Below are positions 1-64,000 of a DNA stretch of 64,000 bases, piece after piece. Source of the DNA: Saprospiraceae bacterium (lineage in GTDB: Bacteria > Bacteroidota > Bacteroidia > Chitinophagales > Saprospiraceae); contig JALHQW010000010.1 of the NCBI GenBank assembly GCA_022841745.1, positions 1 through 64,000 of the forward strand, read 5' to 3'. The notes beneath the pieces were generated by a model that worked only from the letters and a program-made list of their open reading frames with translations, was not told the origin of the DNA and did not search any database. The first letter of the stretch is position 1. Every line of letters begins with the position of its first letter. The translations under genes and the position numbers were made by a program.

Positions 1-1284
1 GGCGTTCTGCCCAAGGTGTATGCACAGGAAAAACTCGACAAGGCCAGCCTCGGCAGCCTGATTGACCTCATCAGCACGGCCACGCTGGGCACGAAGGAGG
101 CGCAGGGCAAGGACGTGCTTGGGCGGGTCTTTGAATACTTCCTCGGAGAGTTTGCACTGGCAGAGGGCAAGAAAGGCGGACAGTTCTACACCCCCGGCTC
201 GGTAGTGAAGCTGCTCGTCGAAATGCTCGAACCCTACGAGGGCCGGGTCTTCGACCCTTGCTGCGGCAGCGGAGGGATGTTCGTGCAGAGCGAGAAGTTC
301 ATCATAGCCCACCAAGACCGACGGCCCCTTTCCGGCTCCTCCCACAAGGGGCAAGGTAAGCTGGGGGCCACCCTCCCCCCTTGGGGGGGAGCCGGAGGGG
401 GGCTTTCCATCTACGGACAGGAGAGCAACCAAACCACCTGGCGCCTCTGCAAGATGAACCTCGCCATCCGGGGCATAGACAGCTCCAACGTGAAATGGAA
501 CAACGAGGGCAGCTTCCTCAACGACGCCCACCGGGACCTCAAGGCCGACTTCATCATCGCCAACCCGCCCTTCAACGACAGCGACTGGAGCGGCGAACTG
601 TTGCAGACCGATGGCCGCTGGCAATACGGCGCACCCCCCGCCGGGAATGCCAACTACGCCTGGATTCAGCACTTCCTCTACCACCTCGCCCCCAACGGAC
701 TGGCCGGCTTCGTGCTCTCCAAAGGCTCGCTGACCACCAAGAGCGGCGGCGAATTCGAAATACGCAAGGCGCTCATAGACAACGACCTGCTGGAATGCGT
801 GGTGAACCTGCCCACCAAGCTCTTCCTCAATACGCAGATTCCCGCCTGCCTGTGGTTCTTGCGGCGGGGGAAAACGAAGCGGAATGGCGAGGTACTGTTC
901 ATGGATGCCCGCAACATGGGCCACCTCGTGAACCGCCGCAACCGGGACTTGAGTGATGAGGATATTGCCTTGATTGCCGATACCTATCATACTTGGCGAG
1001 CAGAGTCCCCAGATTTCCGAAGTCTTGAAGACTTCGGAAATCTTACCCCCTACAACGACACCCCCGGCTTCTGCAAAAGCACAACCACCGCCGAAATAGC
1101 CGACCTCAACTACGTCATCACCCCCGGCCGCTACGTGGGCCTGCCGGACGATGAGGATGATTTCGATTTTGCAGAACGCTTTGCAGCGCTGAAAACGGAA
1201 CTGGAGGGGCAGATGGCGGAGGAGGAGGAGTTGAACCGGAGGATTAGTGAAAATTTGGGGAAAATTAAAATGGTGAAGATATGA
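1..1284 (+). CDS. hsdM: Type I restriction-modification DNA methyltransferase subunit HsdM (5'-truncated by window edge)
   Basis: N6-adenine methyltransferase subunit of a type I restriction-modification enzyme; it methylates the site chosen by HsdS. The SAM-binding motif DPCCGSGG is encoded near 250-276 and the catalytic NPPF motif near 559-570. The frame is open to base 1 (GVLPK before the first possible start, a GTG at 16) and the family normally has a helical N-terminal domain, so the true start lies outside the window. Two in-frame insertions are visible. One is a G/C-rich stretch of about 27 residues at 322-405, between the SAM motif region and SIYGQESN, where relatives have only a few residues. 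The other is a 33-nt palindrome at 1011-1043 near the C-terminus. The reading frame survives both. The stop overlaps the hsdS start by 4 nt (ATGA), indicating translational coupling. Confidence 0.95.
322..405 (+). repeat. G/C-rich inverted repeat inserted in frame in hsdM
   Basis: Two arms, CCGGCTCC near 337-344 and GGAGCCGG near 388-395, face each other across a G/C-rich centre. The block encodes about 27 low-complexity residues (Gly, Ser, Pro, Lys, Gln) between KFIIAHQ and SIYGQESN. HsdM relatives usually have a short loop here, so an in-frame repeat insertion is inferred. Exact boundaries are uncertain. Confidence 0.6.
1011..1043. repeat. 33-nt palindrome inside hsdM coding sequence
   Basis: Perfect inverted repeat with 16-bp arms (AGATTTCCGAAGTCTT) and one central base. 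It is 11 codons long and does not break the frame. The sequence is close to the palindrome at 61458-61488 (shared core CTTCCGAAGTC or TTTCCGAAGTC) and has the same 16+1+16 layout as the palindrome inside mutS at 61224-61256. Confidence 0.85.
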
Positions 1285-2474
1285 AGGAGTGGAAGGAAAA
1301 TAAATTGGGTGAACTAATAGATTTAGGTATTGCCAATCTCCAAACTGGGCCATTTGGAACTATGCTCAATGCCTCAGAATATTCAAGTAATGGAATACCT
1401 GTGATTGCTGTTCAAGACATCGGAGATAATAAGCTTGTGTACCACAAGTTTGTTTATGTCCCTGATGAAACAGCAGAAAGATTGAGCCGATACCGTGTCA
1501 AAGAACATGACATCATCTTTGGTAGAAAAGGTGCTGTAGATAGAAGAGCATTGGTTAAAAAATCCGAGGAGGGTTGGTTGCAAGGTAGTGATTGCATCAG
1601 ACTTCGATTTACGGATGAGATAAACGCTAAATTCATTTCTTACCAATTAGGAAGTGATTCTCATAAAGAATGGATGTTTCAGTTTGCAACTGGTGCAACA
1701 ATGCCATCTTTAAATCAGGAGATTTTAAAATTACTGCCAATTACGCTTCCCTCTCTCCCCGAGCAAACCGCCATCGCCACCGTCTTAAGCAGCTTGGATG
1801 AGAAGATAGACTTACTGCACCGCCAGAACAAGACGCTGGAAGGGCTGGCGGAGGTGGTGTTTCGGGGGTGGTTTGTGGAGGGGGCGAGGAGTGAGTGGGA
1901 AGAGAAAGGATTGGATGAAATAGCAGAATTTCTAAATGGTTTGGCTTGTCAAAAGTACCCGCCTAAGCCAACAGAAGTAGGACTGCCAGTAATTAAAATA
2001 AAAGAAATGAAAGCTGGGATTACGGATGCTTCTGACATTGCGACTAAAGATGTTCCTGAAAAATACATCGTTGAAGATGGTGATATGCTTTTCTCATGGT
2101 CGGGCAGCTTGGATGTTGTTTTGTGGTCAGGAGGGACAGGTGTTCTAAATCAGCATCTTTTCAAGGTTTCTTCAACTGAATTTCCTCAATGGTTCTATTA
2201 TCAATGGGTGAAACAACATTTGATTGACTTCAAAGGAATTGCTGAGGACAAAGCAACGACGATGGGCCACATCCAAAGACACCATCTTTCAGATGCCATT
2301 GTTTTAGTTCCTTCCAAAAAAGAATTAGAAACAATGAATGAAACGATGAACCCTTTATTTGAAAAAATCAAAGCCAACAACTCTCAAATCCGCACGCTGA
2401 CGGGGGTACGGGATGAACTGCTGCCGAAGGTGATGAGTGGGGAGGTGCGGGTGGGGGGTGAAATATTAGGATGA
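1281..2474 (+). CDS. hsdS: Type I restriction-modification specificity subunit HsdS
   Basis: DNA-recognition subunit with two target recognition domains (about residues 1-150 and 200-350), each followed by a conserved helical spacer (about 155-200, with [20 protein letters not shown], and about 355-397, with [20 protein letters not shown]). The two target domains are AT-rich while the spacers are GC-rich like hsdM, the usual sign of target-domain exchange. The start is an ATG overlapping the hsdM stop. At 397 aa it is of normal length and appears intact. Its last ~90 bp (from 2385) recur four times downstream. Confidence 0.95.
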
Positions 2475-2489
2475 GCAAGTGCGACGGGA

Positions 2490-2667
2490 CATCTATCATC
2501 TTGTAACCCCTCGTTTCAACGAGGGGACATGAAAATACCCCCGGCCCACATCTATCATCTTTACAGGGCATCCACATCCAGATGTGATGTTCTGAAAAGA
2601 AGATAGATGTGGGTGTAGCACTTGGCCATCCCCCCGTTGAAACGGCGGGTTACAAGATGATAGATGT
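2490..2667. repeat. Inverted-repeat (MITE-like) element, copy 1
   Basis: The ends ACATCTATCATCTTGTAACC and its reverse complement form about 21-bp terminal inverted repeats (2490-2510 and 2647-2667). Nested inside are a second pair (CCACATCTATCATCTT / AAGATAGATGTGG) and small hairpins (CCTCGTTTCAACGAGG; ACATCCAGATGTGATGT). It starts 15 nt after the hsdS stop. A near-identical copy is at 3919-4098. No transposase is encoded. Confidence 0.8.
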
Positions 2668-2737
2668 GTGCCGGGGCAGTAGCTCACGGAGTATTCTGCT
2701 TTGGCCACGAAACTTTGACATTGAAACCAACACCCAA

Positions 2738-2818
2738 CAAATCCGCACACTGACGGTGGTACGGGATACGCTGCTGCCGAAGGTGATGAGTGGGGAGGTG
2801 CGGGTGGAAATAAAATAA
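2738..2818 (+). repeat. hsdS 3'-end repeat, copy B
   Basis: Matches the last ~80 bp of hsdS (CAAATCCGCAC, then GCTGCTGCCGAAGGTGATGA) with a few substitutions, and ends in its own stop (VRVEIK-stop). It lies in an open frame running from a GTG at 2609 through the inverted-repeat element. It stops 6 nt before the start of the gene at 2825. Confidence 0.9.
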
Positions 2819-2824
2819 CAGCGC

Positions 2825-3322
2825 ATGTTTGAACAATATCAAAAATACTTTGACAAACTCTTGGATAGCTACCAAGAAGAAGGATATAAACTATCCAAAG
2901 AACTTTGGCTGCTTTTGATGCGGCACGGTATCGCGCATCAAATACCGGCAGGGCCAATCAGAAAAACGGAGAACCAATTGGCGGCAATGTCGTTGGCTTG
3001 GATTTATCAGGACTTCATTGTGACTACCCAAAGCAGGTACAGAATGGAGGACATGGAGTATTACTTAGGTGAAATTGGTTTTGAAATTGACCCCGTTGTC
3101 TTAGGGTACATTGCTGGAAAGCATGGAATGGAATACGAACAGCATGATATTTTGTCAGATTTAGTTTGGGATTTGATTTTCAAAGTCTATCGGCCAAGTA
3201 TCAAGAAGACTTTGATTGAAAACCTTGGGCATGAAAAATTAGCTACAATGTTTTCGGATTCCTTGGGGGGAGGGATAATAGAATACATTGCTTGGGAAAG
3301 CTTTGTGAATGAACATTTTTAA
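2825..3322 (+). CDS. Hypothetical protein, first cargo gene in the hsdS-tail array
   Basis: 165-residue, mainly helical, soluble-looking protein that I do not recognise. It has no signal peptide, no membrane segment and no evident catalytic motif; it is rich in Tyr, Trp, Leu and acidic residues. Base composition is more AT-rich than hsdM and hsdR, which fits acquired DNA. It starts with ATG 6 nt after the stop of hsdS-tail copy B and is followed within 10 nt by tail copy C, so it sits as a cassette between two repeats. Position in a restriction locus suggests, but does not show, a defence-related role. Confidence 0.75.
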   Translation: MFEQYQKYFDKLLDSYQEEGYKLSKELWLLLMRHGIAHQIPAGPIRKTENQLAAMSLAWIYQDFIVTTQSRYRMEDMEYYLGEIGFEIDPVVLGYIAGKHGMEYEQHDILSDLVWDLIFKVYRPSIKKTLIENLGHEKLATMFSDSLGGGIIEYIAWESFVNEHF

Positions 3323-3330
3323 TTAAAAAT

Positions 3331-3418
3331 CAACACCCAACAAATCCGAACACTGACGGGGGTACGTGATACGCTGCTGCCGAAGGTGATGAGTGGGGAG
3401 GTGAGTGTGGAAATATAA
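3331..3418 (+). repeat. hsdS 3'-end repeat, copy C
   Basis: Third version of the hsdS tail, beginning with the shared leader CAACACCCAACAAATCCG and ending VSVEI-stop. It separates the cargo genes at 2825 and 3440. No intact hsdS-like gene precedes it. Confidence 0.9.
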
Positions 3419-3439
3419 AACCTTTAAAAACATCAAATC

Positions 3440-3793
3440 ATGATTTTAGGAAATGAAACAACGATTAGAAATGTAAGTGGATTCTCAACTGAAGAACTAA
3501 AAGGAATAATGGACTTTCTACAAGGTGCAGTTTATTGCTGGTGCAAAAACAGACCTGATGAATGGTTTTCTATCCGGAACTTGATGGGGGGTGAGAATTT
3601 TAATTGGAATGGAACACCCCTGCAAGTTTTGTATGACAAACACATCAACAGAGGATTAGATGACGGGGAAGCCAATAATGCTGCTGGCAAGGATTGTGGA
3701 TGGATTCTGAAAAGGGTTATACATGGAGATGAAAACCGGGACTTCGAAACAAAAACGGAGTCTTTGGTCAGGCATTATAAATGGGTGGCTTAA
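3440..3793 (+). CDS. Hypothetical protein, second cargo gene in the hsdS-tail array
   Basis: 117-residue soluble-looking protein that I do not recognise, with several Trp and Cys residues (YCWCKNRPDEWFS near residue 32). No signal peptide or membrane segment. It starts with ATG 21 nt after tail copy C and ends about 10 nt before tail copy D. AT-rich relative to hsdR. It is framed by repeats on both sides like its neighbour, so it was probably acquired as a separate unit. Confidence 0.75.
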   Translation: MILGNETTIRNVSGFSTEELKGIMDFLQGAVYCWCKNRPDEWFSIRNLMGGENFNWNGTPLQVLYDKHINRGLDDGEANNAAGKDCGWILKRVIHGDENRDFETKTESLVRHYKWVA

Positions 3794-3802
3794 TAAATCA
3801 AA

Positions 3803-3904
3803 ACCAACACCCAACAAATCCGCACGCTGACGGGGGTACGGGATACGCTGCTGCCGAAGGTGATGAGTGGGGAGGTGAGGGTGGGGGGTGAAATATTAGG
3901 ATGA
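3803..3904 (+). repeat. hsdS 3'-end repeat, copy D
   Basis: Fourth hsdS tail. Its end (VRVGGEILG-stop and the following GCAAGTGCGACGGG) matches the native hsdS 3' end more closely than copies B, C and E do, and it is followed by the second inverted-repeat element just as the native tail is. The segments 2385-2818 and ~3815-4246 are therefore large direct repeats of each other. Confidence 0.9.
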
Positions 3905-3918
3905 GCAAGTGCGACGGG

Positions 3919-4098
3919 ACATCTATCATCTTGTAACCCCTCGTTTCAACGAGGGACATGAAAATACCCCCGGCCCACATCTATCATCTTTACAGGGCAT
4001 CCACATCCAGATGTGATGTTCTGAAAAGAAGATAGATGAGGGTATGGCACACGGGAACATCCCCCGGTTGAAACCGGGGGTTACAAGATGATAGATGT
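3919..4098. repeat. Inverted-repeat (MITE-like) element, copy 2
   Basis: Near-identical to 2490-2667, with terminal repeats at 3919-3939 and 4078-4098. It differs by small indels in the hairpins (one G fewer after CAACGAGG) and a few substitutions. Same orientation and same flanks (hsdS tail on both sides) as copy 1. Confidence 0.8.
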
Positions 4099-4155
4099 GA
4101 GCGGGGGCAGTTGCATACGGAGTATTCTGCTTTGGCCACTAAACTTTGACTTTGA

Positions 4156-4246
4156 AACCAACACCTAACAAATCCGCACGCTGACGGAGGTACAAGATAC
4201 GCTGCTGCCGAAGGTGATGAGTGGGGAGGTGCGGGTGGAGGTGTAA
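4156..4246 (+). repeat. hsdS 3'-end repeat, copy E
   Basis: Fifth hsdS tail. The leader GACTTTGAAACCAACACC parallels copy B and the end reads VRVEV-stop. It stops 18 nt before the cargo gene at 4265. Confidence 0.9.
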
Positions 4247-4264
4247 AAAATAGGAACAAAAAAC

Positions 4265-4759
4265 ATGAACAAGATGACAAAGAATATAATAGGAGGAACC
4301 ATTGCCACCGTTTTAGGGGGGATACTTTTGTATTTTTTGCTCGATAGGTTGATAAAACCTGCGGTTGAACCAAGCGGGCATGCAGTAGTGAAAACGGATA
4401 CTACCACGCAGTCCCCAGCCTCAAAGGAAGGAAAAGAAACACAACCGACTAAAAGCGGCTTTGAAGCGCAGCCAAAAGGAAATGAGGCAGGAAACAAGCC
4501 ACCAGCGGAAACCCATCAACCCGTGCAGGTGCTATTGATTGTGGATGCAGTGTATTCAAACGCCCTTATCTATGCCGATGGTGTTCAGGTCTCACCAATA
4601 AACAATACGCCGACCGTCAAAGAATTGGAAATACCGTTTACGAAAAACACAATAACTTTGGAAGTCAAAGCAGGAAACAAGTCCTGCGAAAAACTTATAA
4701 CCGTACCTAGAAACTATTTTGACAAACCTTATAAACTCGAAGTGATATGTTCAGAATGA
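4265..4759 (+). CDS. Membrane-anchored protein with PEGA-like domain, third cargo
   Basis: 164 residues. A single membrane segment near residues 9-27 (GTIATVLGGILLYFLL) is followed by a Ser/Thr/Lys/Gln-rich linker and a C-terminal beta-rich domain from about residue 90. That domain resembles PEGA-type surface domains (SNALIYADGVQVSPINNTPT). Two Cys residues (about 140 and 162) could pair. It overlaps the next gene by 4 nt (ATGA), so the two form a translationally coupled pair. The PEGA assignment is by pattern only. Exact function unknown. Confidence 0.7.
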   Translation: MNKMTKNIIGGTIATVLGGILLYFLLDRLIKPAVEPSGHAVVKTDTTTQSPASKEGKETQPTKSGFEAQPKGNEAGNKPPAETHQPVQVLLIVDAVYSNALIYADGVQVSPINNTPTVKELEIPFTKNTITLEVKAGNKSCEKLITVPRNYFDKPYKLEVICSE

Positions 4760-5655
4760 AAACCATCCTATTTGCGCTTCTACAGACCCTAGTAGGCATC
4801 AAAGTAAACGCCCAAGCTGACCTTTGTGACAATTGCTATATCTGGGAGTTTGCCAGTGAAAATGGCGAACGAGACCAAACCACCCGCTTGCTATCCAACG
4901 ATGTGGAGGATATTTTAAGCCTGTATTCCGAATGCAAAGTGTTACAACGTTCCCGCTTTGCCCGCTTGCAAGAGCAAATCAACAATGAAAAGGCGATACA
5001 GTCATTGACAGGTGTTAGTCCTCAGATAAAGACAGAGTTGAAAACGATGCAAGCGAAACGGGTCATTTTCGGTACGGTGAATCGGGATTTCCAGGGGAAT
5101 GTATCGTTACGGTTGTCCTTTGAGAACTTGCAGACCTCACAAGTCAAAAGCAATACTGTGTTCCTGATTAATGATGATTATTACAATTTTGATAAGCGGA
5201 AGGAAAAGTTGAAGGCATTTATTGATTCGTTTGTGAATCCTGATGGGAAAATGCCGACGCCAATTCAATCTACAGAAGGTAACAGTACGACTTCTGAAAA
5301 TAGAATTATTGCGTCTGAAAATATGAGTGAAGTAGAGGTTTCAATTGCAAAAATTGAGCAGAAAGGCACAAAAATGATTTTCCATTTAAATTTTGAAAAT
5401 AAATCATTATCTGAAAAAGTAAGGCAATTCTGGATTGGCTCTACCGGTCACATATTGCTTGACCAAGACGGTGTTCAATATGAAAGTAGTTATGCGAAAA
5501 TAGGCAGTATAAGTGACCAATACGTGAATTTGGTTTATGGCAATGTCGTGAAGGGGCAAGTAGAGTTTACAGTGAGTTCCAATAAAATTACCAAGGTTCA
5601 AATGCTAACAATTGTGTTTTGGAATAATTTTGTTTTTACGAATATCAAAGTATAA
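4756..5655 (+). CDS. Exported protein with a CsgG/FlgO-like N-terminal domain, cargo
   Basis: 299 residues from the ATG at 4756, chosen because it gives an ATGA overlap with the previous stop and a clean signal peptide (MKTILFALLQTLVGIKVNAQ); an ATG at 4747 is the alternative. The section with ECKVLQRSRFARLQEQ and, later, AKRVIFGTVNRD recalls the pattern of CsgG/FlgO-type periplasmic domains (regulator of a named activity, then a G-x-V strand). This is a tentative fold call. The C-terminal half looks like a beta-sandwich with no recognised motif. It pairs with the membrane-anchored gene upstream. It has no stated link to restriction. Confidence 0.65.
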   Translation: MKTILFALLQTLVGIKVNAQADLCDNCYIWEFASENGERDQTTRLLSNDVEDILSLYSECKVLQRSRFARLQEQINNEKAIQSLTGVSPQIKTELKTMQAKRVIFGTVNRDFQGNVSLRLSFENLQTSQVKSNTVFLINDDYYNFDKRKEKLKAFIDSFVNPDGKMPTPIQSTEGNSTTSENRIIASENMSEVEVSIAKIEQKGTKMIFHLNFENKSLSEKVRQFWIGSTGHILLDQDGVQYESSYAKIGSISDQYVNLVYGNVVKGQVEFTVSSNKITKVQMLTIVFWNNFVFTNIKV

Positions 5656-5705
5656 GAGCATACCACAATTCACCGATACTTGCTTCCTATAGGAACAATT
5701 CACTG

Positions 5706-5843
5706 ATGGTATCCCTTATCGAGCAATCCGCCATCGAAACCCTGCAAGCGCAGGGCTGGGCGTATAGGAACGGCAAGGACGGTGGTCAGGGCATTTTCAT
5801 TATCTTTGCCATTGAACCAACAAAGGCGACAGCACACCGATGA
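5706..5843 (+). pseudogene. Duplicated 5' fragment of hsdR fused to a short unrelated tail
   Basis: About 64 bp (5717-5780) match hsdR codons from about 7127 (IEQSAIETLQAQGWAY) with only a few substitutions. After NGKD the match ends, and the frame runs another 20 codons to a TGA whose first bases overlap the darT-remnant ATG at 5840. It is an hsdR start copied away from its gene, with the darT/darG pair inserted between the copy and the real hsdR. It cannot encode a restriction subunit. A 45-aa peptide could still be made and coupled to the downstream frame. Confidence 0.8.
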
Positions 5844-6017
5844 GCCTAATCAATCAAAATAGGAAATACTGCTATCGCATCACGCATATCCAGAACCTGC
5901 ACCATATTCTGGAAAAAGGCATTGTTGCCAAAAACTTCCGACCACGTGAAGGGGCTGCTGACCGAAAAAAATATCACTAATATTGCGGTGAATGTCCAAC
6001 CGCTTTACTTTTTTTGA
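5840..6017 (+). pseudogene. darT: darT toxin remnant (internal deletion and frame change)
   Basis: The first ~30 codons encode a DarT-like N-terminus (YRITHIQNLHHILEKGIVAKN). Immediately after, in another frame, the sequence encodes a DarT-like C-terminus (SDHVKGLLTEKNIT, then NVQPLYFF-stop). A whole DarT is roughly 200 residues; here about 58 codons of family sequence remain and the ADP-ribosyltransferase centre is gone. Read in the original frame it stops at 5978-5980. The C-terminal frame stops at 6015-6017, 2 nt before the darG ATG, the spacing expected of an original darTG operon. A deletion of about 450 bp is inferred from the family size. Confidence 0.75.
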
Positions 6018-6019
6018 GC

Positions 6020-7066
6020 ATGATTATTTTCAAAACAGGCGACTTGTTGCAATCCGAAGCGGAGGCTTTGGTGAACACCGTGAACACGGTAGGGGTGATG
6101 GGCAAGGGCATTGCCTTGCAGTTCAAGGAGGCATTCCCGAACAACAACAAGGCGTACATGGCTGCTTGCAAGCGGGGCGAACTGGCACCGGGCAAGCTGT
6201 TCGCCATGTGGGACAGCAATCTGCACAGCGGGCGTAAGTTCCTCATCAATTTCCCCACGAAGGTGCATTGGCGCAACCCTTCCAAGTACGAATACATCGA
6301 GCAGGGGTTGGATGCGCTGAGGGATTTGTTGGTAAAGGAAAACATCAAGAGCGTGGCCATCCCGCCGCTCGGCAGCGGCAATGGCGGCTTGGATTGGGCA
6401 AAGGTGAAGCCCATGATTCAAGCTGCGCTGGGCGATTTGGACGTCGAGGTATTGGTGTACGAACCGAATGCAGCCATCAAGACGGTGCTGCAACAACAGG
6501 AAACAAAGAAAGCCTCGAAATTGACGCCTGCACGGGCGGCATTGCTGTATGCCCTGTTTGCTTTTGAGAGCAAGGGGGAATACAGCAGCCTTTTTGCGGC
6601 CAACAAGCTGGCTTATTTCCTGCAACGGAAAGGACAGCGCCTAAACCTACAATTCAAGCCGCATTATTATGGCCCTTATGCCATTGGTGTGGAAAAGGTG
6701 CTGTATGACATGAACGGCACTTATCTGAAAGGCTTGGAACAAGGTCAGGCCAAACCCTTCGAGCCGCTGCAACTGAATTACTATAAATGGGAGGAGGTCA
6801 ATGATTTTGTCCATCACAAAATGGAATCGGCAGATGCGCTACGGGTCAAGGAATTGATACAGTTTTTGTCGGGATATACTTCTGAGCTTTCGCTTGAAAT
6901 ACTTGCATCCGTGGATTATATATTGGCCGAGCATCCAAATCACTCATTGGAGCAGGTCATGGAGGTCATAGCCGCATGGAACATGCGCAAAAGAGAACTG
7001 TTCAAAAAGGATTTTATAAAATCAGCGTATGATTATTTGAATAATTACCGGGTTGCCATCAATTGA
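6020..7066 (+). CDS. darG: DarG-type macrodomain antitoxin (DNA ADP-ribosyl glycohydrolase)
   Basis: 348 residues. The N-terminal macrodomain (about 1-155; GDLLQSEAEALVNTVNTVGVMGKGIA and IPPLGSGNGGLDW) removes ADP-ribose placed on thymidine in DNA by DarT. The C-terminal region (about 165-348) matches the DarG toxin-binding part. The ATG at 6020 is preferred to the in-frame TTG at 6014, which lies inside the darT stop region. The gene looks intact while its toxin partner is not. A retained orphan antitoxin could protect against DarT toxins of other elements; this is inference. It ends 37 nt before hsdR. Confidence 0.9.
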   Translation: MIIFKTGDLLQSEAEALVNTVNTVGVMGKGIALQFKEAFPNNNKAYMAACKRGELAPGKLFAMWDSNLHSGRKFLINFPTKVHWRNPSKYEYIEQGLDALRDLLVKENIKSVAIPPLGSGNGGLDWAKVKPMIQAALGDLDVEVLVYEPNAAIKTVLQQQETKKASKLTPARAALLYALFAFESKGEYSSLFAANKLAYFLQRKGQRLNLQFKPHYYGPYAIGVEKVLYDMNGTYLKGLEQGQAKPFEPLQLNYYKWEEVNDFVHHKMESADALRVKELIQFLSGYTSELSLEILASVDYILAEHPNHSLEQVMEVIAAWNMRKRELFKKDFIKSAYDYLNNYRVAIN

Positions 7067-7103
7067 CAGCAACGTCCTTTGATTTGCCCGCAATACCCAT
7101 TCA

Positions 7104-10100
7104 TTGAAACTCATCACAGAATCCCACATCGAGCAATCCGCCATCGAGACCCTGCAAGCGCAGGGTTGGGCGTATGTGAACGGCAAGGACATCTCGCCGG
7201 AGGGCATGGCCTGTGAGCGAGAAAGTTTCAGTCAAATCATCCTCACCGGGCGGCTGCGGGAGGCCGTCGCTGCCATCAATCCGCATATCCCGGCGGATGC
7301 ACGGGAGGCGGCCATCCAAAAGGTGCAGCGCATCAATTTGCCCGATTTGTTGCACAACAACGAGGAGTTCCACCGCCTGCTGATAGAGAAGGTGAAGATA
7401 CCCTACCAGGAAAACGGCTACGAGCGCAGCCACGAGGTGGCGTTGGTGGATTTTGAGCATCCGGAGAAGAACCAGTACCTCATCGTCAACCAGTTTACCA
7501 TCATTGAGAACAACCACCAAAAGCGCCCGGACGTGCTGCTCTTCGTCAACGGCCTGCCGCTGGTGGTGATGGAACTGAAAAATGCCACCGACGAGAACGC
7601 CACCATCCGCAGCGCTTACCAGCAAATACAGACCTACAAGTCGCTCATTCCCTCTCTGTTCACCTACAATGCCGTCTGCATCCTCAGCGATGGGCACGAG
7701 TGCCGGGCGGGCAGCGTCACCGCTGGACTCAGCCGCTACATGAACTGGAAGACGGCGGATGGCGTGAAGGAAGCGTCAAGGTTCCAGCCGCCCATGTATG
7801 TGCTGCTGCAAGGGATGTTGCAGCCTGCCACGCTGTTGGATTTGGTGCGGAATTTCATCGTTTTTGAAAAGACAAAAAAGGAAGACGCCAAAACGGGCGT
7901 GATACAAATAGAGACCACGAAGAAGCTTGCAGCCTATCACCAATATTACGCCGTGAACAAGGCCGTGCAGTCCACCATCGCCGCATCGGGCGCACATGGC
8001 GACAAGAAGGGTGGCGTGGTCTGGCATACGCAAGGGAGCGGGAAGAGCCTGAGCATGGTCTTCTACTCCGGCAAGCTCATCACCGCCACGGCGATGCGGA
8101 ACCCTACCATCGTTGTCATCACCGACCGCAATGATTTGGACGACCAGTTGTTCGACACTTTTGCGGCTTCCGTACAGTTGTTGCGGCAGGAGCCAGTACA
8201 GGCAAAAGACCGGGGACATTTGAAGGAACTGCTGCAAGTGGCCAGCGGCGGCATCGTGTTTACCACCATCCAGAAGTTTTTACCGGAAGGCAATGGGTCG
8301 GTCTATGAGACGCTGTCCGAGCGGAAGAACATCGTGGTGGTGGCCGACGAAGCCCACCGCACGCAGTACGGTTTCGAGGCCAAGCTGGTGGACGAGCGGG
8401 ACAAGGAGACGAAGGAGGTCATCGGCAAGCGCATTGCCTACGGCTTCGCCAAATACATGCGGGATGCGCTGCCCAATGCTACCTATATCGGCTTCACGGG
8501 CACGCCCATCGAGGGCACGGACGTGAACACGCCGCAGGTGTTCGGGCAGTACGTGGATGTGTATGACATCTCGCAGGCCGTGGCGGACAAGGCCACGGTG
8601 CGGATATACTACGAAAGCCGCCTCGCCAAGGTGAACCTCGACGAGGAGGGCCAGCGGCTCATCGAGGAGTTCGACGCCGAACTGGAGCAGGACGAAGAAG
8701 TGACCGAGCGCCAAAAGGCCAAGGCCAAATGGACGAAGCTGGAGGCCATCGTCGGCAATGAGGAGCGCATCCGAATATTGGCAAAAGACATGGTGACGCA
8801 TTTTGAAAAACGCCAAACGGTGTTCGAGGGCAAGGCGATGATAGTGGCCATGAGCCGCCGCATCGCCGCCGATATCTACCGGGAAATCACGGCCCTGCGC
8901 CCCGAATGGCACAGCGACGATTTGACCAAGGGCGTCCTCAAGGTGGTGATGACCGCCAGCAGCAGCGACGGCCCCGATATTGCGAAGCACCACACCACCA
9001 AGCAGCAGCGCCGGGATTTGGCGGAGCGCATGAAGGACGAACACGACGACATGAAAATCGTCATCGTGCGGGACATGTGGCTCACGGGCTTCGACGCCCC
9101 CTGCCTCAACACCATGTACGTGGACAAGCCCATGCGGGGCCACAGCCTGATGCAGGCCATCGCACGGGTGAACAGGGTGTTCAAGGACAAGCCCGGCGGC
9201 CTCATCGTGGACTACCTCGGCATCGGCACGGATTTGAAAAAGGCGCTGTCGTTCTACAGCGAAGCGGGCGGCAAGGGCGACCCAGCCGAGAGCATCGAGC
9301 GGGCTTACGGGGCGTTCATGGAGAAGCTGGAAGTGGTGCGGCAATTTTTCAACGAGGAAAGCCACAGCCATGTGGACATCCTGCGGGAGGTGGCGGATTC
9401 CTATTATTTGAACAGCTACAAGTTCAATTATCGCCGCTTTTTCCAGGTGGGTTCGAGGGAAAAACTGTCCATCATCCTGCAAGCAGAGGAGCATATCCTG
9501 GGCTTGAAGGAGGGGAAGGATAGGTTCATCCGGGAAGTCGGGCTGTTGGGGCAGGCGCTGTCCCTCTGTGTGACCAAGGACGAAGTGCAGCCTTATTTGG
9601 AGGACGTGGCGTTTTTTCAGGCGGTGAAGGCACGGCTGATGAAATTCGAGGGCGGCAGCGGCGGCAAGTCGGATGTGCAGATAGAGACGGCCATCAAGCA
9701 AATCGTGGACGAGGCGCTGAGCAGCGACCAGGTGATTGACATCTTCGACGCTGCCGGGATTGCGAAGCCGGACATCAGCGGGCTGGAAATCCTGTCCGAC
9801 GAGTTCCTGCTGGAAGTGCAGGGCATGAAGCACCAGAACATCGCCCTCGAACTGCTGAAAAAAATCCTGAACGACGAACTTAAAATCCGCACGAAGACCA
9901 ACCTCGTGAAAAGCCGCAAGCTGTTGGAGATGCTGCAATCGGCCATCAAGCGCTACCAGAACAACCTGCTCACCACAGCTGAAATTATCCAAGAACTTAT
10001 CCGCATCGCCAAGGACATCAAGGAGTCGGACAAGGAGGGCGAGCGCCTCGGCCTCAGCACGGAGGAGGTGGCATTCTACAATGCCCTCGAAGTAAATGAA

Positions 10101-10337
10101 AGCGCCGTGCAGGTACTGGGCGACGAGATTCTGAAGGACATAGCCAAGGAAATTGCCGACAAGGTGCGGGCCAACACAACGATTGACTGGACGATACGGG
10201 AGAGCGCAAGGGCAAGGCTAATGGTCATTGTCCGCCGGACGCTGAACAAGTATGGCTATCCGCCAGATATGCAGTTGAAGGCGGTGGAGACGGTGTTGAG
10301 GCAGGCGGAGTTGATGGCGGGGGGGCTGATGGAGTGA
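7104..10337 (+). CDS. hsdR: Type I restriction enzyme HsdR (endonuclease and translocase)
   Basis: 1077 residues. It cleaves unmethylated DNA after ATP-driven translocation. An N-terminal PD-(D/E)XK nuclease (DVLLFVNGLPLVVMELKN, about residues 140-158) is followed by superfamily 2 helicase motifs: Walker A TQGSGKS near 310, DEAH near 416, GFTGTP near 463 and the RVNRVF motif VI region near 690. A C-terminal helical domain contacts the methylase core. The start is a TTG at 7104, with no clear Shine-Dalgarno sequence. Alternative in-frame starts exist, but HIEQSAIETL is usually very N-terminal in this family. It is GC-rich like hsdM, unlike the cargo genes between them. Confidence 0.95.
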   Translation: MKLITESHIEQSAIETLQAQGWAYVNGKDISPEGMACERESFSQIILTGRLREAVAAINPHIPADAREAAIQKVQRINLPDLLHNNEEFHRLLIEKVKIPYQENGYERSHEVALVDFEHPEKNQYLIVNQFTIIENNHQKRPDVLLFVNGLPLVVMELKNATDENATIRSAYQQIQTYKSLIPSLFTYNAVCILSDGHECRAGSVTAGLSRYMNWKTADGVKEASRFQPPMYVLLQGMLQPATLLDLVRNFIVFEKTKKEDAKTGVIQIETTKKLAAYHQYYAVNKAVQSTIAASGAHGDKKGGVVWHTQGSGKSLSMVFYSGKLITATAMRNPTIVVITDRNDLDDQLFDTFAASVQLLRQEPVQAKDRGHLKELLQVASGGIVFTTIQKFLPEGNGSVYETLSERKNIVVVADEAHRTQYGFEAKLVDERDKETKEVIGKRIAYGFAKYMRDALPNATYIGFTGTPIEGTDVNTPQVFGQYVDVYDISQAVADKATVRIYYESRLAKVNLDEEGQRLIEEFDAELEQDEEVTERQKAKAKWTKLEAIVGNEERIRILAKDMVTHFEKRQTVFEGKAMIVAMSRRIAADIYREITALRPEWHSDDLTKGVLKVVMTASSSDGPDIAKHHTTKQQRRDLAERMKDEHDDMKIVIVRDMWLTGFDAPCLNTMYVDKPMRGHSLMQAIARVNRVFKDKPGGLIVDYLGIGTDLKKALSFYSEAGGKGDPAESIERAYGAFMEKLEVVRQFFNEESHSHVDILREVADSYYLNSYKFNYRRFFQVGSREKLSIILQAEEHILGLKEGKDRFIREVGLLGQALSLCVTKDEVQPYLEDVAFFQAVKARLMKFEGGSGGKSDVQIETAIKQIVDEALSSDQVIDIFDAAGIAKPDISGLEILSDEFLLEVQGMKHQNIALELLKKILNDELKIRTKTNLVKSRKLLEMLQSAIKRYQNNLLTTAEIIQELIRIAKDIKESDKEGERLGLSTEEVAFYNALEVNESAVQVLGDEILKDIAKEIADKVRANTTIDWTIRESARARLMVIVRRTLNKYGYPPDMQLKAVETVLRQAELMAGGLME

Positions 10338-10474
10338 GTTTGTTAATTACCATTTTCTGGAAGAAGATTGGATGGGTAAAAAAAAAGGGGTATCTTGAGA
10401 TACTTGAAACTTCATGAGATTCCCTGAAAAAAGAATAAAGTACACTTAAATCACCATAATTTAAACAACGACGC

Positions 10475-11152
10475 ATGGAAAAATTTTCTGCATTCATCAA
10501 AGAAAAAGCATTGGTCATAATTCCTTTGGCGATTTTATTGTTAACTGTATCTATCGGGTTGTTCGTTAGGCACCAGGCGGAGCAATACTTTGCTAAATTC
10601 ATTAAACCCTTAGAAATTAATGACGAATACATGAAAAAAAAGCTATCTGGAAATAGGTTTACCAATAAACCATACAAAAAGCAGATAGAACATAAATTCG
10701 ATATAGCGCAAGAGCATAAAAATCACCATAAAATAGTAGCGAAGGAAATGTATCGGTTTCGGCTTGCAACTGTTGCTATTGTAATGAATTTTAGTATTAT
10801 ATCTGTAATATTGGTATTTTTTATTGGCCAAAAAGGTTGGGCGAATACCGACCCAAGGTTGAAAGCAGCTTTTATAACAGTAGCTGCTATTACAGCGGGC
10901 TACGGCTATTCATCCTCAACGTTTGGGCAAGCTTATGCAGTTGAGCATAATATAAAAGGATACCTCTGTTATGACAATATACAATTACAGGCTTTTGACC
11001 TGTACTTTCAACCGCCAACTGTGGATGACACAGTAATAGTCAATGCGTTAAAAAATCTTGACACGCAAATAGCCAAATGTAATGAATTTCATTTAATGCT
11101 TCAAGAGGTACGAGCTACTTCTGAGGATGTATTGGGCAAAATTGGACAGTAG
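10475..11152 (+). CDS. Hypothetical membrane protein
   Basis: 225 residues with an N-terminal membrane segment (about 12-29), a charged Lys/His-rich stretch, then two further hydrophobic segments (about 104-122 and 131-150). The C-terminal part is soluble. I do not recognise the family. It follows hsdR by 137 nt and is clearly AT-rich compared with it, consistent with an accessory gene at the edge of the defence region. It could be a small-molecule-independent effector or unrelated; nothing in the sequence decides. Confidence 0.7.
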   Translation: MEKFSAFIKEKALVIIPLAILLLTVSIGLFVRHQAEQYFAKFIKPLEINDEYMKKKLSGNRFTNKPYKKQIEHKFDIAQEHKNHHKIVAKEMYRFRLATVAIVMNFSIISVILVFFIGQKGWANTDPRLKAAFITVAAITAGYGYSSSTFGQAYAVEHNIKGYLCYDNIQLQAFDLYFQPPTVDDTVIVNALKNLDTQIAKCNEFHLMLQEVRATSEDVLGKIGQ

Positions 11153-11388
11153 TAATATTTGTGCGCACTGCGTCTTCACCGCTGGCACAAGTCTTCCGCA
11201 TTCCCATTCTGACATTGCATTAAAAACTGTGATAAAAGCAGTGGTTAAAGCAAGTGTTGAACGAAGTGGCACTTGCGGTGGGTTGGCTAGGCACCCAGTT
11301 GTTTCAAATGTGTTTCCAGCAGCCTTCAATAAAAGAAGTTCTGTTCAGTTTACAACTGCGCAGCCTCATCAATCATTAATAATACCCC

Positions 11389-12441
11389 TCACCCCTTATT
11401 CGCCAACTGCCCACAAGCCGCATCAATATCCTTGCCCCGGCTGCGGCGCACGGTGGTCATCACGCCGTTGTTGCTGAGGAACCGGGCGAAGCGGTCAATC
11501 TTGTCCTCGCTGGCTTTGGTGAAGTCAAGTCCTTCCACGGTATTGTATTCGATGATGTTTACCCGCACGGGGAAGCGTTTACAGAGTTCGAGCAGGGCCA
11601 CGGCATCTTCGTAGCTTTCGTTGAAATTATTGAAGGCGATGTACTCGTAGCTGAGGCGGTTGCCCGTTTTTTGGTGGAAATAGTGCAGGGCGTCCATCAG
11701 CACCTCAAGGCTGTTCTGCTCGTTGATGGGCATGATTTCGTTGCGCTTTTCGTCGGTAGGGGCGTGGAGCGAGAGGGCGAGGTTCACCTTGGAATTGTCC
11801 TCGGCAAGCTGTTTTATCATCTTGGCAATGCCCGCCGTGCTCACGGTGATGCGCTTGGGCGACATGCCGAGGCCATTGGGGGAAGTAATGCGGTCTATGC
11901 TTTCCATCATGGAGCGGTAGGCCAGCAGCGGCTCGCCCATTCCCATATAGACGATATTGGTGAGCGGGTGGCCAAAAGTCGCCTCGCATTGGCGGTTGAC
12001 GAGCAGCACCTGGTCGTAAATCTCGGCGGCGTCTAGATTGCGCACCCGCTTCATTTGCCCGGTGGCACAGAAGGCGCAGGTCAGGCTGCAGCCCACTTGG
12101 CTGCTGACGCATACGGTGAAGCGGTTGTCGTTCGGTACGGGTATCAGCACCGATTCGATGAGGTGGCCGTCGTGCAGCCGAAAGCGGGTCTTGATGGTGC
12201 CGTCGTTGCTGTGCTGCACTTTGTCTTCTACGATGAAACGAATGACAAACTGGTCATCGAGCCATTCCCGCAGCGGCTTGGAGAGGTTGGTCATCTGCTC
12301 GAAGCTGTGGGCACCTTTTTTCCAAAGCCATTCCCAGACTTGGTTCGCCCGGAACTTTGGCTCGCCCTTCTCCGTGAAAGCCGCTACCAAGTCATCTTTG
12401 GAAAGCAGGCGTATATCCTTTTTTGTCGCTTGTTCATTCAT
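11389..12441 (-). CDS. rlmN: Dual-specificity RNA methyltransferase RlmN
   Basis: 350 residues. A radical-SAM enzyme that methylates C2 of A2503 in 23S rRNA and A37 in some tRNAs. The CxxxCxxC cluster ligands are C118, C122 and C125 (CSLTCAFC). The second catalytic Cys lies near the C-terminus in DAACGQL. N-terminal helical RNA-binding region, length and motif order are all typical. The start is an ATG with a standard upstream region. It is transcribed convergently to the unknown membrane protein gene and divergently from pruA. Confidence 0.95.
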   Translation of the reverse strand: MNEQATKKDIRLLSKDDLVAAFTEKGEPKFRANQVWEWLWKKGAHSFEQMTNLSKPLREWLDDQFVIRFIVEDKVQHSNDGTIKTRFRLHDGHLIESVLIPVPNDNRFTVCVSSQVGCSLTCAFCATGQMKRVRNLDAAEIYDQVLLVNRQCEATFGHPLTNIVYMGMGEPLLAYRSMMESIDRITSPNGLGMSPKRITVSTAGIAKMIKQLAEDNSKVNLALSLHAPTDEKRNEIMPINEQNSLEVLMDALHYFHQKTGNRLSYEYIAFNNFNESYEDAVALLELCKRFPVRVNIIEYNTVEGLDFTKASEDKIDRFARFLSNNGVMTTVRRSRGKDIDAACGQLANKG

Positions 12442-12465
12442 GGTGCAAAGATAGGTAGGAGTTTA

Positions 12466-12559
12466 TTAAACACGGAGGTACATAGAACACAGATGGACAC
12501 AGAGGATTTATGGGTTGCTGCTCTGTGTCCTTCTGTGACCTAAGTGCCTCCGTGTTCAA
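12466..12559. repeat. Long imperfect palindrome between rlmN and pruA
   Basis: Arms of about 40 bp beginning AACACGGAGG and ending CCTCCGTGTT pair with several mismatches around a ~14-nt loop. The arms contain ACACAG / CTGTGT motifs. The gene start regions on both sides are outside it. Likely a non-autonomous hairpin repeat; any terminator or attenuator function is not evident. Confidence 0.7.
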
Positions 12560-12578
12560 ATACAAGGCCTTGCTTAAG

Positions 12579-12610
12579 TTGCTATAGACAAAACTCTTTT
12601 CCTACCTTTG
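12579..12610 (+). promoter_or_regulatory. Candidate Bacteroidota promoter for pruA
   Basis: A -7 element TACCTTTG at 12603-12610 fits the Bacteroidota consensus TAnnTTTG, with a TTG 21 nt upstream at 12579-12581 as -33 element. It lies 40 nt before the pruA ATG. Confidence 0.6.
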
Positions 12611-12649
12611 CGCCCGATTTCAAGAACCACCGCCAAATCAGATAAAATC

Positions 12650-14281
12650 ATGTCAAACGCATTTTTCAAAGTACCCATCGCCAAGAACGAACCGGTACTT
12701 TCTTACGCACCTGGCTCACTGGAAAAAGCCAGCCTGAAGGCCATGTTGAAGACCCTCAAGTCACAGGCCATTGATGTGCCGATGACCATTGGAGGCAAAA
12801 AACTGATGGGGGAGGGTAGGAGGCCCATCCACCCACCGCACGAGCTGAAACATACCCTTGGCTACCACGGCAAAGCCGACGCCAGCATGGTGAAGGACGC
12901 CATCAATGCGGCGTTGGAAGCCAAGCAAGGTTGGGAAAACATGCCTTGGCAAGACCGTGCGGCCATCTTCCTGAAAGCTGCCGATTTGCTGGCTGGCCCC
13001 TACCGGGCAAAGATGAATGCTGCTACGATGCTGGCCCAATCGAAGAATGCCTTCCAGGCGGAGATTGACGCTGTGGCCGAACTTTGCGATTTCTGGCGCT
13101 TCAACGTGCAGTTCATGATTGACATCTACAGCCAGCAGCCCGAAAGTCCGGCTGGCACCTGGAACCGCATGGAGTACCGGGCTATGGAGGGCTTCATCTT
13201 TGCGCTCACGCCGTTCAACTTCACGTCCATTGCCGGCAACCTTCCCGGCGCACCTGCCTTGATGGGCAACACGGTGGTTTGGAAGCCTGCCGACTCGCAG
13301 ATTTACAGTGCTGCGGTCATCATGGAAATATTTGAGGAAGCGGGCCTGCCACCGGGCGTCATCAACCTCGTGTTTGTGGATGGCAAGACGGCGGGCGAGG
13401 TCATCTTCACGCACCCCGATTTTGCGGGCCTCCACTTCACGGGCAGCACGGGCGTGTTCCAAACGCTTTGGAAAACCATCGGCAACAATATCGCAACCTA
13501 CAAATCCTACCCACGCATCGTCGGGGAGACGGGCGGCAAGGACTTCGTGGTGGCGCATTCCTCTGCCAACGCAAAACAGGTGGCCGTGGCGCTGAGCCGT
13601 GGCGCTTTTGAGTTCCAAGGACAAAAATGCTCGGCAGCCTCCCGTGCCTACGTACCCGAAAACCTTTGGCTGGATGTGAAAAAATACCTGTTGCAAGACC
13701 TGGCATCCATGAAAATGGGCAGCCCGGAGGATTTTACCAATTTCATCAATGCGGTAATTGACGAAAAAGCTTTTGACAAAATCAGCAGCTATATCGCCAA
13801 GGCCAAAAAGGACGAAAAAGTGGAAATCATTGCCGGAGGCAACTACTCAAAAGCAGAAGGGTATTTCATCGAGCCGACGGTCATTGTGGCCGAAGACCCT
13901 CACTACGTGACCATGTGCGAGGAGATTTTCGGGCCAGTGCTCACTATTCACGTTTACGACCCAAAGCAATACGAAAAGACGCTGGAATTGGTGGACAATT
14001 CCTCGCCCTACGCACTTACTGGCGCTATCCTTTCCAACGACCGTTATGCTACGCAATTGGCCTTTGAAAAACTGCGCCACGCTGCGGGCAATTTCTACAT
14101 CAACGACAAGCCAACTGGGGCGGTCGTAGGTCAGCAGCCGTTTGGTGGGGCAAGGGCCTCGGGCACCAACGACAAGGCTGGGTCTGTCTGGAACTTGTTG
14201 CGCTGGGTTTCGCCGAGGGCCATCAAGGAAAACTTCCTGACACCTACGGATTACCGCTACCCGTTTTTGGGAGAAGAATAA
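12650..14281 (+). CDS. pruA: L-glutamate gamma-semialdehyde (1-pyrroline-5-carboxylate) dehydrogenase
   Basis: 543 residues. Oxidises glutamate semialdehyde to glutamate with NAD, the second step of proline breakdown. Aldehyde dehydrogenase fold; the catalytic Cys lies in FQGQKCSAASR and the general-base Glu in GETGGKD. It matches the single-function enzyme, not the PutA fusion. The ATG at 12650 is chosen over an upstream in-frame start at 12608 because the latter falls on the promoter -7 element. A strong terminator follows at 14293. No proline dehydrogenase gene is next to it here. Confidence 0.93.
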   Translation: MSNAFFKVPIAKNEPVLSYAPGSLEKASLKAMLKTLKSQAIDVPMTIGGKKLMGEGRRPIHPPHELKHTLGYHGKADASMVKDAINAALEAKQGWENMPWQDRAAIFLKAADLLAGPYRAKMNAATMLAQSKNAFQAEIDAVAELCDFWRFNVQFMIDIYSQQPESPAGTWNRMEYRAMEGFIFALTPFNFTSIAGNLPGAPALMGNTVVWKPADSQIYSAAVIMEIFEEAGLPPGVINLVFVDGKTAGEVIFTHPDFAGLHFTGSTGVFQTLWKTIGNNIATYKSYPRIVGETGGKDFVVAHSSANAKQVAVALSRGAFEFQGQKCSAASRAYVPENLWLDVKKYLLQDLASMKMGSPEDFTNFINAVIDEKAFDKISSYIAKAKKDEKVEIIAGGNYSKAEGYFIEPTVIVAEDPHYVTMCEEIFGPVLTIHVYDPKQYEKTLELVDNSSPYALTGAILSNDRYATQLAFEKLRHAAGNFYINDKPTGAVVGQQPFGGARASGTNDKAGSVWNLLRWVSPRAIKENFLTPTDYRYPFLGEE

Positions 14282-14292
14282 AGGACTTGACC

Positions 14293-14340
14293 AAAAGGCT
14301 TGCCAAGGCTCGAAATTTCTTGGCAGGCCTTTTGTTTTTT
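14293..14340 (+). terminator. Rho-independent terminator after pruA
   Basis: Stem AAAAGGCTTGCCAAG / CTTGGCAGGCCTTTT with one mismatch and a short A/T loop, followed by GTTTTTT. It starts 12 nt after the pruA stop. Confidence 0.85.
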
Positions 14341-14495
14341 AAGTATTTGAAAATGAACGATTTATGAGCGGACACGGCAATTTTTGAAGAAACGGACAGG
14401 TGGCGATTTTGACACTTATTTGTAAGATTGGAACTTACCGCTAACTTTATCCCCCGATAAAAACTAAAAACGTGAAACACTAAAAAATCCTGGCT

Positions 14496-15350
14496 ATGAG
14501 CAAACTTCTCCCACTACTCGCTGGGGCTGCATGTTTCCTTTGGGTGTCAGGTTGGACATGGATGTTAGCTGACGGGAAACAATCGGGCACCGATTCCAGC
14601 CAAACTCCCTTCAATATTTACGTTGACAGCGTGCGGTACAAAGTACAGCACCCCTTTGCTTTTGAATACTCCGATGCCACCCCGGTCGTTGCCGAAAACC
14701 TGCTTCCAGCCATCAAGTCGGTGGTGAAAAAATTGGATGCTGACAAAAAGGCCAGCTTAAAAGTCATTGGTGTTTATAGCCCCTTGGAAGAAAATGAGAC
14801 TGCTTTCCCAAACCTTGGCATAGCCAGGGCAGAGGCCGTGAAGTCCATGCTGGAATCAAGCGGTGCCAATTCCGACCAAGTCTCCACGGTGGGTTTGGAG
14901 TCGGCCAACTTGTTTCAAATGGACGGTAAGCTGACAGGGGCCATTTATTTCAGTTTTTCAAACCCTTCGACGGCGGAGCTTGAAGCCACCGACGTAAAAG
15001 GAGAGGACGAAGAAACTGAGTTGGAACTGGAGGAATACAGTGAGGCTGAATCCTTTTACTATAAATATGGTGACTACAAAGTGGTCAAGAGCCATGTACC
15101 CTATTTGAAAAGGCTCATTAAACTATTGCAGGAACAGCCAAAGAGCAAGGTGGTCTTGACGGGTTATTCAGGCCATGAAGAAGAGGCCGTTTCTGATAGG
15201 ATAAACTTGGCGGAAATGAGGGCACAGTCCATTCGACGCTATTTGGTTGACCACGGCGTAAGAAGGGCGCAAATAGAGGTGAAGGCCAAACCAGCCATGT
15301 CGCAGAACGGCAAGGAAATGATAGTTGCCATCCAAATCGGTCAGGAGTGA
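14496..15350 (+). CDS. Envelope protein with two OmpA-like domains
   Basis: 284 residues. An N-terminal membrane segment or signal (residues 4-22) is followed by two OmpA C-terminal-type modules, about 35-160 and 190-284. Each starts with a stretch setting up a beta-alpha pair (SLKVIGVYSPLEENE; KVVLTGYSGHEEE) and has the arginine-rich helix typical of the family (RAEAVKSMLESSGA; MRAQSIRRYLVDHGV). A Glu-rich linker of about 25 residues joins them. Peptidoglycan binding is inferred from the family; the second module looks closer to consensus than the first. Confidence 0.75.
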   Translation: MSKLLPLLAGAACFLWVSGWTWMLADGKQSGTDSSQTPFNIYVDSVRYKVQHPFAFEYSDATPVVAENLLPAIKSVVKKLDADKKASLKVIGVYSPLEENETAFPNLGIARAEAVKSMLESSGANSDQVSTVGLESANLFQMDGKLTGAIYFSFSNPSTAELEATDVKGEDEETELELEEYSEAESFYYKYGDYKVVKSHVPYLKRLIKLLQEQPKSKVVLTGYSGHEEEAVSDRINLAEMRAQSIRRYLVDHGVRRAQIEVKAKPAMSQNGKEMIVAIQIGQE

Positions 15351-15376
15351 GGGACGTGTTTTTAGGGTATCATTGA

Positions 15377-15539
15377 CAATGGTTCGTGAAGTTTTAAGGT
15401 TCTATGGTTTTCGGGATTTGGGACAAAACCTAACAGTAAATCATTTTTGACAAGGTTGGAAAAGCAACCAATATTTTCAAACACGGCTACTATGCCGCAA
15501 CCTTAGAACCCGAAAACCCGAAAACTTCACGAACCATTG
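15377..15539 (+). repeat. TIR element family M, copy 1 (upstream of 15571 gene)
   Basis: Perfect 19-bp terminal inverted repeats CAATGGTTCGTGAAGTTTT (15377-15395 and, inverted, 15521-15539). Internal blocks GATTTGGGACAAAACC and AAATCATTTTTGA also occur, in order, in the reverse complement of 38042-38214. The right end carries CCCGAAAA repeats and lies 31 nt before the ATG of the next gene. No ORF inside. Confidence 0.8.
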
Positions 15540-15570
15540 ATTGAACATACGAAAGAAAAACTTGAACAAC

Positions 15571-16065
15571 ATGACAGAACCATTTTTGGTGTTTATAGCC
15601 TTGGCGGGGGCAGCATTGCTGGGGTTTGTCTTCTCCAGCACTTTGCTGAGGGCAAAACTATTGTCGCTGAGCGGCAAGCAATCAGCGGCGGAGAATTCCC
15701 TTCGTGACCAGGAAGCAAATTTGGTTCGCCTTCAATCGGAGAACGAATCCAAGTTGCATGCCGTGGAGAACTTGCTGAAGATTACGCAGGAGGCCGAGAA
15801 TCAAGTATTTGAAAAGGACAAGGAATTGCTGTTGCTCCGCATGGAGAATTCCCGTTTGAAGGAAGAAGTACAGCATCTAATTGACAACCCAGTCGAGAAA
15901 ATCAAAGAAATAGACGTGATTCGGGAAGTTCCTGTTTTGGTGTTCAAGGAAGTAAGCATCCCTGAAACCAGGAAGGACAAGGCCAAAAAATTGATGAAGG
16001 CATTCAAAAAAGGGTATTTGGACGAACACGAAGAATTGAAGACCTCGGAGGAGACCATTGAGTAA
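15571..16065 (+). CDS. Single-pass membrane protein with coiled coil, hypothetical
   Basis: 164 residues from the ATG at 15571; an upstream in-frame TTG at 15541 directly abuts the repeat element and is less likely. A membrane segment near residues 5-22 is followed by a long heptad-rich coiled coil (about 28-105, many Leu, Glu, Gln) and a basic C-terminal patch (RKDKAKKLMKAFKKGYL). This layout suits a membrane-tethered scaffold. No family recognised. Convergent with bshC, 20 nt apart. Confidence 0.7.
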   Translation: MTEPFLVFIALAGAALLGFVFSSTLLRAKLLSLSGKQSAAENSLRDQEANLVRLQSENESKLHAVENLLKITQEAENQVFEKDKELLLLRMENSRLKEEVQHLIDNPVEKIKEIDVIREVPVLVFKEVSIPETRKDKAKKLMKAFKKGYLDEHEELKTSEETIE

Positions 16066-16085
16066 AGTCAAACTGGCACTGCCCA

Positions 16086-17675
16086 TCATTCCATTATCAA
16101 AACGAACTGTTTTTCCAGCGGGTCGAATTGCTCCAAGAGCATAGTGAAAAACGCCTCGCCATGCTTCAGGTACAAAGGCATGAAGTTCTCGTGACGCTCC
16201 TGTAGCCCTCCTCCCGGAAATAGTTTCTCCTTTAAATTTTGAAGTTGTTGAATAGCCGTTTCGTGCTTCAGTTTCTCAGCTTTCACGAGCCTCGCTTCCA
16301 GCATTTCTATGCTTTTTTCGGCTTTTGAGTGCTCTGCCCAAACGGTCTTCACCAAAGTCTGGTCAACTTTTTCCGTGCGTTCCGCAATTTTTTCAAAAAC
16401 AGCTTTCAATGCCCCGCTTTCTTCCCGCAAGGTAAATTCCGCTTCCGCATTTTTGTGAAGATAGCGCCTTACCAATTCATTGGAATCCAACCAGACTTCA
16501 TCTACTGAGACGCCTAATTTCTCCATTCGCTTCACGCTACCGCCATCCATCCACATGGCTGAGTTCCGTCTGACCAACACCGGGAAGTTCAATCCAAAAT
16601 ACTCGAATTGTGCCTTGCGCTCCAGCCAATAGGCCAGCTCACCACCGCCGCCGATATAGGCTAAGTTGGGCAAGATTTTTTCCTGGAAAATGGGCCGCAT
16701 GACTACATTGGGACTGAACCGCTCAGGATGATTGTCAATTTCGGCCTCCATTTCTTCCCTTGAAAAAACAAGGTTCGTGTTCAGCACCTTGAAGCTCCCT
16801 GCATCCAGTACAATCCGCTCCCGGAACTGTTCTCCTATGTAAAAAAAGTTGATTTCACGAGGCGTAGCCTGCGAAGGAAATCCAGCGGCTTCGAGTTGGG
16901 CAATGGTCTCATTGACCAATTTCTGAGAAGGCTGGTTGAGTATTTCCTCCTTTATTAAAGGTGCAAAAACCCGTTTCAGGTCGGCATCATTGGTGTTCAG
17001 CACGACCAAGCCGTGGTCCTTGAAAAGCTCATGGGCCAATTCATAGGCGGCATCGGCATAGCGGCTGTTTGAGGTATGGGTTCTTTCTATGAGCGCGTAC
17101 AATTCATTCGCTTGATCCGATGAACCGAGCACCGTTTTCAAATCGGCCAATACTTGGGCCAAGGATTCGGTTTTCATATTGCCCACCGGACCTGCCTCAC
17201 CGCTTTGCCACTCCAGCTTTTTCCCAAACAAATGGAGGTGGTTGACCTCCTCGAAATCATGGTCTTCCCCGCTCGTGATGAACACAGGTACGAAATTGAA
17301 TTCAGGAAAGGTCGTTGCCAATTGTTTCGCTAATGTGATGGTAGAAACTATTTTGAAGATATAGAACAATGGCCCTGTGAACAGCGAGGGTTGGTGGGCA
17401 GTCACTACCGTGAAAGTATTGGGCAATAATAGCTTCTCAATATTTCCCATAACGGAATCGCTGTTGGAGACCCTTGCCTGCTGTGCCCTCATAACCTTGA
17501 CCAAGGTCACACGGTCAACGGCCTCCTTGCCTTTATCAGCGATTGCCTGCCTGAACCCTTCAAGGCTGACCGGGTATTTGTAAAACGGGCGCAAGGCGGG
17601 ATCTTCCGCTATGTATTTTACATCCCTGTTGGCAAAAATTGGAACTTTGGAGTAGGGTAGCTTGATGATTTTCAT
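16086..17675 (-). CDS. bshC: Putative cysteine ligase BshC, bacillithiol biosynthesis
   Basis: 529 residues. Adds cysteine to glucosaminyl-malate in the last step of bacillithiol synthesis. The signature VTAHQPSLFTGPLFYIFK (related to the usual VTGQQAGLFTGPLYT) and the C-terminal coiled-coil region (about 410-480) identify the family. The ATG at 17675 is preferred to the TTG at 17696, which would touch the hscA stop. It lies directly downstream of hscA on the same strand, probably one operon. Length is normal. Confidence 0.9.
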   Translation of the reverse strand: MKIIKLPYSKVPIFANRDVKYIAEDPALRPFYKYPVSLEGFRQAIADKGKEAVDRVTLVKVMRAQQARVSNSDSVMGNIEKLLLPNTFTVVTAHQPSLFTGPLFYIFKIVSTITLAKQLATTFPEFNFVPVFITSGEDHDFEEVNHLHLFGKKLEWQSGEAGPVGNMKTESLAQVLADLKTVLGSSDQANELYALIERTHTSNSRYADAAYELAHELFKDHGLVVLNTNDADLKRVFAPLIKEEILNQPSQKLVNETIAQLEAAGFPSQATPREINFFYIGEQFRERIVLDAGSFKVLNTNLVFSREEMEAEIDNHPERFSPNVVMRPIFQEKILPNLAYIGGGGELAYWLERKAQFEYFGLNFPVLVRRNSAMWMDGGSVKRMEKLGVSVDEVWLDSNELVRRYLHKNAEAEFTLREESGALKAVFEKIAERTEKVDQTLVKTVWAEHSKAEKSIEMLEARLVKAEKLKHETAIQQLQNLKEKLFPGGGLQERHENFMPLYLKHGEAFFTMLLEQFDPLEKQFVLIME

Positions 17676-17696
17676 AGATGGAAATGCCTTTGGCAA

Positions 17697-19550
17697 TTAA
17701 ACCTTTTGGCCTTTCATGGCCTCCAGCACGACCTTGTCCATAGCCCTGTGAGCCATAGGAGCAGTGTACTCGTTCAAGGAATGTATGGCTTGATTGATTT
17801 TGTCCTTGTCAGTGCCAGCAGTGGCCGTTTTCAGTTCAGCTTGCAGTTGAAGGGTGTCTGCCAACTCTTGTTCGGAGAGGAGGTCTTGGTGCTGGGCAAC
17901 GAATTTTTCGATGGAATGCAGGATGTGGTTGGCCTCGTTCCTTGCTTCCAGCAAAGCCCTGACGCCCATGTCGGATTGGGCATTTTTGATGGAATCCAGC
18001 AGCATAATGGCCATTTCTTCTTCGCTGATGCCGTAAGTTGGTTTTATCTCAATGGCTTGTTCCAAACCAGAGCGCAGTTCCTTGGCTTTCACTTTCATGA
18101 TGCCATCCGCATTGATGATGAAATGCACCTCAATCTTTGGCAAGCCAGCCGGCATGGGCGGAATGCCCCTTAGGATGAACTCGCCTAATTTTCGGTTATG
18201 TTCCACCAAGTCCCGCTCACCTTGGTAAACGGCAATCTTCAGGTTTTTTTGGCCATCAACGGAAGTGGTGTATTGCCTGCCGACCTTGGCGGGCACTTTG
18301 GTGTTGCGTGGAATGATCGTGTCCATCAAACCGCCGACCGTTTCAATGCCCAATGACAACGGTGTTATATCGAGCAACAAGACATCTTTTTGGTTGCCAG
18401 CCAATACGTCGGCTTGTATGGCTGCGCCAAGTGCCACTACCTCATCGGGGTCAAGCGAATCATGGACTGGTTTGCCGAAGAACTCCCCAACCTTCATTTT
18501 GACGAAGGGTACCCTTGTCGAGCCACCAACCATCACGATGTGCTGGATATCGGCAATGGTCATTTTTGCATCAGTGAGGGCCTGCTTACAGCAATTAATG
18601 GTGCGAATGATAAAAGGGGCTATCAAATTTTCAAAATCTGCTTTTGAAACCTGGAACAAGTTGCCTTGGAATTGTTCTTCAAAAAAATCATTGGAGGAAA
18701 GCTGCTTTTTCGCCTTTTCAGCCAACAATCGCAGGGCCTGAAGCGCCGATTTGGATTGGTATTCAGGGTTTTCAGAGAGGTCGTAGGTAGAAATCCAGTG
18801 CTCCACCAAAGCCCTATCGAAGTCATCACCACCCAGGAAAGTGTCACCATTGGTAGAAAGCACCTCAAAAATGCCATCTTGGATTTGAAGGATGGAGATA
18901 TCGAAAGTGCCGCCGCCGAGGTCATAGACAGCGATGGTCTGGGCATCGGCGGCCCCTAAACCATACGCAAGGCTGGCAGCGGTCGGTTCATTGATGATTC
19001 TCAAAACATCAAGTCCAGCCAATTTGCCGGCATCCCTGGTGGCTTGGCGCTGCGCATCGTTGAAATAGGCCGGCACCGTTATGACGGCTTTGGAGATAGT
19101 TCTTTCAAGTTCAGCTTCAGCGTTGGATTTAAGCGATTTCAAAATCAGGGCAGATAGTTCGATGGGGGTGTAGAATTTGCCCCTAACATTAATCTTTACC
19201 AAGTTCTCTGTGCCATCGTCCAATATTTGATAGCCGAAGTGACCATCCACCGATTTTAAGTCATTATAGGACTTGCCCATCAATCTTTTGACAGAGTAGA
19301 TGGTGTTGTCAGGGTCTGAAACAAGCGATTTGTGTGCCTCCTGTCCTACAGAAACATCCCCGTGTTCATCAAAATGAACAATGGATGGCACAAGTGTCAG
19401 CTTGTTTTTTTGGTCACGTACTGCAACAGGAACGCCTTCATTAACGTAAGCCACCAAAGAGTTGGTTGTGCCGAGGTCAATTCCAACGATGATTTCATTT
19501 GGACTTTGAGCCAAACTGCCTGTTTTAAGGTCTATTGAAAATTTCGCCAT
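17697..19550 (-). CDS. hscA: Hsp70-family chaperone HscA (Fe-S cluster assembly)
   Basis: 617 residues. Hsp70 ATPase motifs are present: [14 protein letters not shown] (phosphate 1, near 23), [11 protein letters not shown] (phosphate 2) and [13 protein letters not shown] (adenosine). The leader before the first motif (SIDLKTG, then IIVGID) and the short C-terminus without the acidic DnaK tail favour HscA over DnaK. HscA with HscB transfers Fe-S clusters from IscU. Its J-protein partner HscB is encoded at 51650. Hsp70 identity is near certain; HscA versus another Hsp70 is likely but less so. Confidence 0.85.
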
Positions 19551-19891
19551 CTATGCTTGAGATTTTTGTTGATTTTTTGAGAATCCAGCTCTTTTAATCC
19601 AAACGGGCTGCAAAACTAATCAATAACAGGCAGGGTGAATAGAAGTTCTCTGACAGCAGTGGCATTGAAAAATCAAAAACAAGCAGTGAAAATTTTAGAA
19701 TTATAAAATAAAACACATAACTTTGCCAATCAATAACAAAGCTTTTATTTCTGATTTTCTACACTTTTGTATCTTACTCAACCCTATTTTTTACTAAACA
19801 TTCTAAATTTCCATACCGATTAATGTACTGCCAACCCAACTTATGTCTTATGTTGGCTTTGACAGTACATTGATGAACTTAAAAATTAGTT
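19551..19891. other. Intergenic region with candidate promoter and leader hairpin
   Basis: 341 nt between divergently transcribed hscA and the OmpA gene. It is AT-rich. A TAACTTTG -7-like element lies at 19718-19725 for the + strand gene. A hairpin at 19822-19871 (AATGTACTGCCAAC pairing with GTTGGC and CAGTACATT) would lie in the 5' leader of the OmpA transcript, 20 nt before its ATG. Confidence 0.5.
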
Positions 19892-21478
19892 ATGAAACAA
19901 GTTAGACTTCTTTTCCTTTTGATGGCATTGCCAATTTTGGCAACAGCCCAGCAAAAATGGGGTGGTGGCCTCTTTTTAGGTATGTCAAATTACTGGGGAG
20001 ACTTGGTAGAGCCAGACATAACGCTTTTTGGACAGGCTGGCCCAGCTTTTGGCATCAACATTCGCAACCAAGTCAAGCCAAGGTTTGCCATTCAAGGCAA
20101 TCTAAATTATGGAAAAATCGAAGGCGATGACGAAAACTATGATCGCAACCGTGAAAGGGGCGCTTCTTTCTCAAAGTCTTTGATTGAATTCAGTGTAACA
20201 GGTGAGTACGATTTCTTGGGTAAGCGTCGGTACAACGGCACTACTTTTACCAAGACGCTTTCTCCTTACCTCATCGCTGGTATCGGGGTCGCATTTGGAG
20301 ATCCAAAAACTAAAAAAGGCGAACCTGAATCTGAGATCAAAAAAGGTAGCGTAGCAATCCCACTTGGCATTGGGCTTCGTTACGACCTCAACAGCAAGGT
20401 ATTCCTCGCCTTGGAGTATGCAACCCGTGCCACTTTTTCTGATGATATTGATGGCATCTCTAGTACAACAGGTAACCCAGATGACAACGACTTCTATAAT
20501 TTTGGAGGCCTGAAAGTTGGGTTCATGTTTGGCGACAAGGATTCTGATGACGACGGCGTCGTTGACGAAGAAGATAGCTGTCCAACCATTGCAGGTCCTG
20601 TATCGCTTGCAGGTTGCCCAGACACAGACGGCGATGGTATTGCCGACAAGGATGACACTTGCCCTAACGACCCAGGGGAGCAGCGCATGAACGGCTGCCC
20701 CGACCGTGATGGCGACGGTGTTGCTGACAATGCTGACGATTGCCCGGATGAGGCTGGCTTGCGCCGTTTCGCAGGTTGCCCAGATACAGATGGCGACAAT
20801 ATCATTGACAAAGAAGACAATTGCCCAACCGTGGTCGGTATTGCTGCGATGAATGGCTGCCCCGACTCTGACCGTGATGGTATCACCGATGACAAGGATG
20901 CTTGCCCTAACGACCCAGGTCCAGCTGAGCAGTTAGGTTGCCCAGACACAGACAACGACGGTATTGCCGATAATGTTGACGAATGCCCGAAAGACCCGGG
21001 TGTGAAGAAATTCAATGGCTGTGCTGACACTGACAATGACAACGTGGCTGACCATAAGGACAAATGCCCAAATCTGGCAGGCCCTTCTGCTAATGAAGGT
21101 TGCCCTGAAATCAAGGCCGAAGACAAGGCAGTACTTGACCTGGCCATGAAAAATGTGCAATTCGAAACCAGTCAATCGAAACTCTTGCCTTCATCGCTTA
21201 AGGTACTTGACCAGATTGCCGAGGTCATGAAGCGCTACCCAGGCTATGGCTTGACCATTGATGGTTATACAGACAGCCAAGGCAACGATTTTGCAAACCA
21301 ACAGCTTTCTGAAAACAGGGCCAAGGCTTGTTTTGAATACCTTGCTGGGAAAGGCGTTTCAAAAGAACTCATGACTCATGCTGGTCATGGCGAAAGTGAC
21401 CCAATTGGTGACAACAATACTTCCGATGGTAGGAGGAAAAACCGCCGGGTAATTTTCAAACTTGTGAATCCTAAATAA
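19892..21478 (+). CDS. OmpA-family outer-membrane protein with thrombospondin type-3 repeats
   Basis: 528 residues. Signal peptide (1-19, ending ATAQ), an N-terminal eight-stranded-barrel-like domain (about 20-210), then a run of about seven Asp-rich repeats of the form DTDGDGIADKxDxCPN (about 215-410). The repeats are known to bind calcium and form a rigid rod. A C-terminal OmpA domain (about 420-528; TIDGYTDSQGND and NRAKACFEYL) binds peptidoglycan. The repeats alternate with NGCPD or AGCPD spacers of constant length. Likely an abundant envelope-anchoring protein. A leader hairpin precedes it and a strong terminator follows, so it is probably a single-gene transcript. Confidence 0.92.
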   Translation: MKQVRLLFLLMALPILATAQQKWGGGLFLGMSNYWGDLVEPDITLFGQAGPAFGINIRNQVKPRFAIQGNLNYGKIEGDDENYDRNRERGASFSKSLIEFSVTGEYDFLGKRRYNGTTFTKTLSPYLIAGIGVAFGDPKTKKGEPESEIKKGSVAIPLGIGLRYDLNSKVFLALEYATRATFSDDIDGISSTTGNPDDNDFYNFGGLKVGFMFGDKDSDDDGVVDEEDSCPTIAGPVSLAGCPDTDGDGIADKDDTCPNDPGEQRMNGCPDRDGDGVADNADDCPDEAGLRRFAGCPDTDGDNIIDKEDNCPTVVGIAAMNGCPDSDRDGITDDKDACPNDPGPAEQLGCPDTDNDGIADNVDECPKDPGVKKFNGCADTDNDNVADHKDKCPNLAGPSANEGCPEIKAEDKAVLDLAMKNVQFETSQSKLLPSSLKVLDQIAEVMKRYPGYGLTIDGYTDSQGNDFANQQLSENRAKACFEYLAGKGVSKELMTHAGHGESDPIGDNNTSDGRRKNRRVIFKLVNPK

Positions 21479-21505
21479 TTAGCTTTAAGCAAGGTTTTTA
21501 TAAGG

Positions 21506-21546
21506 AAAATCCTTCCACTTGAATTGGTGGAAGGATTTTTTTTTTA
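21506..21546 (+). terminator. Rho-independent terminator after the OmpA gene
   Basis: Perfect stem AAAATCCTTCCAC / GTGGAAGGATTTT with an 8-nt loop (TTGAATTG), followed by a run of T residues. Confidence 0.9.
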
Positions 21547-21710
21547 GAAGAACGGAAAATAACTGGGTTGATTTTACTTGCAAATGTATGCAATTCAGTG
21601 CCTTATAAATTTAAAGTCCATCATTTGTAATAAGTCATTCACACTGTATTCTCTAATTGTGTACTTTTAGCCAATTCCTAGTACCATTTTTTCATCAAAA
21701 TTCATTTGAA

Positions 21711-22625
21711 ATGGAAATACCATTAATGCTTCCAATCCTAATTTTTCTTGGGTTCATCATTGTGACCTCAGGGCTTTTTACCGTAAAACAACAAACCGCA
21801 GCCATTGTCCAACGCTTTGGCAAGTTCCACAGCATCCGACAGGCGGGTTTGCATTTCAAGATTCCGTTCATTGATACCATCGCCGGGCGGATCACCATGA
21901 AAATCCAGCAATTGGACGTACCTGTGGAGACCAAGACCAAGGACGACGTTTTTGTCAGTATTAAGGTCTCCGTGCAGTACCTAATTAAGCCTGAAAGCAT
22001 CTATGATGCTTTTTACAAGTTGCAAAACCCGTATGAACAGATGTCCTCTTACATCTTCGACGTGGTAAGGGCCGAGGTGCCCAAGATGAAGCTCGACGAC
22101 GTTTTTGAGCGCAAGGATGATATCGCAGTGGCCATAAAACGAGAACTGGACGAGGCCATGAACGAATACGGCTATTATATCGTGAAAGCCTTGGTTACGG
22201 ATATTGACCCTGCTGCAGCCGTGAAAGAAGCAATGAACCATATCAATGCCGCCGAACGGAAAAAAACTGCTGCCGAATACGAAGGAGAGGCCGAGAAAAT
22301 CCGCATCGTGGCAAAGGCACGAGCCGAGGCAGAGAGCAAGCGTCTGCAAGGACAGGGCATCGCCGACCAGCGCCGTGAAATCGCACGGGGCCTCGTTGAA
22401 AGTGTGGGGGTGTTAAACCAAGTGGGCATCAACTCGCAAGAAGCATCAGCTTTGATTGTGATTACACAACATTACGACACCCTCCACTCGGTTGGAGAGA
22501 ATGCCAATAGCAACCTCATCCTGTTGCCGAATGCTCCTTCTGCGGCCACCGACATGCTATCGCAAATGGTGGCATCTTTTGTTGCCACTAAACATATGAC
22601 AGAGAAGCCAAAAGAACTTAAATAG
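21711..22625 (+). CDS. SPFH/Band 7 domain membrane protein (stomatin/QmcA-like)
   Basis: 304 residues. N-terminal membrane segment (about 6-22), SPFH domain (about 25-190; VQRFGKF and GLHFKIPFID are characteristic) and a charged helical C-terminus (AERKKTAAEYEGEAEKIRIVAKA) that forms oligomers in this family. Such proteins build ring or cage scaffolds around membrane proteases. The ATG at 21711 is chosen because it gives the canonical short N-terminus; the open frame extends upstream to 21657. No NfeD-type partner is adjacent. Confidence 0.88.
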   Translation: MEIPLMLPILIFLGFIIVTSGLFTVKQQTAAIVQRFGKFHSIRQAGLHFKIPFIDTIAGRITMKIQQLDVPVETKTKDDVFVSIKVSVQYLIKPESIYDAFYKLQNPYEQMSSYIFDVVRAEVPKMKLDDVFERKDDIAVAIKRELDEAMNEYGYYIVKALVTDIDPAAAVKEAMNHINAAERKKTAAEYEGEAEKIRIVAKARAEAESKRLQGQGIADQRREIARGLVESVGVLNQVGINSQEASALIVITQHYDTLHSVGENANSNLILLPNAPSAATDMLSQMVASFVATKHMTEKPKELK

Positions 22626-22695
22626 GATCACTCCGTAGCGTAGAAATGACTTGGGTTAGCCGATGGACCTGCCGAATTAAACTGGAAAAAACTCA

Positions 22696-22731
22696 GGGAT
22701 TGAAGCCACCAGCTTCAATCCCAATTTTTTT
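22696..22731 (+). terminator. Terminator after the SPFH gene
   Basis: Stem GGGATTGAAGC / GCTTCAATCCC with a 5-nt loop, followed by AATTTTTTT. The remaining ~230 nt to the next gene show no other clear element. Confidence 0.85.
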
Positions 22732-22962
22732 CAGCCGATATTATTTCGTCTAATTCTTACACATTTCACCCACTACCGATGTGGATTCACATTGGGTTTC
22801 TATTTTTGGCCATCGAATGTAATTCCAGATGCCATTTTGCGTGCTTCGATTGGTTGTTTTAAGCATGGGGTAAGGTTGTTCAAAAAACCAGATTTCTGCC
22901 TCCTTGGAAATAAACTACCAAACTGGCTTGATTAGCTGAAAAAAGGATTTAACGTTTAAAAC

Positions 22963-25900
22963 ATGAAGTATCTCTTCACTTTCCCCTTGTTATTACTTGC
23001 CGTGGCAGCTTTTGCCCAACCTTTGAATGACGATTGTGACGGCATCGTGAACCTTGGACCTGCTCCCAGTTGCCCAACCGATGTACTTCACAACAATGTT
23101 GGAGCAACTGCATCCAATATCGGTGCGGACAATATCCCCGGATGCTGGGTGGGCGGAAACACAAACAGCGACGTCTGGTTCTCGTTTGTAGCCGTGGATA
23201 CGATTCTTGATTACCGTATCACCTTGACTGCCTGCCCTGATAACGACCTTGGACTTGGGCCAATCGCTAATCCCCAAATTGCGGTATATCGAGGCGATTG
23301 CGAGTTCGATGGCCTTCAATTGCTCTCTTGCAAAACTTCAAATAATGGGGACAATATCATTGAATTGGATTTGATAGGACTGACACCCGGCATCACCTAT
23401 TTCTTCAAGGTTAACGATTGGTCGCCTACCGGTACACCAAATTCAGGCGCATTTAAATTGTGCATCACCAAGAAACCACCAATTTTCACCATTGACGAAG
23501 GTGGCTCGACTGCTTGTAGTGGTACGCTAACAGACACTGGTGGGCCTGACGATGATTATGGCAACAACGAAAACTTTACCTATACCATCTGCCCAGACCA
23601 GCCACATAATTGCATCAACTTCACACTGGAATACTACAATATTGAGCAATCAGTCTTTTTTCAAACCACCGACCAGTTCTTGTTTTATGATGGGCCGAAT
23701 GCCCAATCACCGCTAATTGCCAACCTATCTGGCGCAGGTGACGGAGCAAACTATGGCGGGGTATGCTATTCCGTTGCTGCACAAAGCGGTTGCCTGACCA
23801 TTGTGTTTCAGTCTGATGCAACTACAAGTTTCGAAGGCTTTTTGGGCTATTGGGAATGCACTACAGAGGCTTGCCAGCCAAGTGCAGAAATATCGGTACA
23901 GACCGGGGCATCTCCGCAAGAAATTGTGGAAAGCATTGTAGGCGGCCAAACCACCATCACCATCACCAATATAGATTGTGAGGGCGGCCAATTGGGCACT
24001 TTTCAGGCGGGGCCAAATTCAGATTTGGGATTGGAAAAAGGGATGCTCCTGACCAGTGGAAGTGCGGCGAACGTGGCCAACCCCGGCGGATTTTTCACCT
24101 CGGTAGACCTTGGGTTAGATGGCGATTCTGATTTGGACTATCTATCCCTATTGGGCGGAGAAGACCTTGTTTCGGTGGATGCCTGCATCGTTGAACTGGA
24201 TGTTTTTGCGGCAACCGATGAAATCAATTTCGAATACGTGTTTGGCTCTGAAGAATACCCAATCTTCGTCAACTCTGAGTACAATGATATTTTCGCATTT
24301 TTGGTTTCAGGCCCCGGTATTGTAGGTGATCCCAGTATTGGAAACCAGCAGAACGTGGCCACCTTGCCAAATGGGGATTTCATTCAAATCAATAGCGTCA
24401 ACTACAATACCAACTGGGAATTTTACCGTGACAACCAAAATGGCCAAAGCGTTGCCTACAATGGTTTGACCTCGGATTCAATGGGCATCAAAAAGAGCCT
24501 AACTGCAAGGATTGAAACCATCCCTTGCAATACCTACCACTTGAAAATTGCCATTGCAGATAGGTCGCCAGATTTTGGAGACCCTGAATTTTTTGACAGG
24601 ATTTACGATTCTGGCGTTTTCATTTCCGACATAAAGGGAGGTTCTCCAAATTTGGGTGTTACCTACAATTCTGGTATTGATTACTTAGTTGAGTCCTGTG
24701 TCATAACCCCAGATGTTCTAAATATCAGCTTGTCAAAAGAGTTGGCAAACCCAGTTACCTACGACATCATCTTGGGTGGAACTGCCACGCAAGGACTGGA
24801 TTACTCCCTGAATTTGCCCGGCTCCGTCACCTTTGTAACTGGACAGGAGGTATTTAGTTTCGATATCATGGCAATAGCCGACTTATTGCCTGAAGGGACA
24901 GAAACCATTAACATTCAGCTAGTCAGTGATTTTGGTTGCGGAGCAACGACTGTGGCTGATTTGGAAATATTGCTGTATGACCTACTCGAAGTGGAAATTT
25001 TGGATCAAGGGCCAGATACCATCCTCGTCTGCGAAGGTGCTGGCATTCAACTGCAAGCAACAGGTGCCCAGGCCTACACTTGGCAACCTTCGAGTATTTT
25101 TTCCAATGCCAATATTTCCAATCCTACTGCCGATACCGATTCAAGCATTTGGGTTACGGTTACAGGCAACTTGGGGATTTGCAGCGACATGGATTCCATT
25201 TTCCTTCAGGTTATTGACCCAATGGTCAATATCAGCCCTACGGAGGAGACCATCTACTTGTGCACTGGTGAAAGTGTTACGTTGACTGCCGCCAACAACG
25301 TGGGCAATAGCAACCTTGAATGGTTCACTTTCTTTATTAACTTGCCTGACCCCAACAACCCCGTTCAGGCAATAACCCCTGGTCCTGGAGAGGATTTCAT
25401 CCCCTTGCAAGTTTCTGTAGAACTTGGAGGCTGCACGGCCATTGATGAAGTTACTATAATCGTTGACCCGTTCGATTTTCCTGTGGTGGCCAATGACACG
25501 ACCATTTGTGAAAACTATAGTGTCCAACTCGCATCAGACATTATAGGTGGTACTACGACTTTTAGTTGGACGCCCAGCAACAGCCTGATGCCCAGTGGCG
25601 ATGTTTCCGGCCCAATTGCTACGCCGGATGTTACGACCACCTATACACTGATTGCTTCAAGCGCCACAGGTACTTGTCAGGATACCGCTGAGGTTACAGT
25701 AACTGTTTTGCCAATTGATGTAGCGATTCAGAATCCAGACACCGTTTTCATCTGTTTGGGAGAGAGTGCTACTTTGACCAATACCAATACCACGAATAAC
25801 GTTGGGCTTACATGGTCGCCGAATTTCTTTTTGAACCAAATAAGTCCACAAGAAGTAATCGTAAATCCGCCTGTCAGCACTTGGTACTATGCCAAGCTTA

Positions 25901-27267
25901 CAAGCGGGGTCTGCACGGTGACCGACTCTGTGCTGGTCTATGTGGATTCGTTGCCTGATTTGACCATCAGTGCCCTTCCAAACAAGGCAACTTATTGCCA
26001 AGATGAAGAAGTTACATTGGTTTCACCGACCTATGAGCCTGGAAATTTTCCTGAAATTGATTTGATGTGGTTAGGCACTCAGCCCGGTGCCTTGACGCCC
26101 GATTCGTTCTTGAACCTTGTTTTCAATGCCATTGAAACGCACACCTATATCCGCCAGACAACTGTCCATGCTTGTACCAGTATTGATTCAATCGAAATAA
26201 TCGTGATTCCACCAATGGAGATAGAGATAATACCAGAAATGGATACGATATGCCCTTTCGGCTCGGTACAGTTCAGCGTTATTGGCCCACCGGAATTGGA
26301 AAACTTTGTCTGGAGCCCTGCGGAAAATTTCAATAATTCAACCATCAGGGAACCAATTGCCACTGCTGAGGTGGCGACCATAATTACGCTAAGCGCCGAA
26401 TACAAGGGCTGCCCAGTTGGGGACACAGATACCTTATTTGTACATGCATTTATTGTTGATGCAGGGCCTGACCAAACCGTGGTGGCAGGAGAACCTGTAG
26501 ACCTGATGGGCACGTCCAATAAACCGGTTGTCTCCTTTACATGGACTGACAAAGATGGTAACGTAGTAGCGACCACGGCTAATGCTACTGTCACAACTTG
26601 CGAGGACAACACCTATACGCTTACAGGGGAAGATGAAAACGGTTGTTTGTTTTCTAATTCAATGAATGTTTTTGTAACGGAAGGCTTCAGGATTGACTCG
26701 GTCATTGGTAAGGAATACGTTGTCAATGACAGTCTTATTTTTGAAGGCGAAGAGTTCGTGCTTATCGCTTACACATCTCCTAAGGTTTTGCCCGGTGCCA
26801 CTTACGACTGGTACATAAACGATATTTTGGTTTCTACTACCAACGATACCATCTCCGAAGTGCTAAATGCAGCTGAGATTTTCGGGCCTGACAACAAACG
26901 GTTTGAGACAAGTTCCATAAAAGTAGAAATCTTGATCCCGGTTGGCTGTACCAGCATTGACAGTAATTCGGTTTCTATCCATAATATTCCCTTGGCCATG
27001 CCCAATGCATTTTCTCCAAACGGAGATGAATCAAATGATTGGTTCCAAATTGTAAGCAACGTGCCATTGACCATCAACGAATTCAAGGTTTGGAACCGAT
27101 GGGGCTATTTGGTTTACGATAATGACAATCCGGAGGATGGCTGGGATGGAAAGCAAAAAAATGAAGAGGCGCCATCAGATGTTTATATCTATAAAATTGT
27201 CTATCAAATCACCGGGGGCAGTGGCAAACAGTACACCCAAAAAGGGGATGTGACCCTCCTCCGCTAA
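22963..27267 (+). CDS. Large secreted multidomain protein with gliding-motility type C-terminal domain (T9SS cargo)
   Basis: 1434 residues. Signal peptide 1-18. After an N-terminal domain with DDCDG and paired Cys (about 20-165) comes a CUB-like domain (about 180-300; FLFYDGPNA), a choice-of-anchor-L type domain (about 310-555; FEYVFGSEEYP), a Calx-beta-like region (about 565-680), several Ig/PKD-like modules with ICLGESATL-type starts (about 690-1190) and a C-terminal CHU_C/gliding-type sorting domain (about 1350-1434; MPNAFSPNGDESNDWF and NRWGYLVYDN). The last directs export by the type IX system. Probably a surface or secreted adhesin. Ends 12 nt before a terminator. Confidence 0.92.
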   Translation: MKYLFTFPLLLLAVAAFAQPLNDDCDGIVNLGPAPSCPTDVLHNNVGATASNIGADNIPGCWVGGNTNSDVWFSFVAVDTILDYRITLTACPDNDLGLGPIANPQIAVYRGDCEFDGLQLLSCKTSNNGDNIIELDLIGLTPGITYFFKVNDWSPTGTPNSGAFKLCITKKPPIFTIDEGGSTACSGTLTDTGGPDDDYGNNENFTYTICPDQPHNCINFTLEYYNIEQSVFFQTTDQFLFYDGPNAQSPLIANLSGAGDGANYGGVCYSVAAQSGCLTIVFQSDATTSFEGFLGYWECTTEACQPSAEISVQTGASPQEIVESIVGGQTTITITNIDCEGGQLGTFQAGPNSDLGLEKGMLLTSGSAANVANPGGFFTSVDLGLDGDSDLDYLSLLGGEDLVSVDACIVELDVFAATDEINFEYVFGSEEYPIFVNSEYNDIFAFLVSGPGIVGDPSIGNQQNVATLPNGDFIQINSVNYNTNWEFYRDNQNGQSVAYNGLTSDSMGIKKSLTARIETIPCNTYHLKIAIADRSPDFGDPEFFDRIYDSGVFISDIKGGSPNLGVTYNSGIDYLVESCVITPDVLNISLSKELANPVTYDIILGGTATQGLDYSLNLPGSVTFVTGQEVFSFDIMAIADLLPEGTETINIQLVSDFGCGATTVADLEILLYDLLEVEILDQGPDTILVCEGAGIQLQATGAQAYTWQPSSIFSNANISNPTADTDSSIWVTVTGNLGICSDMDSIFLQVIDPMVNISPTEETIYLCTGESVTLTAANNVGNSNLEWFTFFINLPDPNNPVQAITPGPGEDFIPLQVSVELGGCTAIDEVTIIVDPFDFPVVANDTTICENYSVQLASDIIGGTTTFSWTPSNSLMPSGDVSGPIATPDVTTTYTLIASSATGTCQDTAEVTVTVLPIDVAIQNPDTVFICLGESATLTNTNTTNNVGLTWSPNFFLNQISPQEVIVNPPVSTWYYAKLTSGVCTVTDSVLVYVDSLPDLTISALPNKATYCQDEEVTLVSPTYEPGNFPEIDLMWLGTQPGALTPDSFLNLVFNAIETHTYIRQTTVHACTSIDSIEIIVIPPMEIEIIPEMDTICPFGSVQFSVIGPPELENFVWSPAENFNNSTIREPIATAEVATIITLSAEYKGCPVGDTDTLFVHAFIVDAGPDQTVVAGEPVDLMGTSNKPVVSFTWTDKDGNVVATTANATVTTCEDNTYTLTGEDENGCLFSNSMNVFVTEGFRIDSVIGKEYVVNDSLIFEGEEFVLIAYTSPKVLPGATYDWYINDILVSTTNDTISEVLNAAEIFGPDNKRFETSSIKVEILIPVGCTSIDSNSVSIHNIPLAMPNAFSPNGDESNDWFQIVSNVPLTINEFKVWNRWGYLVYDNDNPEDGWDGKQKNEEAPSDVYIYKIVYQITGGSGKQYTQKGDVTLLR

Positions 27268-27277
27268 AGCATCCTGG

Positions 27278-27314
27278 AAAAGGCAGCAAGTCCACCTGCT
27301 GCCTTTTTCTTTTA
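27278..27314 (+). terminator. Terminator after the T9SS cargo gene
   Basis: Stem AAAAGGCAGCA / TGCTGCCTTTTT with an 8-nt loop, followed by CTTTT. It ends 5 nt before the next ATG. Confidence 0.85.
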
Positions 27315-27318
27315 CCGC

Positions 27319-27792
27319 ATGAGCAGAACCATTGAGCTAAACCTTTTGGAGTTCCAACCCAAATTGAACCTGGTAAAGCGGGAGGGCAAAGTTTTTATTT
27401 TTGACCCAATCCGAAACAAATACCTGGTTCAGACACCGGAGGAGGTTGTCCGGCAGCTTTTTTTAAGCTATATTTTGTCGTCAAAAGGTTTTCCAAAGAA
27501 CAGGATTAGGACGGAGAAAATGTTGAAAGTCAATGAGTTGACGAAGCGTTGCGACATCTTGGTCTTCGATTGGGAGATGCAGCCCTATTTGTTGGTAGAA
27601 TGCAAATCCCCCAACGTGCCACTTACGGAGGCAAGCCTGAGGCAGGTGGCATCCTACAACCTACCACTCAAGGTCAAGTATTTAGTGCTGACGAACGGCA
27701 TCACAAATTATTGCTGTGAATTGGATTACGAAAACGGCCAATGGCAGTTTTTAGAAAGCATTCCTGCCTTTCCTAACCAACCTTCAAAGTAG
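27319..27792 (+). CDS. Stand-alone HsdR N-terminal (PD-(D/E)XK-like) domain protein
   Basis: 157 residues matching only the N-terminal nuclease-like domain of type I restriction enzymes: CDILVFDWEMQPYLLVECKSP (D, then E-x-K) near residues 75-95, then VASYNLPLKVKYLVLTNG. There is no helicase part, and the gene is complete with its own start and stop, so it is not a broken hsdR. Short versions like this are common in Bacteroidota, where they are not part of a restriction operon. The biological role is unknown. Unrelated neighbours give no hint. Confidence 0.8.
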   Translation: MSRTIELNLLEFQPKLNLVKREGKVFIFDPIRNKYLVQTPEEVVRQLFLSYILSSKGFPKNRIRTEKMLKVNELTKRCDILVFDWEMQPYLLVECKSPNVPLTEASLRQVASYNLPLKVKYLVLTNGITNYCCELDYENGQWQFLESIPAFPNQPSK

Positions 27793-27911
27793 AATTCCTA
27801 CCTTTCGCCCACAAAACCTAACCAAAGGTACAGTGAGCGGATGGCGATAGTTTTAGGTAAAAAAATTACCTGCAATTCCTCCATCGTTCACTGCCCAGCG
27901 AAAAGAACGCT

Positions 27912-28862
27912 ATGAGCAAAGAAAGCATACTCGTCATAGGTGCCAACGGGCAAATCGGCTCGGTGCTGACGGGTGCATTAAGAAAGGAGTTTGGCGAGAA
28001 GAATGTGTGGGCTACGGATATTCGAGCAGCCAATGGCTACGAAGGGCAGTTTGAGCTACTCAATGTCATGGATGCCAAAGCCATCGCCTCTGCTGTGGAG
28101 CGGCACAATATTACCCAAGTTTATCACCTTGCAGCCATACTTTCCGCAAAGGGAGAGCAAAACCCCTTGCAGACTTGGGACATCAACATGGGCGGACTTT
28201 TTAACGTGTTTGAAGTAGCCCGTGAGAAAAAAGTCGCAAAGGTCTTCTACCCAAGCTCCATTGCAGTCTTCGGGGCCGACATACCCCGCCAGATGACACC
28301 ACAGGATGCCGTATTGAAGCCAACCACGGTTTATGGAATGAGCAAATCGGCAGGTGAGCTTTGGAGCCAATATTACCATTTGAAGTATGACATGGACATC
28401 CGCTCCCTTCGTTACCCTGGAGTCGTCGGCTGGCAGAGCGACCCTGGAGGCGGTACTACGGACTATGCGGTTGATATTTACCATTATGCAGAAAGGGGGG
28501 AGGACTACAACTGTTTCCTTAGCGAAAATACCGCCCTGCCTATGATTTACATGGATGATGCTATTCGGGCCACCTTGGAATTGATGGACGCAGCTACAGC
28601 CAAAATAAAAGTACGAACCAGCTATAACTTGGCAGGCATGAGTTTTTCCCCAGTTGAAATTGCGGCTTCCATTCAAAAACTGAAACCCGGTTTCAACATC
28701 TCTTATTCACCAGACTTCCGACAAAAAATCGCTGAAAGCTGGCCGGAGAGCATTGACGACTCAGCAGCAAGGACAGATTGGGGCTGGAAACCAGCTTTTG
28801 ACCTTAAAAAAATGACGGAGGATATGCTGTTTCACTTGAAGGCGAAGTATCAGGTTGTTTAG
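27912..28862 (+). CDS. NAD-dependent L-threonine 3-dehydrogenase (epimerase-fold type)
   Basis: 316 residues, short-chain dehydrogenase/epimerase fold. The NAD-binding GANGQIG is near residues 9-15 and the catalytic YGMSK motif near 140-144. It resembles UDP-glucose 4-epimerases, but sequence features such as FYPSSIAVFG and the linked kbl gene 160 nt downstream point to the epimerase-type threonine dehydrogenase known from Bacteroidota and trypanosomes. Together the two genes would turn threonine into glycine and acetyl-CoA. A TACCTTTC promoter-like element lies near 27799. Confidence 0.85.
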   Translation: MSKESILVIGANGQIGSVLTGALRKEFGEKNVWATDIRAANGYEGQFELLNVMDAKAIASAVERHNITQVYHLAAILSAKGEQNPLQTWDINMGGLFNVFEVAREKKVAKVFYPSSIAVFGADIPRQMTPQDAVLKPTTVYGMSKSAGELWSQYYHLKYDMDIRSLRYPGVVGWQSDPGGGTTDYAVDIYHYAERGEDYNCFLSENTALPMIYMDDAIRATLELMDAATAKIKVRTSYNLAGMSFSPVEIAASIQKLKPGFNISYSPDFRQKIAESWPESIDDSAARTDWGWKPAFDLKKMTEDMLFHLKAKYQVV

Positions 28863-28891
28863 TGATTCGTGATTGGTGACTCGTGATTCGT
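28862..28891. repeat. Heptamer tandem array (4 units)
   Basis: Units GTGATTC, GTGATTG, GTGACTC, GTGATTC begin at the last base of the tdh-like stop codon. The same heptamer family, reverse complemented (AATCACG/AATCACC), lies inside the gene at 32451, and as GTGACTC at 46791. Confidence 0.8.
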
Positions 28892-29022
28892 ACCATAGAT
28901 TCTGGGCAAAAAAGGTGTTTCGTTAAGCTTTTTCATCGAAAAACTCATTGGAAATCAAGCAATTAAATAGTTTTCTATTATTTGAATCCAACAATCCAAC
29001 AATTTCAACAATACATCCAACC

Positions 29023-30210
29023 ATGTTCGATAACGTCCGCACAGCACTCCAACAGGAGATTCAAGAAATAAAAGACGCAGGCCTTTACAAAAGGGAGCGA
29101 GTCATCGTGACACCCCAAGGCCCCGTTATCAAAACCGACCAGGGCCTTGAAGTACTGAACTTCTGTGCCAATAATTATTTAGGGCTTTCCTCCCATCCCA
29201 AAGTGATTGAAGCGGCACACGAAGCAATAAGGACGCATGGCTTTGGCCTTTCCTCCGTGCGCTTCATTTGCGGAACCCAGGACTTGCACAAGACCCTTGA
29301 GCGCAAAACCGCTGATTTCTTGGGCCAGGAGGATGCCATTCTGTATGCGGCAGCCTTCGATGCAAACGGCGGCCTTTTTGAGCCATTGCTTGGTGCAGAA
29401 GACGCCATCATATCAGATGAGCTTAACCACGCCAGTATTATAGATGGCATAAGGCTTTGCAAGGCCAACCGCCTCCGATACAAGCACAACGACATGGCAG
29501 ATTTGGAGGTACAACTCAAGTCATGCCAAGACGCCCGCCGCCGGATGATTTTCACGGATGGGGCGTTCAGCATGGATGGCACCATTGCACAGTTGGACAA
29601 AATCTGCGACCTCGCCGACAAATACAATGCGATGGTGGCTATAGACGAATGCCATGCAACCGGCTTCTTGGGTAAAACAGGCCGGGGCACCCACGAGCAC
29701 CGGGGAGTGATGGACAGGGTTGATATTATAACCGGAACTTTTGGAAAGGCACTTGGCGGAGCGAGTGGCGGCTTCACCGCAGCCAAAAGGGAAATTGTGG
29801 AACTTTTGCGCCAGCGAAGCCGGCCTTATTTGTTCTCGAATACGCTTGCCCCCTCCATAGCAGGTGCTTCCATAGCGGTACTCGACATGTTGACGGAAAC
29901 CACCGACCTTCGGGATAAATTGGAGCGGAACACCCAATGGTTTAGAAATGCAATGACTTCGTCAGGCTTCGACATTATACCAGGAGTACACCCTATAGTG
30001 CCTATCATGCTGTACGATGCTGTTCTTGCCCAAAATTTTGCCGCTAAGTTATTGGATGAGGGAATCTACGTTATAGGCTTCTTCTTCCCTGTGGTGCCCA
30101 AGGGCAAGGCTCGTATTCGGGTGCAAATCTCTGCTGCCCACGAGCAAGCCCACCTTGAAAAGGCGGTTGCAGCATTCACAAAAATTGGAAAGGAATTGGG
30201 CGTGATTTAA
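29023..30210 (+). CDS. kbl: Glycine C-acetyltransferase (2-amino-3-ketobutyrate CoA ligase)
   Basis: 395 residues. PLP enzyme that splits 2-amino-3-oxobutanoate with CoA into glycine and acetyl-CoA. Typical alpha-oxoamine synthase pattern: [14 protein letters not shown] near 47, [29 protein letters not shown] and the PLP lysine in [14 protein letters not shown] (about residue 245). The ATG at 29023 is preferred to the TTG at 28948. Preceded by octamer-like CAACAATC leader repeats (28984-29022). Works with the dehydrogenase gene upstream. Confidence 0.93.
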
Positions 30211-30211
30211 C

Positions 30212-30643
30212 TCAAAGACTAATAGAATCCAGCTTGACGGCGCTGGTATCCGGCAGGGCTTTCCTTAGTTCCAATTTAAAGGGGAAATTGTTGATGGTTA
30301 CGCTTAATTGAAGGAAATCTGAGTTGAGCGAGTCCACGGCATATACCAATGGGGTTTCGCCTTTTTGCTTGATTTCGTTTTCGGAATAGCTGTAGTCATA
30401 GGTAGTTTCCATGGTGGTTGGCGTCAGGTTGGTTTTCATGGCTTCCTCTGAGAACTCATAATAGGTTCCTGTCAGTGTCTCTGTTTCCTTGCCATTTCTG
30501 AACCCTCTTTGCAATTCCCACCGGCCAAGTAGTTCGTTCTTTTCGTACTCAGGTTTCTGGTATGCGGTTGATGCCGTTTCGTTCTGGCAAGAAAAAATCA
30601 AGCATCCGCCCAATAAGAGGGAAATGGAGAAATTAAGTGACAT
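30212..30643 (-). CDS. Small predicted lipoprotein, hypothetical
   Basis: 143 residues from the ATG at 30643. A hydrophobic N-terminus ends in a lipobox-like LIFSC, so lipid attachment at the Cys near residue 19 is likely. The mature part starts with LLGRWELQRG, the opening seen in small lipocalin-like lipoproteins of Bacteroidota, and is otherwise beta-rich. Its stop is 1 nt from the kbl stop, transcription converging. An ATG 36 nt further upstream is less likely because it spoils the signal peptide. Confidence 0.7.
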   Translation of the reverse strand: MSLNFSISLLLGGCLIFSCQNETASTAYQKPEYEKNELLGRWELQRGFRNGKETETLTGTYYEFSEEAMKTNLTPTTMETTYDYSYSENEIKQKGETPLVYAVDSLNSDFLQLSVTINNFPFKLELRKALPDTSAVKLDSISL

Positions 30644-31053
30644 GTTTTGGAGAGTTGAAGTAAGCGAAAAGCGGTGCATGAAGCTTTCAATCTATAAAGG
30701 TATTTAGCCCAAATTTGCCCCATTTCAAACGCTTTTGGCATCGCAAAATTAGCAAAATCCAGTATTAATTCAATTTAGGGATCCATTCTTAAAATTCTGT
30801 ACCACGATACCCAACTATGGAAAGGCCTTTTCATGTCTCAACAATGGAGCGTTAGTTGCAAGCGGTAAGTTCTTTGGTTGAAAATGGCAGTCGCTAAACA
30901 AGTATAAACCGTACTGTTTTTTTGCCGCTGACCTTGGTAACTTCTCAGCCCCAACGGTCGTTTTTAATGCCTACTTATCCGGGAAGTGAAAACAACATTT
31001 TCGCTCCAAAGCCCCCCCTTGAATTATTGCCAGTTTCAATAAAATCTAGCTCA
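30644..31053. other. Intergenic, no gene seen
   Basis: 410 nt between divergent lipoprotein genes. An open frame from 30922 continues into the next gene but its early part is Pro/Ser-rich, has no signal peptide and is best read as leader. No clear repeats or RNA genes. Confidence 0.5.
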
Positions 31054-32394
31054 ATGAGTTTTCGCCAATGTATTATTTTTATCGGGTTTGTGCTTGGAAG
31101 CTTCACCTTTCAGGGTTGCCTAAAGGACTCATGTACCAGAAGTGTGAACTTCACCCGCATTGAGCCAATCTTTGAGAATATGGAGGCGGTTCGCAATACA
31201 GCCATTATTTTGGAACCTCCAAAACCCATCCAAAACCCGGGGCGAGTAGTGAGTTATGGCTCCCAACTTCTAATCAATGAAAAAGGAAAAGGCATTCACT
31301 TGATTGACAATTCCGACCCTGTCAATCCTTTCATGTCTTCGTTTTTGGCAATACCTGGCAACTACAATTTTGCTGTGAACAACGGTGTTTTGTATGCCAA
31401 CAGCTACGTTGACCTCTTGGTGTTTGAACTAAACGTGATGGGGCCAAGTACGATGCCAGACCAAACTGCCAGTTTTCCTACTACAAGGTTGCAGCAGGTT
31501 TTTAACGCATTCTGGGAAAACGATGCCTCCAACGAAGTCGCTTTTAGCTACCAGTCTGTACCCGTTACCGAGGTTTTGGACTGTTCGGCGTACGGGGAAT
31601 ATGCTTCCAGTGATAATGGCCAATTGGTGGAAATTGCTGAAAGGCAGGTTTTCAAGGGTAATGATTTAGCAATTGTTAATAGTGTTGATTCTACATTCAC
31701 AACGGGTGGGCTATCCCACGGCCTTTCCGATGCCGCTATTGCCCAGTTTACCATTTTGGATGGGAAGTTATACGCCCTTAACCAAGAGAATCTTCGGGTA
31801 TTCGACCTCACAAACCCCCTACAGCCAGAGGCGATTGCAAGCCATTTTATCGGGTTGGACATACTAAAGCTTGGTAATTATGAAAACGCCATGACCACTT
31901 CCAACTTTTACAGTTCATTGGTTCTTGATGTGTCAAACGGAGCCACTCCTTCTGTTATTAACTCAGTACCAATGGCCTCAGCCTGTGACCATATTGCCTT
32001 CAAAGGTGACCTTGTTTTTATTTCGAAAAACACTGGAAATGAGTGTTATGCAGAAAGAAATGAGCTTATTGTAACAGGTACCCCAGTTTACGACTTATCT
32101 AATATCGTGGGAAATTATCCCATGAACGACCCACGTGGAATGGCCATTCGTGGTGATTATTTGCTACTTTGCGATGGTGCAAATGGACTTAAAATATTTG
32201 ACATTTCAGAAGAAGGGCGAGTTGCTGAAAACCTGGTCGCCAATGCAAAAAACGTATATGCCTACGACGTGTTGACAGTTGACAGCACAGCCAACCAAAT
32301 CATCGTAATTGGGGCGGATGGCGTTTATCAATATGAATTTCAAGGTCAAGCCAATGGCGACCCATTATTCCTCAGCAAAATCAGTTTCGAGTAA
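31054..32394 (+). CDS. Lipoprotein with LVIVD-type beta-propeller repeats
   Basis: 446 residues from the ATG at 31054, giving a lipoprotein signal (FVLGSFTFQGC, Cys near residue 23). The mature protein contains about five repeats of the form (h)xVFDLTNPxxPxxI, for example IHLIDNSDPVNPFM and LRVFDLTNPLQPEA. These match LVIVD repeats predicted to form a beta-propeller on the cell surface. Exact role unknown. 56 nt before the ThuA fusion gene, same strand, possibly co-transcribed. Confidence 0.82.
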   Translation: MSFRQCIIFIGFVLGSFTFQGCLKDSCTRSVNFTRIEPIFENMEAVRNTAIILEPPKPIQNPGRVVSYGSQLLINEKGKGIHLIDNSDPVNPFMSSFLAIPGNYNFAVNNGVLYANSYVDLLVFELNVMGPSTMPDQTASFPTTRLQQVFNAFWENDASNEVAFSYQSVPVTEVLDCSAYGEYASSDNGQLVEIAERQVFKGNDLAIVNSVDSTFTTGGLSHGLSDAAIAQFTILDGKLYALNQENLRVFDLTNPLQPEAIASHFIGLDILKLGNYENAMTTSNFYSSLVLDVSNGATPSVINSVPMASACDHIAFKGDLVFISKNTGNECYAERNELIVTGTPVYDLSNIVGNYPMNDPRGMAIRGDYLLLCDGANGLKIFDISEEGRVAENLVANAKNVYAYDVLTVDSTANQIIVIGADGVYQYEFQGQANGDPLFLSKISFE

Positions 32395-32450
32395 AGCATC
32401 CGTTCCATTTCCTTGAAAAACGCTATCCTTGCCCCCTAAAATTTTAGGCA

Positions 32451-35400
32451 ATGGCGTTGAAATACTTGACCGGAATCCTGATTTCCATTTCCATTTTTTT
32501 CTTTTTGACCGCTTGTGGCCCTGAACCCAAATTGCTTGTTTTCACAAAAACAGCTGGGTATCGCCACGCCAGTATCGAGGCAGGTGTGGCAGCCATCCAG
32601 CAACTTGGGCAAGCAGAAGGCTTCACTGTGGAAACTACCGAAGACAGTACCCTCATCACCGAAGAGAACCTGAGGCAATATGCTGCTGTCCTGTTTTTAA
32701 ACACATCTGGCGATGTACTAAACAATTGGCAACAAGCTGATTTTCAGCGATATATTGAAGCGGGCGGAGGTTTTGTGGGCATACATGGAGCAGCTGCAAC
32801 AGAATATGACTGGAAATGGTATGGCAAATTAGTCGGTGCATTTTTCGATGAACATCCCGAAATTCAACAAGCCACCGTCAATGTAGTGAATAGCGACCAC
32901 CCTGCTACAAAGGGACTTGCGACAACCTGGCCCCGCACCGATGAATGGTACAATTTCAAGCCCGTGCCACCCAACGACAAGGTCTATATCACGGGTGCAA
33001 AAGGCAACTACACCCATAGTAGTATAGACAGCTCCGAAGCGGCTATCAATGTACCCATGAACGCTCGCTGGATTTTTGACAGCAAAAAGCCTTTCCTCTC
33101 CGAACAGGTAAAAGTTTTGCTTACCCTTGATGAAAATACCTTCAAAGGCGGCAAACATGGCGCTTCCCATCCCATTGCATGGTGCCAGGAATACGAAGGC
33201 GGGCGCTCATTTTATACGGGCCTTGGGCACACAGAAGAAAGCTTTTCGGAAGAAAATTTCCTTAAACACCTAACAGGTGGCATCAAATGGGCGATTGGAA
33301 AAGGCAAAATTGACTACGCCAAGGTCAAGACCCAACGTATTCCGCCTCTCGATCGGTTCGTGCGCACAGTGCTGGCAGAGAACTTAGACGAACCTACCGA
33401 GTTGGCCATTTTTCCAGATGGCAGCGGTAAGGTGCTTTTTGTGGAACGAAAGGGCGCCATCAAAATCTATTACCCGGAGTGGGACACCGTGGAGACCATC
33501 GTTCACTTGCCCGTTTACAAAGAGTTTGAAGAAGGGGTTATGGGTGTGGCCTTCGACCCCAACTACGAAAAAAACCACTGGATTTATATTTTTTACTCCT
33601 TGATGGAAGGGGGCCGGAGGAACCGCCTCAGCCGCTTCGACTTCACGGACGACATCATTCATCACAGCACGGAGAAGGTACTACTCGAAGTGCCGGAGCA
33701 AGTCGGCTGCTGCCACACGGGTGGCTCCATTGATTTCGATTCAAAGGGCAACCTCTTCCTCAGCACGGGCGATAATACCAATCCTTTTGAGTCGGATGGA
33801 TTTTCCCCAGCTGATGGGCGGCCCGGTAGGGAGCTGTTCGATGCCAGACGCTCAGCCTCCAATACCAACGACCTTCGTGGAAAAATCCTGCGCATCACAC
33901 CGCAGCCGGATGGCACTTACACGATTCCCAAAGGAAATCTTTTCCCCGAAGGGACGCCCAAAACCCGCCCTGAAATCTTCGTTATGGGCTGCCGAAATCC
34001 GTACCGAATCGCCGTTGACAAACAGACGGACTGCCTCTATTGGGGAGATGTGGGCCCTGATGCTGGGAAGAATGGCGTTGACCGTGGCTCCAAGGGCTAT
34101 GACTTCTGGGGGCGTGCTTGCGAGGCAGGCTATTATGGTTGGCCCTTGTTTCGGGGCAACCATACTTACTTCGATTACAATTTTGCCACAAAAAAAAGCG
34201 GCCCCATGCACAACCCCGATAAGCCCATCAACGACTCGCCTTACAACACTGGCCTGAGGGAACTTCCACCGCTCACCCCACCCCTCATCTGGTACAGCTA
34301 CGACGAAAGCCTCGAATTCCCTTGGCTGGCCACCGGTGGCAAAAACCCCATGGCGGGTCCCATATTTCACGCCGCTGAATTTAAAAAAACACCTCCCACA
34401 ATCCTCAATTCACGAATCACGAATCACCAATCACCAATCACGAATCACCAATCACTTTTCCCCGAATATTTCGAAAACAAATTCTTCATTTATGAATGGA
34501 TGCGCAACTTCATCTATGTTGTCACCTTGGATGAAAAAGGGAAGTTCGTTCAGGCCGACCCTTTCCTGCCCAACGAAAAATGGAATCGCCCAATGGACAT
34601 GGCCTTTGGCCCCGATGGGGCACTTTATGTGCTGGAATATGGTATCCAATGGTTTGCCCAAAACCCCGATGCAAGGCTTAACAAGATTGAATTTGCCCCC
34701 GGCAACCGTAGGCCAGTGGCAAAGATTGACAGCCTAGTTGCGATGGGTGCAGCACCTTTGAAACTCCGTTTAAGTGCCACTTCATCAAAGGATTATGATG
34801 GAGATGCCTTGACTTATGAGTGGTCGGTGGCGGGCAACAAAACGCAATTCAAGACAGTTGCATTTGATTATACCTTCTCATCGCCGGGCGAATACGAGGT
34901 GAAATTGAAAGTGACCGACCCCAGCGGCCTTTCGTCGAGAGCAAGCAAAACTATCATCGTAGGCAATTCAAAACCTAGCGTGGCATGGCGGTTGGGCGGC
35001 AACCAGACCTTTTATTGGGATAATGAAAAATTGGACTATCAGCTCGATATCAGTGACCCAGAAGATGGCAGTCTTGCCAATGGTAAAATTGATGCCCGCC
35101 GGGTGAAACTCACTATTGACTACTTGACCGAAGGGCAGGACGTGGCCGCCATCGTCATGGGGCACCAGACCAAGGAGTCCGCTGTTGGTAGTCTTCAGTT
35201 TGCATCGGGGTACAAGCTGATAGAACAAAACGACTGTAAGACATGCCATGCAGTTGACGCCAAGGTGAATGGGCCGAGCTATATTGACATTGCCAACCGT
35301 TATTATGCCAGCGAGTTTGCGGTGCAAAACCTGAGCAAAAAAGTGATGACGGGCGGCGCTGGAAACTGGGGTGAAACTGCCATGAGCGCCCACCCGAACC

Positions 35401-36020
35401 TTACCCAAAAAGAGGCCGAAGACATCGTGAAATACATCCTATCCTTGGCAGGCGAGGTGCAGACCACAAAGAGCTTGCCTTTTAATGGAAGTTATGTCAC
35501 TGACCAACACATCGGCAAAGGAGAGAAAGGGGCCTATATCTTTCAAGCTAGTTATCGGGATCTTGGCGGTCTGGGTGGCGGTCATTCGCTTTCCGACAAA
35601 CAGATTTTGGTGCTGCGTTACCCGAGAATTGAGGCCGAAACCTACAGCAAAGCCTCCAAAGGTGTTCGTCGCCAACGATTGGAACAGACGGATACCTTCA
35701 CCGTCAGCGACCTCATGCATGGCCGTTTCATTGTTTTCGATAAAATAGACTTGACTGGTGTCGGTGCCATGACCCTTGGATTTTTACCGAACGACATACC
35801 ATTGCCCGGCACTACTGTAGAAGTGCGCTCTGGCAGTGAAAGCGGCAAGCTGCTTGGCAAGTCCTTGATCGGCCAGCCTACGGTGCAGATTCCGCTCACA
35901 GCATCGAAAGGACTGCAAAACCTTGTCATCATTTTTAAGAACGAAAAAGCGAAAGGGCAGGGGATTGGCAGGTTGGATTGGGTGGGGTTTGAGCGGGCAG
36001 GGGCGAATCCTATGAATTGA
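32451..36020 (+). CDS. ThuA / glucose-sorbosone dehydrogenase / PKD / cytochrome c / carbohydrate-binding fusion lipoprotein
   Basis: 1189 residues. Lipobox LTAC near residue 22. Domain order: ThuA-like (about 25-275; AAGGFVGIHG-type loop reads GGGFVGIHGAA), six-bladed PQQ-type glucose/sorbosone dehydrogenase propeller (about 300-745; CCHTGGSIDFDSKGNLFLSTGDN), PKD (about 755-850), monohaem cytochrome c with CKTCH at about 928-932 and a likely Met ligand near 977, and a C-terminal beta-sandwich like CBM6 (about 1030-1185). Suggests surface sugar oxidation with electrons passed to the built-in cytochrome. A 42-nt heptamer array (34415-34456) is inserted in frame in the propeller. Converges on the next gene with an 11-bp overlap. 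Confidence 0.9.
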   Translation: MALKYLTGILISISIFFFLTACGPEPKLLVFTKTAGYRHASIEAGVAAIQQLGQAEGFTVETTEDSTLITEENLRQYAAVLFLNTSGDVLNNWQQADFQRYIEAGGGFVGIHGAAATEYDWKWYGKLVGAFFDEHPEIQQATVNVVNSDHPATKGLATTWPRTDEWYNFKPVPPNDKVYITGAKGNYTHSSIDSSEAAINVPMNARWIFDSKKPFLSEQVKVLLTLDENTFKGGKHGASHPIAWCQEYEGGRSFYTGLGHTEESFSEENFLKHLTGGIKWAIGKGKIDYAKVKTQRIPPLDRFVRTVLAENLDEPTELAIFPDGSGKVLFVERKGAIKIYYPEWDTVETIVHLPVYKEFEEGVMGVAFDPNYEKNHWIYIFYSLMEGGRRNRLSRFDFTDDIIHHSTEKVLLEVPEQVGCCHTGGSIDFDSKGNLFLSTGDNTNPFESDGFSPADGRPGRELFDARRSASNTNDLRGKILRITPQPDGTYTIPKGNLFPEGTPKTRPEIFVMGCRNPYRIAVDKQTDCLYWGDVGPDAGKNGVDRGSKGYDFWGRACEAGYYGWPLFRGNHTYFDYNFATKKSGPMHNPDKPINDSPYNTGLRELPPLTPPLIWYSYDESLEFPWLATGGKNPMAGPIFHAAEFKKTPPTILNSRITNHQSPITNHQSLFPEYFENKFFIYEWMRNFIYVVTLDEKGKFVQADPFLPNEKWNRPMDMAFGPDGALYVLEYGIQWFAQNPDARLNKIEFAPGNRRPVAKIDSLVAMGAAPLKLRLSATSSKDYDGDALTYEWSVAGNKTQFKTVAFDYTFSSPGEYEVKLKVTDPSGLSSRASKTIIVGNSKPSVAWRLGGNQTFYWDNEKLDYQLDISDPEDGSLANGKIDARRVKLTIDYLTEGQDVAAIVMGHQTKESAVGSLQFASGYKLIEQNDCKTCHAVDAKVNGPSYIDIANRYYASEFAVQNLSKKVMTGGAGNWGETAMSAHPNLTQKEAEDIVKYILSLAGEVQTTKSLPFNGSYVTDQHIGKGEKGAYIFQASYRDLGGLGGGHSLSDKQILVLRYPRIEAETYSKASKGVRRQRLEQTDTFTVSDLMHGRFIVFDKIDLTGVGAMTLGFLPNDIPLPGTTVEVRSGSESGKLLGKSLIGQPTVQIPLTASKGLQNLVIIFKNEKAKGQGIGRLDWVGFERAGANPMN
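34415..34456. repeat. Heptamer array 6 x 7 nt inside coding sequence
   Basis: Six units of AATCACG or AATCACC (the last ending T), 42 nt or 14 codons, giving a quasi-repeated peptide (RITNHQSPITNHQS). It lies between ILNS and LFPEYFENK in the dehydrogenase domain and preserves the frame. Confidence 0.88.
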
Positions 36021-37209
36021 TTTTGTTGATTCCGTTATACCATGCTATCATCCGATGAACCAACCAGGGGCTGAGGGACAAACTGTTCACGACAAAATTT
36101 AGCAGCCAAGGTTTGGTAGCCAATCGTTGAAGCCAAAGGCTCATCTTCATGTCCTTGCCCAGTACCCTTGCTATTCGTCTATCATAAGCAAGCAAGGTGT
36201 TCCCTGAAAAATCGTTGGCAGCAAGGCAAGCCGCTGCCTGTTCAGCGGCGATGGAGCCGCTGTACATGGCATTCCCGATGCCTTCGCCACTGAAAGGGTC
36301 AATCAAATGGGCCGCATCGCCAACCAATAAGTAGTGGTCGCCTGACAAGGGCCTTGGTTTGGAACCTAACGGAAGCGCATAGCCCATGGTTTTCCCCAGT
36401 TGCTCGGCATCTTGAAAGCGTTCCCGAAGCTTTGGGTCGGCTGTGATGATTTCCTGCATTAGCTTGTTCAGGTTGAGGCGGCGTTTGCTGACGAGGTCGC
36501 TGCGCATGAACAGCCCGACGTTCACTTGGCCATTGGGCAGTCCGAAAATCCAGAGGTAGCCAGGGGTAAGTTGTTTCAGAAAATAGAACTCGATAAAACC
36601 ATCAGGGTGCAGGCCAGACACATTTTGGAAATAGGCCCTAACGCCAGCTGCATGGTGCTTTTCGTCTTTTTGAAGGCCAGCATGGTGTCTGCTGAAGCTG
36701 GAGTGTGCGCCATTTGCAACGATGAGCAGTTTGCAATGCAACTGAAAACTACCATCGGTATTGGCAATCAGATAGCCATCCGAAGTGCGCTCGTATTTTT
36801 CGATGGAAATGCCCTCGTTGAAAAAAATGTTGTTCCTGCGTTTCACCTCACCGGTAAGCCAGAGGTCAAAATCAAAGCGCTTGATGGTGTAAGCTTGCTT
36901 GGGTACTTGGGCGATATCATAATTTGGCTGGAATGGTAGGTCAATTTGTTGGCCATTCGGGGAAACGAAACGAGCACCCCAAACAGTGCTGAAAGCTTCG
37001 GTGGCGGCCTCAAAACGCTCCATGATACCGGGGTCAATGCGACCCATCACCAATTTGACCTTGTTCGTTAGGGCATCCCCACAGATTTTATCCCTTGGGA
37101 AAACAGCCTTGTCAACCAAGGTGCATGGGATGCCAAGTTGACTCAATTTTAGGGCGGCTGCACAACCACCTGGCCCTGCTCCCACAATGCACACTTCGGT
37201 TTTTGTCAT
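36010..37209 (-). CDS. FAD-dependent oxidoreductase, geranylgeranyl reductase family
   Basis: 399 residues. The N-terminal FAD motif GAGPGGCAAALKLSQLG is followed by DKICGDALTNK, a hallmark of the geranylgeranyl reductase group, and GDAAHLIDPFSGEGIGNAM closes the FAD site. Members reduce polyprenyl chains, though the actual substrate here (quinone side chain, lipid or carotenoid) is not readable. Directly upstream of dapF is on the same strand; this gene is downstream of dapF by 17 nt and is probably in its operon. Confidence 0.88.
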   Translation of the reverse strand: MTKTEVCIVGAGPGGCAAALKLSQLGIPCTLVDKAVFPRDKICGDALTNKVKLVMGRIDPGIMERFEAATEAFSTVWGARFVSPNGQQIDLPFQPNYDIAQVPKQAYTIKRFDFDLWLTGEVKRRNNIFFNEGISIEKYERTSDGYLIANTDGSFQLHCKLLIVANGAHSSFSRHHAGLQKDEKHHAAGVRAYFQNVSGLHPDGFIEFYFLKQLTPGYLWIFGLPNGQVNVGLFMRSDLVSKRRLNLNKLMQEIITADPKLRERFQDAEQLGKTMGYALPLGSKPRPLSGDHYLLVGDAAHLIDPFSGEGIGNAMYSGSIAAEQAAACLAANDFSGNTLLAYDRRIARVLGKDMKMSLWLQRLATKPWLLNFVVNSLSLSPWLVHRMIAWYNGINKINS

Positions 37210-37226
37210 AGCGATTGGTTACAGCC

Positions 37227-38015
37227 TCAGTACAGGTAGTTGCCTTCAAACACGTTTTTGGCTGGGCCACAAAGCCAAATGTTTTCGAAGCGGCGCTCCT
37301 TTTTTATGTCGAAACGCACTTTCAGCCTGCCGCCTTTGGTTGCGATGGCCACTTCTCCAATCTTGGCTGTTGGATCATTCAGCGCAAAGGCAATAGCGGC
37401 GGCAGTGACACCCGTTCCGCAAGAAAGCGTTTCATCCTCCACGCCACGTTCGTAGGTCGCTACTTCGATGCCTTCAGCCGTTTTTTCCACGAAGTTTACA
37501 TTGATACCCTCCTTTCGGAAGCGGTCGGAATAACGGATGACTTGGCCACTTTCGACGATGTTCATGTCCGAAAGGTCTTCTACGAACACCACGTAATGAG
37601 GTGAGCCAGTGTTGAGGATGAAGCTGCCGTCGCTAATTTCCACCGTTGTTACATCGGACATTTTCAGTTCTACCCATGCTTCGCTCACGATAGCCTCATG
37701 GGGCCCGTCAATGGCCAAGAACCTGCATTTTTCATCAATGATACCCAACTGTTTCGCAAAGGCGGCGATGCAGCGGCCACCATTGCCGCACATGGTGCTT
37801 TCCCGACCATCAGAGTTGAAATAGACCATTTCAAAATCGTAACCTTCTACCGTTTGGAGCAAGATAAGCCCATCGGCACCGATGCCAAAACGGCGGTCAC
37901 AGATTCGCTCGATCCGTTCGGTATCTTGCCGAGTCAAGTATTTTTTTTGGCGTTGGTCAATCAAAACAAAATCATTTCCAGTGCCTTCGTATTTGTGGAA
38001 CGGTATTTTCGTCAT
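37227..38015 (-). CDS. dapF: Diaminopimelate epimerase
   Basis: 262 residues. Converts LL- to meso-diaminopimelate for lysine and peptidoglycan. The two catalytic cysteines are present: MCGNGGRC (about residue 73) and LSCGTGVTAA (about 207), with the N-terminal FHKYEGTGNDFV signature. The ATG at 38015 is chosen; the frame extends upstream to 38045 into a repeat element, which is unlikely to be coding. The element at 38042 lies 26 nt upstream and may influence expression. Confidence 0.94.
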   Translation of the reverse strand: MTKIPFHKYEGTGNDFVLIDQRQKKYLTRQDTERIERICDRRFGIGADGLILLQTVEGYDFEMVYFNSDGRESTMCGNGGRCIAAFAKQLGIIDEKCRFLAIDGPHEAIVSEAWVELKMSDVTTVEISDGSFILNTGSPHYVVFVEDLSDMNIVESGQVIRYSDRFRKEGINVNFVEKTAEGIEVATYERGVEDETLSCGTGVTAAAIAFALNDPTAKIGEVAIATKGGRLKVRFDIKKERRFENIWLCGPAKNVFEGNYLY

Positions 38016-38041
38016 TTCTTTTGATGGTTTTGAGCTAATCA

Positions 38042-38214
38042 TCAATGGTTCGTACAGTTTTCGGGTTTTCGGGTTTTCAGGTTTTCGGGTTGTGGGCCAT
38101 AGCTCTTTTTGAAATAGTTGGTTAGATTTTTCAACCCTTTCAAAAATGATTTGTGGTAAGGTTTTGCCCCCAAATCCTAAAACCTCAAAACCTCAGAACT
38201 TTACGAACCATTGA
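38042..38214 (-). repeat. TIR element family M, copy 2 (upstream of dapF)
   Basis: Ends TCAATGGTTCGTA (38042-38054) and TACGAACCATTGA (38202-38214). The reverse complement aligns along its whole length with 15377-15539, including GATTTGGGGGCAAAACC and AAATCATTTTTGA, and its gene-proximal end carries four TTTTCGGG-type octamers (38058-38089). It has the same orientation relative to dapF as copy 1 has to its gene. Confidence 0.8.
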
Positions 38215-38402
38215 ATCATAGTTGACTTGCAAAAGTATTTCAACCATTGATTTGTTTGCGACAAAACAATTTTATCATCAAATTCATTTTTTTGCCATCT
38301 AAATTCCCCAACTTGCAGGCTGATTGAGCGTTTTGAAACAACAAGACCAATCGCCAGATGGTAGTTTGGTCACCGAAATTTAATATCCCGCTGTTAAAAT
38401 TC

Positions 38403-39842
38403 ATGAAAAAACATCTTCCAATCGCTGTTTCCTCTGTTTGCAGTGCGCTGTTTGCAGTCCTACTTTTCAATTTTTTTCAAAAGCCAAGAACGGTCTATAT
38501 TGACCGGACCGATGGTTCGGCTGTTTTTGCCAAATATGGCAGTGAGGGTGATTTTTCTTTGGAAAGCCAAAGGACTTTTCTTTCATCATCGCCTACCGAC
38601 TTCATTGCGGCAGCAGAGCTGGTAACGAGTTCCGTCGTGAATATCCGTGCAATGGAGAGCACCTCCTATGGCTGGTGGGGTGGCAGTTCGCATGGGTCGT
38701 CCTCCGGTTCGGGGGTCATCATTTCGAGGGATGGCTATATCGTCACCAACAACCATGTGATAGAGGATGGCAATAAGTACCAGGTGACCATGAACGACCA
38801 CCGGGAGTACGAAGCTAAATTGGTGGCTACCGACCCATATACGGACATTGCCCTTCTCAAAATTGAAGAAAAGAACCTGCCAGCAGTGGTGTTGGGCAAT
38901 TCGGATTCACTGCGAGTAGGGGAGTGGGTGTTGGCAGTCGGAAACCCCTTTAACCTTGAAAGCACTGTTACTGCTGGCATTGTCAGTGCCAAGGGCAGGA
39001 GCATTGATATACTGGAGGGCGAATACACGATTGAGTCATTTATCCAAACAGATGCCGCAGTAAACCCTGGCAATAGTGGTGGGGCCTTGGTGAACACCAA
39101 CGGTGAATTGGTAGGTATCAACACGGCCATTATCACCCGCTCTGGCAAGTACGAGGGCTATTCGTTTGCCATACCTTCCAATTTGGTGAGAAAAGTAATC
39201 CATGACCTCCGGGAATACGGAGAAGTCAAGCGTGGCTTGCTCGGCGTAAAGATTGGACCAGTGGACGACGGGATTGCCCGTAAACTGAATTTGCCTTCAG
39301 TGGAAGGTGTATATATCAGCAGCGTGACTACTGATGGTGGTGCAGAGGAGGCTGGGCTGCGCTCCGAAGACGTGATAGTGGGCATTAATGGGCTGAAAAT
39401 CCGGTCAATTCCAGAATTACAGGAACAAGTGGGAAGGCTGCACCCGGGTTCTGTCATCAAATTGGAGTACATCCGGGATGGAAAGCGTTACAGCGCCAAT
39501 GTGACCTTGAAAGACAAGGACATGGGCTCGACCATAGTTGTGAAAACGGATGACGAGCAAATACTGACAAACTTGGGCCTCAGTTTGAGGGAACTCAACC
39601 AAGAGGAGCGCAGGAAACTAAGGGTAGCCGGGGTTTATGTTGAAAATATCAAAGTTGGCAGCACCATCGAAAAAACGGAAATGGACCCTGGGTACATCAT
39701 CACGAAAGTGGGTGATATAAAGGTGAGTTCCATCTCAGAGGTCGTCAATGAGTTGAAAAAGAACCGTGGATCCGAAGTTTATTTGGAGGGCTTCTACGAA
39801 AACTACCCTGGTGAATACTATTATACGTTTACCATAAAGTAG
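38403..39842 (+). CDS. Trypsin-like periplasmic serine protease, DegP/HtrA family
   Basis: 479 residues. The signal or membrane anchor is at 6-24. Protease catalytic triad: His in TNNHVI (about 117), Asp in YTDIALLKI (about 146) and Ser in NPGNSGGALV (about 224). Two PDZ domains follow (about 285-375 and 390-479). Performs quality control of envelope proteins. The ATG at 38403 gives a proper signal; the upstream open frame from 38358 does not. A Gly/Ser-rich loop (GWWGGSSHGSSSGSG) precedes the active-site His. Not linked to an rpoE-type regulator here. Confidence 0.93.
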   Translation: MKKHLPIAVSSVCSALFAVLLFNFFQKPRTVYIDRTDGSAVFAKYGSEGDFSLESQRTFLSSSPTDFIAAAELVTSSVVNIRAMESTSYGWWGGSSHGSSSGSGVIISRDGYIVTNNHVIEDGNKYQVTMNDHREYEAKLVATDPYTDIALLKIEEKNLPAVVLGNSDSLRVGEWVLAVGNPFNLESTVTAGIVSAKGRSIDILEGEYTIESFIQTDAAVNPGNSGGALVNTNGELVGINTAIITRSGKYEGYSFAIPSNLVRKVIHDLREYGEVKRGLLGVKIGPVDDGIARKLNLPSVEGVYISSVTTDGGAEEAGLRSEDVIVGINGLKIRSIPELQEQVGRLHPGSVIKLEYIRDGKRYSANVTLKDKDMGSTIVVKTDDEQILTNLGLSLRELNQEERRKLRVAGVYVENIKVGSTIEKTEMDPGYIITKVGDIKVSSISEVVNELKKNRGSEVYLEGFYENYPGEYYYTFTIK

Positions 39843-39926
39843 GTCGAAAGCTCGACCGATCTCCGCTTAACTTCCGTTGAAATTGAATTTGACTTCCACA
39901 AGTCCTTTTTACCAATTTAAGCCTGT

Positions 39927-39934
39927 TATATTTG
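39927..39934 (+). promoter_or_regulatory. Candidate -7 promoter element before the TonB receptor
   Basis: TATATTTG followed by CGCC matches TAnnTTTG and the same motif context as upstream of pruA and gapA (TTTGCGCC). No well-spaced -33 TTG, so this is tentative. Confidence 0.4.
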
Positions 39935-39984
39935 CGCCCGAATTTGGCGTCTCGCCATTTGCTGCTAACCAGTTTAGTTATTTT

Positions 39985-42309
39985 ATGAAAAAATTCTTAC
40001 TTGTTTTTACTGCGCTCTTTTTGGCTTTCATAGGAATTGCCTCAGCCCAAAAAGGGGGTACACTGCGTGGCAATATTTTCGACAAAGCCACTGGGGAACC
40101 CATGCTTTTCACAACGGTTTTGCTAAGGGGAACTACCATTGGAACCGTGACAGATGAAAATGGTTTTTACAGCATCGGCAATATCCCAGTGGGCAATTAT
40201 GTACTGGTGGTAAGTTCTATTGGCTACGACAGTGTAGCTGTTGATGTTGTCATTAAAGAAGGAGCCATTACTACCCAAAAAGTTATGGTATCAGCGAGCA
40301 GCATCCAACTAGGAACAATCGAGCTTTCTGCGAGACGGGAGACAGCGCGCTCTGAAGTTTCGATTTCTAAAGTTACCGTAACGGCAAACCAAATCAAGTC
40401 CCTACCCGGAACAGGCGGCCAAGCTGACATTGCCCAATACCTGCCTGTGCTGCCCGGTATCATCTCCACGGGTGACCAAGGTGGACAAATTTACATCCGA
40501 GGTGGATCGCCGATTCAAAACCGAATCCTTTTGGATGGCATGACCATTTTCAACCCTTTCCATAGCATTGGTTTTTACTCTGTATTTGAAACGGAAACCA
40601 TCAAAACGGTAGATGTCTTGACAGCAGGCTTCAATGCGGAATATGGTGGAAGGGTATCCGCCGTGGTGGACTTGAAGACAAGGGAAGGCAATAAAAAACG
40701 CTTGTCGGGTTTGGTCAGTGCCAATCCATTCCAAGCCAAGGCGGTCATTGAAGGCCCTATCAAAAAATTTGAAGAGGGCGGTAGCAGTTCCTCATTTTTG
40801 TTCACGGCCAAACATTCCTACATAGACAAGACCTCCCCGTTGTTGTACGGCTACGCTGTTGACACGACTTTTTACCCAGTTGGCGGCGAAGGCTTGTCGG
40901 AGAAAGACAAAAAGCGGCTGCCATTTGCTTTCACGGACGTTTATGGTAAATTATCGTTCATAGCCAACAATGGTAGTAAACTGAACCTTTTCGGTTTCAA
41001 TTTCAATGATGATGTCAATTATATAGGCGTGGCTCAACTGGGTTGGCAGAACGTGGGTGGCGGCTCTAATTTTACGCTGATTCCACCCAATTCAAACCTT
41101 GTGATTGCCGGCACTGTCGCTTATTCCGATTACCTGATTGAATTGAAGGAAGCAGATGAGGAGCCTCGTTCCAGTGGCATCTCGAACTACAATGTTCGCC
41201 TTGATTTTACCTATTTTGGCTTACGTGATGAGTTTAACTACGGGTTTGAAGTCATTGGTATGGATACCCGTTTCAAGTTCAAGAACTTTGCTGGCAACAC
41301 CATAGAGCAAAACGATAATACCACTGAGTTGGGCGCTTTCTTGAAATATAAAATCAAGATGGGCGACCTGATTTTGGAACCAAGCCTACGTGCCCAGATT
41401 TATGCCTCACAATCCAAATCCTTTTTGGAGCCTCGATTTGGCATGAAGTACAATATCACCGAATGGTTGAGGTTCAAGGCAGCTGGCGGTTTGTACTCAC
41501 AAAACCTTATCAGCAGCGTCAACGAATTGGATGTCGTGAACTTATTCGTTGGCTTCCTTACTGGGCCAGAAGAAAGGGTGAACCTGCCCAACAGTGACAA
41601 GGCAGCCCCCAATAGGCTGCAAAAAGCGGTACATGGTGTTGCTGGGTTTGAAATAGATGTAAAAAAGAACTTGGAGTTTAACGTCGAACCTTACTACAAA
41701 AAGTTCACGCAAATCATCCAAATCAACAGGAACAAGCTATCGGCTAAAGACCCCAATTTCGTTACAGAGACAGGTGATGCCTATGGCATAGACCTGACCA
41801 TGCGCTACGAAACCAAGAAGTTTTATTTCTGGGGCACTTACTCCCTTGCCAAGGTAACCCGGGACGATGGCGAACAAATTTATCCGACCGTCTTCGACCG
41901 GCGTCATAACGTCAATCTGCTTGCTACCTACAAATTTGGTAAAGACCAAGCTTGGGAAGCAGCCCTGCGCTGGAACGTCGGCTCTGGCTTCCCTTTTACA
42001 CTCACGCAAGGGTTTTTCCAAAATTTCAGCTTCGATAATGGCCTCAATTCAGTTCCTACAACTGGCAATGGCGATTTGGGAGTTATCCTTGACCAAAAGC
42101 GCAATGCAGGCCGATTGCCGTATTATCACCGGATGGATGGCTCCTTGAAAAGGGTCTTCAAATTTGGCAAATACACCACACTTGAAGCGGTAGCCAGTGC
42201 AACCAATATGTACGATCGGGAGAATATTTTCTACTTCGATCGTATTCGCAACAAGCGTGTAAACCAACTTCCAATCATGCCCAGCATTGGGCTTACTTTG
42301 AATTTTTAA
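39985..42309 (+). CDS. TonB-dependent outer-membrane receptor with carboxypeptidase-like N-terminal domain
   Basis: 774 residues. Signal peptide ending IASAQ (1-22), a carboxypeptidase-D regulatory-like beta domain (about 25-105; GEPMLFTTVLLRGTTIGTVTDENGFY), plug (about 115-230; QIYIRGGSPIQNRILLDGM) and a 22-strand-type barrel ending in a Phe (LGLTLNF-like, here SIGLTLNF). Imports an unknown substrate with TonB-ExbBD. No SusD-type partner gene is beside it, so carbohydrate use is not implied. The ATG at 39985 gives the only good signal peptide. Confidence 0.92.
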   Translation: MKKFLLVFTALFLAFIGIASAQKGGTLRGNIFDKATGEPMLFTTVLLRGTTIGTVTDENGFYSIGNIPVGNYVLVVSSIGYDSVAVDVVIKEGAITTQKVMVSASSIQLGTIELSARRETARSEVSISKVTVTANQIKSLPGTGGQADIAQYLPVLPGIISTGDQGGQIYIRGGSPIQNRILLDGMTIFNPFHSIGFYSVFETETIKTVDVLTAGFNAEYGGRVSAVVDLKTREGNKKRLSGLVSANPFQAKAVIEGPIKKFEEGGSSSSFLFTAKHSYIDKTSPLLYGYAVDTTFYPVGGEGLSEKDKKRLPFAFTDVYGKLSFIANNGSKLNLFGFNFNDDVNYIGVAQLGWQNVGGGSNFTLIPPNSNLVIAGTVAYSDYLIELKEADEEPRSSGISNYNVRLDFTYFGLRDEFNYGFEVIGMDTRFKFKNFAGNTIEQNDNTTELGAFLKYKIKMGDLILEPSLRAQIYASQSKSFLEPRFGMKYNITEWLRFKAAGGLYSQNLISSVNELDVVNLFVGFLTGPEERVNLPNSDKAAPNRLQKAVHGVAGFEIDVKKNLEFNVEPYYKKFTQIIQINRNKLSAKDPNFVTETGDAYGIDLTMRYETKKFYFWGTYSLAKVTRDDGEQIYPTVFDRRHNVNLLATYKFGKDQAWEAALRWNVGSGFPFTLTQGFFQNFSFDNGLNSVPTTGNGDLGVILDQKRNAGRLPYYHRMDGSLKRVFKFGKYTTLEAVASATNMYDRENIFYFDRIRNKRVNQLPIMPSIGLTLNF

Positions 42310-42390
42310 GGATTGAAGATTTGAGAGATTGAAGGATTATGAGAGACCCTCACCTTCAATCCTTCAATCCTTCAATCCCTCAATCCTTTC
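42310..42390. repeat. Imperfect inverted and octamer repeat between the TonB receptor and sucC
   Basis: GATTGAAGATTTGAGAGATTG facing CCTTCAAT repeated three times then CCCTCAAT; the arms can fold back into a long imperfect hairpin. It reaches to 6 nt before the sucC ATG, so the sucC leader would start inside it. No clear terminator T-run. Confidence 0.6.
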
Positions 42391-42395
42391 AATAC

Positions 42396-43601
42396 ATGAA
42401 TCTTCACGAATATCAAGGAAAAGAAGTGCTGAAACGCTATGGCGTGGCAATACAGGAAGGCATCGTAGCAACCACGTTGGACGAAGCCGTAGCGGCCTGG
42501 AACCAAATCCGTGAGACAACGGGAACCGATTTTGTGGTCGTTAAAGCACAAATCCATGCGGGTGGCCGTGGCAAGGGCGGCGGTGTCAAACTGGCCAAAA
42601 ACCTTGACCAACTCAAGGAACATGCAGGCAACATCCTCGGCATGATGCTCAAAACTCCGCAAACGCCTGGCGGGATGGAAGGCCCCGGTAAATTGGTGCG
42701 CAAGGTGCTGATCACCGAGGACAGCTATCGCCTTGGCTTTGACCAGTGCAAAGAGTACTATATGTCCATCCTCATGGACCGGGAAAAGAAATGCAATGTA
42801 ATCATCTACTCGACAGAAGGTGGCATGGACATCGAGAAAGTCGCAGAGGAAACGCCGCAACTGGTCCACAAGGAATACATTGACGCCGTACATGGTCTGC
42901 AAGCATTCCAATGCCGCAAGATTGCCTTCAATCTTGGCCTAAGCGGTGCCGCTTTCAAGAACATGGTCGCTTTTGTTGAAAAACTTTACGCTGCATTTTT
43001 GGGTGCCGATGCTTCGCTGTTTGAAATAAACCCAGTGCTCCACACGCCAGATGACCGCATCATCGCTGTAGATAGCAAGGTGACGCTTGACGACAACGCC
43101 CTTTATCGTCACCCTGACCTGGAGGCCATGCATGACCCCGGTGAGGATGACCCGACAGAGGTGGAAGCCAAGTCCTATGACCTGAATTACGTGGCACTTG
43201 ACGGTAACGTAGGCTGCATGGTGAACGGCGCTGGCCTTGCCATGGCTACGATGGACATCATCAAGCTGTCAGGTGGCGAACCTGCCAACTTTCTCGACGT
43301 GGGTGGTACTGCCGACGCAAGTCGGGTGGAAAAAGCATTCCGCATCATCTTAAAAGACCCAGCCGTAAAGGCCATTCTTATCAATATTTTTGGTGGAATC
43401 GTGCGCTGCGATAGGGTAGCGCAAGGCGTGGTGGATGCCTATAAAAACATGGGCAATATTGAAGTGCCCATCATCGTACGCCTCCAAGGCACTAATGCCG
43501 ACCTTGCCAAGCAAATCATTGACGAGTCGGGATTGAAGGTGCAGTCGGCTATTCTATTGCAGGAAGCTGCGGATAAGGTGCGGGCAGTATTGGCAAATTA
43601 A
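42396..43601 (+). CDS. sucC: Succinyl-CoA ligase (ADP-forming) subunit beta
   Basis: 401 residues. TCA cycle: succinyl-CoA to succinate with ATP formation, with subunit alpha (SucD), which is not in this window. The N-terminus MNLHEYQGKEVLKRYGV and the ATP-grasp segment KAQIHAGGRGKGGGVK are canonical, as is the C-terminal NIFGGIVRCDRVAQGVV. The ATG at 42396 is chosen; the upstream in-frame part is repeat DNA. The gene is followed by two hairpins. Confidence 0.95.
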   Translation: MNLHEYQGKEVLKRYGVAIQEGIVATTLDEAVAAWNQIRETTGTDFVVVKAQIHAGGRGKGGGVKLAKNLDQLKEHAGNILGMMLKTPQTPGGMEGPGKLVRKVLITEDSYRLGFDQCKEYYMSILMDREKKCNVIIYSTEGGMDIEKVAEETPQLVHKEYIDAVHGLQAFQCRKIAFNLGLSGAAFKNMVAFVEKLYAAFLGADASLFEINPVLHTPDDRIIAVDSKVTLDDNALYRHPDLEAMHDPGEDDPTEVEAKSYDLNYVALDGNVGCMVNGAGLAMATMDIIKLSGGEPANFLDVGGTADASRVEKAFRIILKDPAVKAILINIFGGIVRCDRVAQGVVDAYKNMGNIEVPIIVRLQGTNADLAKQIIDESGLKVQSAILLQEAADKVRAVLAN

Positions 43602-43620
43602 GACATATCAGCTTTTGAAT

Positions 43621-43655
43621 CATAGCCCATCCAAAGCATGCTTGGATGGGCTATG
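43621..43655. repeat. Perfect hairpin after sucC
   Basis: CATAGCCCATCCAA / TTGGATGGGCTATG, 14-bp arms with a 7-nt loop, 17 nt after the sucC stop. No T-run follows, so it may act as an mRNA 3' stabiliser rather than a terminator. Confidence 0.75.
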
Positions 43656-43700
43656 TCGATTGGAGAAAACCAACCCAACTTGAAATACACAGAAATAAAA

Positions 43701-43736
43701 AAGCCCTTGCGACACAGTCGCAAGGGCTTCGTTTTT
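43701..43736 (+). terminator. Terminator between sucC and tRNA-Glu
   Basis: Stem AAGCCCTTGCGAC / GTCGCAAGGGCTT with a 3-nt loop, followed on the + strand by CGTTTTTG. On the - strand the A-rich run before it gives T's, so it may also end the tRNA transcript. Confidence 0.88.
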
Positions 43737-43737
43737 G

Positions 43738-43810
43738 TACCCCGTACGGGATTTGAACCCGTGTTACCGCCGTGAAAGGGCGACGTCCTGGACCCCTAGA
43801 CGAACGGGGC
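43738..43810 (-). tRNA. tRNA-Glu (anticodon TTC)
   Basis: Cloverleaf read on the minus strand: acceptor GCCCCGT / ACGGGGT, anticodon arm CGCC-CTTTCAC-GGCG (anticodon TTC) and T arm GGGTTCAAATCCC. Discriminator A at 43738; CCA is not encoded. Confidence 0.95.
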
Positions 43811-43949
43811 GTACTTGTTTTGCGGTAGTGCTTTTCTTCAAAAGCGGGGCAAAGATATGACTGTTTTTAGAAAATCAAAGCATCAGCGAAAAAAAAAATT
43901 GGTGTGACCTTTTGCCTCCTAAAACTTACCAGAATCTAAAATGCCTGCG

Positions 43950-43957
43950 TACATTTG
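43950..43957 (+). promoter_or_regulatory. Candidate -7 promoter element before gapA
   Basis: TACATTTG followed by CGCC fits TAnnTTTG. It would give a leader of about 145 nt before the gapA ATG. The -33 element is not clear. Confidence 0.45.
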
Positions 43958-44107
43958 CGCCGCTCCAAAAAACAAGTGCTTTAACCAATGGTCAAAGCTA
44001 TAAGTTCCGAACCTACCAAATTGTTTCACGACCACGTGACGTGTCCTATTCTATCAACTGAGCACCTAAGAATTTAGCATTTATAAAATCACAAACCAAT
44101 TTCAACT

Positions 44108-45109
44108 ATGGCTATCAAAATTGCAATCAATGGGTTTGGCCGTATTGGCCGCATTACCATGCGCAACCTGCTTAAAAAAGAGGGTGTAGAGGTAGTTGCC
44201 ATCAACGACCTGACCGATAACCAAACACTTGCCCATCTTTTTAAGTACGATACGATGCAAGGTAAGTTTGAAGGAGAAGTTTCTGCTGACAACGAATACC
44301 TCTATTTCAATGGCAAAAAAATACTGGGTAGTGCCATCAAAAACCCGGCAGAATTGCCTTGGAAGGCATTGGGCGTTGATGTCGTCATTGAATGCACAGG
44401 TATCTTCCTTGACAAGGAAAAAGCGGGGCTTCACCTACAAGCAGGCGCCAAGCGGGTCGTGCTTTCTGCGCCACCAAAAACCGATGATGTCCCGACATTC
44501 GTGATTGGCGCCAACCACCAGAACATGACGGCCAACGACCTTATCGTTTCCAATGCAAGTTGCACCACCAACTGCCTCGTGCCCATGGTGCTCGTGCTCG
44601 ACCAAGCATTTGGCGTTGAGCAATTCTTCATGAACACCATCCATGCTTACACCTCCGACCAGAACATCCAGGATGGCCCGCACCGTGACCTTCGCCGTGC
44701 CCGTGCAGCTGCCCAAAACATCGTGCCTACAAGCACCGGTGCTGCCAAGGCCGTCGTCCTCGTTGCCCCACACTTGAAGGGAAAGATTGCAGCGCACTCG
44801 CTGCGGGTGCCCGTTGCCACTGGATCGGTGACCGACATGGTTTGCACCATTAAGACTGCGGCCACGGTGGAGGAAATCAATGCAAAATTTGAAGAAGCAG
44901 CCAAGGGCAACCTCAAAGGTATTCTCGAATATTGCACCGACCCCATTGTTTCTGGCGATATCGTTCGTAATACCCACTCTTGCATATTCGACGCAGAACT
45001 TACCCAAGTTAACGGCAACACTTGCCGCATCGTGGGTTGGTACGACAACGAAGCTGGCTATTCTGCCCGCCTTGCCGACCTTGCCGAGATGGCCGGATTG
45101 CAGCAGTAA
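44108..45109 (+). CDS. gapA: Glyceraldehyde-3-phosphate dehydrogenase, type I
   Basis: 333 residues. Oxidises glyceraldehyde 3-phosphate to 1,3-bisphosphoglycerate with NAD. NAD motif INGFGRIGR near residues 7-15 and active-site Cys in SNASCTTNCL (about 152). WYDNEAGYS close to the C-terminus is typical. Directly upstream of pgk, the next glycolytic enzyme, but a terminator-like hairpin lies between, so the two may be partly uncoupled. Confidence 0.97.
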   Translation: MAIKIAINGFGRIGRITMRNLLKKEGVEVVAINDLTDNQTLAHLFKYDTMQGKFEGEVSADNEYLYFNGKKILGSAIKNPAELPWKALGVDVVIECTGIFLDKEKAGLHLQAGAKRVVLSAPPKTDDVPTFVIGANHQNMTANDLIVSNASCTTNCLVPMVLVLDQAFGVEQFFMNTIHAYTSDQNIQDGPHRDLRRARAAAQNIVPTSTGAAKAVVLVAPHLKGKIAAHSLRVPVATGSVTDMVCTIKTAATVEEINAKFEEAAKGNLKGILEYCTDPIVSGDIVRNTHSCIFDAELTQVNGNTCRIVGWYDNEAGYSARLADLAEMAGLQQ

Positions 45110-45131
45110 AGATTTGAATCAGTATGAAAAA

Positions 45132-45174
45132 AAGGCACTACTCGGCAATCTGCCCCTGTAGTGTCTTTTTTTGT
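45132..45174 (+). terminator. Terminator between gapA and pgk
   Basis: Stem GGCACTAC / GTAGTGTC around a 16-nt loop that itself contains GGCA/TGCC, then CTTTTTTTG. The upstream A-run pairs with the T-run. Confidence 0.75.
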
Positions 45175-45229
45175 TTTGCATTGCCCAGAAACCAACCGAC
45201 AATTCAACAATCAAGCAATCATCACAACC

Positions 45230-46438
45230 ATGAAAAACATCAATTTCCAAGGCAAGAAAGCTATCATGCGGGTGGACTTCAACGTGCCACTTGATAAGCA
45301 ATACAATATCACAGATGATACCCGTATGCGGGAAGCCCTACCAACCATCAAGCATGTGTTGGAGGCTGGCGGGGCGGTCATACTCATGTCACATTTGGGC
45401 AGGCCGCTCGACAAGCTAAAAGAAGACGGTAGCATCAACGTGGAGAAGTTCACGTTGAACCACGTAACCAAACACCTCTCTGAGATGCTGGGTACAACCG
45501 TGAAGTTCTGCCCTGAAACGGTCGGGGGAACCGCTACGAAAATGGCCGCCGAACTAAAACCCGGCGAGGTGCTCGTGCTTGAAAATACCCGTTTTCAGAA
45601 GCAAGAGGAAAAAGGCGATTTAGAATTCTCCAAACAGCTTGCTTCACTTGGCGATGTTTACGTAAACGATGCATTCGGTACGGCTCACCGGGCACATGCC
45701 AGCACGGCGGTCATGGCCCAATTTTTCCCAAAGGAAAACCGGACTTTCGGGTTTCTGATGGAAAATGAAATCAAGCATGCCGACAAGGTGCTGAACAATC
45801 CAGCAAGGCCATTTACGGCCATCACGGGCGGGGCCAAGGTTTCTGATAAAATCGTGTTGTTGGAGCGCTTCCTCGATTTGGTGGACAATATCATCATTGG
45901 TGGTGGTATGGCCTATACCTTCATGAAAGCCCAAGGAGGTAAGATTGGAAATTCCTTGGTGGAAGACGATAAATTGGAGCTGGCCTTGGAACTGCTTCGC
46001 AAGGCGGAGGCCAAGGGCGTCAAGATTTACCTGCCCGAAGACAGCGTCATTGCTGATAAATTCGATGCCGCAGCTAATTTCCAAACAACCCTTAGCAACG
46101 AGATACCTGATGGCTGGATGGGACTTGACATTGGGGAAAAAGCCGTGATTTCTTTCAAAAATGTCATAAAGGATTCAAAAACAATCATCTGGAACGGGCC
46201 AATGGGCGTTTTTGAAATGCCTAATTTTGCCAACGGCACCAAGGCAATTGCCGTGGCAGTTGCCGAAGCAACCAAAGCGGGGGCGTTCTCCTTGGTTGGT
46301 GGTGGTGACAGTGTAGCAGCGGTGAACCAAATGGGTTTGTCCAATGAGGTAAGTTTTGTGAGCACGGGCGGCGGTGCCATGTTGGAAATGCTCGAAGGCA
46401 AAGAGCTGCCCGGCATCAGGGCGGTGCTGGCAGATTAG
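45230..46438 (+). CDS. pgk: Phosphoglycerate kinase
   Basis: 402 residues. Transfers phosphate from 1,3-bisphosphoglycerate to [13 protein letters not shown] near residue 15, the hinge and nucleotide segment [15 protein letters not shown] and the C-terminal [11 protein letters not shown] are canonical. The ATG at 45230 is chosen on alignment of the N-terminus with the family. The leader has CAACAATC-like repeats (45199-45229) similar to those before kbl. Probably co-regulated with gapA. Confidence 0.97.
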
Positions 46439-46451
46439 TAGTTCTTCGAAC

Positions 46452-46503
46452 AGCTTTGAGGCGCAGGGCACCGAAATATTACGGTGCGCTGCACCTCAAA
46501 GCT
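46452..46503. repeat. Imperfect palindrome (REP-like) after pgk
   Basis: AGCTTTGAGGCGCAGGGCACCG faces CGGTGCGCTGCACCTCAAAGCT with two mismatches and an 8-nt loop. The half-element CGGTGCGCTGCACCT recurs once more at 46531-46545 after CAAAGATTT. Confidence 0.75.
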
Positions 46504-46560
46504 CAAATTTTGCCATGGCTACAAAGATTTCGGTGCGCTGCACCTGTCTCAACCCTTGGG

Positions 46561-46731
46561 CTACCGGTCAATCCATTGCATTTCCTCATGGGTTTGAACG
46601 GGGCCACAACCTATTTTTTGCAGTAAAAACAATAGGAGTATGCCACCCAATAAATAGATCCACCAACTTGGCCGCCCCTTTTGCGGTTGATTTGGTGAAT
46701 TTGAATCTTCGAATTGTTGATTGCTATTCAT
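46561..46731 (-). CDS. Small single-pass membrane protein, hypothetical
   Basis: 56 residues from the ATG at 46731. A polar N-terminus rich in Asn, Gln and Ser is followed by a membrane segment (SWWIYLLGGILLLFLLQKIG) and a short polar tail. A minus-strand TATTTTTG -7-like element is just upstream, so the leader would be very short. Start sites further upstream (46815) run through the heptamer array and are rejected. No family recognised. Confidence 0.55.
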   Translation of the reverse strand: MNSNQQFEDSNSPNQPQKGRPSWWIYLLGGILLLFLLQKIGCGPVQTHEEMQWIDR

Positions 46732-46790
46732 AGGGCAAAAATAACTTTGCACAAGATTCAGATTGAAAAAAATAGGAGGGTTATGAAAAC

Positions 46791-46832
46791 GTGACTCGTG
46801 ACTCGTGACTCGCAACTCGCAACTCGAAACTC
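46791..46832. repeat. Heptamer array 6 x 7 nt upstream of the gldG-like gene
   Basis: GTGACTC three times, GCAACTC twice, GAAACTC once: exactly six units in 42 nt. It ends 18 nt before the GTG start of the next gene. Confidence 0.9.
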
Positions 46833-46850
46833 CTTTCTAAAATACGACCA

Positions 46851-48545
46851 GTGAACAAGAAACGCAGTCAGTCTCTTATCCAACTCGGACTCATCATCGG
46901 CATTGCACTCTTTGCCAATGTATTGGGCAATTTTTTCTTTACCCACCTCGACCTCACCGAGGATAAGCGCTTCACGCTCTCGGAACCATCCAGAAAATTG
47001 CTGAAGAACCTCGATGCAGAGGTCTATGTGAACGTGTTGCTGGCTGGTGAGTTCAATGCAGGGTTCAAGCGCCTTCAGCGCTCCGTGAACGAGATGCTCG
47101 ACGACTTCAAGTCTCAGTCAGGCTTTATCACCTATTCTTATTCCAACCCCGGCGAAGGCTCTGTGGACGATATCAATGCCAAACGGACGGAACTGGCCAA
47201 GGATGGCATCGTGCCCACCAACCTGCGCATCAAAACCACAGTGGGTACGGAAGAGAAGTTCATTTACCCCTACGCCAAAATCAGTTACAAAGGAAGGACA
47301 GAAGTAGTTGATTTATTGGATGAAGAGGCCGTTGGTGGGAATCCTGATGAAAAACTGAACACGTCCATCAGCCAATTGGAATACAAGTTTGCCAATGCCA
47401 TCCATAAATTGGAAACTGGTGCCAAAGAAATTGTCGCCTTTACCGTAGGGCATGGTGAACTAAGAGAGATGGAAAGGGCCGACCTCGTACGTTCACTCAG
47501 GGCCTATTATGAAGTTGGGACTTTCAATTTGGACAGCACTTATGCGATTCCACAGGATGTAAAAACCTTGATTGTCGCCAAGCCTAAAGCTCCGTTCAGC
47601 GACCGTGACCTGTTCATCATGGACCAATACCTGATGAATGGTGGCAGCATTTTATGGTTGATTGACCCCTTAAACGTGGAATTGGATTCGTTGCGCAGCA
47701 AGAATAGCTACGTTGCCAGGGATTACCCCTTGAACATCAACGATATGCTGTTCAAGTATGGTGCGAGGGTGAACCCCGACCTCGTGCTTGACCTGCAATG
47801 CTCGAAGATACCCATGGTGATTGACCAAAAAGGGACGATGGATTTGTTCCCCTGGTATTATTTTCCAGTGGTTATCCCCAATTCGGGCCACCCATTGGTG
47901 CGCAATTTGGATGGCGTGAACCTCTACTTCCCGTCTTCAATAGATACTATCAAAACCAAGACCCCCGTGAAGAAGACCATCCTGCTTACTTCTTCCGACA
48001 ACAGTAAAATCCAACCGAACATTACCCGTTTGAATTTTGAAATCCTGCGATATGGGGATGAAATAACCAAGTCCTTTGACCAAAAACAAATACCAGTTGC
48101 TGTATTGCTGGAAGGTGTATTTCCTTCCTTGTTTGAAAACAGGGTAACGGACGAGATGAAAGCGGGACTCCAACAAATCAACCAGGAGTTCAAATCAGAA
48201 AGTAAGCCAACCCGAATGGTCGTTGTCGCAGATGGCGATATAGCAAGGAATTTCATCAACCCAAAAACGGGTGCGCCCCTTTCATTGGGCTTCAATCCAA
48301 TTGACCGTTTCACTTATTCCAACAAGGATTTTCTCATTAACGCCGTGGAATACCTTCGAGATGATTCCGGATTGATTGCGGCAAGGGGAAGGGAAGTCAA
48401 GTTACGGCTATTGGACACCACCAAAGCAAAAGCCGAGGAAACTTTTTGGACAGTACTGAATATTGCAGGGCCAATCGTATTGTTGCTCGCTTTCGGTTTT
48501 GTTTACAATTGGCTTCGCAAACGGAGGTTTGCAATACCAGCCTGA
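46851..48545 (+). CDS. gldG: Gliding motility-associated GldG-type ABC transporter auxiliary protein
   Basis: 564 residues. One membrane segment at the N-terminus (about 9-28) and one near the C-terminus (about 535-555); the large periplasmic part has HLDLTEDKRFTLSEPSRKLL near its start and a GATase1-like core (TVGHGELREME, WLIDPLNVELDSL). This is the GldG layout; GldG works with GldF and GldA in many gliding Bacteroidota. The start is GTG at 46851. The usual gldF neighbour is absent here, since upstream lie only a small divergent gene and repeats. Confidence 0.85.
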   Translation: MNKKRSQSLIQLGLIIGIALFANVLGNFFFTHLDLTEDKRFTLSEPSRKLLKNLDAEVYVNVLLAGEFNAGFKRLQRSVNEMLDDFKSQSGFITYSYSNPGEGSVDDINAKRTELAKDGIVPTNLRIKTTVGTEEKFIYPYAKISYKGRTEVVDLLDEEAVGGNPDEKLNTSISQLEYKFANAIHKLETGAKEIVAFTVGHGELREMERADLVRSLRAYYEVGTFNLDSTYAIPQDVKTLIVAKPKAPFSDRDLFIMDQYLMNGGSILWLIDPLNVELDSLRSKNSYVARDYPLNINDMLFKYGARVNPDLVLDLQCSKIPMVIDQKGTMDLFPWYYFPVVIPNSGHPLVRNLDGVNLYFPSSIDTIKTKTPVKKTILLTSSDNSKIQPNITRLNFEILRYGDEITKSFDQKQIPVAVLLEGVFPSLFENRVTDEMKAGLQQINQEFKSESKPTRMVVVADGDIARNFINPKTGAPLSLGFNPIDRFTYSNKDFLINAVEYLRDDSGLIAARGREVKLRLLDTTKAKAEETFWTVLNIAGPIVLLLAFGFVYNWLRKRRFAIPA

Positions 48546-48551
48546 TCCATA

Positions 48552-49205
48552 CTACTGCTGAAAAGCAAATTGAACCAAATTTGCGCCCATTCTTAGGGCT
48601 TGCTGCCGCTTTTCCTCTGGGTCATTGTGTACAGGCTGGTCTTCCCAGCCATCGCCAAGGTCGCATTCATAGCTGTAAAAGCAGACCAATCTTCCTTCCC
48701 AAAAAATGCCAAAGCCCTGTGAGGGCTTGTCGTCGTGCTTGTGAACTTTTGGTAAGCCGTTCTTGAACTCGAATTTCTGGTGATAGACAGGATGGGAATA
48801 AGGCAACTCGATGAATTGTGATTCAGGGAACACTTTTTTCATGGCCGTGCGTACAAAAGGGTCCATGCCGTAATTGTCGTCAATATGTAGGAAGCCTCCC
48901 CCCATCAGGTAATTCCGCAGGTTTTCGGCTTCTTGGTCGGAGAAAACAACATTGCCATGTCCAGTCATGTGGATGAATGGAAAATTGAACAACTCCACGC
49001 TGCCGACTTCTACCGTGGCGTAGTCTGGGTCTAGGTTGGTGCCCAATTGCTCGTTGCAGAAGCGGGTCAGGTTGGAAAGGGCGGTTGGGTTGGCATACCA
49101 ATCGCCGCCACCATTGTATTTGAGCAGCCCGAACTTAACGGGTGCGCCTTCTTTGGTGGTCATTGGCAACAACGAAACGAGCAATATTGCAATTGAATTT
49201 AGCAT
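48552..49205 (-). CDS. DUF4159-domain exported protein
   Basis: 217 residues. Short hydrophobic N-terminus (1-15), then a domain with VKFGLLKYNGGGDWYANP, HMTGHGNVVFSDQE and GGGFLHIDDNYGMDP, the pattern of DUF4159. This GATase1-like fold is seen beside gliding and ABC-type gene sets. Convergent with the gldG-like gene, 6 nt apart. Two perfect hairpins precede it, separating it from rsmE. Confidence 0.82.
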   Translation of the reverse strand: MLNSIAILLVSLLPMTTKEGAPVKFGLLKYNGGGDWYANPTALSNLTRFCNEQLGTNLDPDYATVEVGSVELFNFPFIHMTGHGNVVFSDQEAENLRNYLMGGGFLHIDDNYGMDPFVRTAMKKVFPESQFIELPYSHPVYHQKFEFKNGLPKVHKHDDKPSQGFGIFWEGRLVCFYSYECDLGDGWEDQPVHNDPEEKRQQALRMGANLVQFAFQQ

Positions 49206-49237
49206 CTAAATTAAATTGAGGGGTACCTACTTAGCAG

Positions 49238-49282
49238 GGGGTGTTTTTGGGAAAAATTGAAAATTTTTCCCAAAAACACCCC
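49238..49282. repeat. Perfect hairpin 1 between rsmE and the DUF4159 gene
   Basis: 21-bp arms (left arm starts GGGGTGTTTTTGGGAAAAAT) with a 3-nt loop. It is 32 nt upstream of the DUF4159 start codon. Confidence 0.85.
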
Positions 49283-49286
49283 AAGG

Positions 49287-49330
49287 TTTGGGAGGAGAGA
49301 AAAAATTTCATTTTTTTCTCTCCTCCCAAA
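49287..49330 (-). terminator. Perfect hairpin 2, probable rsmE terminator
   Basis: TTTGGGAGGAGAGAAAAA faces TTTTTCTCTCCTCCCAAA. It is 32 nt after the rsmE stop in the direction of rsmE transcription. The internal A and T runs make it terminator-like on either strand. Confidence 0.7.
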
Positions 49331-49361
49331 ATTTCCTAAATAAATACGTTGAGGGTTAAGT

Positions 49362-50075
49362 TTAAACGTTGACCAAGTGAACCGTATGGCATGCAGTAAT
49401 TGCGGCCGTTTCGGTCCGCAACCTATTGGCACCCAAGCCCACTTCTTGAAAACCATTTGACAAAGCCAGTGCCACTTCCGCTGCTGAAAAATCGCCTTCT
49501 GGCCCAATCAGCACAGTAACGTTTGTACTTGCCGGACAGTTGTTCTTTAAATGTGTCAAATCCGTTTTATGGCAATGTGGAATGAAACGAGCCTCCTCTT
49601 CATTGGTTGCATTCATTTTTATAAAATCCTCAAAATCAACAAGTTCGTTCAATTTCGGCAAGCGTGTGCGAAGGCATTGCTTGGCTGCCGAAAGGATGAT
49701 TTTTTCCAATCGTTCTGGCCTAAGTTTGCTGCGTTCTGTATGTTCGGTAAGCAAGGGGGTGATTTCATCCACCCCAATTTCCGTGGCTTTTTCGATGAAC
49801 CATTCGAACCTGTCCATGTTCTTCAACAATGCCACTGCCATGTGCAAACGGAAAGATTGATGGTCGGTACCTTCGTGCGTTGCCGTGATTTTAACCGTGA
49901 CCTGTCGTTTGGAAAGCTCCTGGATTTCTCCTTCGTACCAGCTCCCTTCGCCGTCAATGAATTTCACGGCGTCGCCCTGCTTTTTGCGAAGCACCTGTAC
50001 ACAATGCTTGGTTTCCTCTTCGGAAAAATGGGCTAAAACGCCATCCCTAATGTCATTGCAAAAGAAAATAATCAT
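49362..50075 (-). CDS. rsmE: 16S rRNA (uracil-1498-N3)-methyltransferase RsmE
   Basis: 237 residues. SPOUT-class enzyme methylating U1498 of 16S rRNA. N-terminal PUA-like region (HFSEEETKHCVQVLRKKQGD) and C-terminal knot with VLIGPEGDFSAAEV and LGANRLRTETAAI, the SAM-binding signature. Length and motifs normal. Divergent from rseP. Confidence 0.95.
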   Translation of the reverse strand: MIIFFCNDIRDGVLAHFSEEETKHCVQVLRKKQGDAVKFIDGEGSWYEGEIQELSKRQVTVKITATHEGTDHQSFRLHMAVALLKNMDRFEWFIEKATEIGVDEITPLLTEHTERSKLRPERLEKIILSAAKQCLRTRLPKLNELVDFEDFIKMNATNEEEARFIPHCHKTDLTHLKNNCPASTNVTVLIGPEGDFSAAEVALALSNGFQEVGLGANRLRTETAAITACHTVHLVNV

Positions 50076-50261
50076 GGTGCAAAAATAAGTAGAGCGAAAG
50101 CCAATTGGTACAGCATCTCAACATTTACTATAGTTTGGCGTTCTCTCCATTTAAAAGTCCCTCCAAAACCGAAATCGGCTTAGTTTTGCGCTTCGCAAAC
50201 GGCGGCTGGTACCAAATCTTCAAACCTGCCGTTTTTTGGCCACAAAAGAACAGATTCAAAT

Positions 50262-51638
50262 ATGGATATTCTCGTTAAGGTTGGGCAATTGGTTTTAAGC
50301 CTTTCCATCCTCATAGTACTGCACGAACTCGGACACTTCCTCCCTGCTAAATGGTTCAAGACAAAAGTGGAGAAGTTTTACCTCTTCTTCGACCCTTGGT
50401 TTGAGCTTTTCAAAAAGAAAGTCGGCGAAACGGAATACGGCATCGGTTGGCTGCCATTGGGCGGCTATGTCAAGATTGCAGGTATGGTGGACGAAAGTTT
50501 CGATACCGAGCAGATGAAGGAGCCACCCCAACCTTGGGAGTTCCGTTCGAAGCCAGCTTGGCAGCGACTCATTATTATGATTGGCGGTGTAACGGTCAAT
50601 TTCGTCCTTGGCTTTTTCATCTATTCCATGATGTTTTGGAATTGGGGCGATAAGTATCTCCCAACAGAAAACGTGACCTGGGGCGTCCAGCCAGACTCCA
50701 TTGGACAGGTCATTGGCATTCAACCGGGCGATTTGGTGGTGGCAGTGGATACCTTCCAATTGCCCCGTTACAATCCTGGCCTTGTCAAATCCCACATCGT
50801 CATAGATGGTTCGAGGAAACTTACGGTAAAAAGGAACGGACAACTCGTTGAACTGACCATTTCACCAGAAGTGGCTGAATATCTCTCACTCAACAAAAAC
50901 AAGGATGTATTGCTTTACTCGCTGAGGCAGCCGTTTACGGTTGGGCACATGCAGGAGACCTGCAAGGGCATGCTTTTCTGGAAAAAATGCGAACCATCCC
51001 CTGCCGAAAAGGCGGGCATCCAGCTTGGAGACCGCATCATTGGCCTGAACGGCAATCCTACGCCCTTTTTCGGCGATTTTTTCAATGGGGTGAAGGCATT
51101 GCCCGCTGGCGAAAAAGACATCCAGGTGCAATTGCTTAGGGGCACCGACACGTTGAATGTGACAGTGCGTACCAACGCAGACGGCAAAATACTGGCAAGT
51201 CCAGGTGGCGAAAAGGGCGAGGTTTTCAAGATGGAAACGGAGCATTTCAGCCTCTTGCAGTCATTCCCGCAGGGTTGGAAAAAAATGGCTTCTTTCCTTG
51301 GCAGCCAATGGAAGGCTTATGGTAAAATGTTCTCTGGAGATCTCAAGGTGACAGAGAGCCTTGGCAGCTTTATCTCGATTGGCGGTATGTTCTCCTCAGA
51401 ATGGGACTGGTATTCTTTCTGGAACTTGACGGCCATGCTCTCATTGGTGCTGGCATTCATCAATTTGCTGCCGATACCAGCTTTGGATGGCGGCCACGTG
51501 ATGTTCCTACTTTTTGAGGTACTGACGGGCAAAAAGCCAAGCGACAAGTTCATGGAAATAGCGACGATGGTTGGTTTCGTCATTCTTATTTCTTTGATGG
51601 TATTTGCCCTGGGCCTGGATATTTCACGGCTATTTTAG
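50262..51638 (+). CDS. rseP: RIP metalloprotease RseP (site-2 protease)
   Basis: 458 residues. Intramembrane zinc protease: HELGHF near residues 21-26 provides the His ligands, and PALDGGHV near 406-413 the Asp ligand. Four membrane segments and a central PDZ region (about 120-330, probably two modules). Cleaves membrane-bound regulators or signal peptides. A TAGTTTTG -7-like motif lies at 50181. The following hscB starts 11 nt after its stop, so they are probably co-transcribed. Confidence 0.93.
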   Translation: MDILVKVGQLVLSLSILIVLHELGHFLPAKWFKTKVEKFYLFFDPWFELFKKKVGETEYGIGWLPLGGYVKIAGMVDESFDTEQMKEPPQPWEFRSKPAWQRLIIMIGGVTVNFVLGFFIYSMMFWNWGDKYLPTENVTWGVQPDSIGQVIGIQPGDLVVAVDTFQLPRYNPGLVKSHIVIDGSRKLTVKRNGQLVELTISPEVAEYLSLNKNKDVLLYSLRQPFTVGHMQETCKGMLFWKKCEPSPAEKAGIQLGDRIIGLNGNPTPFFGDFFNGVKALPAGEKDIQVQLLRGTDTLNVTVRTNADGKILASPGGEKGEVFKMETEHFSLLQSFPQGWKKMASFLGSQWKAYGKMFSGDLKVTESLGSFISIGGMFSSEWDWYSFWNLTAMLSLVLAFINLLPIPALDGGHVMFLLFEVLTGKKPSDKFMEIATMVGFVILISLMVFALGLDISRLF

Positions 51639-51649
51639 GTAAACAGGCC

Positions 51650-52186
51650 ATGAACTATTTTGAATTTTTTGAGATTCCTGTTGCGTTCTACCTTGACGAG
51701 GTGGCCTTGAAGCAGCGGTTTTTGAAGAACAGCAAAATGTTCCATCCCGACTTCTACACGCTGGAGTCGGAGGATAAGCAGGCGGAAATACTTGAACTAG
51801 CGACCTTCAACAACCAGGCTTACCTCACGCTGAGTGATTTCGACAAAAGGTTGAAGTATATTCTTGAATTAAAGGGGATGTTGGAAGATCACAGGCAAAC
51901 CATTCCCAATGAGTTTTTGATGGAAATGATGGACATCAACGAAGCCATCATGGAACTTGAATTCGATTTTGATGAATCAGCTTTTGAAACTGCCTCGAAA
52001 AGGGTAGGGGAGTTGGAGGCAGAAATCTTGGCCAATGCCAAGCCAATCATGGAAGCATATACTGAAAGCAGTTCAAATGATGCCTCGCTGGAAACCGTGA
52101 AAGATTTTTTTCTAAAAAAACGATACCTCTGGCGAATTAAAGAAAAATTGGATAGCTTTGCACCCGCTTCAAAGGAAGTACGTTGA
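51650..52186 (+). CDS. hscB: Fe-S protein assembly co-chaperone HscB (J-domain)
   Basis: 178 residues. J-domain with HPD (FHPDFY near residues 32-37) and the C-terminal HscB oligomerisation helices (EIMELEFD-type acidic region, about 95-170). It stimulates the ATPase of HscA (17697-19550) and delivers IscU. Start ATG 11 nt after rseP. Full length. Confidence 0.9.
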   Translation: MNYFEFFEIPVAFYLDEVALKQRFLKNSKMFHPDFYTLESEDKQAEILELATFNNQAYLTLSDFDKRLKYILELKGMLEDHRQTIPNEFLMEMMDINEAIMELEFDFDESAFETASKRVGELEAEILANAKPIMEAYTESSSNDASLETVKDFFLKKRYLWRIKEKLDSFAPASKEVR

Positions 52187-52256
52187 TTGGAATGCCCACT
52201 ATTGATGTATTTTTGATTAAAATCATTGACAATCAACGAGTTGTATTTTTTTAAAT

Positions 52257-52339
52257 GCCGAAGTGGCGGAATGGTAGACGCGCTGGATTCAAAATCCAGT
52301 GTAGGCAACTACGTGTGGGTTCGAGTCCCACCTTCGGTA
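52257..52339 (+). tRNA. tRNA-Leu (anticodon CAA)
   Basis: Acceptor GCCGAAG / CTTCGGT, anticodon arm CTGGA-TTCAAAA-TCCAG (anticodon CAA), long variable arm and T arm GTGGGTTCGAGTCCCAC. Discriminator A at 52339; CCA not encoded. Confidence 0.95.
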
Positions 52340-52356
52340 CTCCAAGTTTTATTTAT

Positions 52357-52416
52357 GCCGAAATGGCGGAATTAGTTGACGCTCAGATTTAAAGGTCGTG
52401 TGTCTTCTTGGTTCTA
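52357..52416 (+). pseudogene. Truncated tRNA-Leu (probable anticodon TAA)
   Basis: The 5' acceptor and D arm resemble tRNA-Leu (GCCGAAATGGCGGAATTAG, TTGACGC). The anticodon loop region reads ATTTAAA, but the stem does not pair well. The sequence is cut in the T arm (GGTTC) where the next tRNA gene begins, so the T arm and 3' acceptor are missing. It cannot form a full cloverleaf. Confidence 0.65.
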
Positions 52417-52418
52417 TT

Positions 52419-52502
52419 GGCGGAGTGTTGGAATTGGTAGACAAGCTGGTCTCAGAAGCCAGTGGTAGCAATACCGTATGAGTTCGAGTCTCATTTCCGT
52501 CA
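52419..52502 (+). tRNA. tRNA-Leu (anticodon CAG)
   Basis: Acceptor GGCGGAG / TTCCGTC with two wobble pairs, anticodon arm CTGGT-CTCAGAA-GCCAG (anticodon CAG), long variable arm and T arm ATGAGTTCGAGTCTCAT. Discriminator A at 52502. It directly follows the broken tRNA-Leu. Confidence 0.93.
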
Positions 52503-52506
52503 CACA

Positions 52507-52542
52507 GACAAAGCCTTCGCATCAGCGAGGGCTTTGTCGTTT
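52507..52542 (+). terminator. Terminator of the tRNA-Leu cluster
   Basis: Stem GACAAAGCCTTCGC / GCGAGGGCTTTGTC with a 4-nt loop and one bulge, followed by GTTTAAT. Confidence 0.82.
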
Positions 52543-52750
52543 AATGCATTTTCCCACCATTTTCTTCCTGAATCTTCCTTCCTTTTTGATTTGTGAATTA
52601 CCATCTCCTTGCATTATCAATGATTTTTTACACTTGTCTTTGTGGTTTAAATCAAATAAACGACCATTGCAGGGCATCGAATTTTGGCGCTTGGTGCAAT
52701 AGATATTCACCTTTCGCCTGAGTTGGTAATTTTTCAAAAACATCAACAAC

Positions 52751-55033
52751 ATGAAACGAGCATATCACTATCTGATGCTGGCTTTCAGCATTTTTCTAGT
52801 CCAAACTGCTTTGGCACAAAATGCCAAAATGAAGTCATTCATTGACGGCTTGATGAAAAAAATGACTGTCGAGGAGAAAATCGGGCAATTGAACCTTCCC
52901 GTAGCAGGATGGGTGCCTACTGGAACCACCGTCAGTAAAGACACCGAAGATAAAATAACTGCTGGCAAGGTCGGCGCCATGTTTGGCTATTACGACCCCA
53001 TCAAAATGAAGGCCATCCAACAGATAGCCGTGGAAAAGAGCCGGCTGAAAATCCCCTTGTTTTTTGGCTTGGACGTGATTCATGGTCACCGTACCATTTT
53101 CCCCATTCCCCTTGGGCTATCCGCCACCTGGGATATGAACTTGGTGGAAAAATCGGCCCGCATTGCCGCACAGGAAGCCACCGCCGAGGGGTTGAACTGG
53201 ACTTTTTCACCCATGGTGGACATTGCCCGTGACCCTCGTTGGGGCCGCATCAGTGAAGGGAATGGCGAAGACCCTTTTCTCGGTTCTGCCATTGCAAGGG
53301 CGATGGTTAAGGGCTACCAAGGCGACGACCTCGGCCTGAAAAACTCCCTCATGGCCTGCGTGAAACATTTTGCGCTATATGGGGGGGCCGAAGCTGGCCG
53401 GGACTACAACACTGTGGACATTAGCCGAAGCAGCATGTACAATTATTGGCTACCTCCCTACAAAGCTGCTGTGGAGGCTGGCGTGGGCAGCGTGATGACC
53501 AGCTTCAACGTCGTGGACGAGGTACCGGCTACCGCCAACCGTTGGCTCATGACAGACTTGCTCCGCAACCAATGGGGCTTTAAGGGATTTGTCGTCACGG
53601 ACTACACGGCCATCAATGAAATGACACAACACGGACTTGGCGACCTTCAAACTGTCAGTGCTTTGGCGCTGAAGGCCGGGGTTGAAATGGACATGGTCGG
53701 CGAAGGTTTTTTAACGACGCTGAAAAAATCGTTGGACGAGGGCAAACTGAAAATGGCAGATATTGACCTTGCCTGCCGCCGCATTCTGGAGGCTAAATAC
53801 AAAATGGGGCTATTTGAAGACCCATATCGGCGGATTGACCAAAGCCGCCCGGCCAAGGAGATTTTGACGCCCGAAAACCGCAAGGCTTCCCGTGAAATAG
53901 CGGCACGCAGCTTTGTCTTGCTCAAAAACGAGAACAGCGTACTGCCACTGCCGAAAACGGGCAAAACCATTGCATTCATTGGCCCGATGGCAGATAACCA
54001 AAAGGACATGCTCGGTACTTGGGTCATCGCTGGCGAGCCGGACAAGGCTGTGACGGTGATGCAGGGCGTCAAAAATGTTGCTCCGCAACTGAATGCCATT
54101 TTCAGCAAAGGCTCCAATATCACCAACGATACGGCATTCATGCACCGCCTCAATTTTTATAATTCACAACGGGTGGCACTTGATCCCATTTCACCAGAAA
54201 CCCTGCTTCGCAATGCCTTGGAGACAGCTAAAAAAGCCGACATCATCGTGGCGGTAATGGGCGAGTCGGAGAGCATGAGCGGCGAATCGAGCAGCCGTAC
54301 GGAGATTGGCATCCCTGCAAGCCAGCGGACCTTATTGGAGGAATTGGTGAAAACAGGCAAGCCAGTTGTCTTGGTGCTGTTCACGGGCAGGCCACTCACA
54401 CTGGAATGGGAAGACCAGCATTGCGCAGCGATACTGAACGTATGGGCGCCAGGTACGGAGGCTGGAAATGCCATCGCCGATGTGCTGTTCGGTGACGTGA
54501 ATCCAAGTGGCAAGCTCACGGCTACTTTTCCTCGCTCAGTTGGGCAGATTCCACTCTATTACAACCACAAGCCTACTGGTCGCCCTTACTACGGGTCTTA
54601 CCAAGCCAAGTTCCTTTCCAATTACCTCGATAGCCCGAATGAGCCGCTTTACCCATTTGGCTACGGCTTGAGTTATACGGCTTTTACGATGGAAGAAATG
54701 AAGCTCAGCAAAAGCAAAATGACGGGCAACGGCACATTGACGGCCAGTGTGAAACTGTCAAATGTCGGCAAAATGGCAGGCGAAGAAGTCGTCCAGCTGT
54801 ATATCGGCGACCCCGTTGCCAGCATCAGCAGGCCGGTCAGGGAATTGAAGGGCTTTCAAAAAATCATGTTGCAACCTGGTGAAAGCAAGGTGGTCAGCTT
54901 TAGCATCACCCCAGAATTATTGAAGTTTTACAACCATGAGCTGAAATATGATTGGGAGCCGGGCGAGTTCAACATCGAAATAGGGAACAGCTCGAACAAG
55001 CTGAAAATGGAGAAGGTGACTTGGGAAAAATAA
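52751..55033 (+). CDS. bglX: Beta-glucosidase, glycoside hydrolase family 3 (BglX-like)
   Basis: 760 residues. Signal peptide ending TALAQ (1-23). GH3 TIM-barrel domain (about 35-370) with substrate residues in CVKHFALYGGAEAGRDY and the nucleophile Asp in GFVVTDYTAINE (about 282). An alpha/beta sandwich follows (about 390-620; GESESMSGE contains the likely acid/base region), and a C-terminal fibronectin type III-like domain (about 660-755; EEVVQLYIGD). Periplasmic release of terminal glucose from beta-glucosides. A TTCACCTTTCG promoter-like motif is near 52708. Confidence 0.94.
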   Translation: MKRAYHYLMLAFSIFLVQTALAQNAKMKSFIDGLMKKMTVEEKIGQLNLPVAGWVPTGTTVSKDTEDKITAGKVGAMFGYYDPIKMKAIQQIAVEKSRLKIPLFFGLDVIHGHRTIFPIPLGLSATWDMNLVEKSARIAAQEATAEGLNWTFSPMVDIARDPRWGRISEGNGEDPFLGSAIARAMVKGYQGDDLGLKNSLMACVKHFALYGGAEAGRDYNTVDISRSSMYNYWLPPYKAAVEAGVGSVMTSFNVVDEVPATANRWLMTDLLRNQWGFKGFVVTDYTAINEMTQHGLGDLQTVSALALKAGVEMDMVGEGFLTTLKKSLDEGKLKMADIDLACRRILEAKYKMGLFEDPYRRIDQSRPAKEILTPENRKASREIAARSFVLLKNENSVLPLPKTGKTIAFIGPMADNQKDMLGTWVIAGEPDKAVTVMQGVKNVAPQLNAIFSKGSNITNDTAFMHRLNFYNSQRVALDPISPETLLRNALETAKKADIIVAVMGESESMSGESSSRTEIGIPASQRTLLEELVKTGKPVVLVLFTGRPLTLEWEDQHCAAILNVWAPGTEAGNAIADVLFGDVNPSGKLTATFPRSVGQIPLYYNHKPTGRPYYGSYQAKFLSNYLDSPNEPLYPFGYGLSYTAFTMEEMKLSKSKMTGNGTLTASVKLSNVGKMAGEEVVQLYIGDPVASISRPVRELKGFQKIMLQPGESKVVSFSITPELLKFYNHELKYDWEPGEFNIEIGNSSNKLKMEKVTWEK

Positions 55034-55056
55034 CCAAGGCACTGTAAAATCAAGGT

Positions 55057-55092
55057 CGGTTTGGAGTTGAATCCCAACCGGCCTTGTCATTT
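55057..55092 (+). terminator. Terminator after bglX
   Basis: Stem CAAGGTCGGTTTGG / CCCAACCGGCCTTG with G-T pairs and an 8-nt loop, followed by TCATTTT. Confidence 0.75.
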
Positions 55093-55132
55093 TAGCGTAT
55101 TTTTGTACTTGATACAAAAAATCAAAACGCCA

Positions 55133-55612
55133 ATGCTTTTGAAAAAAACTGCCTTCAGTCCAAATTCGATTATCCTGATACTTGGCTTTTTGGCAATGAA
55201 CCTACTGCCACAACGGGCATTTGCGCAAGCACCCAATGGCTGGCCGATTTTTGAGCAGGTGGAGTTTGGCAAGAAATTTTTCAAGACTTACGGCATGTTC
55301 ATGCCCTGGCCCAAGTCTTTTGACAATATCCGCCAATGGGAAGGGAAGGAAGTCATGCTGTCCGGCTATATCATCCCCACAGCGGATGCACCGGGGTACG
55401 AAGGGCTGATTCTCTCCAAATTTACCTATTCGCAATGCTTTTTTTGTGGCAAAGCAGGCTTGGCAACCGTGGCAGAAGTGGTCATGAAAAAACCATTGAA
55501 GGACTACAAGATTGACAAACCATATGTGTTTAAAGGCAAGCTAGAACTCAATGAAGACGACCCAGACCGGCTGATTTTCATCCTTACCGACGCCAGCTTG
55601 ATGGATATGTAA
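55133..55612 (+). CDS. Exported protein with DUF3299-like domain
   Basis: 159 residues from the ATG at 55133, which gives a signal peptide ending RAFAQ. The mature part contains WEGKEVMLSGYIIPTADAPGYEGLILSKF then CFFCGKAG, resembling DUF3299-type periplasmic proteins, whose Cys pair may bind metal. Function unknown. 23 nt before yidD on the same strand, probably co-transcribed. Confidence 0.75.
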   Translation: MLLKKTAFSPNSIILILGFLAMNLLPQRAFAQAPNGWPIFEQVEFGKKFFKTYGMFMPWPKSFDNIRQWEGKEVMLSGYIIPTADAPGYEGLILSKFTYSQCFFCGKAGLATVAEVVMKKPLKDYKIDKPYVFKGKLELNEDDPDRLIFILTDASLMDM

Positions 55613-55635
55613 ACCCACCAGTTGCCAACTTTATT

Positions 55636-55869
55636 ATGGCTGATTTCATCAAACAACTGTTTATCCTGCCCATTCGCTTTTACAGGCGATTCATTTCACC
55701 ACTGAAACCGCCTTCGTGCAGGTACCACCCAACCTGCTCACAGTACATGATTGATGCTATTCAAGAATGGGGCGTTATCAAAGGCTTCTGGATGGGATTA
55801 AAGCGGTTGGTGAGCTGCCACCCTTGGTCGCCGGGGGGGTATGATCCCGTGCCGAAGAAGAAGACTTAA
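55636..55869 (+). CDS. yidD: Membrane protein insertion efficiency factor YidD
   Basis: 77 residues. FYRRFISPLKPPSCRYHPTCSQYMIDAI is the defining signature, with the conserved Cys pair and C-terminal SCHPWSPGGYDPVP. It helps YidC insert membrane proteins. Complete and normal length; yidC is not adjacent in this window. Confidence 0.95.
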   Translation: MADFIKQLFILPIRFYRRFISPLKPPSCRYHPTCSQYMIDAIQEWGVIKGFWMGLKRLVSCHPWSPGGYDPVPKKKT

Positions 55870-56301
55870 TACTGAACGATAATTTTTTCCAGCCAATATG
55901 CCCATCATTATCTTCGACCCTCAAGAAATAACTGCCGTTGGGTAGGGCTTCAATTTTTACAATTCCGCCATCTTTGGAATTGCCGTGGTGTACGGTATTT
56001 CCCATGAGGTCATATAAAATAGTAGAATTAATGCAGGATTCGATAGTAAGCTGGAAGCTGTTAGAACTTGGGTTTGGCGAAGCAATAAGCTTTTTTCCAG
56101 CCTCGGCGAGTTCGGGCAAGCTACCGTGTGGCCGTTTACAAGTAATTGAAAAAGCGCTCGCCAGGAAAGAAAATTGTTTAACGGGCGATTAGGGGGAGTT
56201 GACGCAATTTGTAATTGACCTTGGTTGCTAAAATCAATATTCGTCATCCCTAAAATGGTTAGAAGCATTTGGTGAACAAATCCGATGGACTGCACAAACA
56301 T
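55870..56301 (-). pseudogene. Frame-disrupted small secreted protein with T9SS type-A sorting domain
   Basis: One frame (from 56301) encodes a signal-like N-terminus (MFVQSIGFVHQMLLTILG) and ~60 residues. A second frame (from about 56119) encodes a typical type-A sorting domain: SPNPSSNSFQL, ILYDLMGNTV and ALPNGSYFLRVED. Joining them needs a frame shift near 56110. The sorting-domain frame then runs on without a stop opposite yidD, so the 3' end is also damaged. Read as the remnant of a short secreted protein or a truncated end of a larger one. Confidence 0.6.
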
Positions 56302-56374
56302 AAAAAATAAACCAGGTTAGTAGGGTTTTCCTTTATCCTATATTTCAAGGTAAAATTTGGAGTAGGCCAGCACC

Positions 56375-56407
56375 AGACCAAACAGGTTTTCAAAACCTGT
56401 CTGGTCT
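56375..56407. repeat. 33-nt palindrome, intergenic
   Basis: AGACCAAACAGGTTTT facing AAAACCTGTCTGGTCT around one central base, with one mismatch. Same 16+1+16 layout as the palindromes in hsdM and mutS but a different sequence. The rest of the ~290-nt gap (56302-56592) shows nothing else clear. Confidence 0.85.
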
Positions 56408-56592
56408 TAACATACCCAAGAGGCTATTCCTATTTTATGGAATAAACGGATTTTAATTTTAACTTAAGGTTTCATAAGCCTACTTTTGTTGTGTTGGCCT
56501 CGCTGGCCTCAGTATACATGGACTAATGCTGCTGTAAAAAGGCAGTTGGAACTGGCCCATTATTTTGACTTAAAATTAAACCTTCAAGCCAA

Positions 56593-56970
56593 ATGAAAAT
56601 CTCAAGCCACCATCCTTTCTTCCGCCTTTTTGGTCGCAAGGCTTCCTTTCTACTTTTCAGTATCTTCCTATTTTTCACATCATCCTGTGCCTATTCGGTC
56701 ATTGTTTTTGAAACACAAGCGGTACCAGAACCCGATATGGCCAATAACGCGCTCGGCTTTTATGCCAATAAGCAGGTGCAAGAGATTGATACCATTGCCC
56801 GTTTAAAATTTGAGGCAAAACAACTGATGATTACTCCTACCTGTGATGCGCCGGGCCTTTATTCCGTGGAGTACAAAATCACGTTTTGGGACTTGCTCCG
56901 CAATACCTTCACCTTTGGAAAAAGACAGCGGGCCCATATTAAGTATGTCTGCATCAAAGCGGAAAGTTGA
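56593..56970 (+). CDS. Predicted lipoprotein, possibly Bor-like
   Basis: 125 residues. A basic, hydrophobic N-terminus ends in a lipobox-like FTSSC (Cys near residue 32). The C-terminal part (YSVEYKITFWDLLRNTFTFGKRQRAHIKYVC) has the general plan of small Bor-type lipoproteins, ending in a strand with Cys. That assignment is weak. The stop is followed within 20 nt by a heptamer array. Confidence 0.6.
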   Translation: MKISSHHPFFRLFGRKASFLLFSIFLFFTSSCAYSVIVFETQAVPEPDMANNALGFYANKQVQEIDTIARLKFEAKQLMITPTCDAPGLYSVEYKITFWDLLRNTFTFGKRQRAHIKYVCIKAES

Positions 56971-56985
56971 CGCCAAATTGATGTT

Positions 56986-57027
56986 GTTGGCCGTTGGCTT
57001 TTGGTTTTTGGCCATTGGCCTTTGGCA
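56986..57027. repeat. Heptamer array 6 x 7 nt (TTGGCC family)
   Basis: GTTGGCC, GTTGGCT, TTTGGTT, TTTGGCC, ATTGGCC, TTTGGCA: six units in exactly 42 nt. It is followed by a partial inverted copy (GCCAAAAACCAGCGGCCAA, to 57050), so a hairpin can form. Confidence 0.78.
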
Positions 57028-57079
57028 ACAGCCAAAAACCAGCGGCCAATAGTATCCTTAAACCTCTTAATCGTATTTC

Positions 57080-58651
57080 ATGGCAACCACCTCCTACATC
57101 CCTAAAGCATCTTGGAACAACTTTCACCAGAACGGCCCATTCCCCCTTGAGCAGATGGTCAAAATCAAGCCTGACCAGAACCTGCCCGGTGAAATCCAAC
57201 GAATCAACGATGCGGCAGTGGAGCTTAGGCGCATCCTCCAACTTTGCCTCGATGAAGGAAAGCGGCTACGTGCCCTTGGCAGCGCTTGGTCCATGTCCAA
57301 TATTGCCCACCAAAAGCACCGGATGCTAGACAACTCCTTTTTGAACGTGAAACTGCCTATCGTTCAGGCCGACCTGCACGCCGGAACAGCCTGTCTGGCT
57401 GAAAACCTTTACTATTTTCAATGCGGCAACATCGTCAAGGAAATCAGTAATTACCTAAAATTACGGAGAAAATCCCTCAAGACCTGCGGTGCCAGCAACG
57501 GCCAGACCATCGCAGGGGCCATCTCCACGGGCGTTCACGGTTCTGCCATTGACGTTGGCTCCATGCAGGACTATGTGGTGGGCCTCAACCTAATCGTAGG
57601 GCCGAACCCGGAGGACGTCCTCTATTTGGAGCGAGAAAGCCGCCCTGCCCTAAGCGATGCCTTTGCGACCAGCATCAACGCAAAGCCTATTCGTAACGAT
57701 AAAATGTTCAACGCCGCACTGGTCGGCCTTGGCGCCTTTGGAATGATACACGGCGTGGTGGTGGAAGTAGAGCCTGTTTTCCTTTTGCGCCGATACATCA
57801 AGTCCATCACGAAGGACGACGCCATGTTCATAGCCAATTCCCTCAATTTTGAAGATGCGGCCTTTCAAATACAGGAAGAGGCTGCGGCGGGCAGGCCGAA
57901 CCGGCGGCCTTGGCATTTCAAATTCTTCATTAACCCGTACAAAAGGGGGGACATCGTGACCGAGTATATTTTCAAAGAACCTTTTCGGGCCTACACAAAC
58001 CCTCGTGGCATCATCAAGACCTCGATGTACCGTGATTTGCCGACCTTGCTCACTAAGCTGGTGCAGCTCTGCCCCAATATCGTTCCCGGCCTTGTCAACC
58101 TGCTTGGCAACGGCGTATTTGGTCGGGTGGACAGCATGTCGGAGGGTACCCTCGGCGAGATATTCTGGGACACAAGCCTCGACTTCGGCTCCTTGGCCGG
58201 TTCCTTCGGTGTGGACAAGACCCATTCCGGCCGAGCGCTGGAGATTTTGACCAAATTGATGAACGACAGCGGCCCAATTCCTGGCGTGCTGGCGATGAGG
58301 TTCGTGAAAGGCTCGGATGCCACGCTCGCCTTCACCAAATTCCCAACTACATGTGTGATAGAAGTGGACTGTGTGCAATGGCAACCAAATGGCCGCTTGA
58401 TAGGGTTCTACGATTTTATGGAAAAGGCCATTGCAAAGTTCAAATCGGAGAGCATCCCGTTCACCCTGCATTGGGGCAAGAACGCCCCTTGGGGGATGCC
58501 CGGCCTAGTGAAGCTCATGTACGGCGCAAAGGCCGACGAATGGATGGCCATGCGCAACGCTTTGTTGTCCCCCAAAATGGCAGACGTGTTTACCAACGAC
58601 TTTTTGGAGGCAACGGGACTGGCAAACCCACCCTTGCCGCCGATGCCGTGA
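57080..58651 (+). CDS. FAD-binding oxidoreductase (PCMH/VAO type, sugar-lactone oxidase-like)
   Basis: 523 residues. N-terminal PCMH FAD domain: RALGSAWSMSN near 80, then CGASNGQTIAGAISTGVHGSA near 140-158. The pattern resembles D-arabinono- or L-gulono-lactone oxidases, although the C-terminal substrate half is divergent and the substrate cannot be read. No signal peptide. The gene stands alone, 92 nt before mutS on the same strand. Confidence 0.82.
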   Translation: MATTSYIPKASWNNFHQNGPFPLEQMVKIKPDQNLPGEIQRINDAAVELRRILQLCLDEGKRLRALGSAWSMSNIAHQKHRMLDNSFLNVKLPIVQADLHAGTACLAENLYYFQCGNIVKEISNYLKLRRKSLKTCGASNGQTIAGAISTGVHGSAIDVGSMQDYVVGLNLIVGPNPEDVLYLERESRPALSDAFATSINAKPIRNDKMFNAALVGLGAFGMIHGVVVEVEPVFLLRRYIKSITKDDAMFIANSLNFEDAAFQIQEEAAAGRPNRRPWHFKFFINPYKRGDIVTEYIFKEPFRAYTNPRGIIKTSMYRDLPTLLTKLVQLCPNIVPGLVNLLGNGVFGRVDSMSEGTLGEIFWDTSLDFGSLAGSFGVDKTHSGRALEILTKLMNDSGPIPGVLAMRFVKGSDATLAFTKFPTTCVIEVDCVQWQPNGRLIGFYDFMEKAIAKFKSESIPFTLHWGKNAPWGMPGLVKLMYGAKADEWMAMRNALLSPKMADVFTNDFLEATGLANPPLPPMP

Positions 58652-58742
58652 ATTTAGCCGCCCAACTACTCGTGCCAATGATTGAATCTGCAAGCCTTAA
58701 TCCGCAATCCGTTTATCTTTGCCACCCTAAACAAACACCAGC

Positions 58743-61454
58743 GTGGCAAGAACCAGCACGACCATCGTAGGAGGCCAACCCCGTGAGAGCAGCGGCAAGG
58801 TGACGCCGCTCATGGAGCAATATTTCAAGATGAAGGCCAAGCATCCGGAGGCCATCATGCTCTTCCGGGTCGGCGATTTTTACGAGACCTTTGGCGAAGA
58901 CGCCGTGAAAGCCTCTCGTGCGCTCGGCATCACGCTCACCAGCCGAAACAACGGCGGCCAAGACATCGAACTGGCCGGATTTCCCTACCACAGCATGGAC
59001 GTTTACCTTCCACGGCTCGTACGGGCAGGCTACCGGGTGGCCGTTTGCGAGCAATTGGAAAAGCCATCGCCGGAAAAGAAAATCGTGCGGCGGGGCATCG
59101 TGGAGGTGGTGACGCCGGGCGTTACGACCGACGAAAAGCTCCTCGACCACAAGACCAACAATTTCCTCGCCTCCATTTTTTTCGGTAAAAACAGCGCAGC
59201 GGGCATCGCCTTTCTCGACATCAGCACGGGCGAACTCATGGTCAGCGAGGGCGACATGGCCTATATGGACAAGCTGCTGCAAGGATTCAACCCCTCCGAG
59301 GTCATTTTCTCGAAAGGCGCTGCCAAGCTCTTCGAGCAGCAGTTTGGCGACCGATTTTACACGTACACCCTCGACGACTGGGCCTTTTCCCACGATTTTA
59401 CCCAAGAAAAAATAAAGGAACATTTTGAGGTCGCTTCGCTCAAAGGCTTTGGCATCGAGCATTTGGAACTGGCGCAAACGGCCGCCGGGGCTGCACTGCA
59501 CTACCTCGCCACCACCGAGAACAAGAACCTCAAGCATATCACCGCCATCAGCCGGATACACCAGGAGAAGTACGTTTGGCTCGACCGCTTCACGGTGCGC
59601 AACCTCGAACTGCTGCACAGCCCGCACGAGAGCGGCACCCCGCTCATCCATATCCTCGACCAGACCGTGTCGCCGATGGGCGGGCGGCTCTTGAAGAAAT
59701 GGGTGGTGCTGCCATTGACCTCCTTGAAGGAAATAGAAGCGAGGCACGAGGTGGTCTCTTATTTTTTGCAGAACCCTGATTTGGCGAGCGAAGTGAGCAG
59801 CTATATCCGGCAAATGGGCGATTTGGAGCGGCTGATTTCACGGGTGCCTTTGGGCAAGATACAGCCACGGGAAGTCGTGCAATTGCGCAAGGCGCTCGAA
59901 GCAACTGAGCCGTTGAAGGTGTTGTTGGCAGCCTCCGGCAATGTTTTCTTCGAGAAACTGGCCGAGGGGCTGAACCCTTGCAAGACCCTCGTCAACGACA
60001 TCAAGCGGCAGATGGTGGACGAGCCGCCATCGCTCATCACCAAGGGCGGCTGCATCGCCGATGGCTTCCACGACGAACTCGACGACCTGCGCAATACCGC
60101 CCGCAACAGCCAGGCCCTGCTCGTTGGCATCCAACAGACGGAGGCCGAGCGTACGGGCATCGACAACCTCAAAATCGGCTTCAATTCCGTCTTCGGCTAC
60201 TACCTCGAAGTGACCAACAAGCACAAGGACAAGGGCCTCGTGCCGCCGGAATGGGTGCGCAAACAGACCCTCACCGGGGCCGAGCGCTATATCACCGACG
60301 AATTGAAGAAGTTGGAAACCAAGATATTAGGGGCCGAGGAACGGATGCAGGAACTAGAAACGCAAATCTTCGAGGCGCTGGTTTTGAGCATCAACGAGTA
60401 CATACAGCCCGTGCAGCACAACGCCAGCATCGTCGCCCGACTGGACTGCCTGTTGAGCTTCGCAAAAGTGGCCGAAAAGCACAGCTACACCCGCCCCCTG
60501 CTCGACAACAGTCAAGTGATTGACATCCGCAATGGCCGCCACCCAGTTATCGAGCAGCACCTGCCGCTGGGCGAGAGCTTTGTACCCAACGACGTCTTTC
60601 TCGACAACGAGGAGCAGCAAATCATCGTCATCACGGGGCCGAACATGAGCGGTAAATCGGCGCTGCTGCGGCAAACGGCCCTCATCAGCCTGATGGCGCA
60701 GATGGGCAGCTTCGTGCCCGCCCAGAGCGCCCGCCTCGGCTTGATTGACAAGGTGTTCACCCGTGTGGGCGCCAGCGACAACCTCTCCGGCGGCGAGTCC
60801 ACGTTCATGGTGGAAATGACGGAGACGGCCAGCATCATGAACAATATCAGCGAGCGCAGCCTCATCATCCTCGACGAAATCGGGCGGGGAACCAGCACTT
60901 ACGACGGCATCAGCATCGCCTGGAGCATCGCCGAGTACCTGCACTCGCACAACGACTTGCGGCCCAAGACACTCTTCGCCACCCACTACCACGAGCTGAA
61001 CGAACTGGCCAACAAGTTTCCCCGCATCAAGAACTTCAACGTGGCCGTCAAAGAGGTGGGAAACAAAGTCATTTTCCTTCGGAAACTACTGCCCGGCGGC
61101 AGCCAGCACAGCTTCGGTATCCATGTGGCGAAAATGGCCGGGATGCCCCGCAGCATCGTGGAGCGGGCGAACGATATTCTGGAACAGTTGGAGCAGCAGC
61201 ATATCGAAGCGGGCGGTGGAGAAAGTCAGGCGGTGACTTCAAGTCACCGCCTGACTACGGGGCAGCCGAAAGCCAAAAAAGCCGCTACCAACGATATTTC
61301 AGCGCCGACCTTCCAGTTGAGCATTTTCGAGACTTTTGACCCGAAGGTGGGGCGGATAAAGGAAATCCTGCTGGAAATGGACGTGAATACGATGACGCCG
61401 GTGGAGTGTTTGATGCGGTTGAATGAGTTGAAGAGGTTGGCGGAGGAGGGGTGA
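58743..61454 (+). CDS. mutS: DNA mismatch repair protein MutS
   Basis: 903 residues. Recognises mismatches: the Phe-X-Glu clamp lies in VGDFYETFGEDA (about residues 40-50). Connector, lever and clamp domains follow; ATPase Walker A GPNMSGKSALLRQT near 632, Walker B region IILDEIGRGTSTYDG near 710. The start is GTG at 58743. A 33-nt palindrome (61224-61256) is inserted in frame in the C-terminal linker (GESQAVTSSHRLTTG). The last ~80 bp and the stop are duplicated at 61490-61572, separated by another palindrome. The protein otherwise looks intact, so it is probably functional. Confidence 0.95.
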   Translation: MARTSTTIVGGQPRESSGKVTPLMEQYFKMKAKHPEAIMLFRVGDFYETFGEDAVKASRALGITLTSRNNGGQDIELAGFPYHSMDVYLPRLVRAGYRVAVCEQLEKPSPEKKIVRRGIVEVVTPGVTTDEKLLDHKTNNFLASIFFGKNSAAGIAFLDISTGELMVSEGDMAYMDKLLQGFNPSEVIFSKGAAKLFEQQFGDRFYTYTLDDWAFSHDFTQEKIKEHFEVASLKGFGIEHLELAQTAAGAALHYLATTENKNLKHITAISRIHQEKYVWLDRFTVRNLELLHSPHESGTPLIHILDQTVSPMGGRLLKKWVVLPLTSLKEIEARHEVVSYFLQNPDLASEVSSYIRQMGDLERLISRVPLGKIQPREVVQLRKALEATEPLKVLLAASGNVFFEKLAEGLNPCKTLVNDIKRQMVDEPPSLITKGGCIADGFHDELDDLRNTARNSQALLVGIQQTEAERTGIDNLKIGFNSVFGYYLEVTNKHKDKGLVPPEWVRKQTLTGAERYITDELKKLETKILGAEERMQELETQIFEALVLSINEYIQPVQHNASIVARLDCLLSFAKVAEKHSYTRPLLDNSQVIDIRNGRHPVIEQHLPLGESFVPNDVFLDNEEQQIIVITGPNMSGKSALLRQTALISLMAQMGSFVPAQSARLGLIDKVFTRVGASDNLSGGESTFMVEMTETASIMNNISERSLIILDEIGRGTSTYDGISIAWSIAEYLHSHNDLRPKTLFATHYHELNELANKFPRIKNFNVAVKEVGNKVIFLRKLLPGGSQHSFGIHVAKMAGMPRSIVERANDILEQLEQQHIEAGGGESQAVTSSHRLTTGQPKAKKAATNDISAPTFQLSIFETFDPKVGRIKEILLEMDVNTMTPVECLMRLNELKRLAEEG
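61224..61256. repeat. 33-nt palindrome inside mutS coding sequence
   Basis: AGTCAGGCGGTGACTT, a single central C, then AAGTCACCGCCTGACT: perfect 16-bp arms, 11 codons, frame kept. It lies in the flexible linker between the ATPase domain and the C-terminal tail. Confidence 0.9.
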
Positions 61455-61569
61455 CGAGACTTCCGAAGTCTTTGAGACTTCGGAAGTCATGCTGGAAATG
61501 GACGTGAATACGATGACGCCGGTGGAGTGTTTGATGCGGTTGAATGAGTTGAAGAGGTTGGCGGAGGAG
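61369..61569 (+). repeat. 80-bp duplication of the mutS 3' end flanking a palindrome
   Basis: 61369-61448 and 61490-61569 are identical over 80 bp. Each is followed by a stop (GGGTGA after the first, TGA after the second). The 41-bp spacer holds the palindrome at 61458-61488. The first copy ends the current mutS; the second looks like the original gene end. Confidence 0.93.
61458..61488. repeat. 31-nt palindrome between the two mutS tails
   Basis: GACTTCCGAAGTCT / AGACTTCGGAAGTC, 14-bp arms with a 3-nt loop. Core shared with the hsdM palindrome at 1011-1043. Confidence 0.88.
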
Positions 61570-61570
61570 T

Positions 61571-61601
61571 GATTTGACAAATTTGGAAAAATTATCAAAT
61601 C
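61571..61601. repeat. Imperfect palindrome after the second mutS tail
   Basis: GATTTGACAAATTT faces AAAATTATCAAATC with two mismatches, starting in the TGA of the second mutS tail. Related to the perfect palindrome at 62514-62546 (GATTTGACAAATTT). Confidence 0.65.
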
Positions 61602-61738
61602 TTTTCCGCTGGAACGAAAACTTAGGATATTTTTAAAAGCTGATTGTACTTTTGTCCACCCAACCTATACAAAACTGCCTATTACACAAAGCTAATTTAT
61701 GCATTTTAGTGATAACACCAATAAAGATATAAACACGA

Positions 61739-62218
61739 TTATTTATTGGCAATTTCACTATAGTACAACTTCTCTAAATATTCACGCTCCCTTTTTGTAA
61801 GTTTCCAACCCATACTTGTTCGCATAAAAAGACCTAATGCGTTATCTATCACGAATCGTTTACATTTTGCCACATCTTGATTTTCGGATTTCAAGGCAAT
61901 AATTGTTTCATCATTTTCATAATAGTATTTCCACCAATCATCTAAATCTTCATTAGGTTGACTTAGTGTTTTATTCATCATGTTAATGAACGTACCTTGG
62001 CGTTGCGATAGGTGAGCTCTTTCAAGTTTTACTTTAAGGTTTTCCCTTTTAAAATTAGCTTCTTTATACGCTTTCAGGGCTTCTTCGGTAATTCCAGTAA
62101 CTCGCCAACTATTCAGATAATTTTTGAATAGTAAAGTCATAATAGCAGCTCTTGACTTAATCGGAGCTTTCATTTTGCATATAAGCAAATAGTCATGATA
62201 GATTTCTTCTTTGGTCAT
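61739..62218 (-). CDS. Hypothetical protein
   Basis: 159 residues, mostly helical, rich in Lys, Glu, Asn, Tyr and Trp, with no signal peptide or membrane segment. Two polar stretches (ERAHLSQRQGTFINMMNK; GWKLTKREREYLEKLYY) look like helical DNA- or protein-binding surfaces, but no family is recognised. Clearly AT-rich compared with mutS. It sits in a repeat-rich region, so acquired origin is possible. Confidence 0.7.
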   Translation of the reverse strand: MTKEEIYHDYLLICKMKAPIKSRAAIMTLLFKNYLNSWRVTGITEEALKAYKEANFKRENLKVKLERAHLSQRQGTFINMMNKTLSQPNEDLDDWWKYYYENDETIIALKSENQDVAKCKRFVIDNALGLFMRTSMGWKLTKREREYLEKLYYSEIANK

Positions 62219-62398
62219 AATATTCTATATTATTCAGGTCTTATGTTAAATTTAATAAACCAGTTGCCGCAAGTCTTAACCATTAGAACAACTGTCGCAC
62301 AAAGCTACAAACCCTCCAGTTAAATTACCAACTCTTGCTGGAACTACAGTATTCTTGACGACACTTAGAATTGTGTTTGAATTGATTGCATCTGCCCC

Positions 62399-62513
62399 TC
62401 ACCCCATCGAAACCATCTCCAACTGCGCCCCCTGCCTCCTTGCCCGCTCGGCGTTCTTTTCCAATTCAATGGAAACGCCGTTGACCATCCAATCTTCCCC
62501 GCATTGGGTGCAA
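62399..62513 (-). pseudogene. 3' remnant resembling a YgiT-type zinc-finger antitoxin, copy 1
   Basis: The minus strand encodes CTQCGEDWMVNGVSIELEKN, then AERARRQGAQLEMVSMG-stop. The CxxCGE motif and the following acidic/basic helix ending near LEMV resemble the C-terminal end of YgiT-type zinc-finger proteins (often antitoxins). The upstream part is missing: the frame meets a stop inside the palindrome 62514-62546. Confidence 0.5.
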
Positions 62514-62546
62514 AGATTTGACAAATTTTATAAATTTGTCAAATCT
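62514..62546. repeat. 33-nt palindrome at the break point of the YgiT-like remnant
   Basis: AGATTTGACAAATTT / AAATTTGTCAAATCT, 15-bp arms and a 3-nt centre. Right half recurs imperfectly at 62847-62868 (TTTATAGAATTTGTTAAATCTG), just before the second YgiT-like remnant. Confidence 0.8.
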
Positions 62547-62577
62547 GACCATAAACACCATCAAAACCTCCTCCAAA

Positions 62578-62766
62578 TCCTATTCTGCACATTCCGACTG
62601 CCTTTCCAACTGTTCAAAAAACAATTCTGCTGATTCGGAACGCCATTCTGACTACTTGGAATGGCGTTCTGCACGTGCAGAGTGTCATTCCAAGCGTTCA
62701 GAATGGCGTTCTGCAAATGCAGAACGCCATTCCAAATGGTTAGAATGGTGTTCTGCACGTGCAGAA
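62578..62766. repeat. 21-bp tandem array, about nine units
   Basis: Units such as TGGCGTTCTGCACGTGCAGA and CGCCATTCCAAATGGTTAGA repeat every 21 nt, alternating between two palindrome-related halves so a 42-nt super-period is visible. In the + frame they encode heptapeptides of the form HSxxxEW-RSAxAEx; the frame is open 62518-62838 (106 codons) but has no good start or known domain. No spacers, so not a CRISPR. Confidence 0.8.
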
Positions 62767-62872
62767 TGTCGCTGGAGCGGTAAAAACAGGAATTTTTTGT
62801 TCCGTAACCGAGCCGTTGACCTGTTGGCGCAATTTTGAGGAATAATTTATAGAATTTGTTAAATCTGACTCT

Positions 62873-62993
62873 TCACATCATCGAATTCATCTCCAATTGC
62901 CCCCCCTGCTTCCTTGCCCGCTCGGCATTTTTTCCAGTTCAATAGAAACGGGGTTGTCAATCCAGTCTTCGCATTATTGAGTGCAGACAAAGG
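62873..62993 (-). pseudogene. Remnant resembling a YgiT-type antitoxin end, copy 2 (degenerate)
   Basis: About 110 bp match copy 1 at 62399 at roughly 75-80 percent by eye, in the same orientation. It has an in-frame TAA within the CxxC motif and a one-base loss after the ELEK segment. It is clearly non-coding. Confidence 0.5.
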
Positions 62994-63005
62994 CAGCTAA
63001 AATTT

Positions 63006-63416
63006 TCATCCTACCCCCGCAAACTTCGTCACATCCATATAAAACACCTCCCAGGTATGCCCGTCAAAATCCTCCAAGGTGCGCTGTTGCATAAAACCAT
63101 AGTCCCGCATTTCGTTGGGTTCGGTGCCGCCTGCTGCAAGGCCGTTGGCTAGGATGCGGTTTACCTCGTCCACGCTGTCCACCGAGAGGGAGAAAAGGCC
63201 TGCGATGTTCGTTTTGGTATCCGCAATGGGCTTGGCGGTGAAGCTGGCGAATTTTTCGTGGGTCATAATCATCAAGAAGATGTTCTCGCACCAGACCATG
63301 CATTTTCCGTTTTCGTCCGAAAACTGCGGGTTGTTGGTGAAACCCATCGCCGAGTAGAGGTCCATTGATTTTTGCAGGTCTTTTACGGCTAGGTTGATGA
63401 AGATTTGTTTTGACAT
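63006..63416 (-). CDS. VOC (glyoxalase/bleomycin resistance) superfamily protein
   Basis: 136 residues. One pair of beta-alpha-beta-beta-beta modules: FINLAVKDLQKSMDLYSAMGF at the N-terminus, RTLEDFDGHTWEVFYMD at the C-terminus, the latter with the Glu of the metal site. Members bind a metal and act on varied small molecules; substrate not readable. The start codon ATG at 63416 follows an ordinary leader. Confidence 0.85.
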   Translation of the reverse strand: MSKQIFINLAVKDLQKSMDLYSAMGFTNNPQFSDENGKCMVWCENIFLMIMTHEKFASFTAKPIADTKTNIAGLFSLSVDSVDEVNRILANGLAAGGTEPNEMRDYGFMQQRTLEDFDGHTWEVFYMDVTKFAGVG

Positions 63417-63490
63417 GATGTTGAAATTTGTTGTTGGTGGCTAAGGTCGGGGCGTTGCCTTACCAAGCAAAGCTAAAGAAATTGCGGGAA

Positions 63491-63525
63491 TAGTGACGGC
63501 GTGACTTCGAGTCACGCCGTCACTA
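63491..63525. repeat. 35-nt palindrome
   Basis: TAGTGACGGCGTGACT / AGTCACGCCGTCACTA, perfect 16-bp arms with a 3-nt loop (TCG). Its centre GTGACTTCGAGTCAC resembles the mutS palindrome centre GTGACTTCAAGTCAC. Confidence 0.88.
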
Positions 63526-63564
63526 AAGGCGAGAACTCATCTTGTACAAAGCATGATGAATCCC

Positions 63565-63812
63565 TGCGCCGATTGGGTTAACATTATTGCCGATAAGATT
63601 AGTCCAATCGCCGCCAAGGTTCATTCCATCGGCGAAGAGATGAACTCCTTCGCCAATTAGGCCCACCACATCGCCGACAAGATGCATCCAATCGTCCCAA
63701 GGGCTTACCAATTCCCGATTGGGTGCATCTTATCGGTGATTGGTTGAATCAAATCGGCGCAAAGATTAGCCTTATCGGCGCAAAGATTAATCTTATCGCC
63801 GACAAGATTCAC
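63565..63812. repeat. 21-bp tandem array with internal inversion (heptapeptide-coding)
   Basis: From about 63565 to 63711, seven 21-nt units (ATCGCCGACAAGATGCATCC and relatives) read on the minus strand as heptapeptides IGDxxNL/IGEGVHL/FADGMNL. From about 63713 to 63812, about five units read on the plus strand as IGDWLNQ-IGAKISL-IGAKINL. The two halves meet head to head at CGATTGGGTGCATC and its inverse. Neither strand has a recognised start or domain. Confidence 0.75.
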
Positions 63813-63853
63813 TAGGTTTTACACAAGATAAACCTGATTTTAGAAGAAGCCAC

Positions 63854-63886
63854 AACGACGGCGAGGTACGCAACCTTGCCGTCGTT
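63854..63886. terminator. 33-nt hairpin, possible terminator
   Basis: AACGACGGCGAGGT / ACCTTGCCGTCGTT with a 5-nt loop and one G-T pair, followed by TTCG and then TTGCTTTTTG. May be another member of the small palindrome family. Confidence 0.5.
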
Positions 63887-63933
63887 TTCGCCATTTGCTT
63901 TTTGAAGCTTTTAAAATCTTGTGATTTTAGCGA

Positions 63934-64000
63934 GTGAACATTTCAAACCTCCCACCCGTTACCCAAACAACACCTGAATTTATTGGACAACCGATTGCCA
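63934..64000 (+). CDS. Possible start of a gene cut by the right edge
   Basis: A GTG at 63934 opens a frame of 22 codons to the window end (VNISNLPPVTQTTPEFIGQP). Too short to judge; it is listed because the preceding 40 nt look like an AT-rich leader. Confidence 0.25.
   Translation, partial: MNISNLPPVTQTTPEFIGQPIA

Follow-up and report, generated by a model that had tools for sequence, protein, structure and literature searches.

Short hsdS-end and hsdR-start copies in the cargo-bearing hsdS-hsdR slot of a Saprospiraceae type I restriction operon and its relatives

In the 64,000-nucleotide stretch analysed here (the window, contig bases 1-64000), the slot between hsdS and hsdR of a type I restriction operon is occupied by non-hsd genes in operon orientation, interspersed with copies of the last hsdS codons and the first hsdR codons; joints of a similar kind are also present in microbes that are only distantly related. 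From the sequence comparisons below, we regard it as reasonably probable that the slot holds defence-type modules and that these tails and heads are joints, formed when modules from distinct hsdS-cargo-hsdR alleles were placed in series and later shuffled by homology between the scars.

The operon begins with hsdM (1-1284, plus strand; Pfam N6_Mtase, 3.9e-101), the 5′ end of which is cut by the contig start, followed by an hsdS of 397 aa (1281-2474, plus strand; Pfam Methylase_S, 2.6e-27) whose 3′ end (2361-2474) is the first of five direct copies arrayed over 2361-4248. The first-pass annotation had described five hsdS 3′-end copies, each with its own stop, and this was borne out by a 104-nt direct repeat family starting at 2361, 2714, 3317, 3791, and 4145 (74-88% identity to the reference copy); the 69-nt coding cores from 2385, 2738, 3341, 3815, and 4169 are 88-96% identical pairwise, and the orphan tails start ~30 codons upstream of the hsdS stop, which corrects that annotation. 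Orphan tails 2 (2720-2818) and 3 (3323-3418) were delimited from the repeat family and the tail alignment, tail 4 (3797-3904) has a 3′ flank like that of copy 1 (100/104 nt), and tail 5 (4154-4246) contains an in-frame TAA near its start. All hsdS copies of the window lie on the plus strand, none of tails 2-5 is preceded by an hsdR head, and the resident hsdS is uninterrupted, with the scars placed between cargo modules. A whole-genome search recovered no hsdS 3′-end copies outside 2361-4248; across the 8.4-Mb genome beyond the array, the next-best matches were just 22-26 nt long (E 0.2 and 0.8).

The distance from a tail stop to the start of the next cargo gene is 6 nt for copy 2, 21 nt for copy 3, and 18 nt for copy 5, in agreement with the 6-21 nt given in the first-pass annotation. 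Module 1 (2825-3322, 165 aa), module 2 (3440-3793, 117 aa), and the two genes of module 3 (4265-4759, 164 aa; 4747-5655, 302 aa), all on the plus strand, matched nothing known in Pfam, PADLOC, or NCBIfam. When modules 1 and 2 were traced through 150 family genomes each, only their own copies were found; no relative of either was confirmed in viral contigs, and none of module 1 was found in plasmids. No gene follows tail copies 1 and 4; next to each lies instead a palindromic, MITE-like repeat of ~180 nt (2489-2667 and 3919-4098, no strand assigned; 169/181 nt identical), related sequences of which were counted at 27 further places in the genome. The blocks at 2385-2818 and ~3815-4246 are, as first proposed, direct repeats of each other (92.4% over 449 nt).

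The array extends past the tails, through a DarT fragment and darG, to hsdR at 7104. An orphan hsdR head at 5711-5780, overlooked in the first-pass annotation, is 91% identical to 7121-7190 and scores 27.8 bits against the head HMM (model positions 7-29); it belongs with the hsdS tails as part of one phenomenon. It precedes an N-terminal DarT fragment of 46 aa (5840-5980; PADLOC DarT, 1.7e-6; Pfam DarT, 5.9e-4, below the cut-off) and an intact, full-length darG antitoxin gene (6014-7066; PADLOC, 2.3e-118, and NCBIfam NF048014, 5e-119, both for 6020-7066), which together form the known defence or toxin-antitoxin cargo of the slot. The head, the fragment, and darG are on the plus strand, as is hsdR itself (7104-10337, 1077 aa; Pfam HSDR_N, SWI2_SNF2, and T1RH-like_C). 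No window gene between hsdS and hsdR matches an integrase family, consistent with the integrase-free loading suggested at the outset.

A survey of 83 sources (L008-L089 and the window) yielded 54 with both an hsdS and an hsdR head >70 bits; in 21 no hsdS was found, and 8 were without such a head; the 54 complete loci comprise 52 obtained by HsdR similarity, the window, and L009. Orphan tails or heads were present in 11 of 25 loci with an hsdS-hsdR gap >2 kb versus 0 of 29 with shorter gaps (p 4.7e-5), the 2-kb cut having been picked after the data were seen, and interval length by itself also separated the scar-bearing loci in a rank test. The counts were 10/24 long versus 0/28 short intervals when the window and L009 were removed, and 9/25 versus 0/29 at 20 bits; the scars of L036, L037, and L039 each consist of one match of 16-20 bits, and the head of L021 is truncated by the contig start. 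Fourteen of the 25 long intervals had no detectable scar.

A second set retained 106 of 155 sources (L010-L169 minus L090 and the duplicates L103, L110, L111, L113, and L125, plus the window), those with no head in an ORF of at least 300 aa, no hsdS tail, or a gap >9 kb being dropped; because of these rules, L126 and L129, both with orphan tails, are uncounted. The set, with 18 piece-bearing loci, is enriched, since orphan matches in earlier searches were the reason for fetching L091-L101, and L140 likewise showed one there. L097 matches L140 in layout, and a near-identical stretch of 3.2 kb is common to L141 and L147, so that these may not be independent. The scars sit on the operon strand: across 231.5 kb of intervals from the 106 loci there were 31 orphan matches on the plus strand and 0 on the minus strand, versus 2 weak matches in 1,034 kb of flanks, and at a score of at least 20 bits the intervals had 25 and the flanks 0. 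A longer interval offers more room for chance matches, yet tail and head HMMs gave 0 minus-strand matches of at least 11 bits in the hsdS-hsdR intervals of all 106 loci; together with the weak next-best matches in the genome, this rules out a chance origin.

Among 90 intervals, HsdR positions 1-60 were matched in 9 loci and the last 50 of HsdS in 12. Ten other sampled HsdR segments had 0 matches, except for 2 to the C-terminal segment (L143 and L160), seven HsdM segments had 0, and six other HsdS segments had 0, except for 1 to HsdS 170-219 (L032), the HsdS interior models being weak controls because they span variable domains. Of all the segments sampled, just these two gene ends recur. Decayed full-length hsdS genes, named in the first-pass annotation as an explanation that would argue against repeated acquisition, are disfavoured since hardly any of the sampled interior segments was matched, and no longer piece of either gene was found in the slot, bar one ~85-codon head. 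The breakpoints are ragged, with hsdR pieces of ~9 to 41 codons (once ~85) and hsdS pieces of ~10 to 34 codons, so that no fixed site is evident.

Several relatives carry both ends in a single joint. Head and tail HMMs revealed a scar ORF with an hsdR head fused in frame to an hsdS tail twice in L087 and once in L093, and an in-frame fusion in L032 was recognised by 29 nt identical to its own hsdR; L048 and L147 probably carry such fusions as well, judged by eye only, and L035 has both parts in different frames. The in-frame share (5/6 independent joints, two of them judged by eye) carries a bias, since it was in frame that short heads were recognised. In the first L087 scar, ~90 nt of the locus’s own hsdR switch abruptly to its own hsdS. 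Units bounded by scars recur elsewhere: L082 has as its sole cargo C4-C8, which lies between two heads in L011, and L075 likewise has only C22, which follows heads in L087; C13-C3, flanked by a tail and a head in L087, precedes a head in L036; and C14-C6, after a head in L036, ends L073. Units also adjoin without a scar (C1 and C7 in L085, C1 and C15-C16 in L050, C2 and C18-C19 in L070).

Defence-type cargo in the relatives includes RhuM, RloB (in L032), PDDEXK_3, and YhcG. An identical layout in all relatives had been expected to argue against repeated acquisition; no common layout was seen. No locus among those examined was found both before and after an event, and the interior of the nearest sibling, L067 (95%), is quite unlike that of the window. 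The HsdR search in viral contigs returned two distant loci, which were left out of the counts, and six annotated plasmid loci have, by annotation, zero to three small genes in the slot, four of them also having genes between hsdM and hsdS. The idea that the hsdS 3′ end serves as an integration point, with each acquisition restoring hsdS, stands only in part: tails do lie at module boundaries and modules vary between relatives, but we reject a dedicated site confined to the hsdS end, given the duplicated hsdR starts, the head-tail fusions, and the ragged junctions.

If the scars arose by serial joining of alleles, recombination in the conserved hsd genes would swap slot contents among related loci, and an illegitimate join of the first hsdR codons of one allele to the last hsdS codons of another would place two modules in series with a head-tail scar between them; the joint is observed, and the event is what it suggests. 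As direct repeats, the scars would then permit unequal homologous crossing-over that lengthens, shortens, or shuffles the array, a step to which the repeated L087 junctions and the duplicated block of the window point, and window copy 4 would be the product of a crossover of this type, with two related arrays as partners. The head-tail fusions, the confinement of matches to the gene ends, and the recurring units speak for this account, whereas the 14 long intervals with no detectable scar, the units that adjoin without one, the lack of a head before window tails 2-5, and the lack of any locus seen before and after an event speak against it. Scars often have a start near the upstream stop and a stop near the next start, like native genes, and may be maintained by selection for tight translation. 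In a more far-reaching and decidedly doubtful scheme, this would be an integrase-free cassette system: modules would exit as circles in which an hsdR head is closed onto an hsdS tail, the joint observed in the scars, and would enter further hsd loci through homologous crossover at one or the other gene end, type I operons of different phyla would thus trade defence modules through their own gene ends, and the scar mini-ORFs would be kept to pass ribosomes between modules.

An identical joint would result, without any join between alleles, if two complete hsd operons stood in tandem and a deletion ran from the first hsdR to the second hsdS, and the ~85-codon head of L097 and L140 could be a longer remnant of a collapsed operon. 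We consider this unlikely, because no second hsdS-tail or hsdR-head ORF >150 aa occurs in the stretches fetched for 105 loci (the relatives of the window), the sampled interior hsd fragments are nearly absent, and every fragment would have to be strongly trimmed to the gene ends. Local duplication or slippage of the resident hsdS tail, with cargo arriving independently and tails kept solely as translation couplers, would fit the four orphan tails of the window, whose nearest hsdS among the 106 is their own resident gene, and the spacing of the orphan tail stops, 12 of 18 of which have a following start between -3 and +35 nt away; however, it accounts for neither the head-tail fusions nor the recurring units between scars, and outside the window the nearest hsdS belongs to another locus for 7 of 10 testable tails, making it a quite improbable source.

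Islands that use gene 3′ ends leave duplications like these tails, and the tails could accordingly be viewed as duplicated attachment sites, with insertion at the end of hsdS being site-specific or driven by a transposase. The L087 slot has a weak Y1-transposase match (E 9.8e-4, below the cut-off), so that an enzyme may have a part in some of the loci, and L093 has in its slot an ORF without a Pfam match that we take to be REP-transposase-like. Such insertion is nevertheless very improbable, as the window slot genes have no recombinase family match, duplication extends to the hsdR 5′ end, and the junctions are ragged. Many of the relatives are MAGs, which would favour an assembly or binning artefact, but the window copies are not identical to one another and are enclosed in a contig of 174,675 bases, and scars are present in genomes listed with one contig (G536 and G598). 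L093 and L147 lie in genomes listed with one contig and are thus not binning artefacts; as a general account, an artefact is hardly credible. An inverting hsdS locus is ruled out by the single strand of the window copies, the lack of minus-strand matches, and the lack of a second hsdS.

Scars that retain both parental breakpoints would make the route by which defence genes enter type I operons readable from sequence, help to order the joins, and point to recombination that needs no dedicated enzyme. Such scars would, in addition, delimit modules, offering a way to find new defence genes (e.g., the three modules of the window), and would account for short hsdS- or hsdR-like ORFs in annotations. 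Since scar joints also occur in distant microbes, these operons may record an enzyme-free collection of defence genes.

Integron arrays consist of serial gene cassettes separated by short repeats, with units recurring across loci, and the slot resembles them in having modules in series, short repeats between them, and units shared with other loci, but differs in that the window slot has no integrase match and its repeats are gene ends with ragged junctions. Islands at gene ends are marked by an integrase and a constant junction core, whereas the window slot genes have no integrase match and the junctions at the hsdS and hsdR ends are ragged. Phase-variable inverting hsdS loci, with inverted hsdS repeats and a second set of recognition domains, are likewise type I loci rearranged at hsdS-sequence repeats, whereas the repeats here are direct and cover the last codons only, and no second long hsdS was seen in the window ORFs or in 105 relatives. 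In homology-facilitated illegitimate recombination, one junction is homologous and one illegitimate, and such a process would give joints of this kind.

Among embedded defence genes, DarTG2 lies between hsdS and hsdR at a site called a potential recombination hotspot (PMC12255303), prrC is embedded in the EcoprrI type I operon (PMC3874165), tgvAB in a type I operon (PMC11411939), and rlo/mlo genes within Campylobacter type I operons (PMC5183652). As far as the available sections of these reports go, the window has the kind of operon in common with all of them and the identical slot with DarTG2 and rlo, and its darG with the DarT fragment, like the RloB of L032, is akin to their cargo; those sections make no mention of duplicated hsd ends or fusion scars, whereas the window holds several serial modules with joints. 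No prior description of hsd scars was recognised among the papers that searches of the open-licence PMC literature listed. Defence genes in the hsdS-hsdR slot are already known, and the scars are apparently the undescribed part.

The five copies of the hsdS 3′ end (tails) that the first-pass annotation had described in the window were recovered at the end of hsdS itself (copy 1, 2361-2474) and as four orphans, i.e., copies outside the resident gene (copies 2 to 5, at 2720-2818, 3323-3418, 3797-3904, and 4154-4246), and a genome-wide search found no copy beyond these five in the 8.43-Mb genome. Aligned in register, the tail family spans 104 nt, with 88-96% identity among the cores of the window copies; among 60 genomes (own plus relatives), tail DNA was matched in only three: the own genome, plus two from the same order that gave a single match apiece; 13 same-genus genomes gave none. 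Genes do start 6-21 nt 3′ of copies 2, 3, and 5, as had been described, and the next element after copies 1 and 4 is a palindromic MITE-like repeat (2489-2667 and 3919-4098), relatives of which occupy 27 further genome places by our own count. Overlooked earlier was a duplicate, at 5711-5780, of 70 nt from the hsdR 5′ end (head), lying 3′ of cargo module 3 (4265-5655) and 5′ of a DarT fragment and darG. Module 3 is thus bordered by an hsdS tail on its left and an hsdR head on its right, the neighbors expected of a single cargo in a plain hsdS-cargo-hsdR operon. In the adjoining region (5840-7066), darG is full-length, and all that remains of DarT is an ORF for an N-terminal fragment.

To gather relatives by HsdR similarity, the best 80 of 131 loci were taken and searched with HMMs built from HsdS tails and HsdR heads. 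These detected orphan tails in L032, L034, L035, L037, L039, L041, L046, L048, L053, L073, and L087 (12-20 bits in L034, L035, L037, and L039), and orphan heads in L011, L017, L021, L035, L036, L053, L087, and the window. Among 54 loci with hsdS and hsdR on one contig, comprising relatives from the best 80 of 131, the window, and L009, orphan pieces occurred in 11 of 25 hsdS-hsdR intervals longer than 2 kb, a cut chosen afterwards, and in 0 of 29 shorter ones (p 4.7e-5); excluding the window and L009 left 10/24 versus 0/28, and stricter cut-offs gave 9/25 at 20 bits and 7/25 at 30 bits, versus 0/29 each. A set of 106 loci, enriched through our choice of regions, yielded 31 orphan matches, 18 of tails and 13 of heads, spread over 18 loci, all on the operon strand of 231.5 kb of intervals and none on the opposite strand, and the 1,034 kb of flanks held two weak matches.

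Among the sampled segments, the orphan pieces are gene ends. Against 90 intervals at a threshold of 14 bits or more, HsdR residues 1-60 gave 13 matches in nine loci, and the C-terminal 50 residues of HsdS gave 16 in 12 loci. Of the other segments, the ten from HsdR gave none save two for the C-terminal one, the seven from HsdM gave none, and the six from HsdS, weak controls because those domains vary, gave none save one. No second long hsdS or hsdR ORF was found in 105 loci.

The joints (scars) take several forms. In L087 (twice) and L093, a single short ORF has an HsdR-like start and an HsdS-like end by both HMMs; the fusion in L032 begins with 29 nt identical to its own hsdR, and for L048 and L147 recognition of the head was by eye. 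The two parts of the L035 scar sit in different frames, and in L041 the place of the head is taken by an N-terminal protein fragment grouping with RhuM proteins in the cargo clustering but lacking a Pfam match. The remaining scars consist of either a head or a tail alone. Heads start within 10 nt of the upstream stop in 9 of 13 rows, one piece being counted in two frames (others −102, −51, −39, and +16; native hsdR median −4), and tail stops lie −3 to +35 nt from the next start in 12 of 18 rows (others −37, 78, 91, and 112, and two without; native hsdS median 6.5, n = 90). Such scars would be kept through translation coupling. Separately, the 564-aa HsdS of L093 (8281-9975) runs on in frame for ∼205 residues beyond its tail; this extension matches no Pfam family, so HsdS may acquire cargo by fusion.

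How the copies arose was assessed from their divergence. Copy 4 with its 3′ flank matches copy 1 at 100 of 104 nt, and the following repeat at 169 of 181 nt; copy 5 matches copy 2 at 65 of 69 and 62 of 70 nt, 5′ flank included. Because the roughly 4-11% divergence is close to or greater than the 5% separating the window from its sibling L067 in hsdM and hsdR, crossing-over between two related arrays appears at least as likely a source of copies 4 and 5 as fresh local duplication. Among the five tails, ACGCTG in all four orphans versus GAACTG in copy 1 suggests that the end of the resident hsdS was replaced at a later time. In a 51-nt comparison of the 14 of 18 orphan tails that were long enough against 106 hsdS ends, the nearest hsdS was the resident one for 4/4 tails in the window and, ties included, 3/10 outside it; short as 51 nt is, the latter fits better with joins between alleles, or later hsdS exchange, than with local copying.

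Cargo units recur between loci. Clustering of 115 proteins placed C4-C8 between heads in L011 and as the sole cargo of L082, and C22 3′ of heads in L087 and as the sole cargo of L075; C13-C3 is shared by L087 and L036 (C3 alone in L028), C14-C6 by L036 and L073, C18-C19 by L048 and L070, and C15-C16 by L037 and L050. Named cargo includes PDDEXK_3, RhuM, DUF6978, DUF1828/1829, YhcG nuclease, AAA_21 with RloB, AAA with subtilase, GIY-YIG, DUF3800, and DUF488, as well as an IrrE-like protein next to a weak HigB-like match; the last L087 module has a weak Y1-transposase match. We propose that modules of different hsdS-cargo-hsdR alleles were joined in series, that these joins between alleles would be illegitimate, and that homologous crossing-over would then have spread them. 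Counting against this model, such units are adjacent in L050, L070, and L085 with no scar detected between them.

The 95% identical sibling L067 (1-12047), whose contig starts at the identical hsdM base as that of the window, retains only the hsdM start, up to about base 318, and the part of hsdR that begins at window base 8091; between these are genes for a UvrD-helicase/PDDEXK protein, RadC, an N6_N4 methylase, and ResIII. By eye, the window hsdM has two apparent in-frame palindrome-rich insertions (301-411 and about 1006-1047). Elsewhere in the own genome (L090, contig C71, 8162-9201), two hsdR heads sharing the same 3′ junction flank an ORF of 70 aa together with a PIN-domain toxin-type gene, and neither an hsdS tail nor a long hsdR was found in the 19 kb examined. 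Similar head pieces in L094 (10105-10185) and L095 (8846-8926), ∼150 nt or less from the ends of two contigs of one genome (G736), are perhaps one array split in assembly. In L098, two short ORFs (3357-3473 and 5715-5891) carry tails of a different HsdS type (RDWLLPMLMNGQVKVE), which may reflect this phenomenon in a second type I family. Cyanobacterial plasmid type I loci (L175-L177 and L179) have a second slot, between hsdM and hsdS, that likewise contains small genes, toxin-antitoxin-like or other.

Searches of open-licence PMC papers turned up no account of hsd gene-end scars. Cargo embedded in the hsdS-hsdR slot is already known, and the slot has been termed a potential recombination hotspot (PMC12255303).
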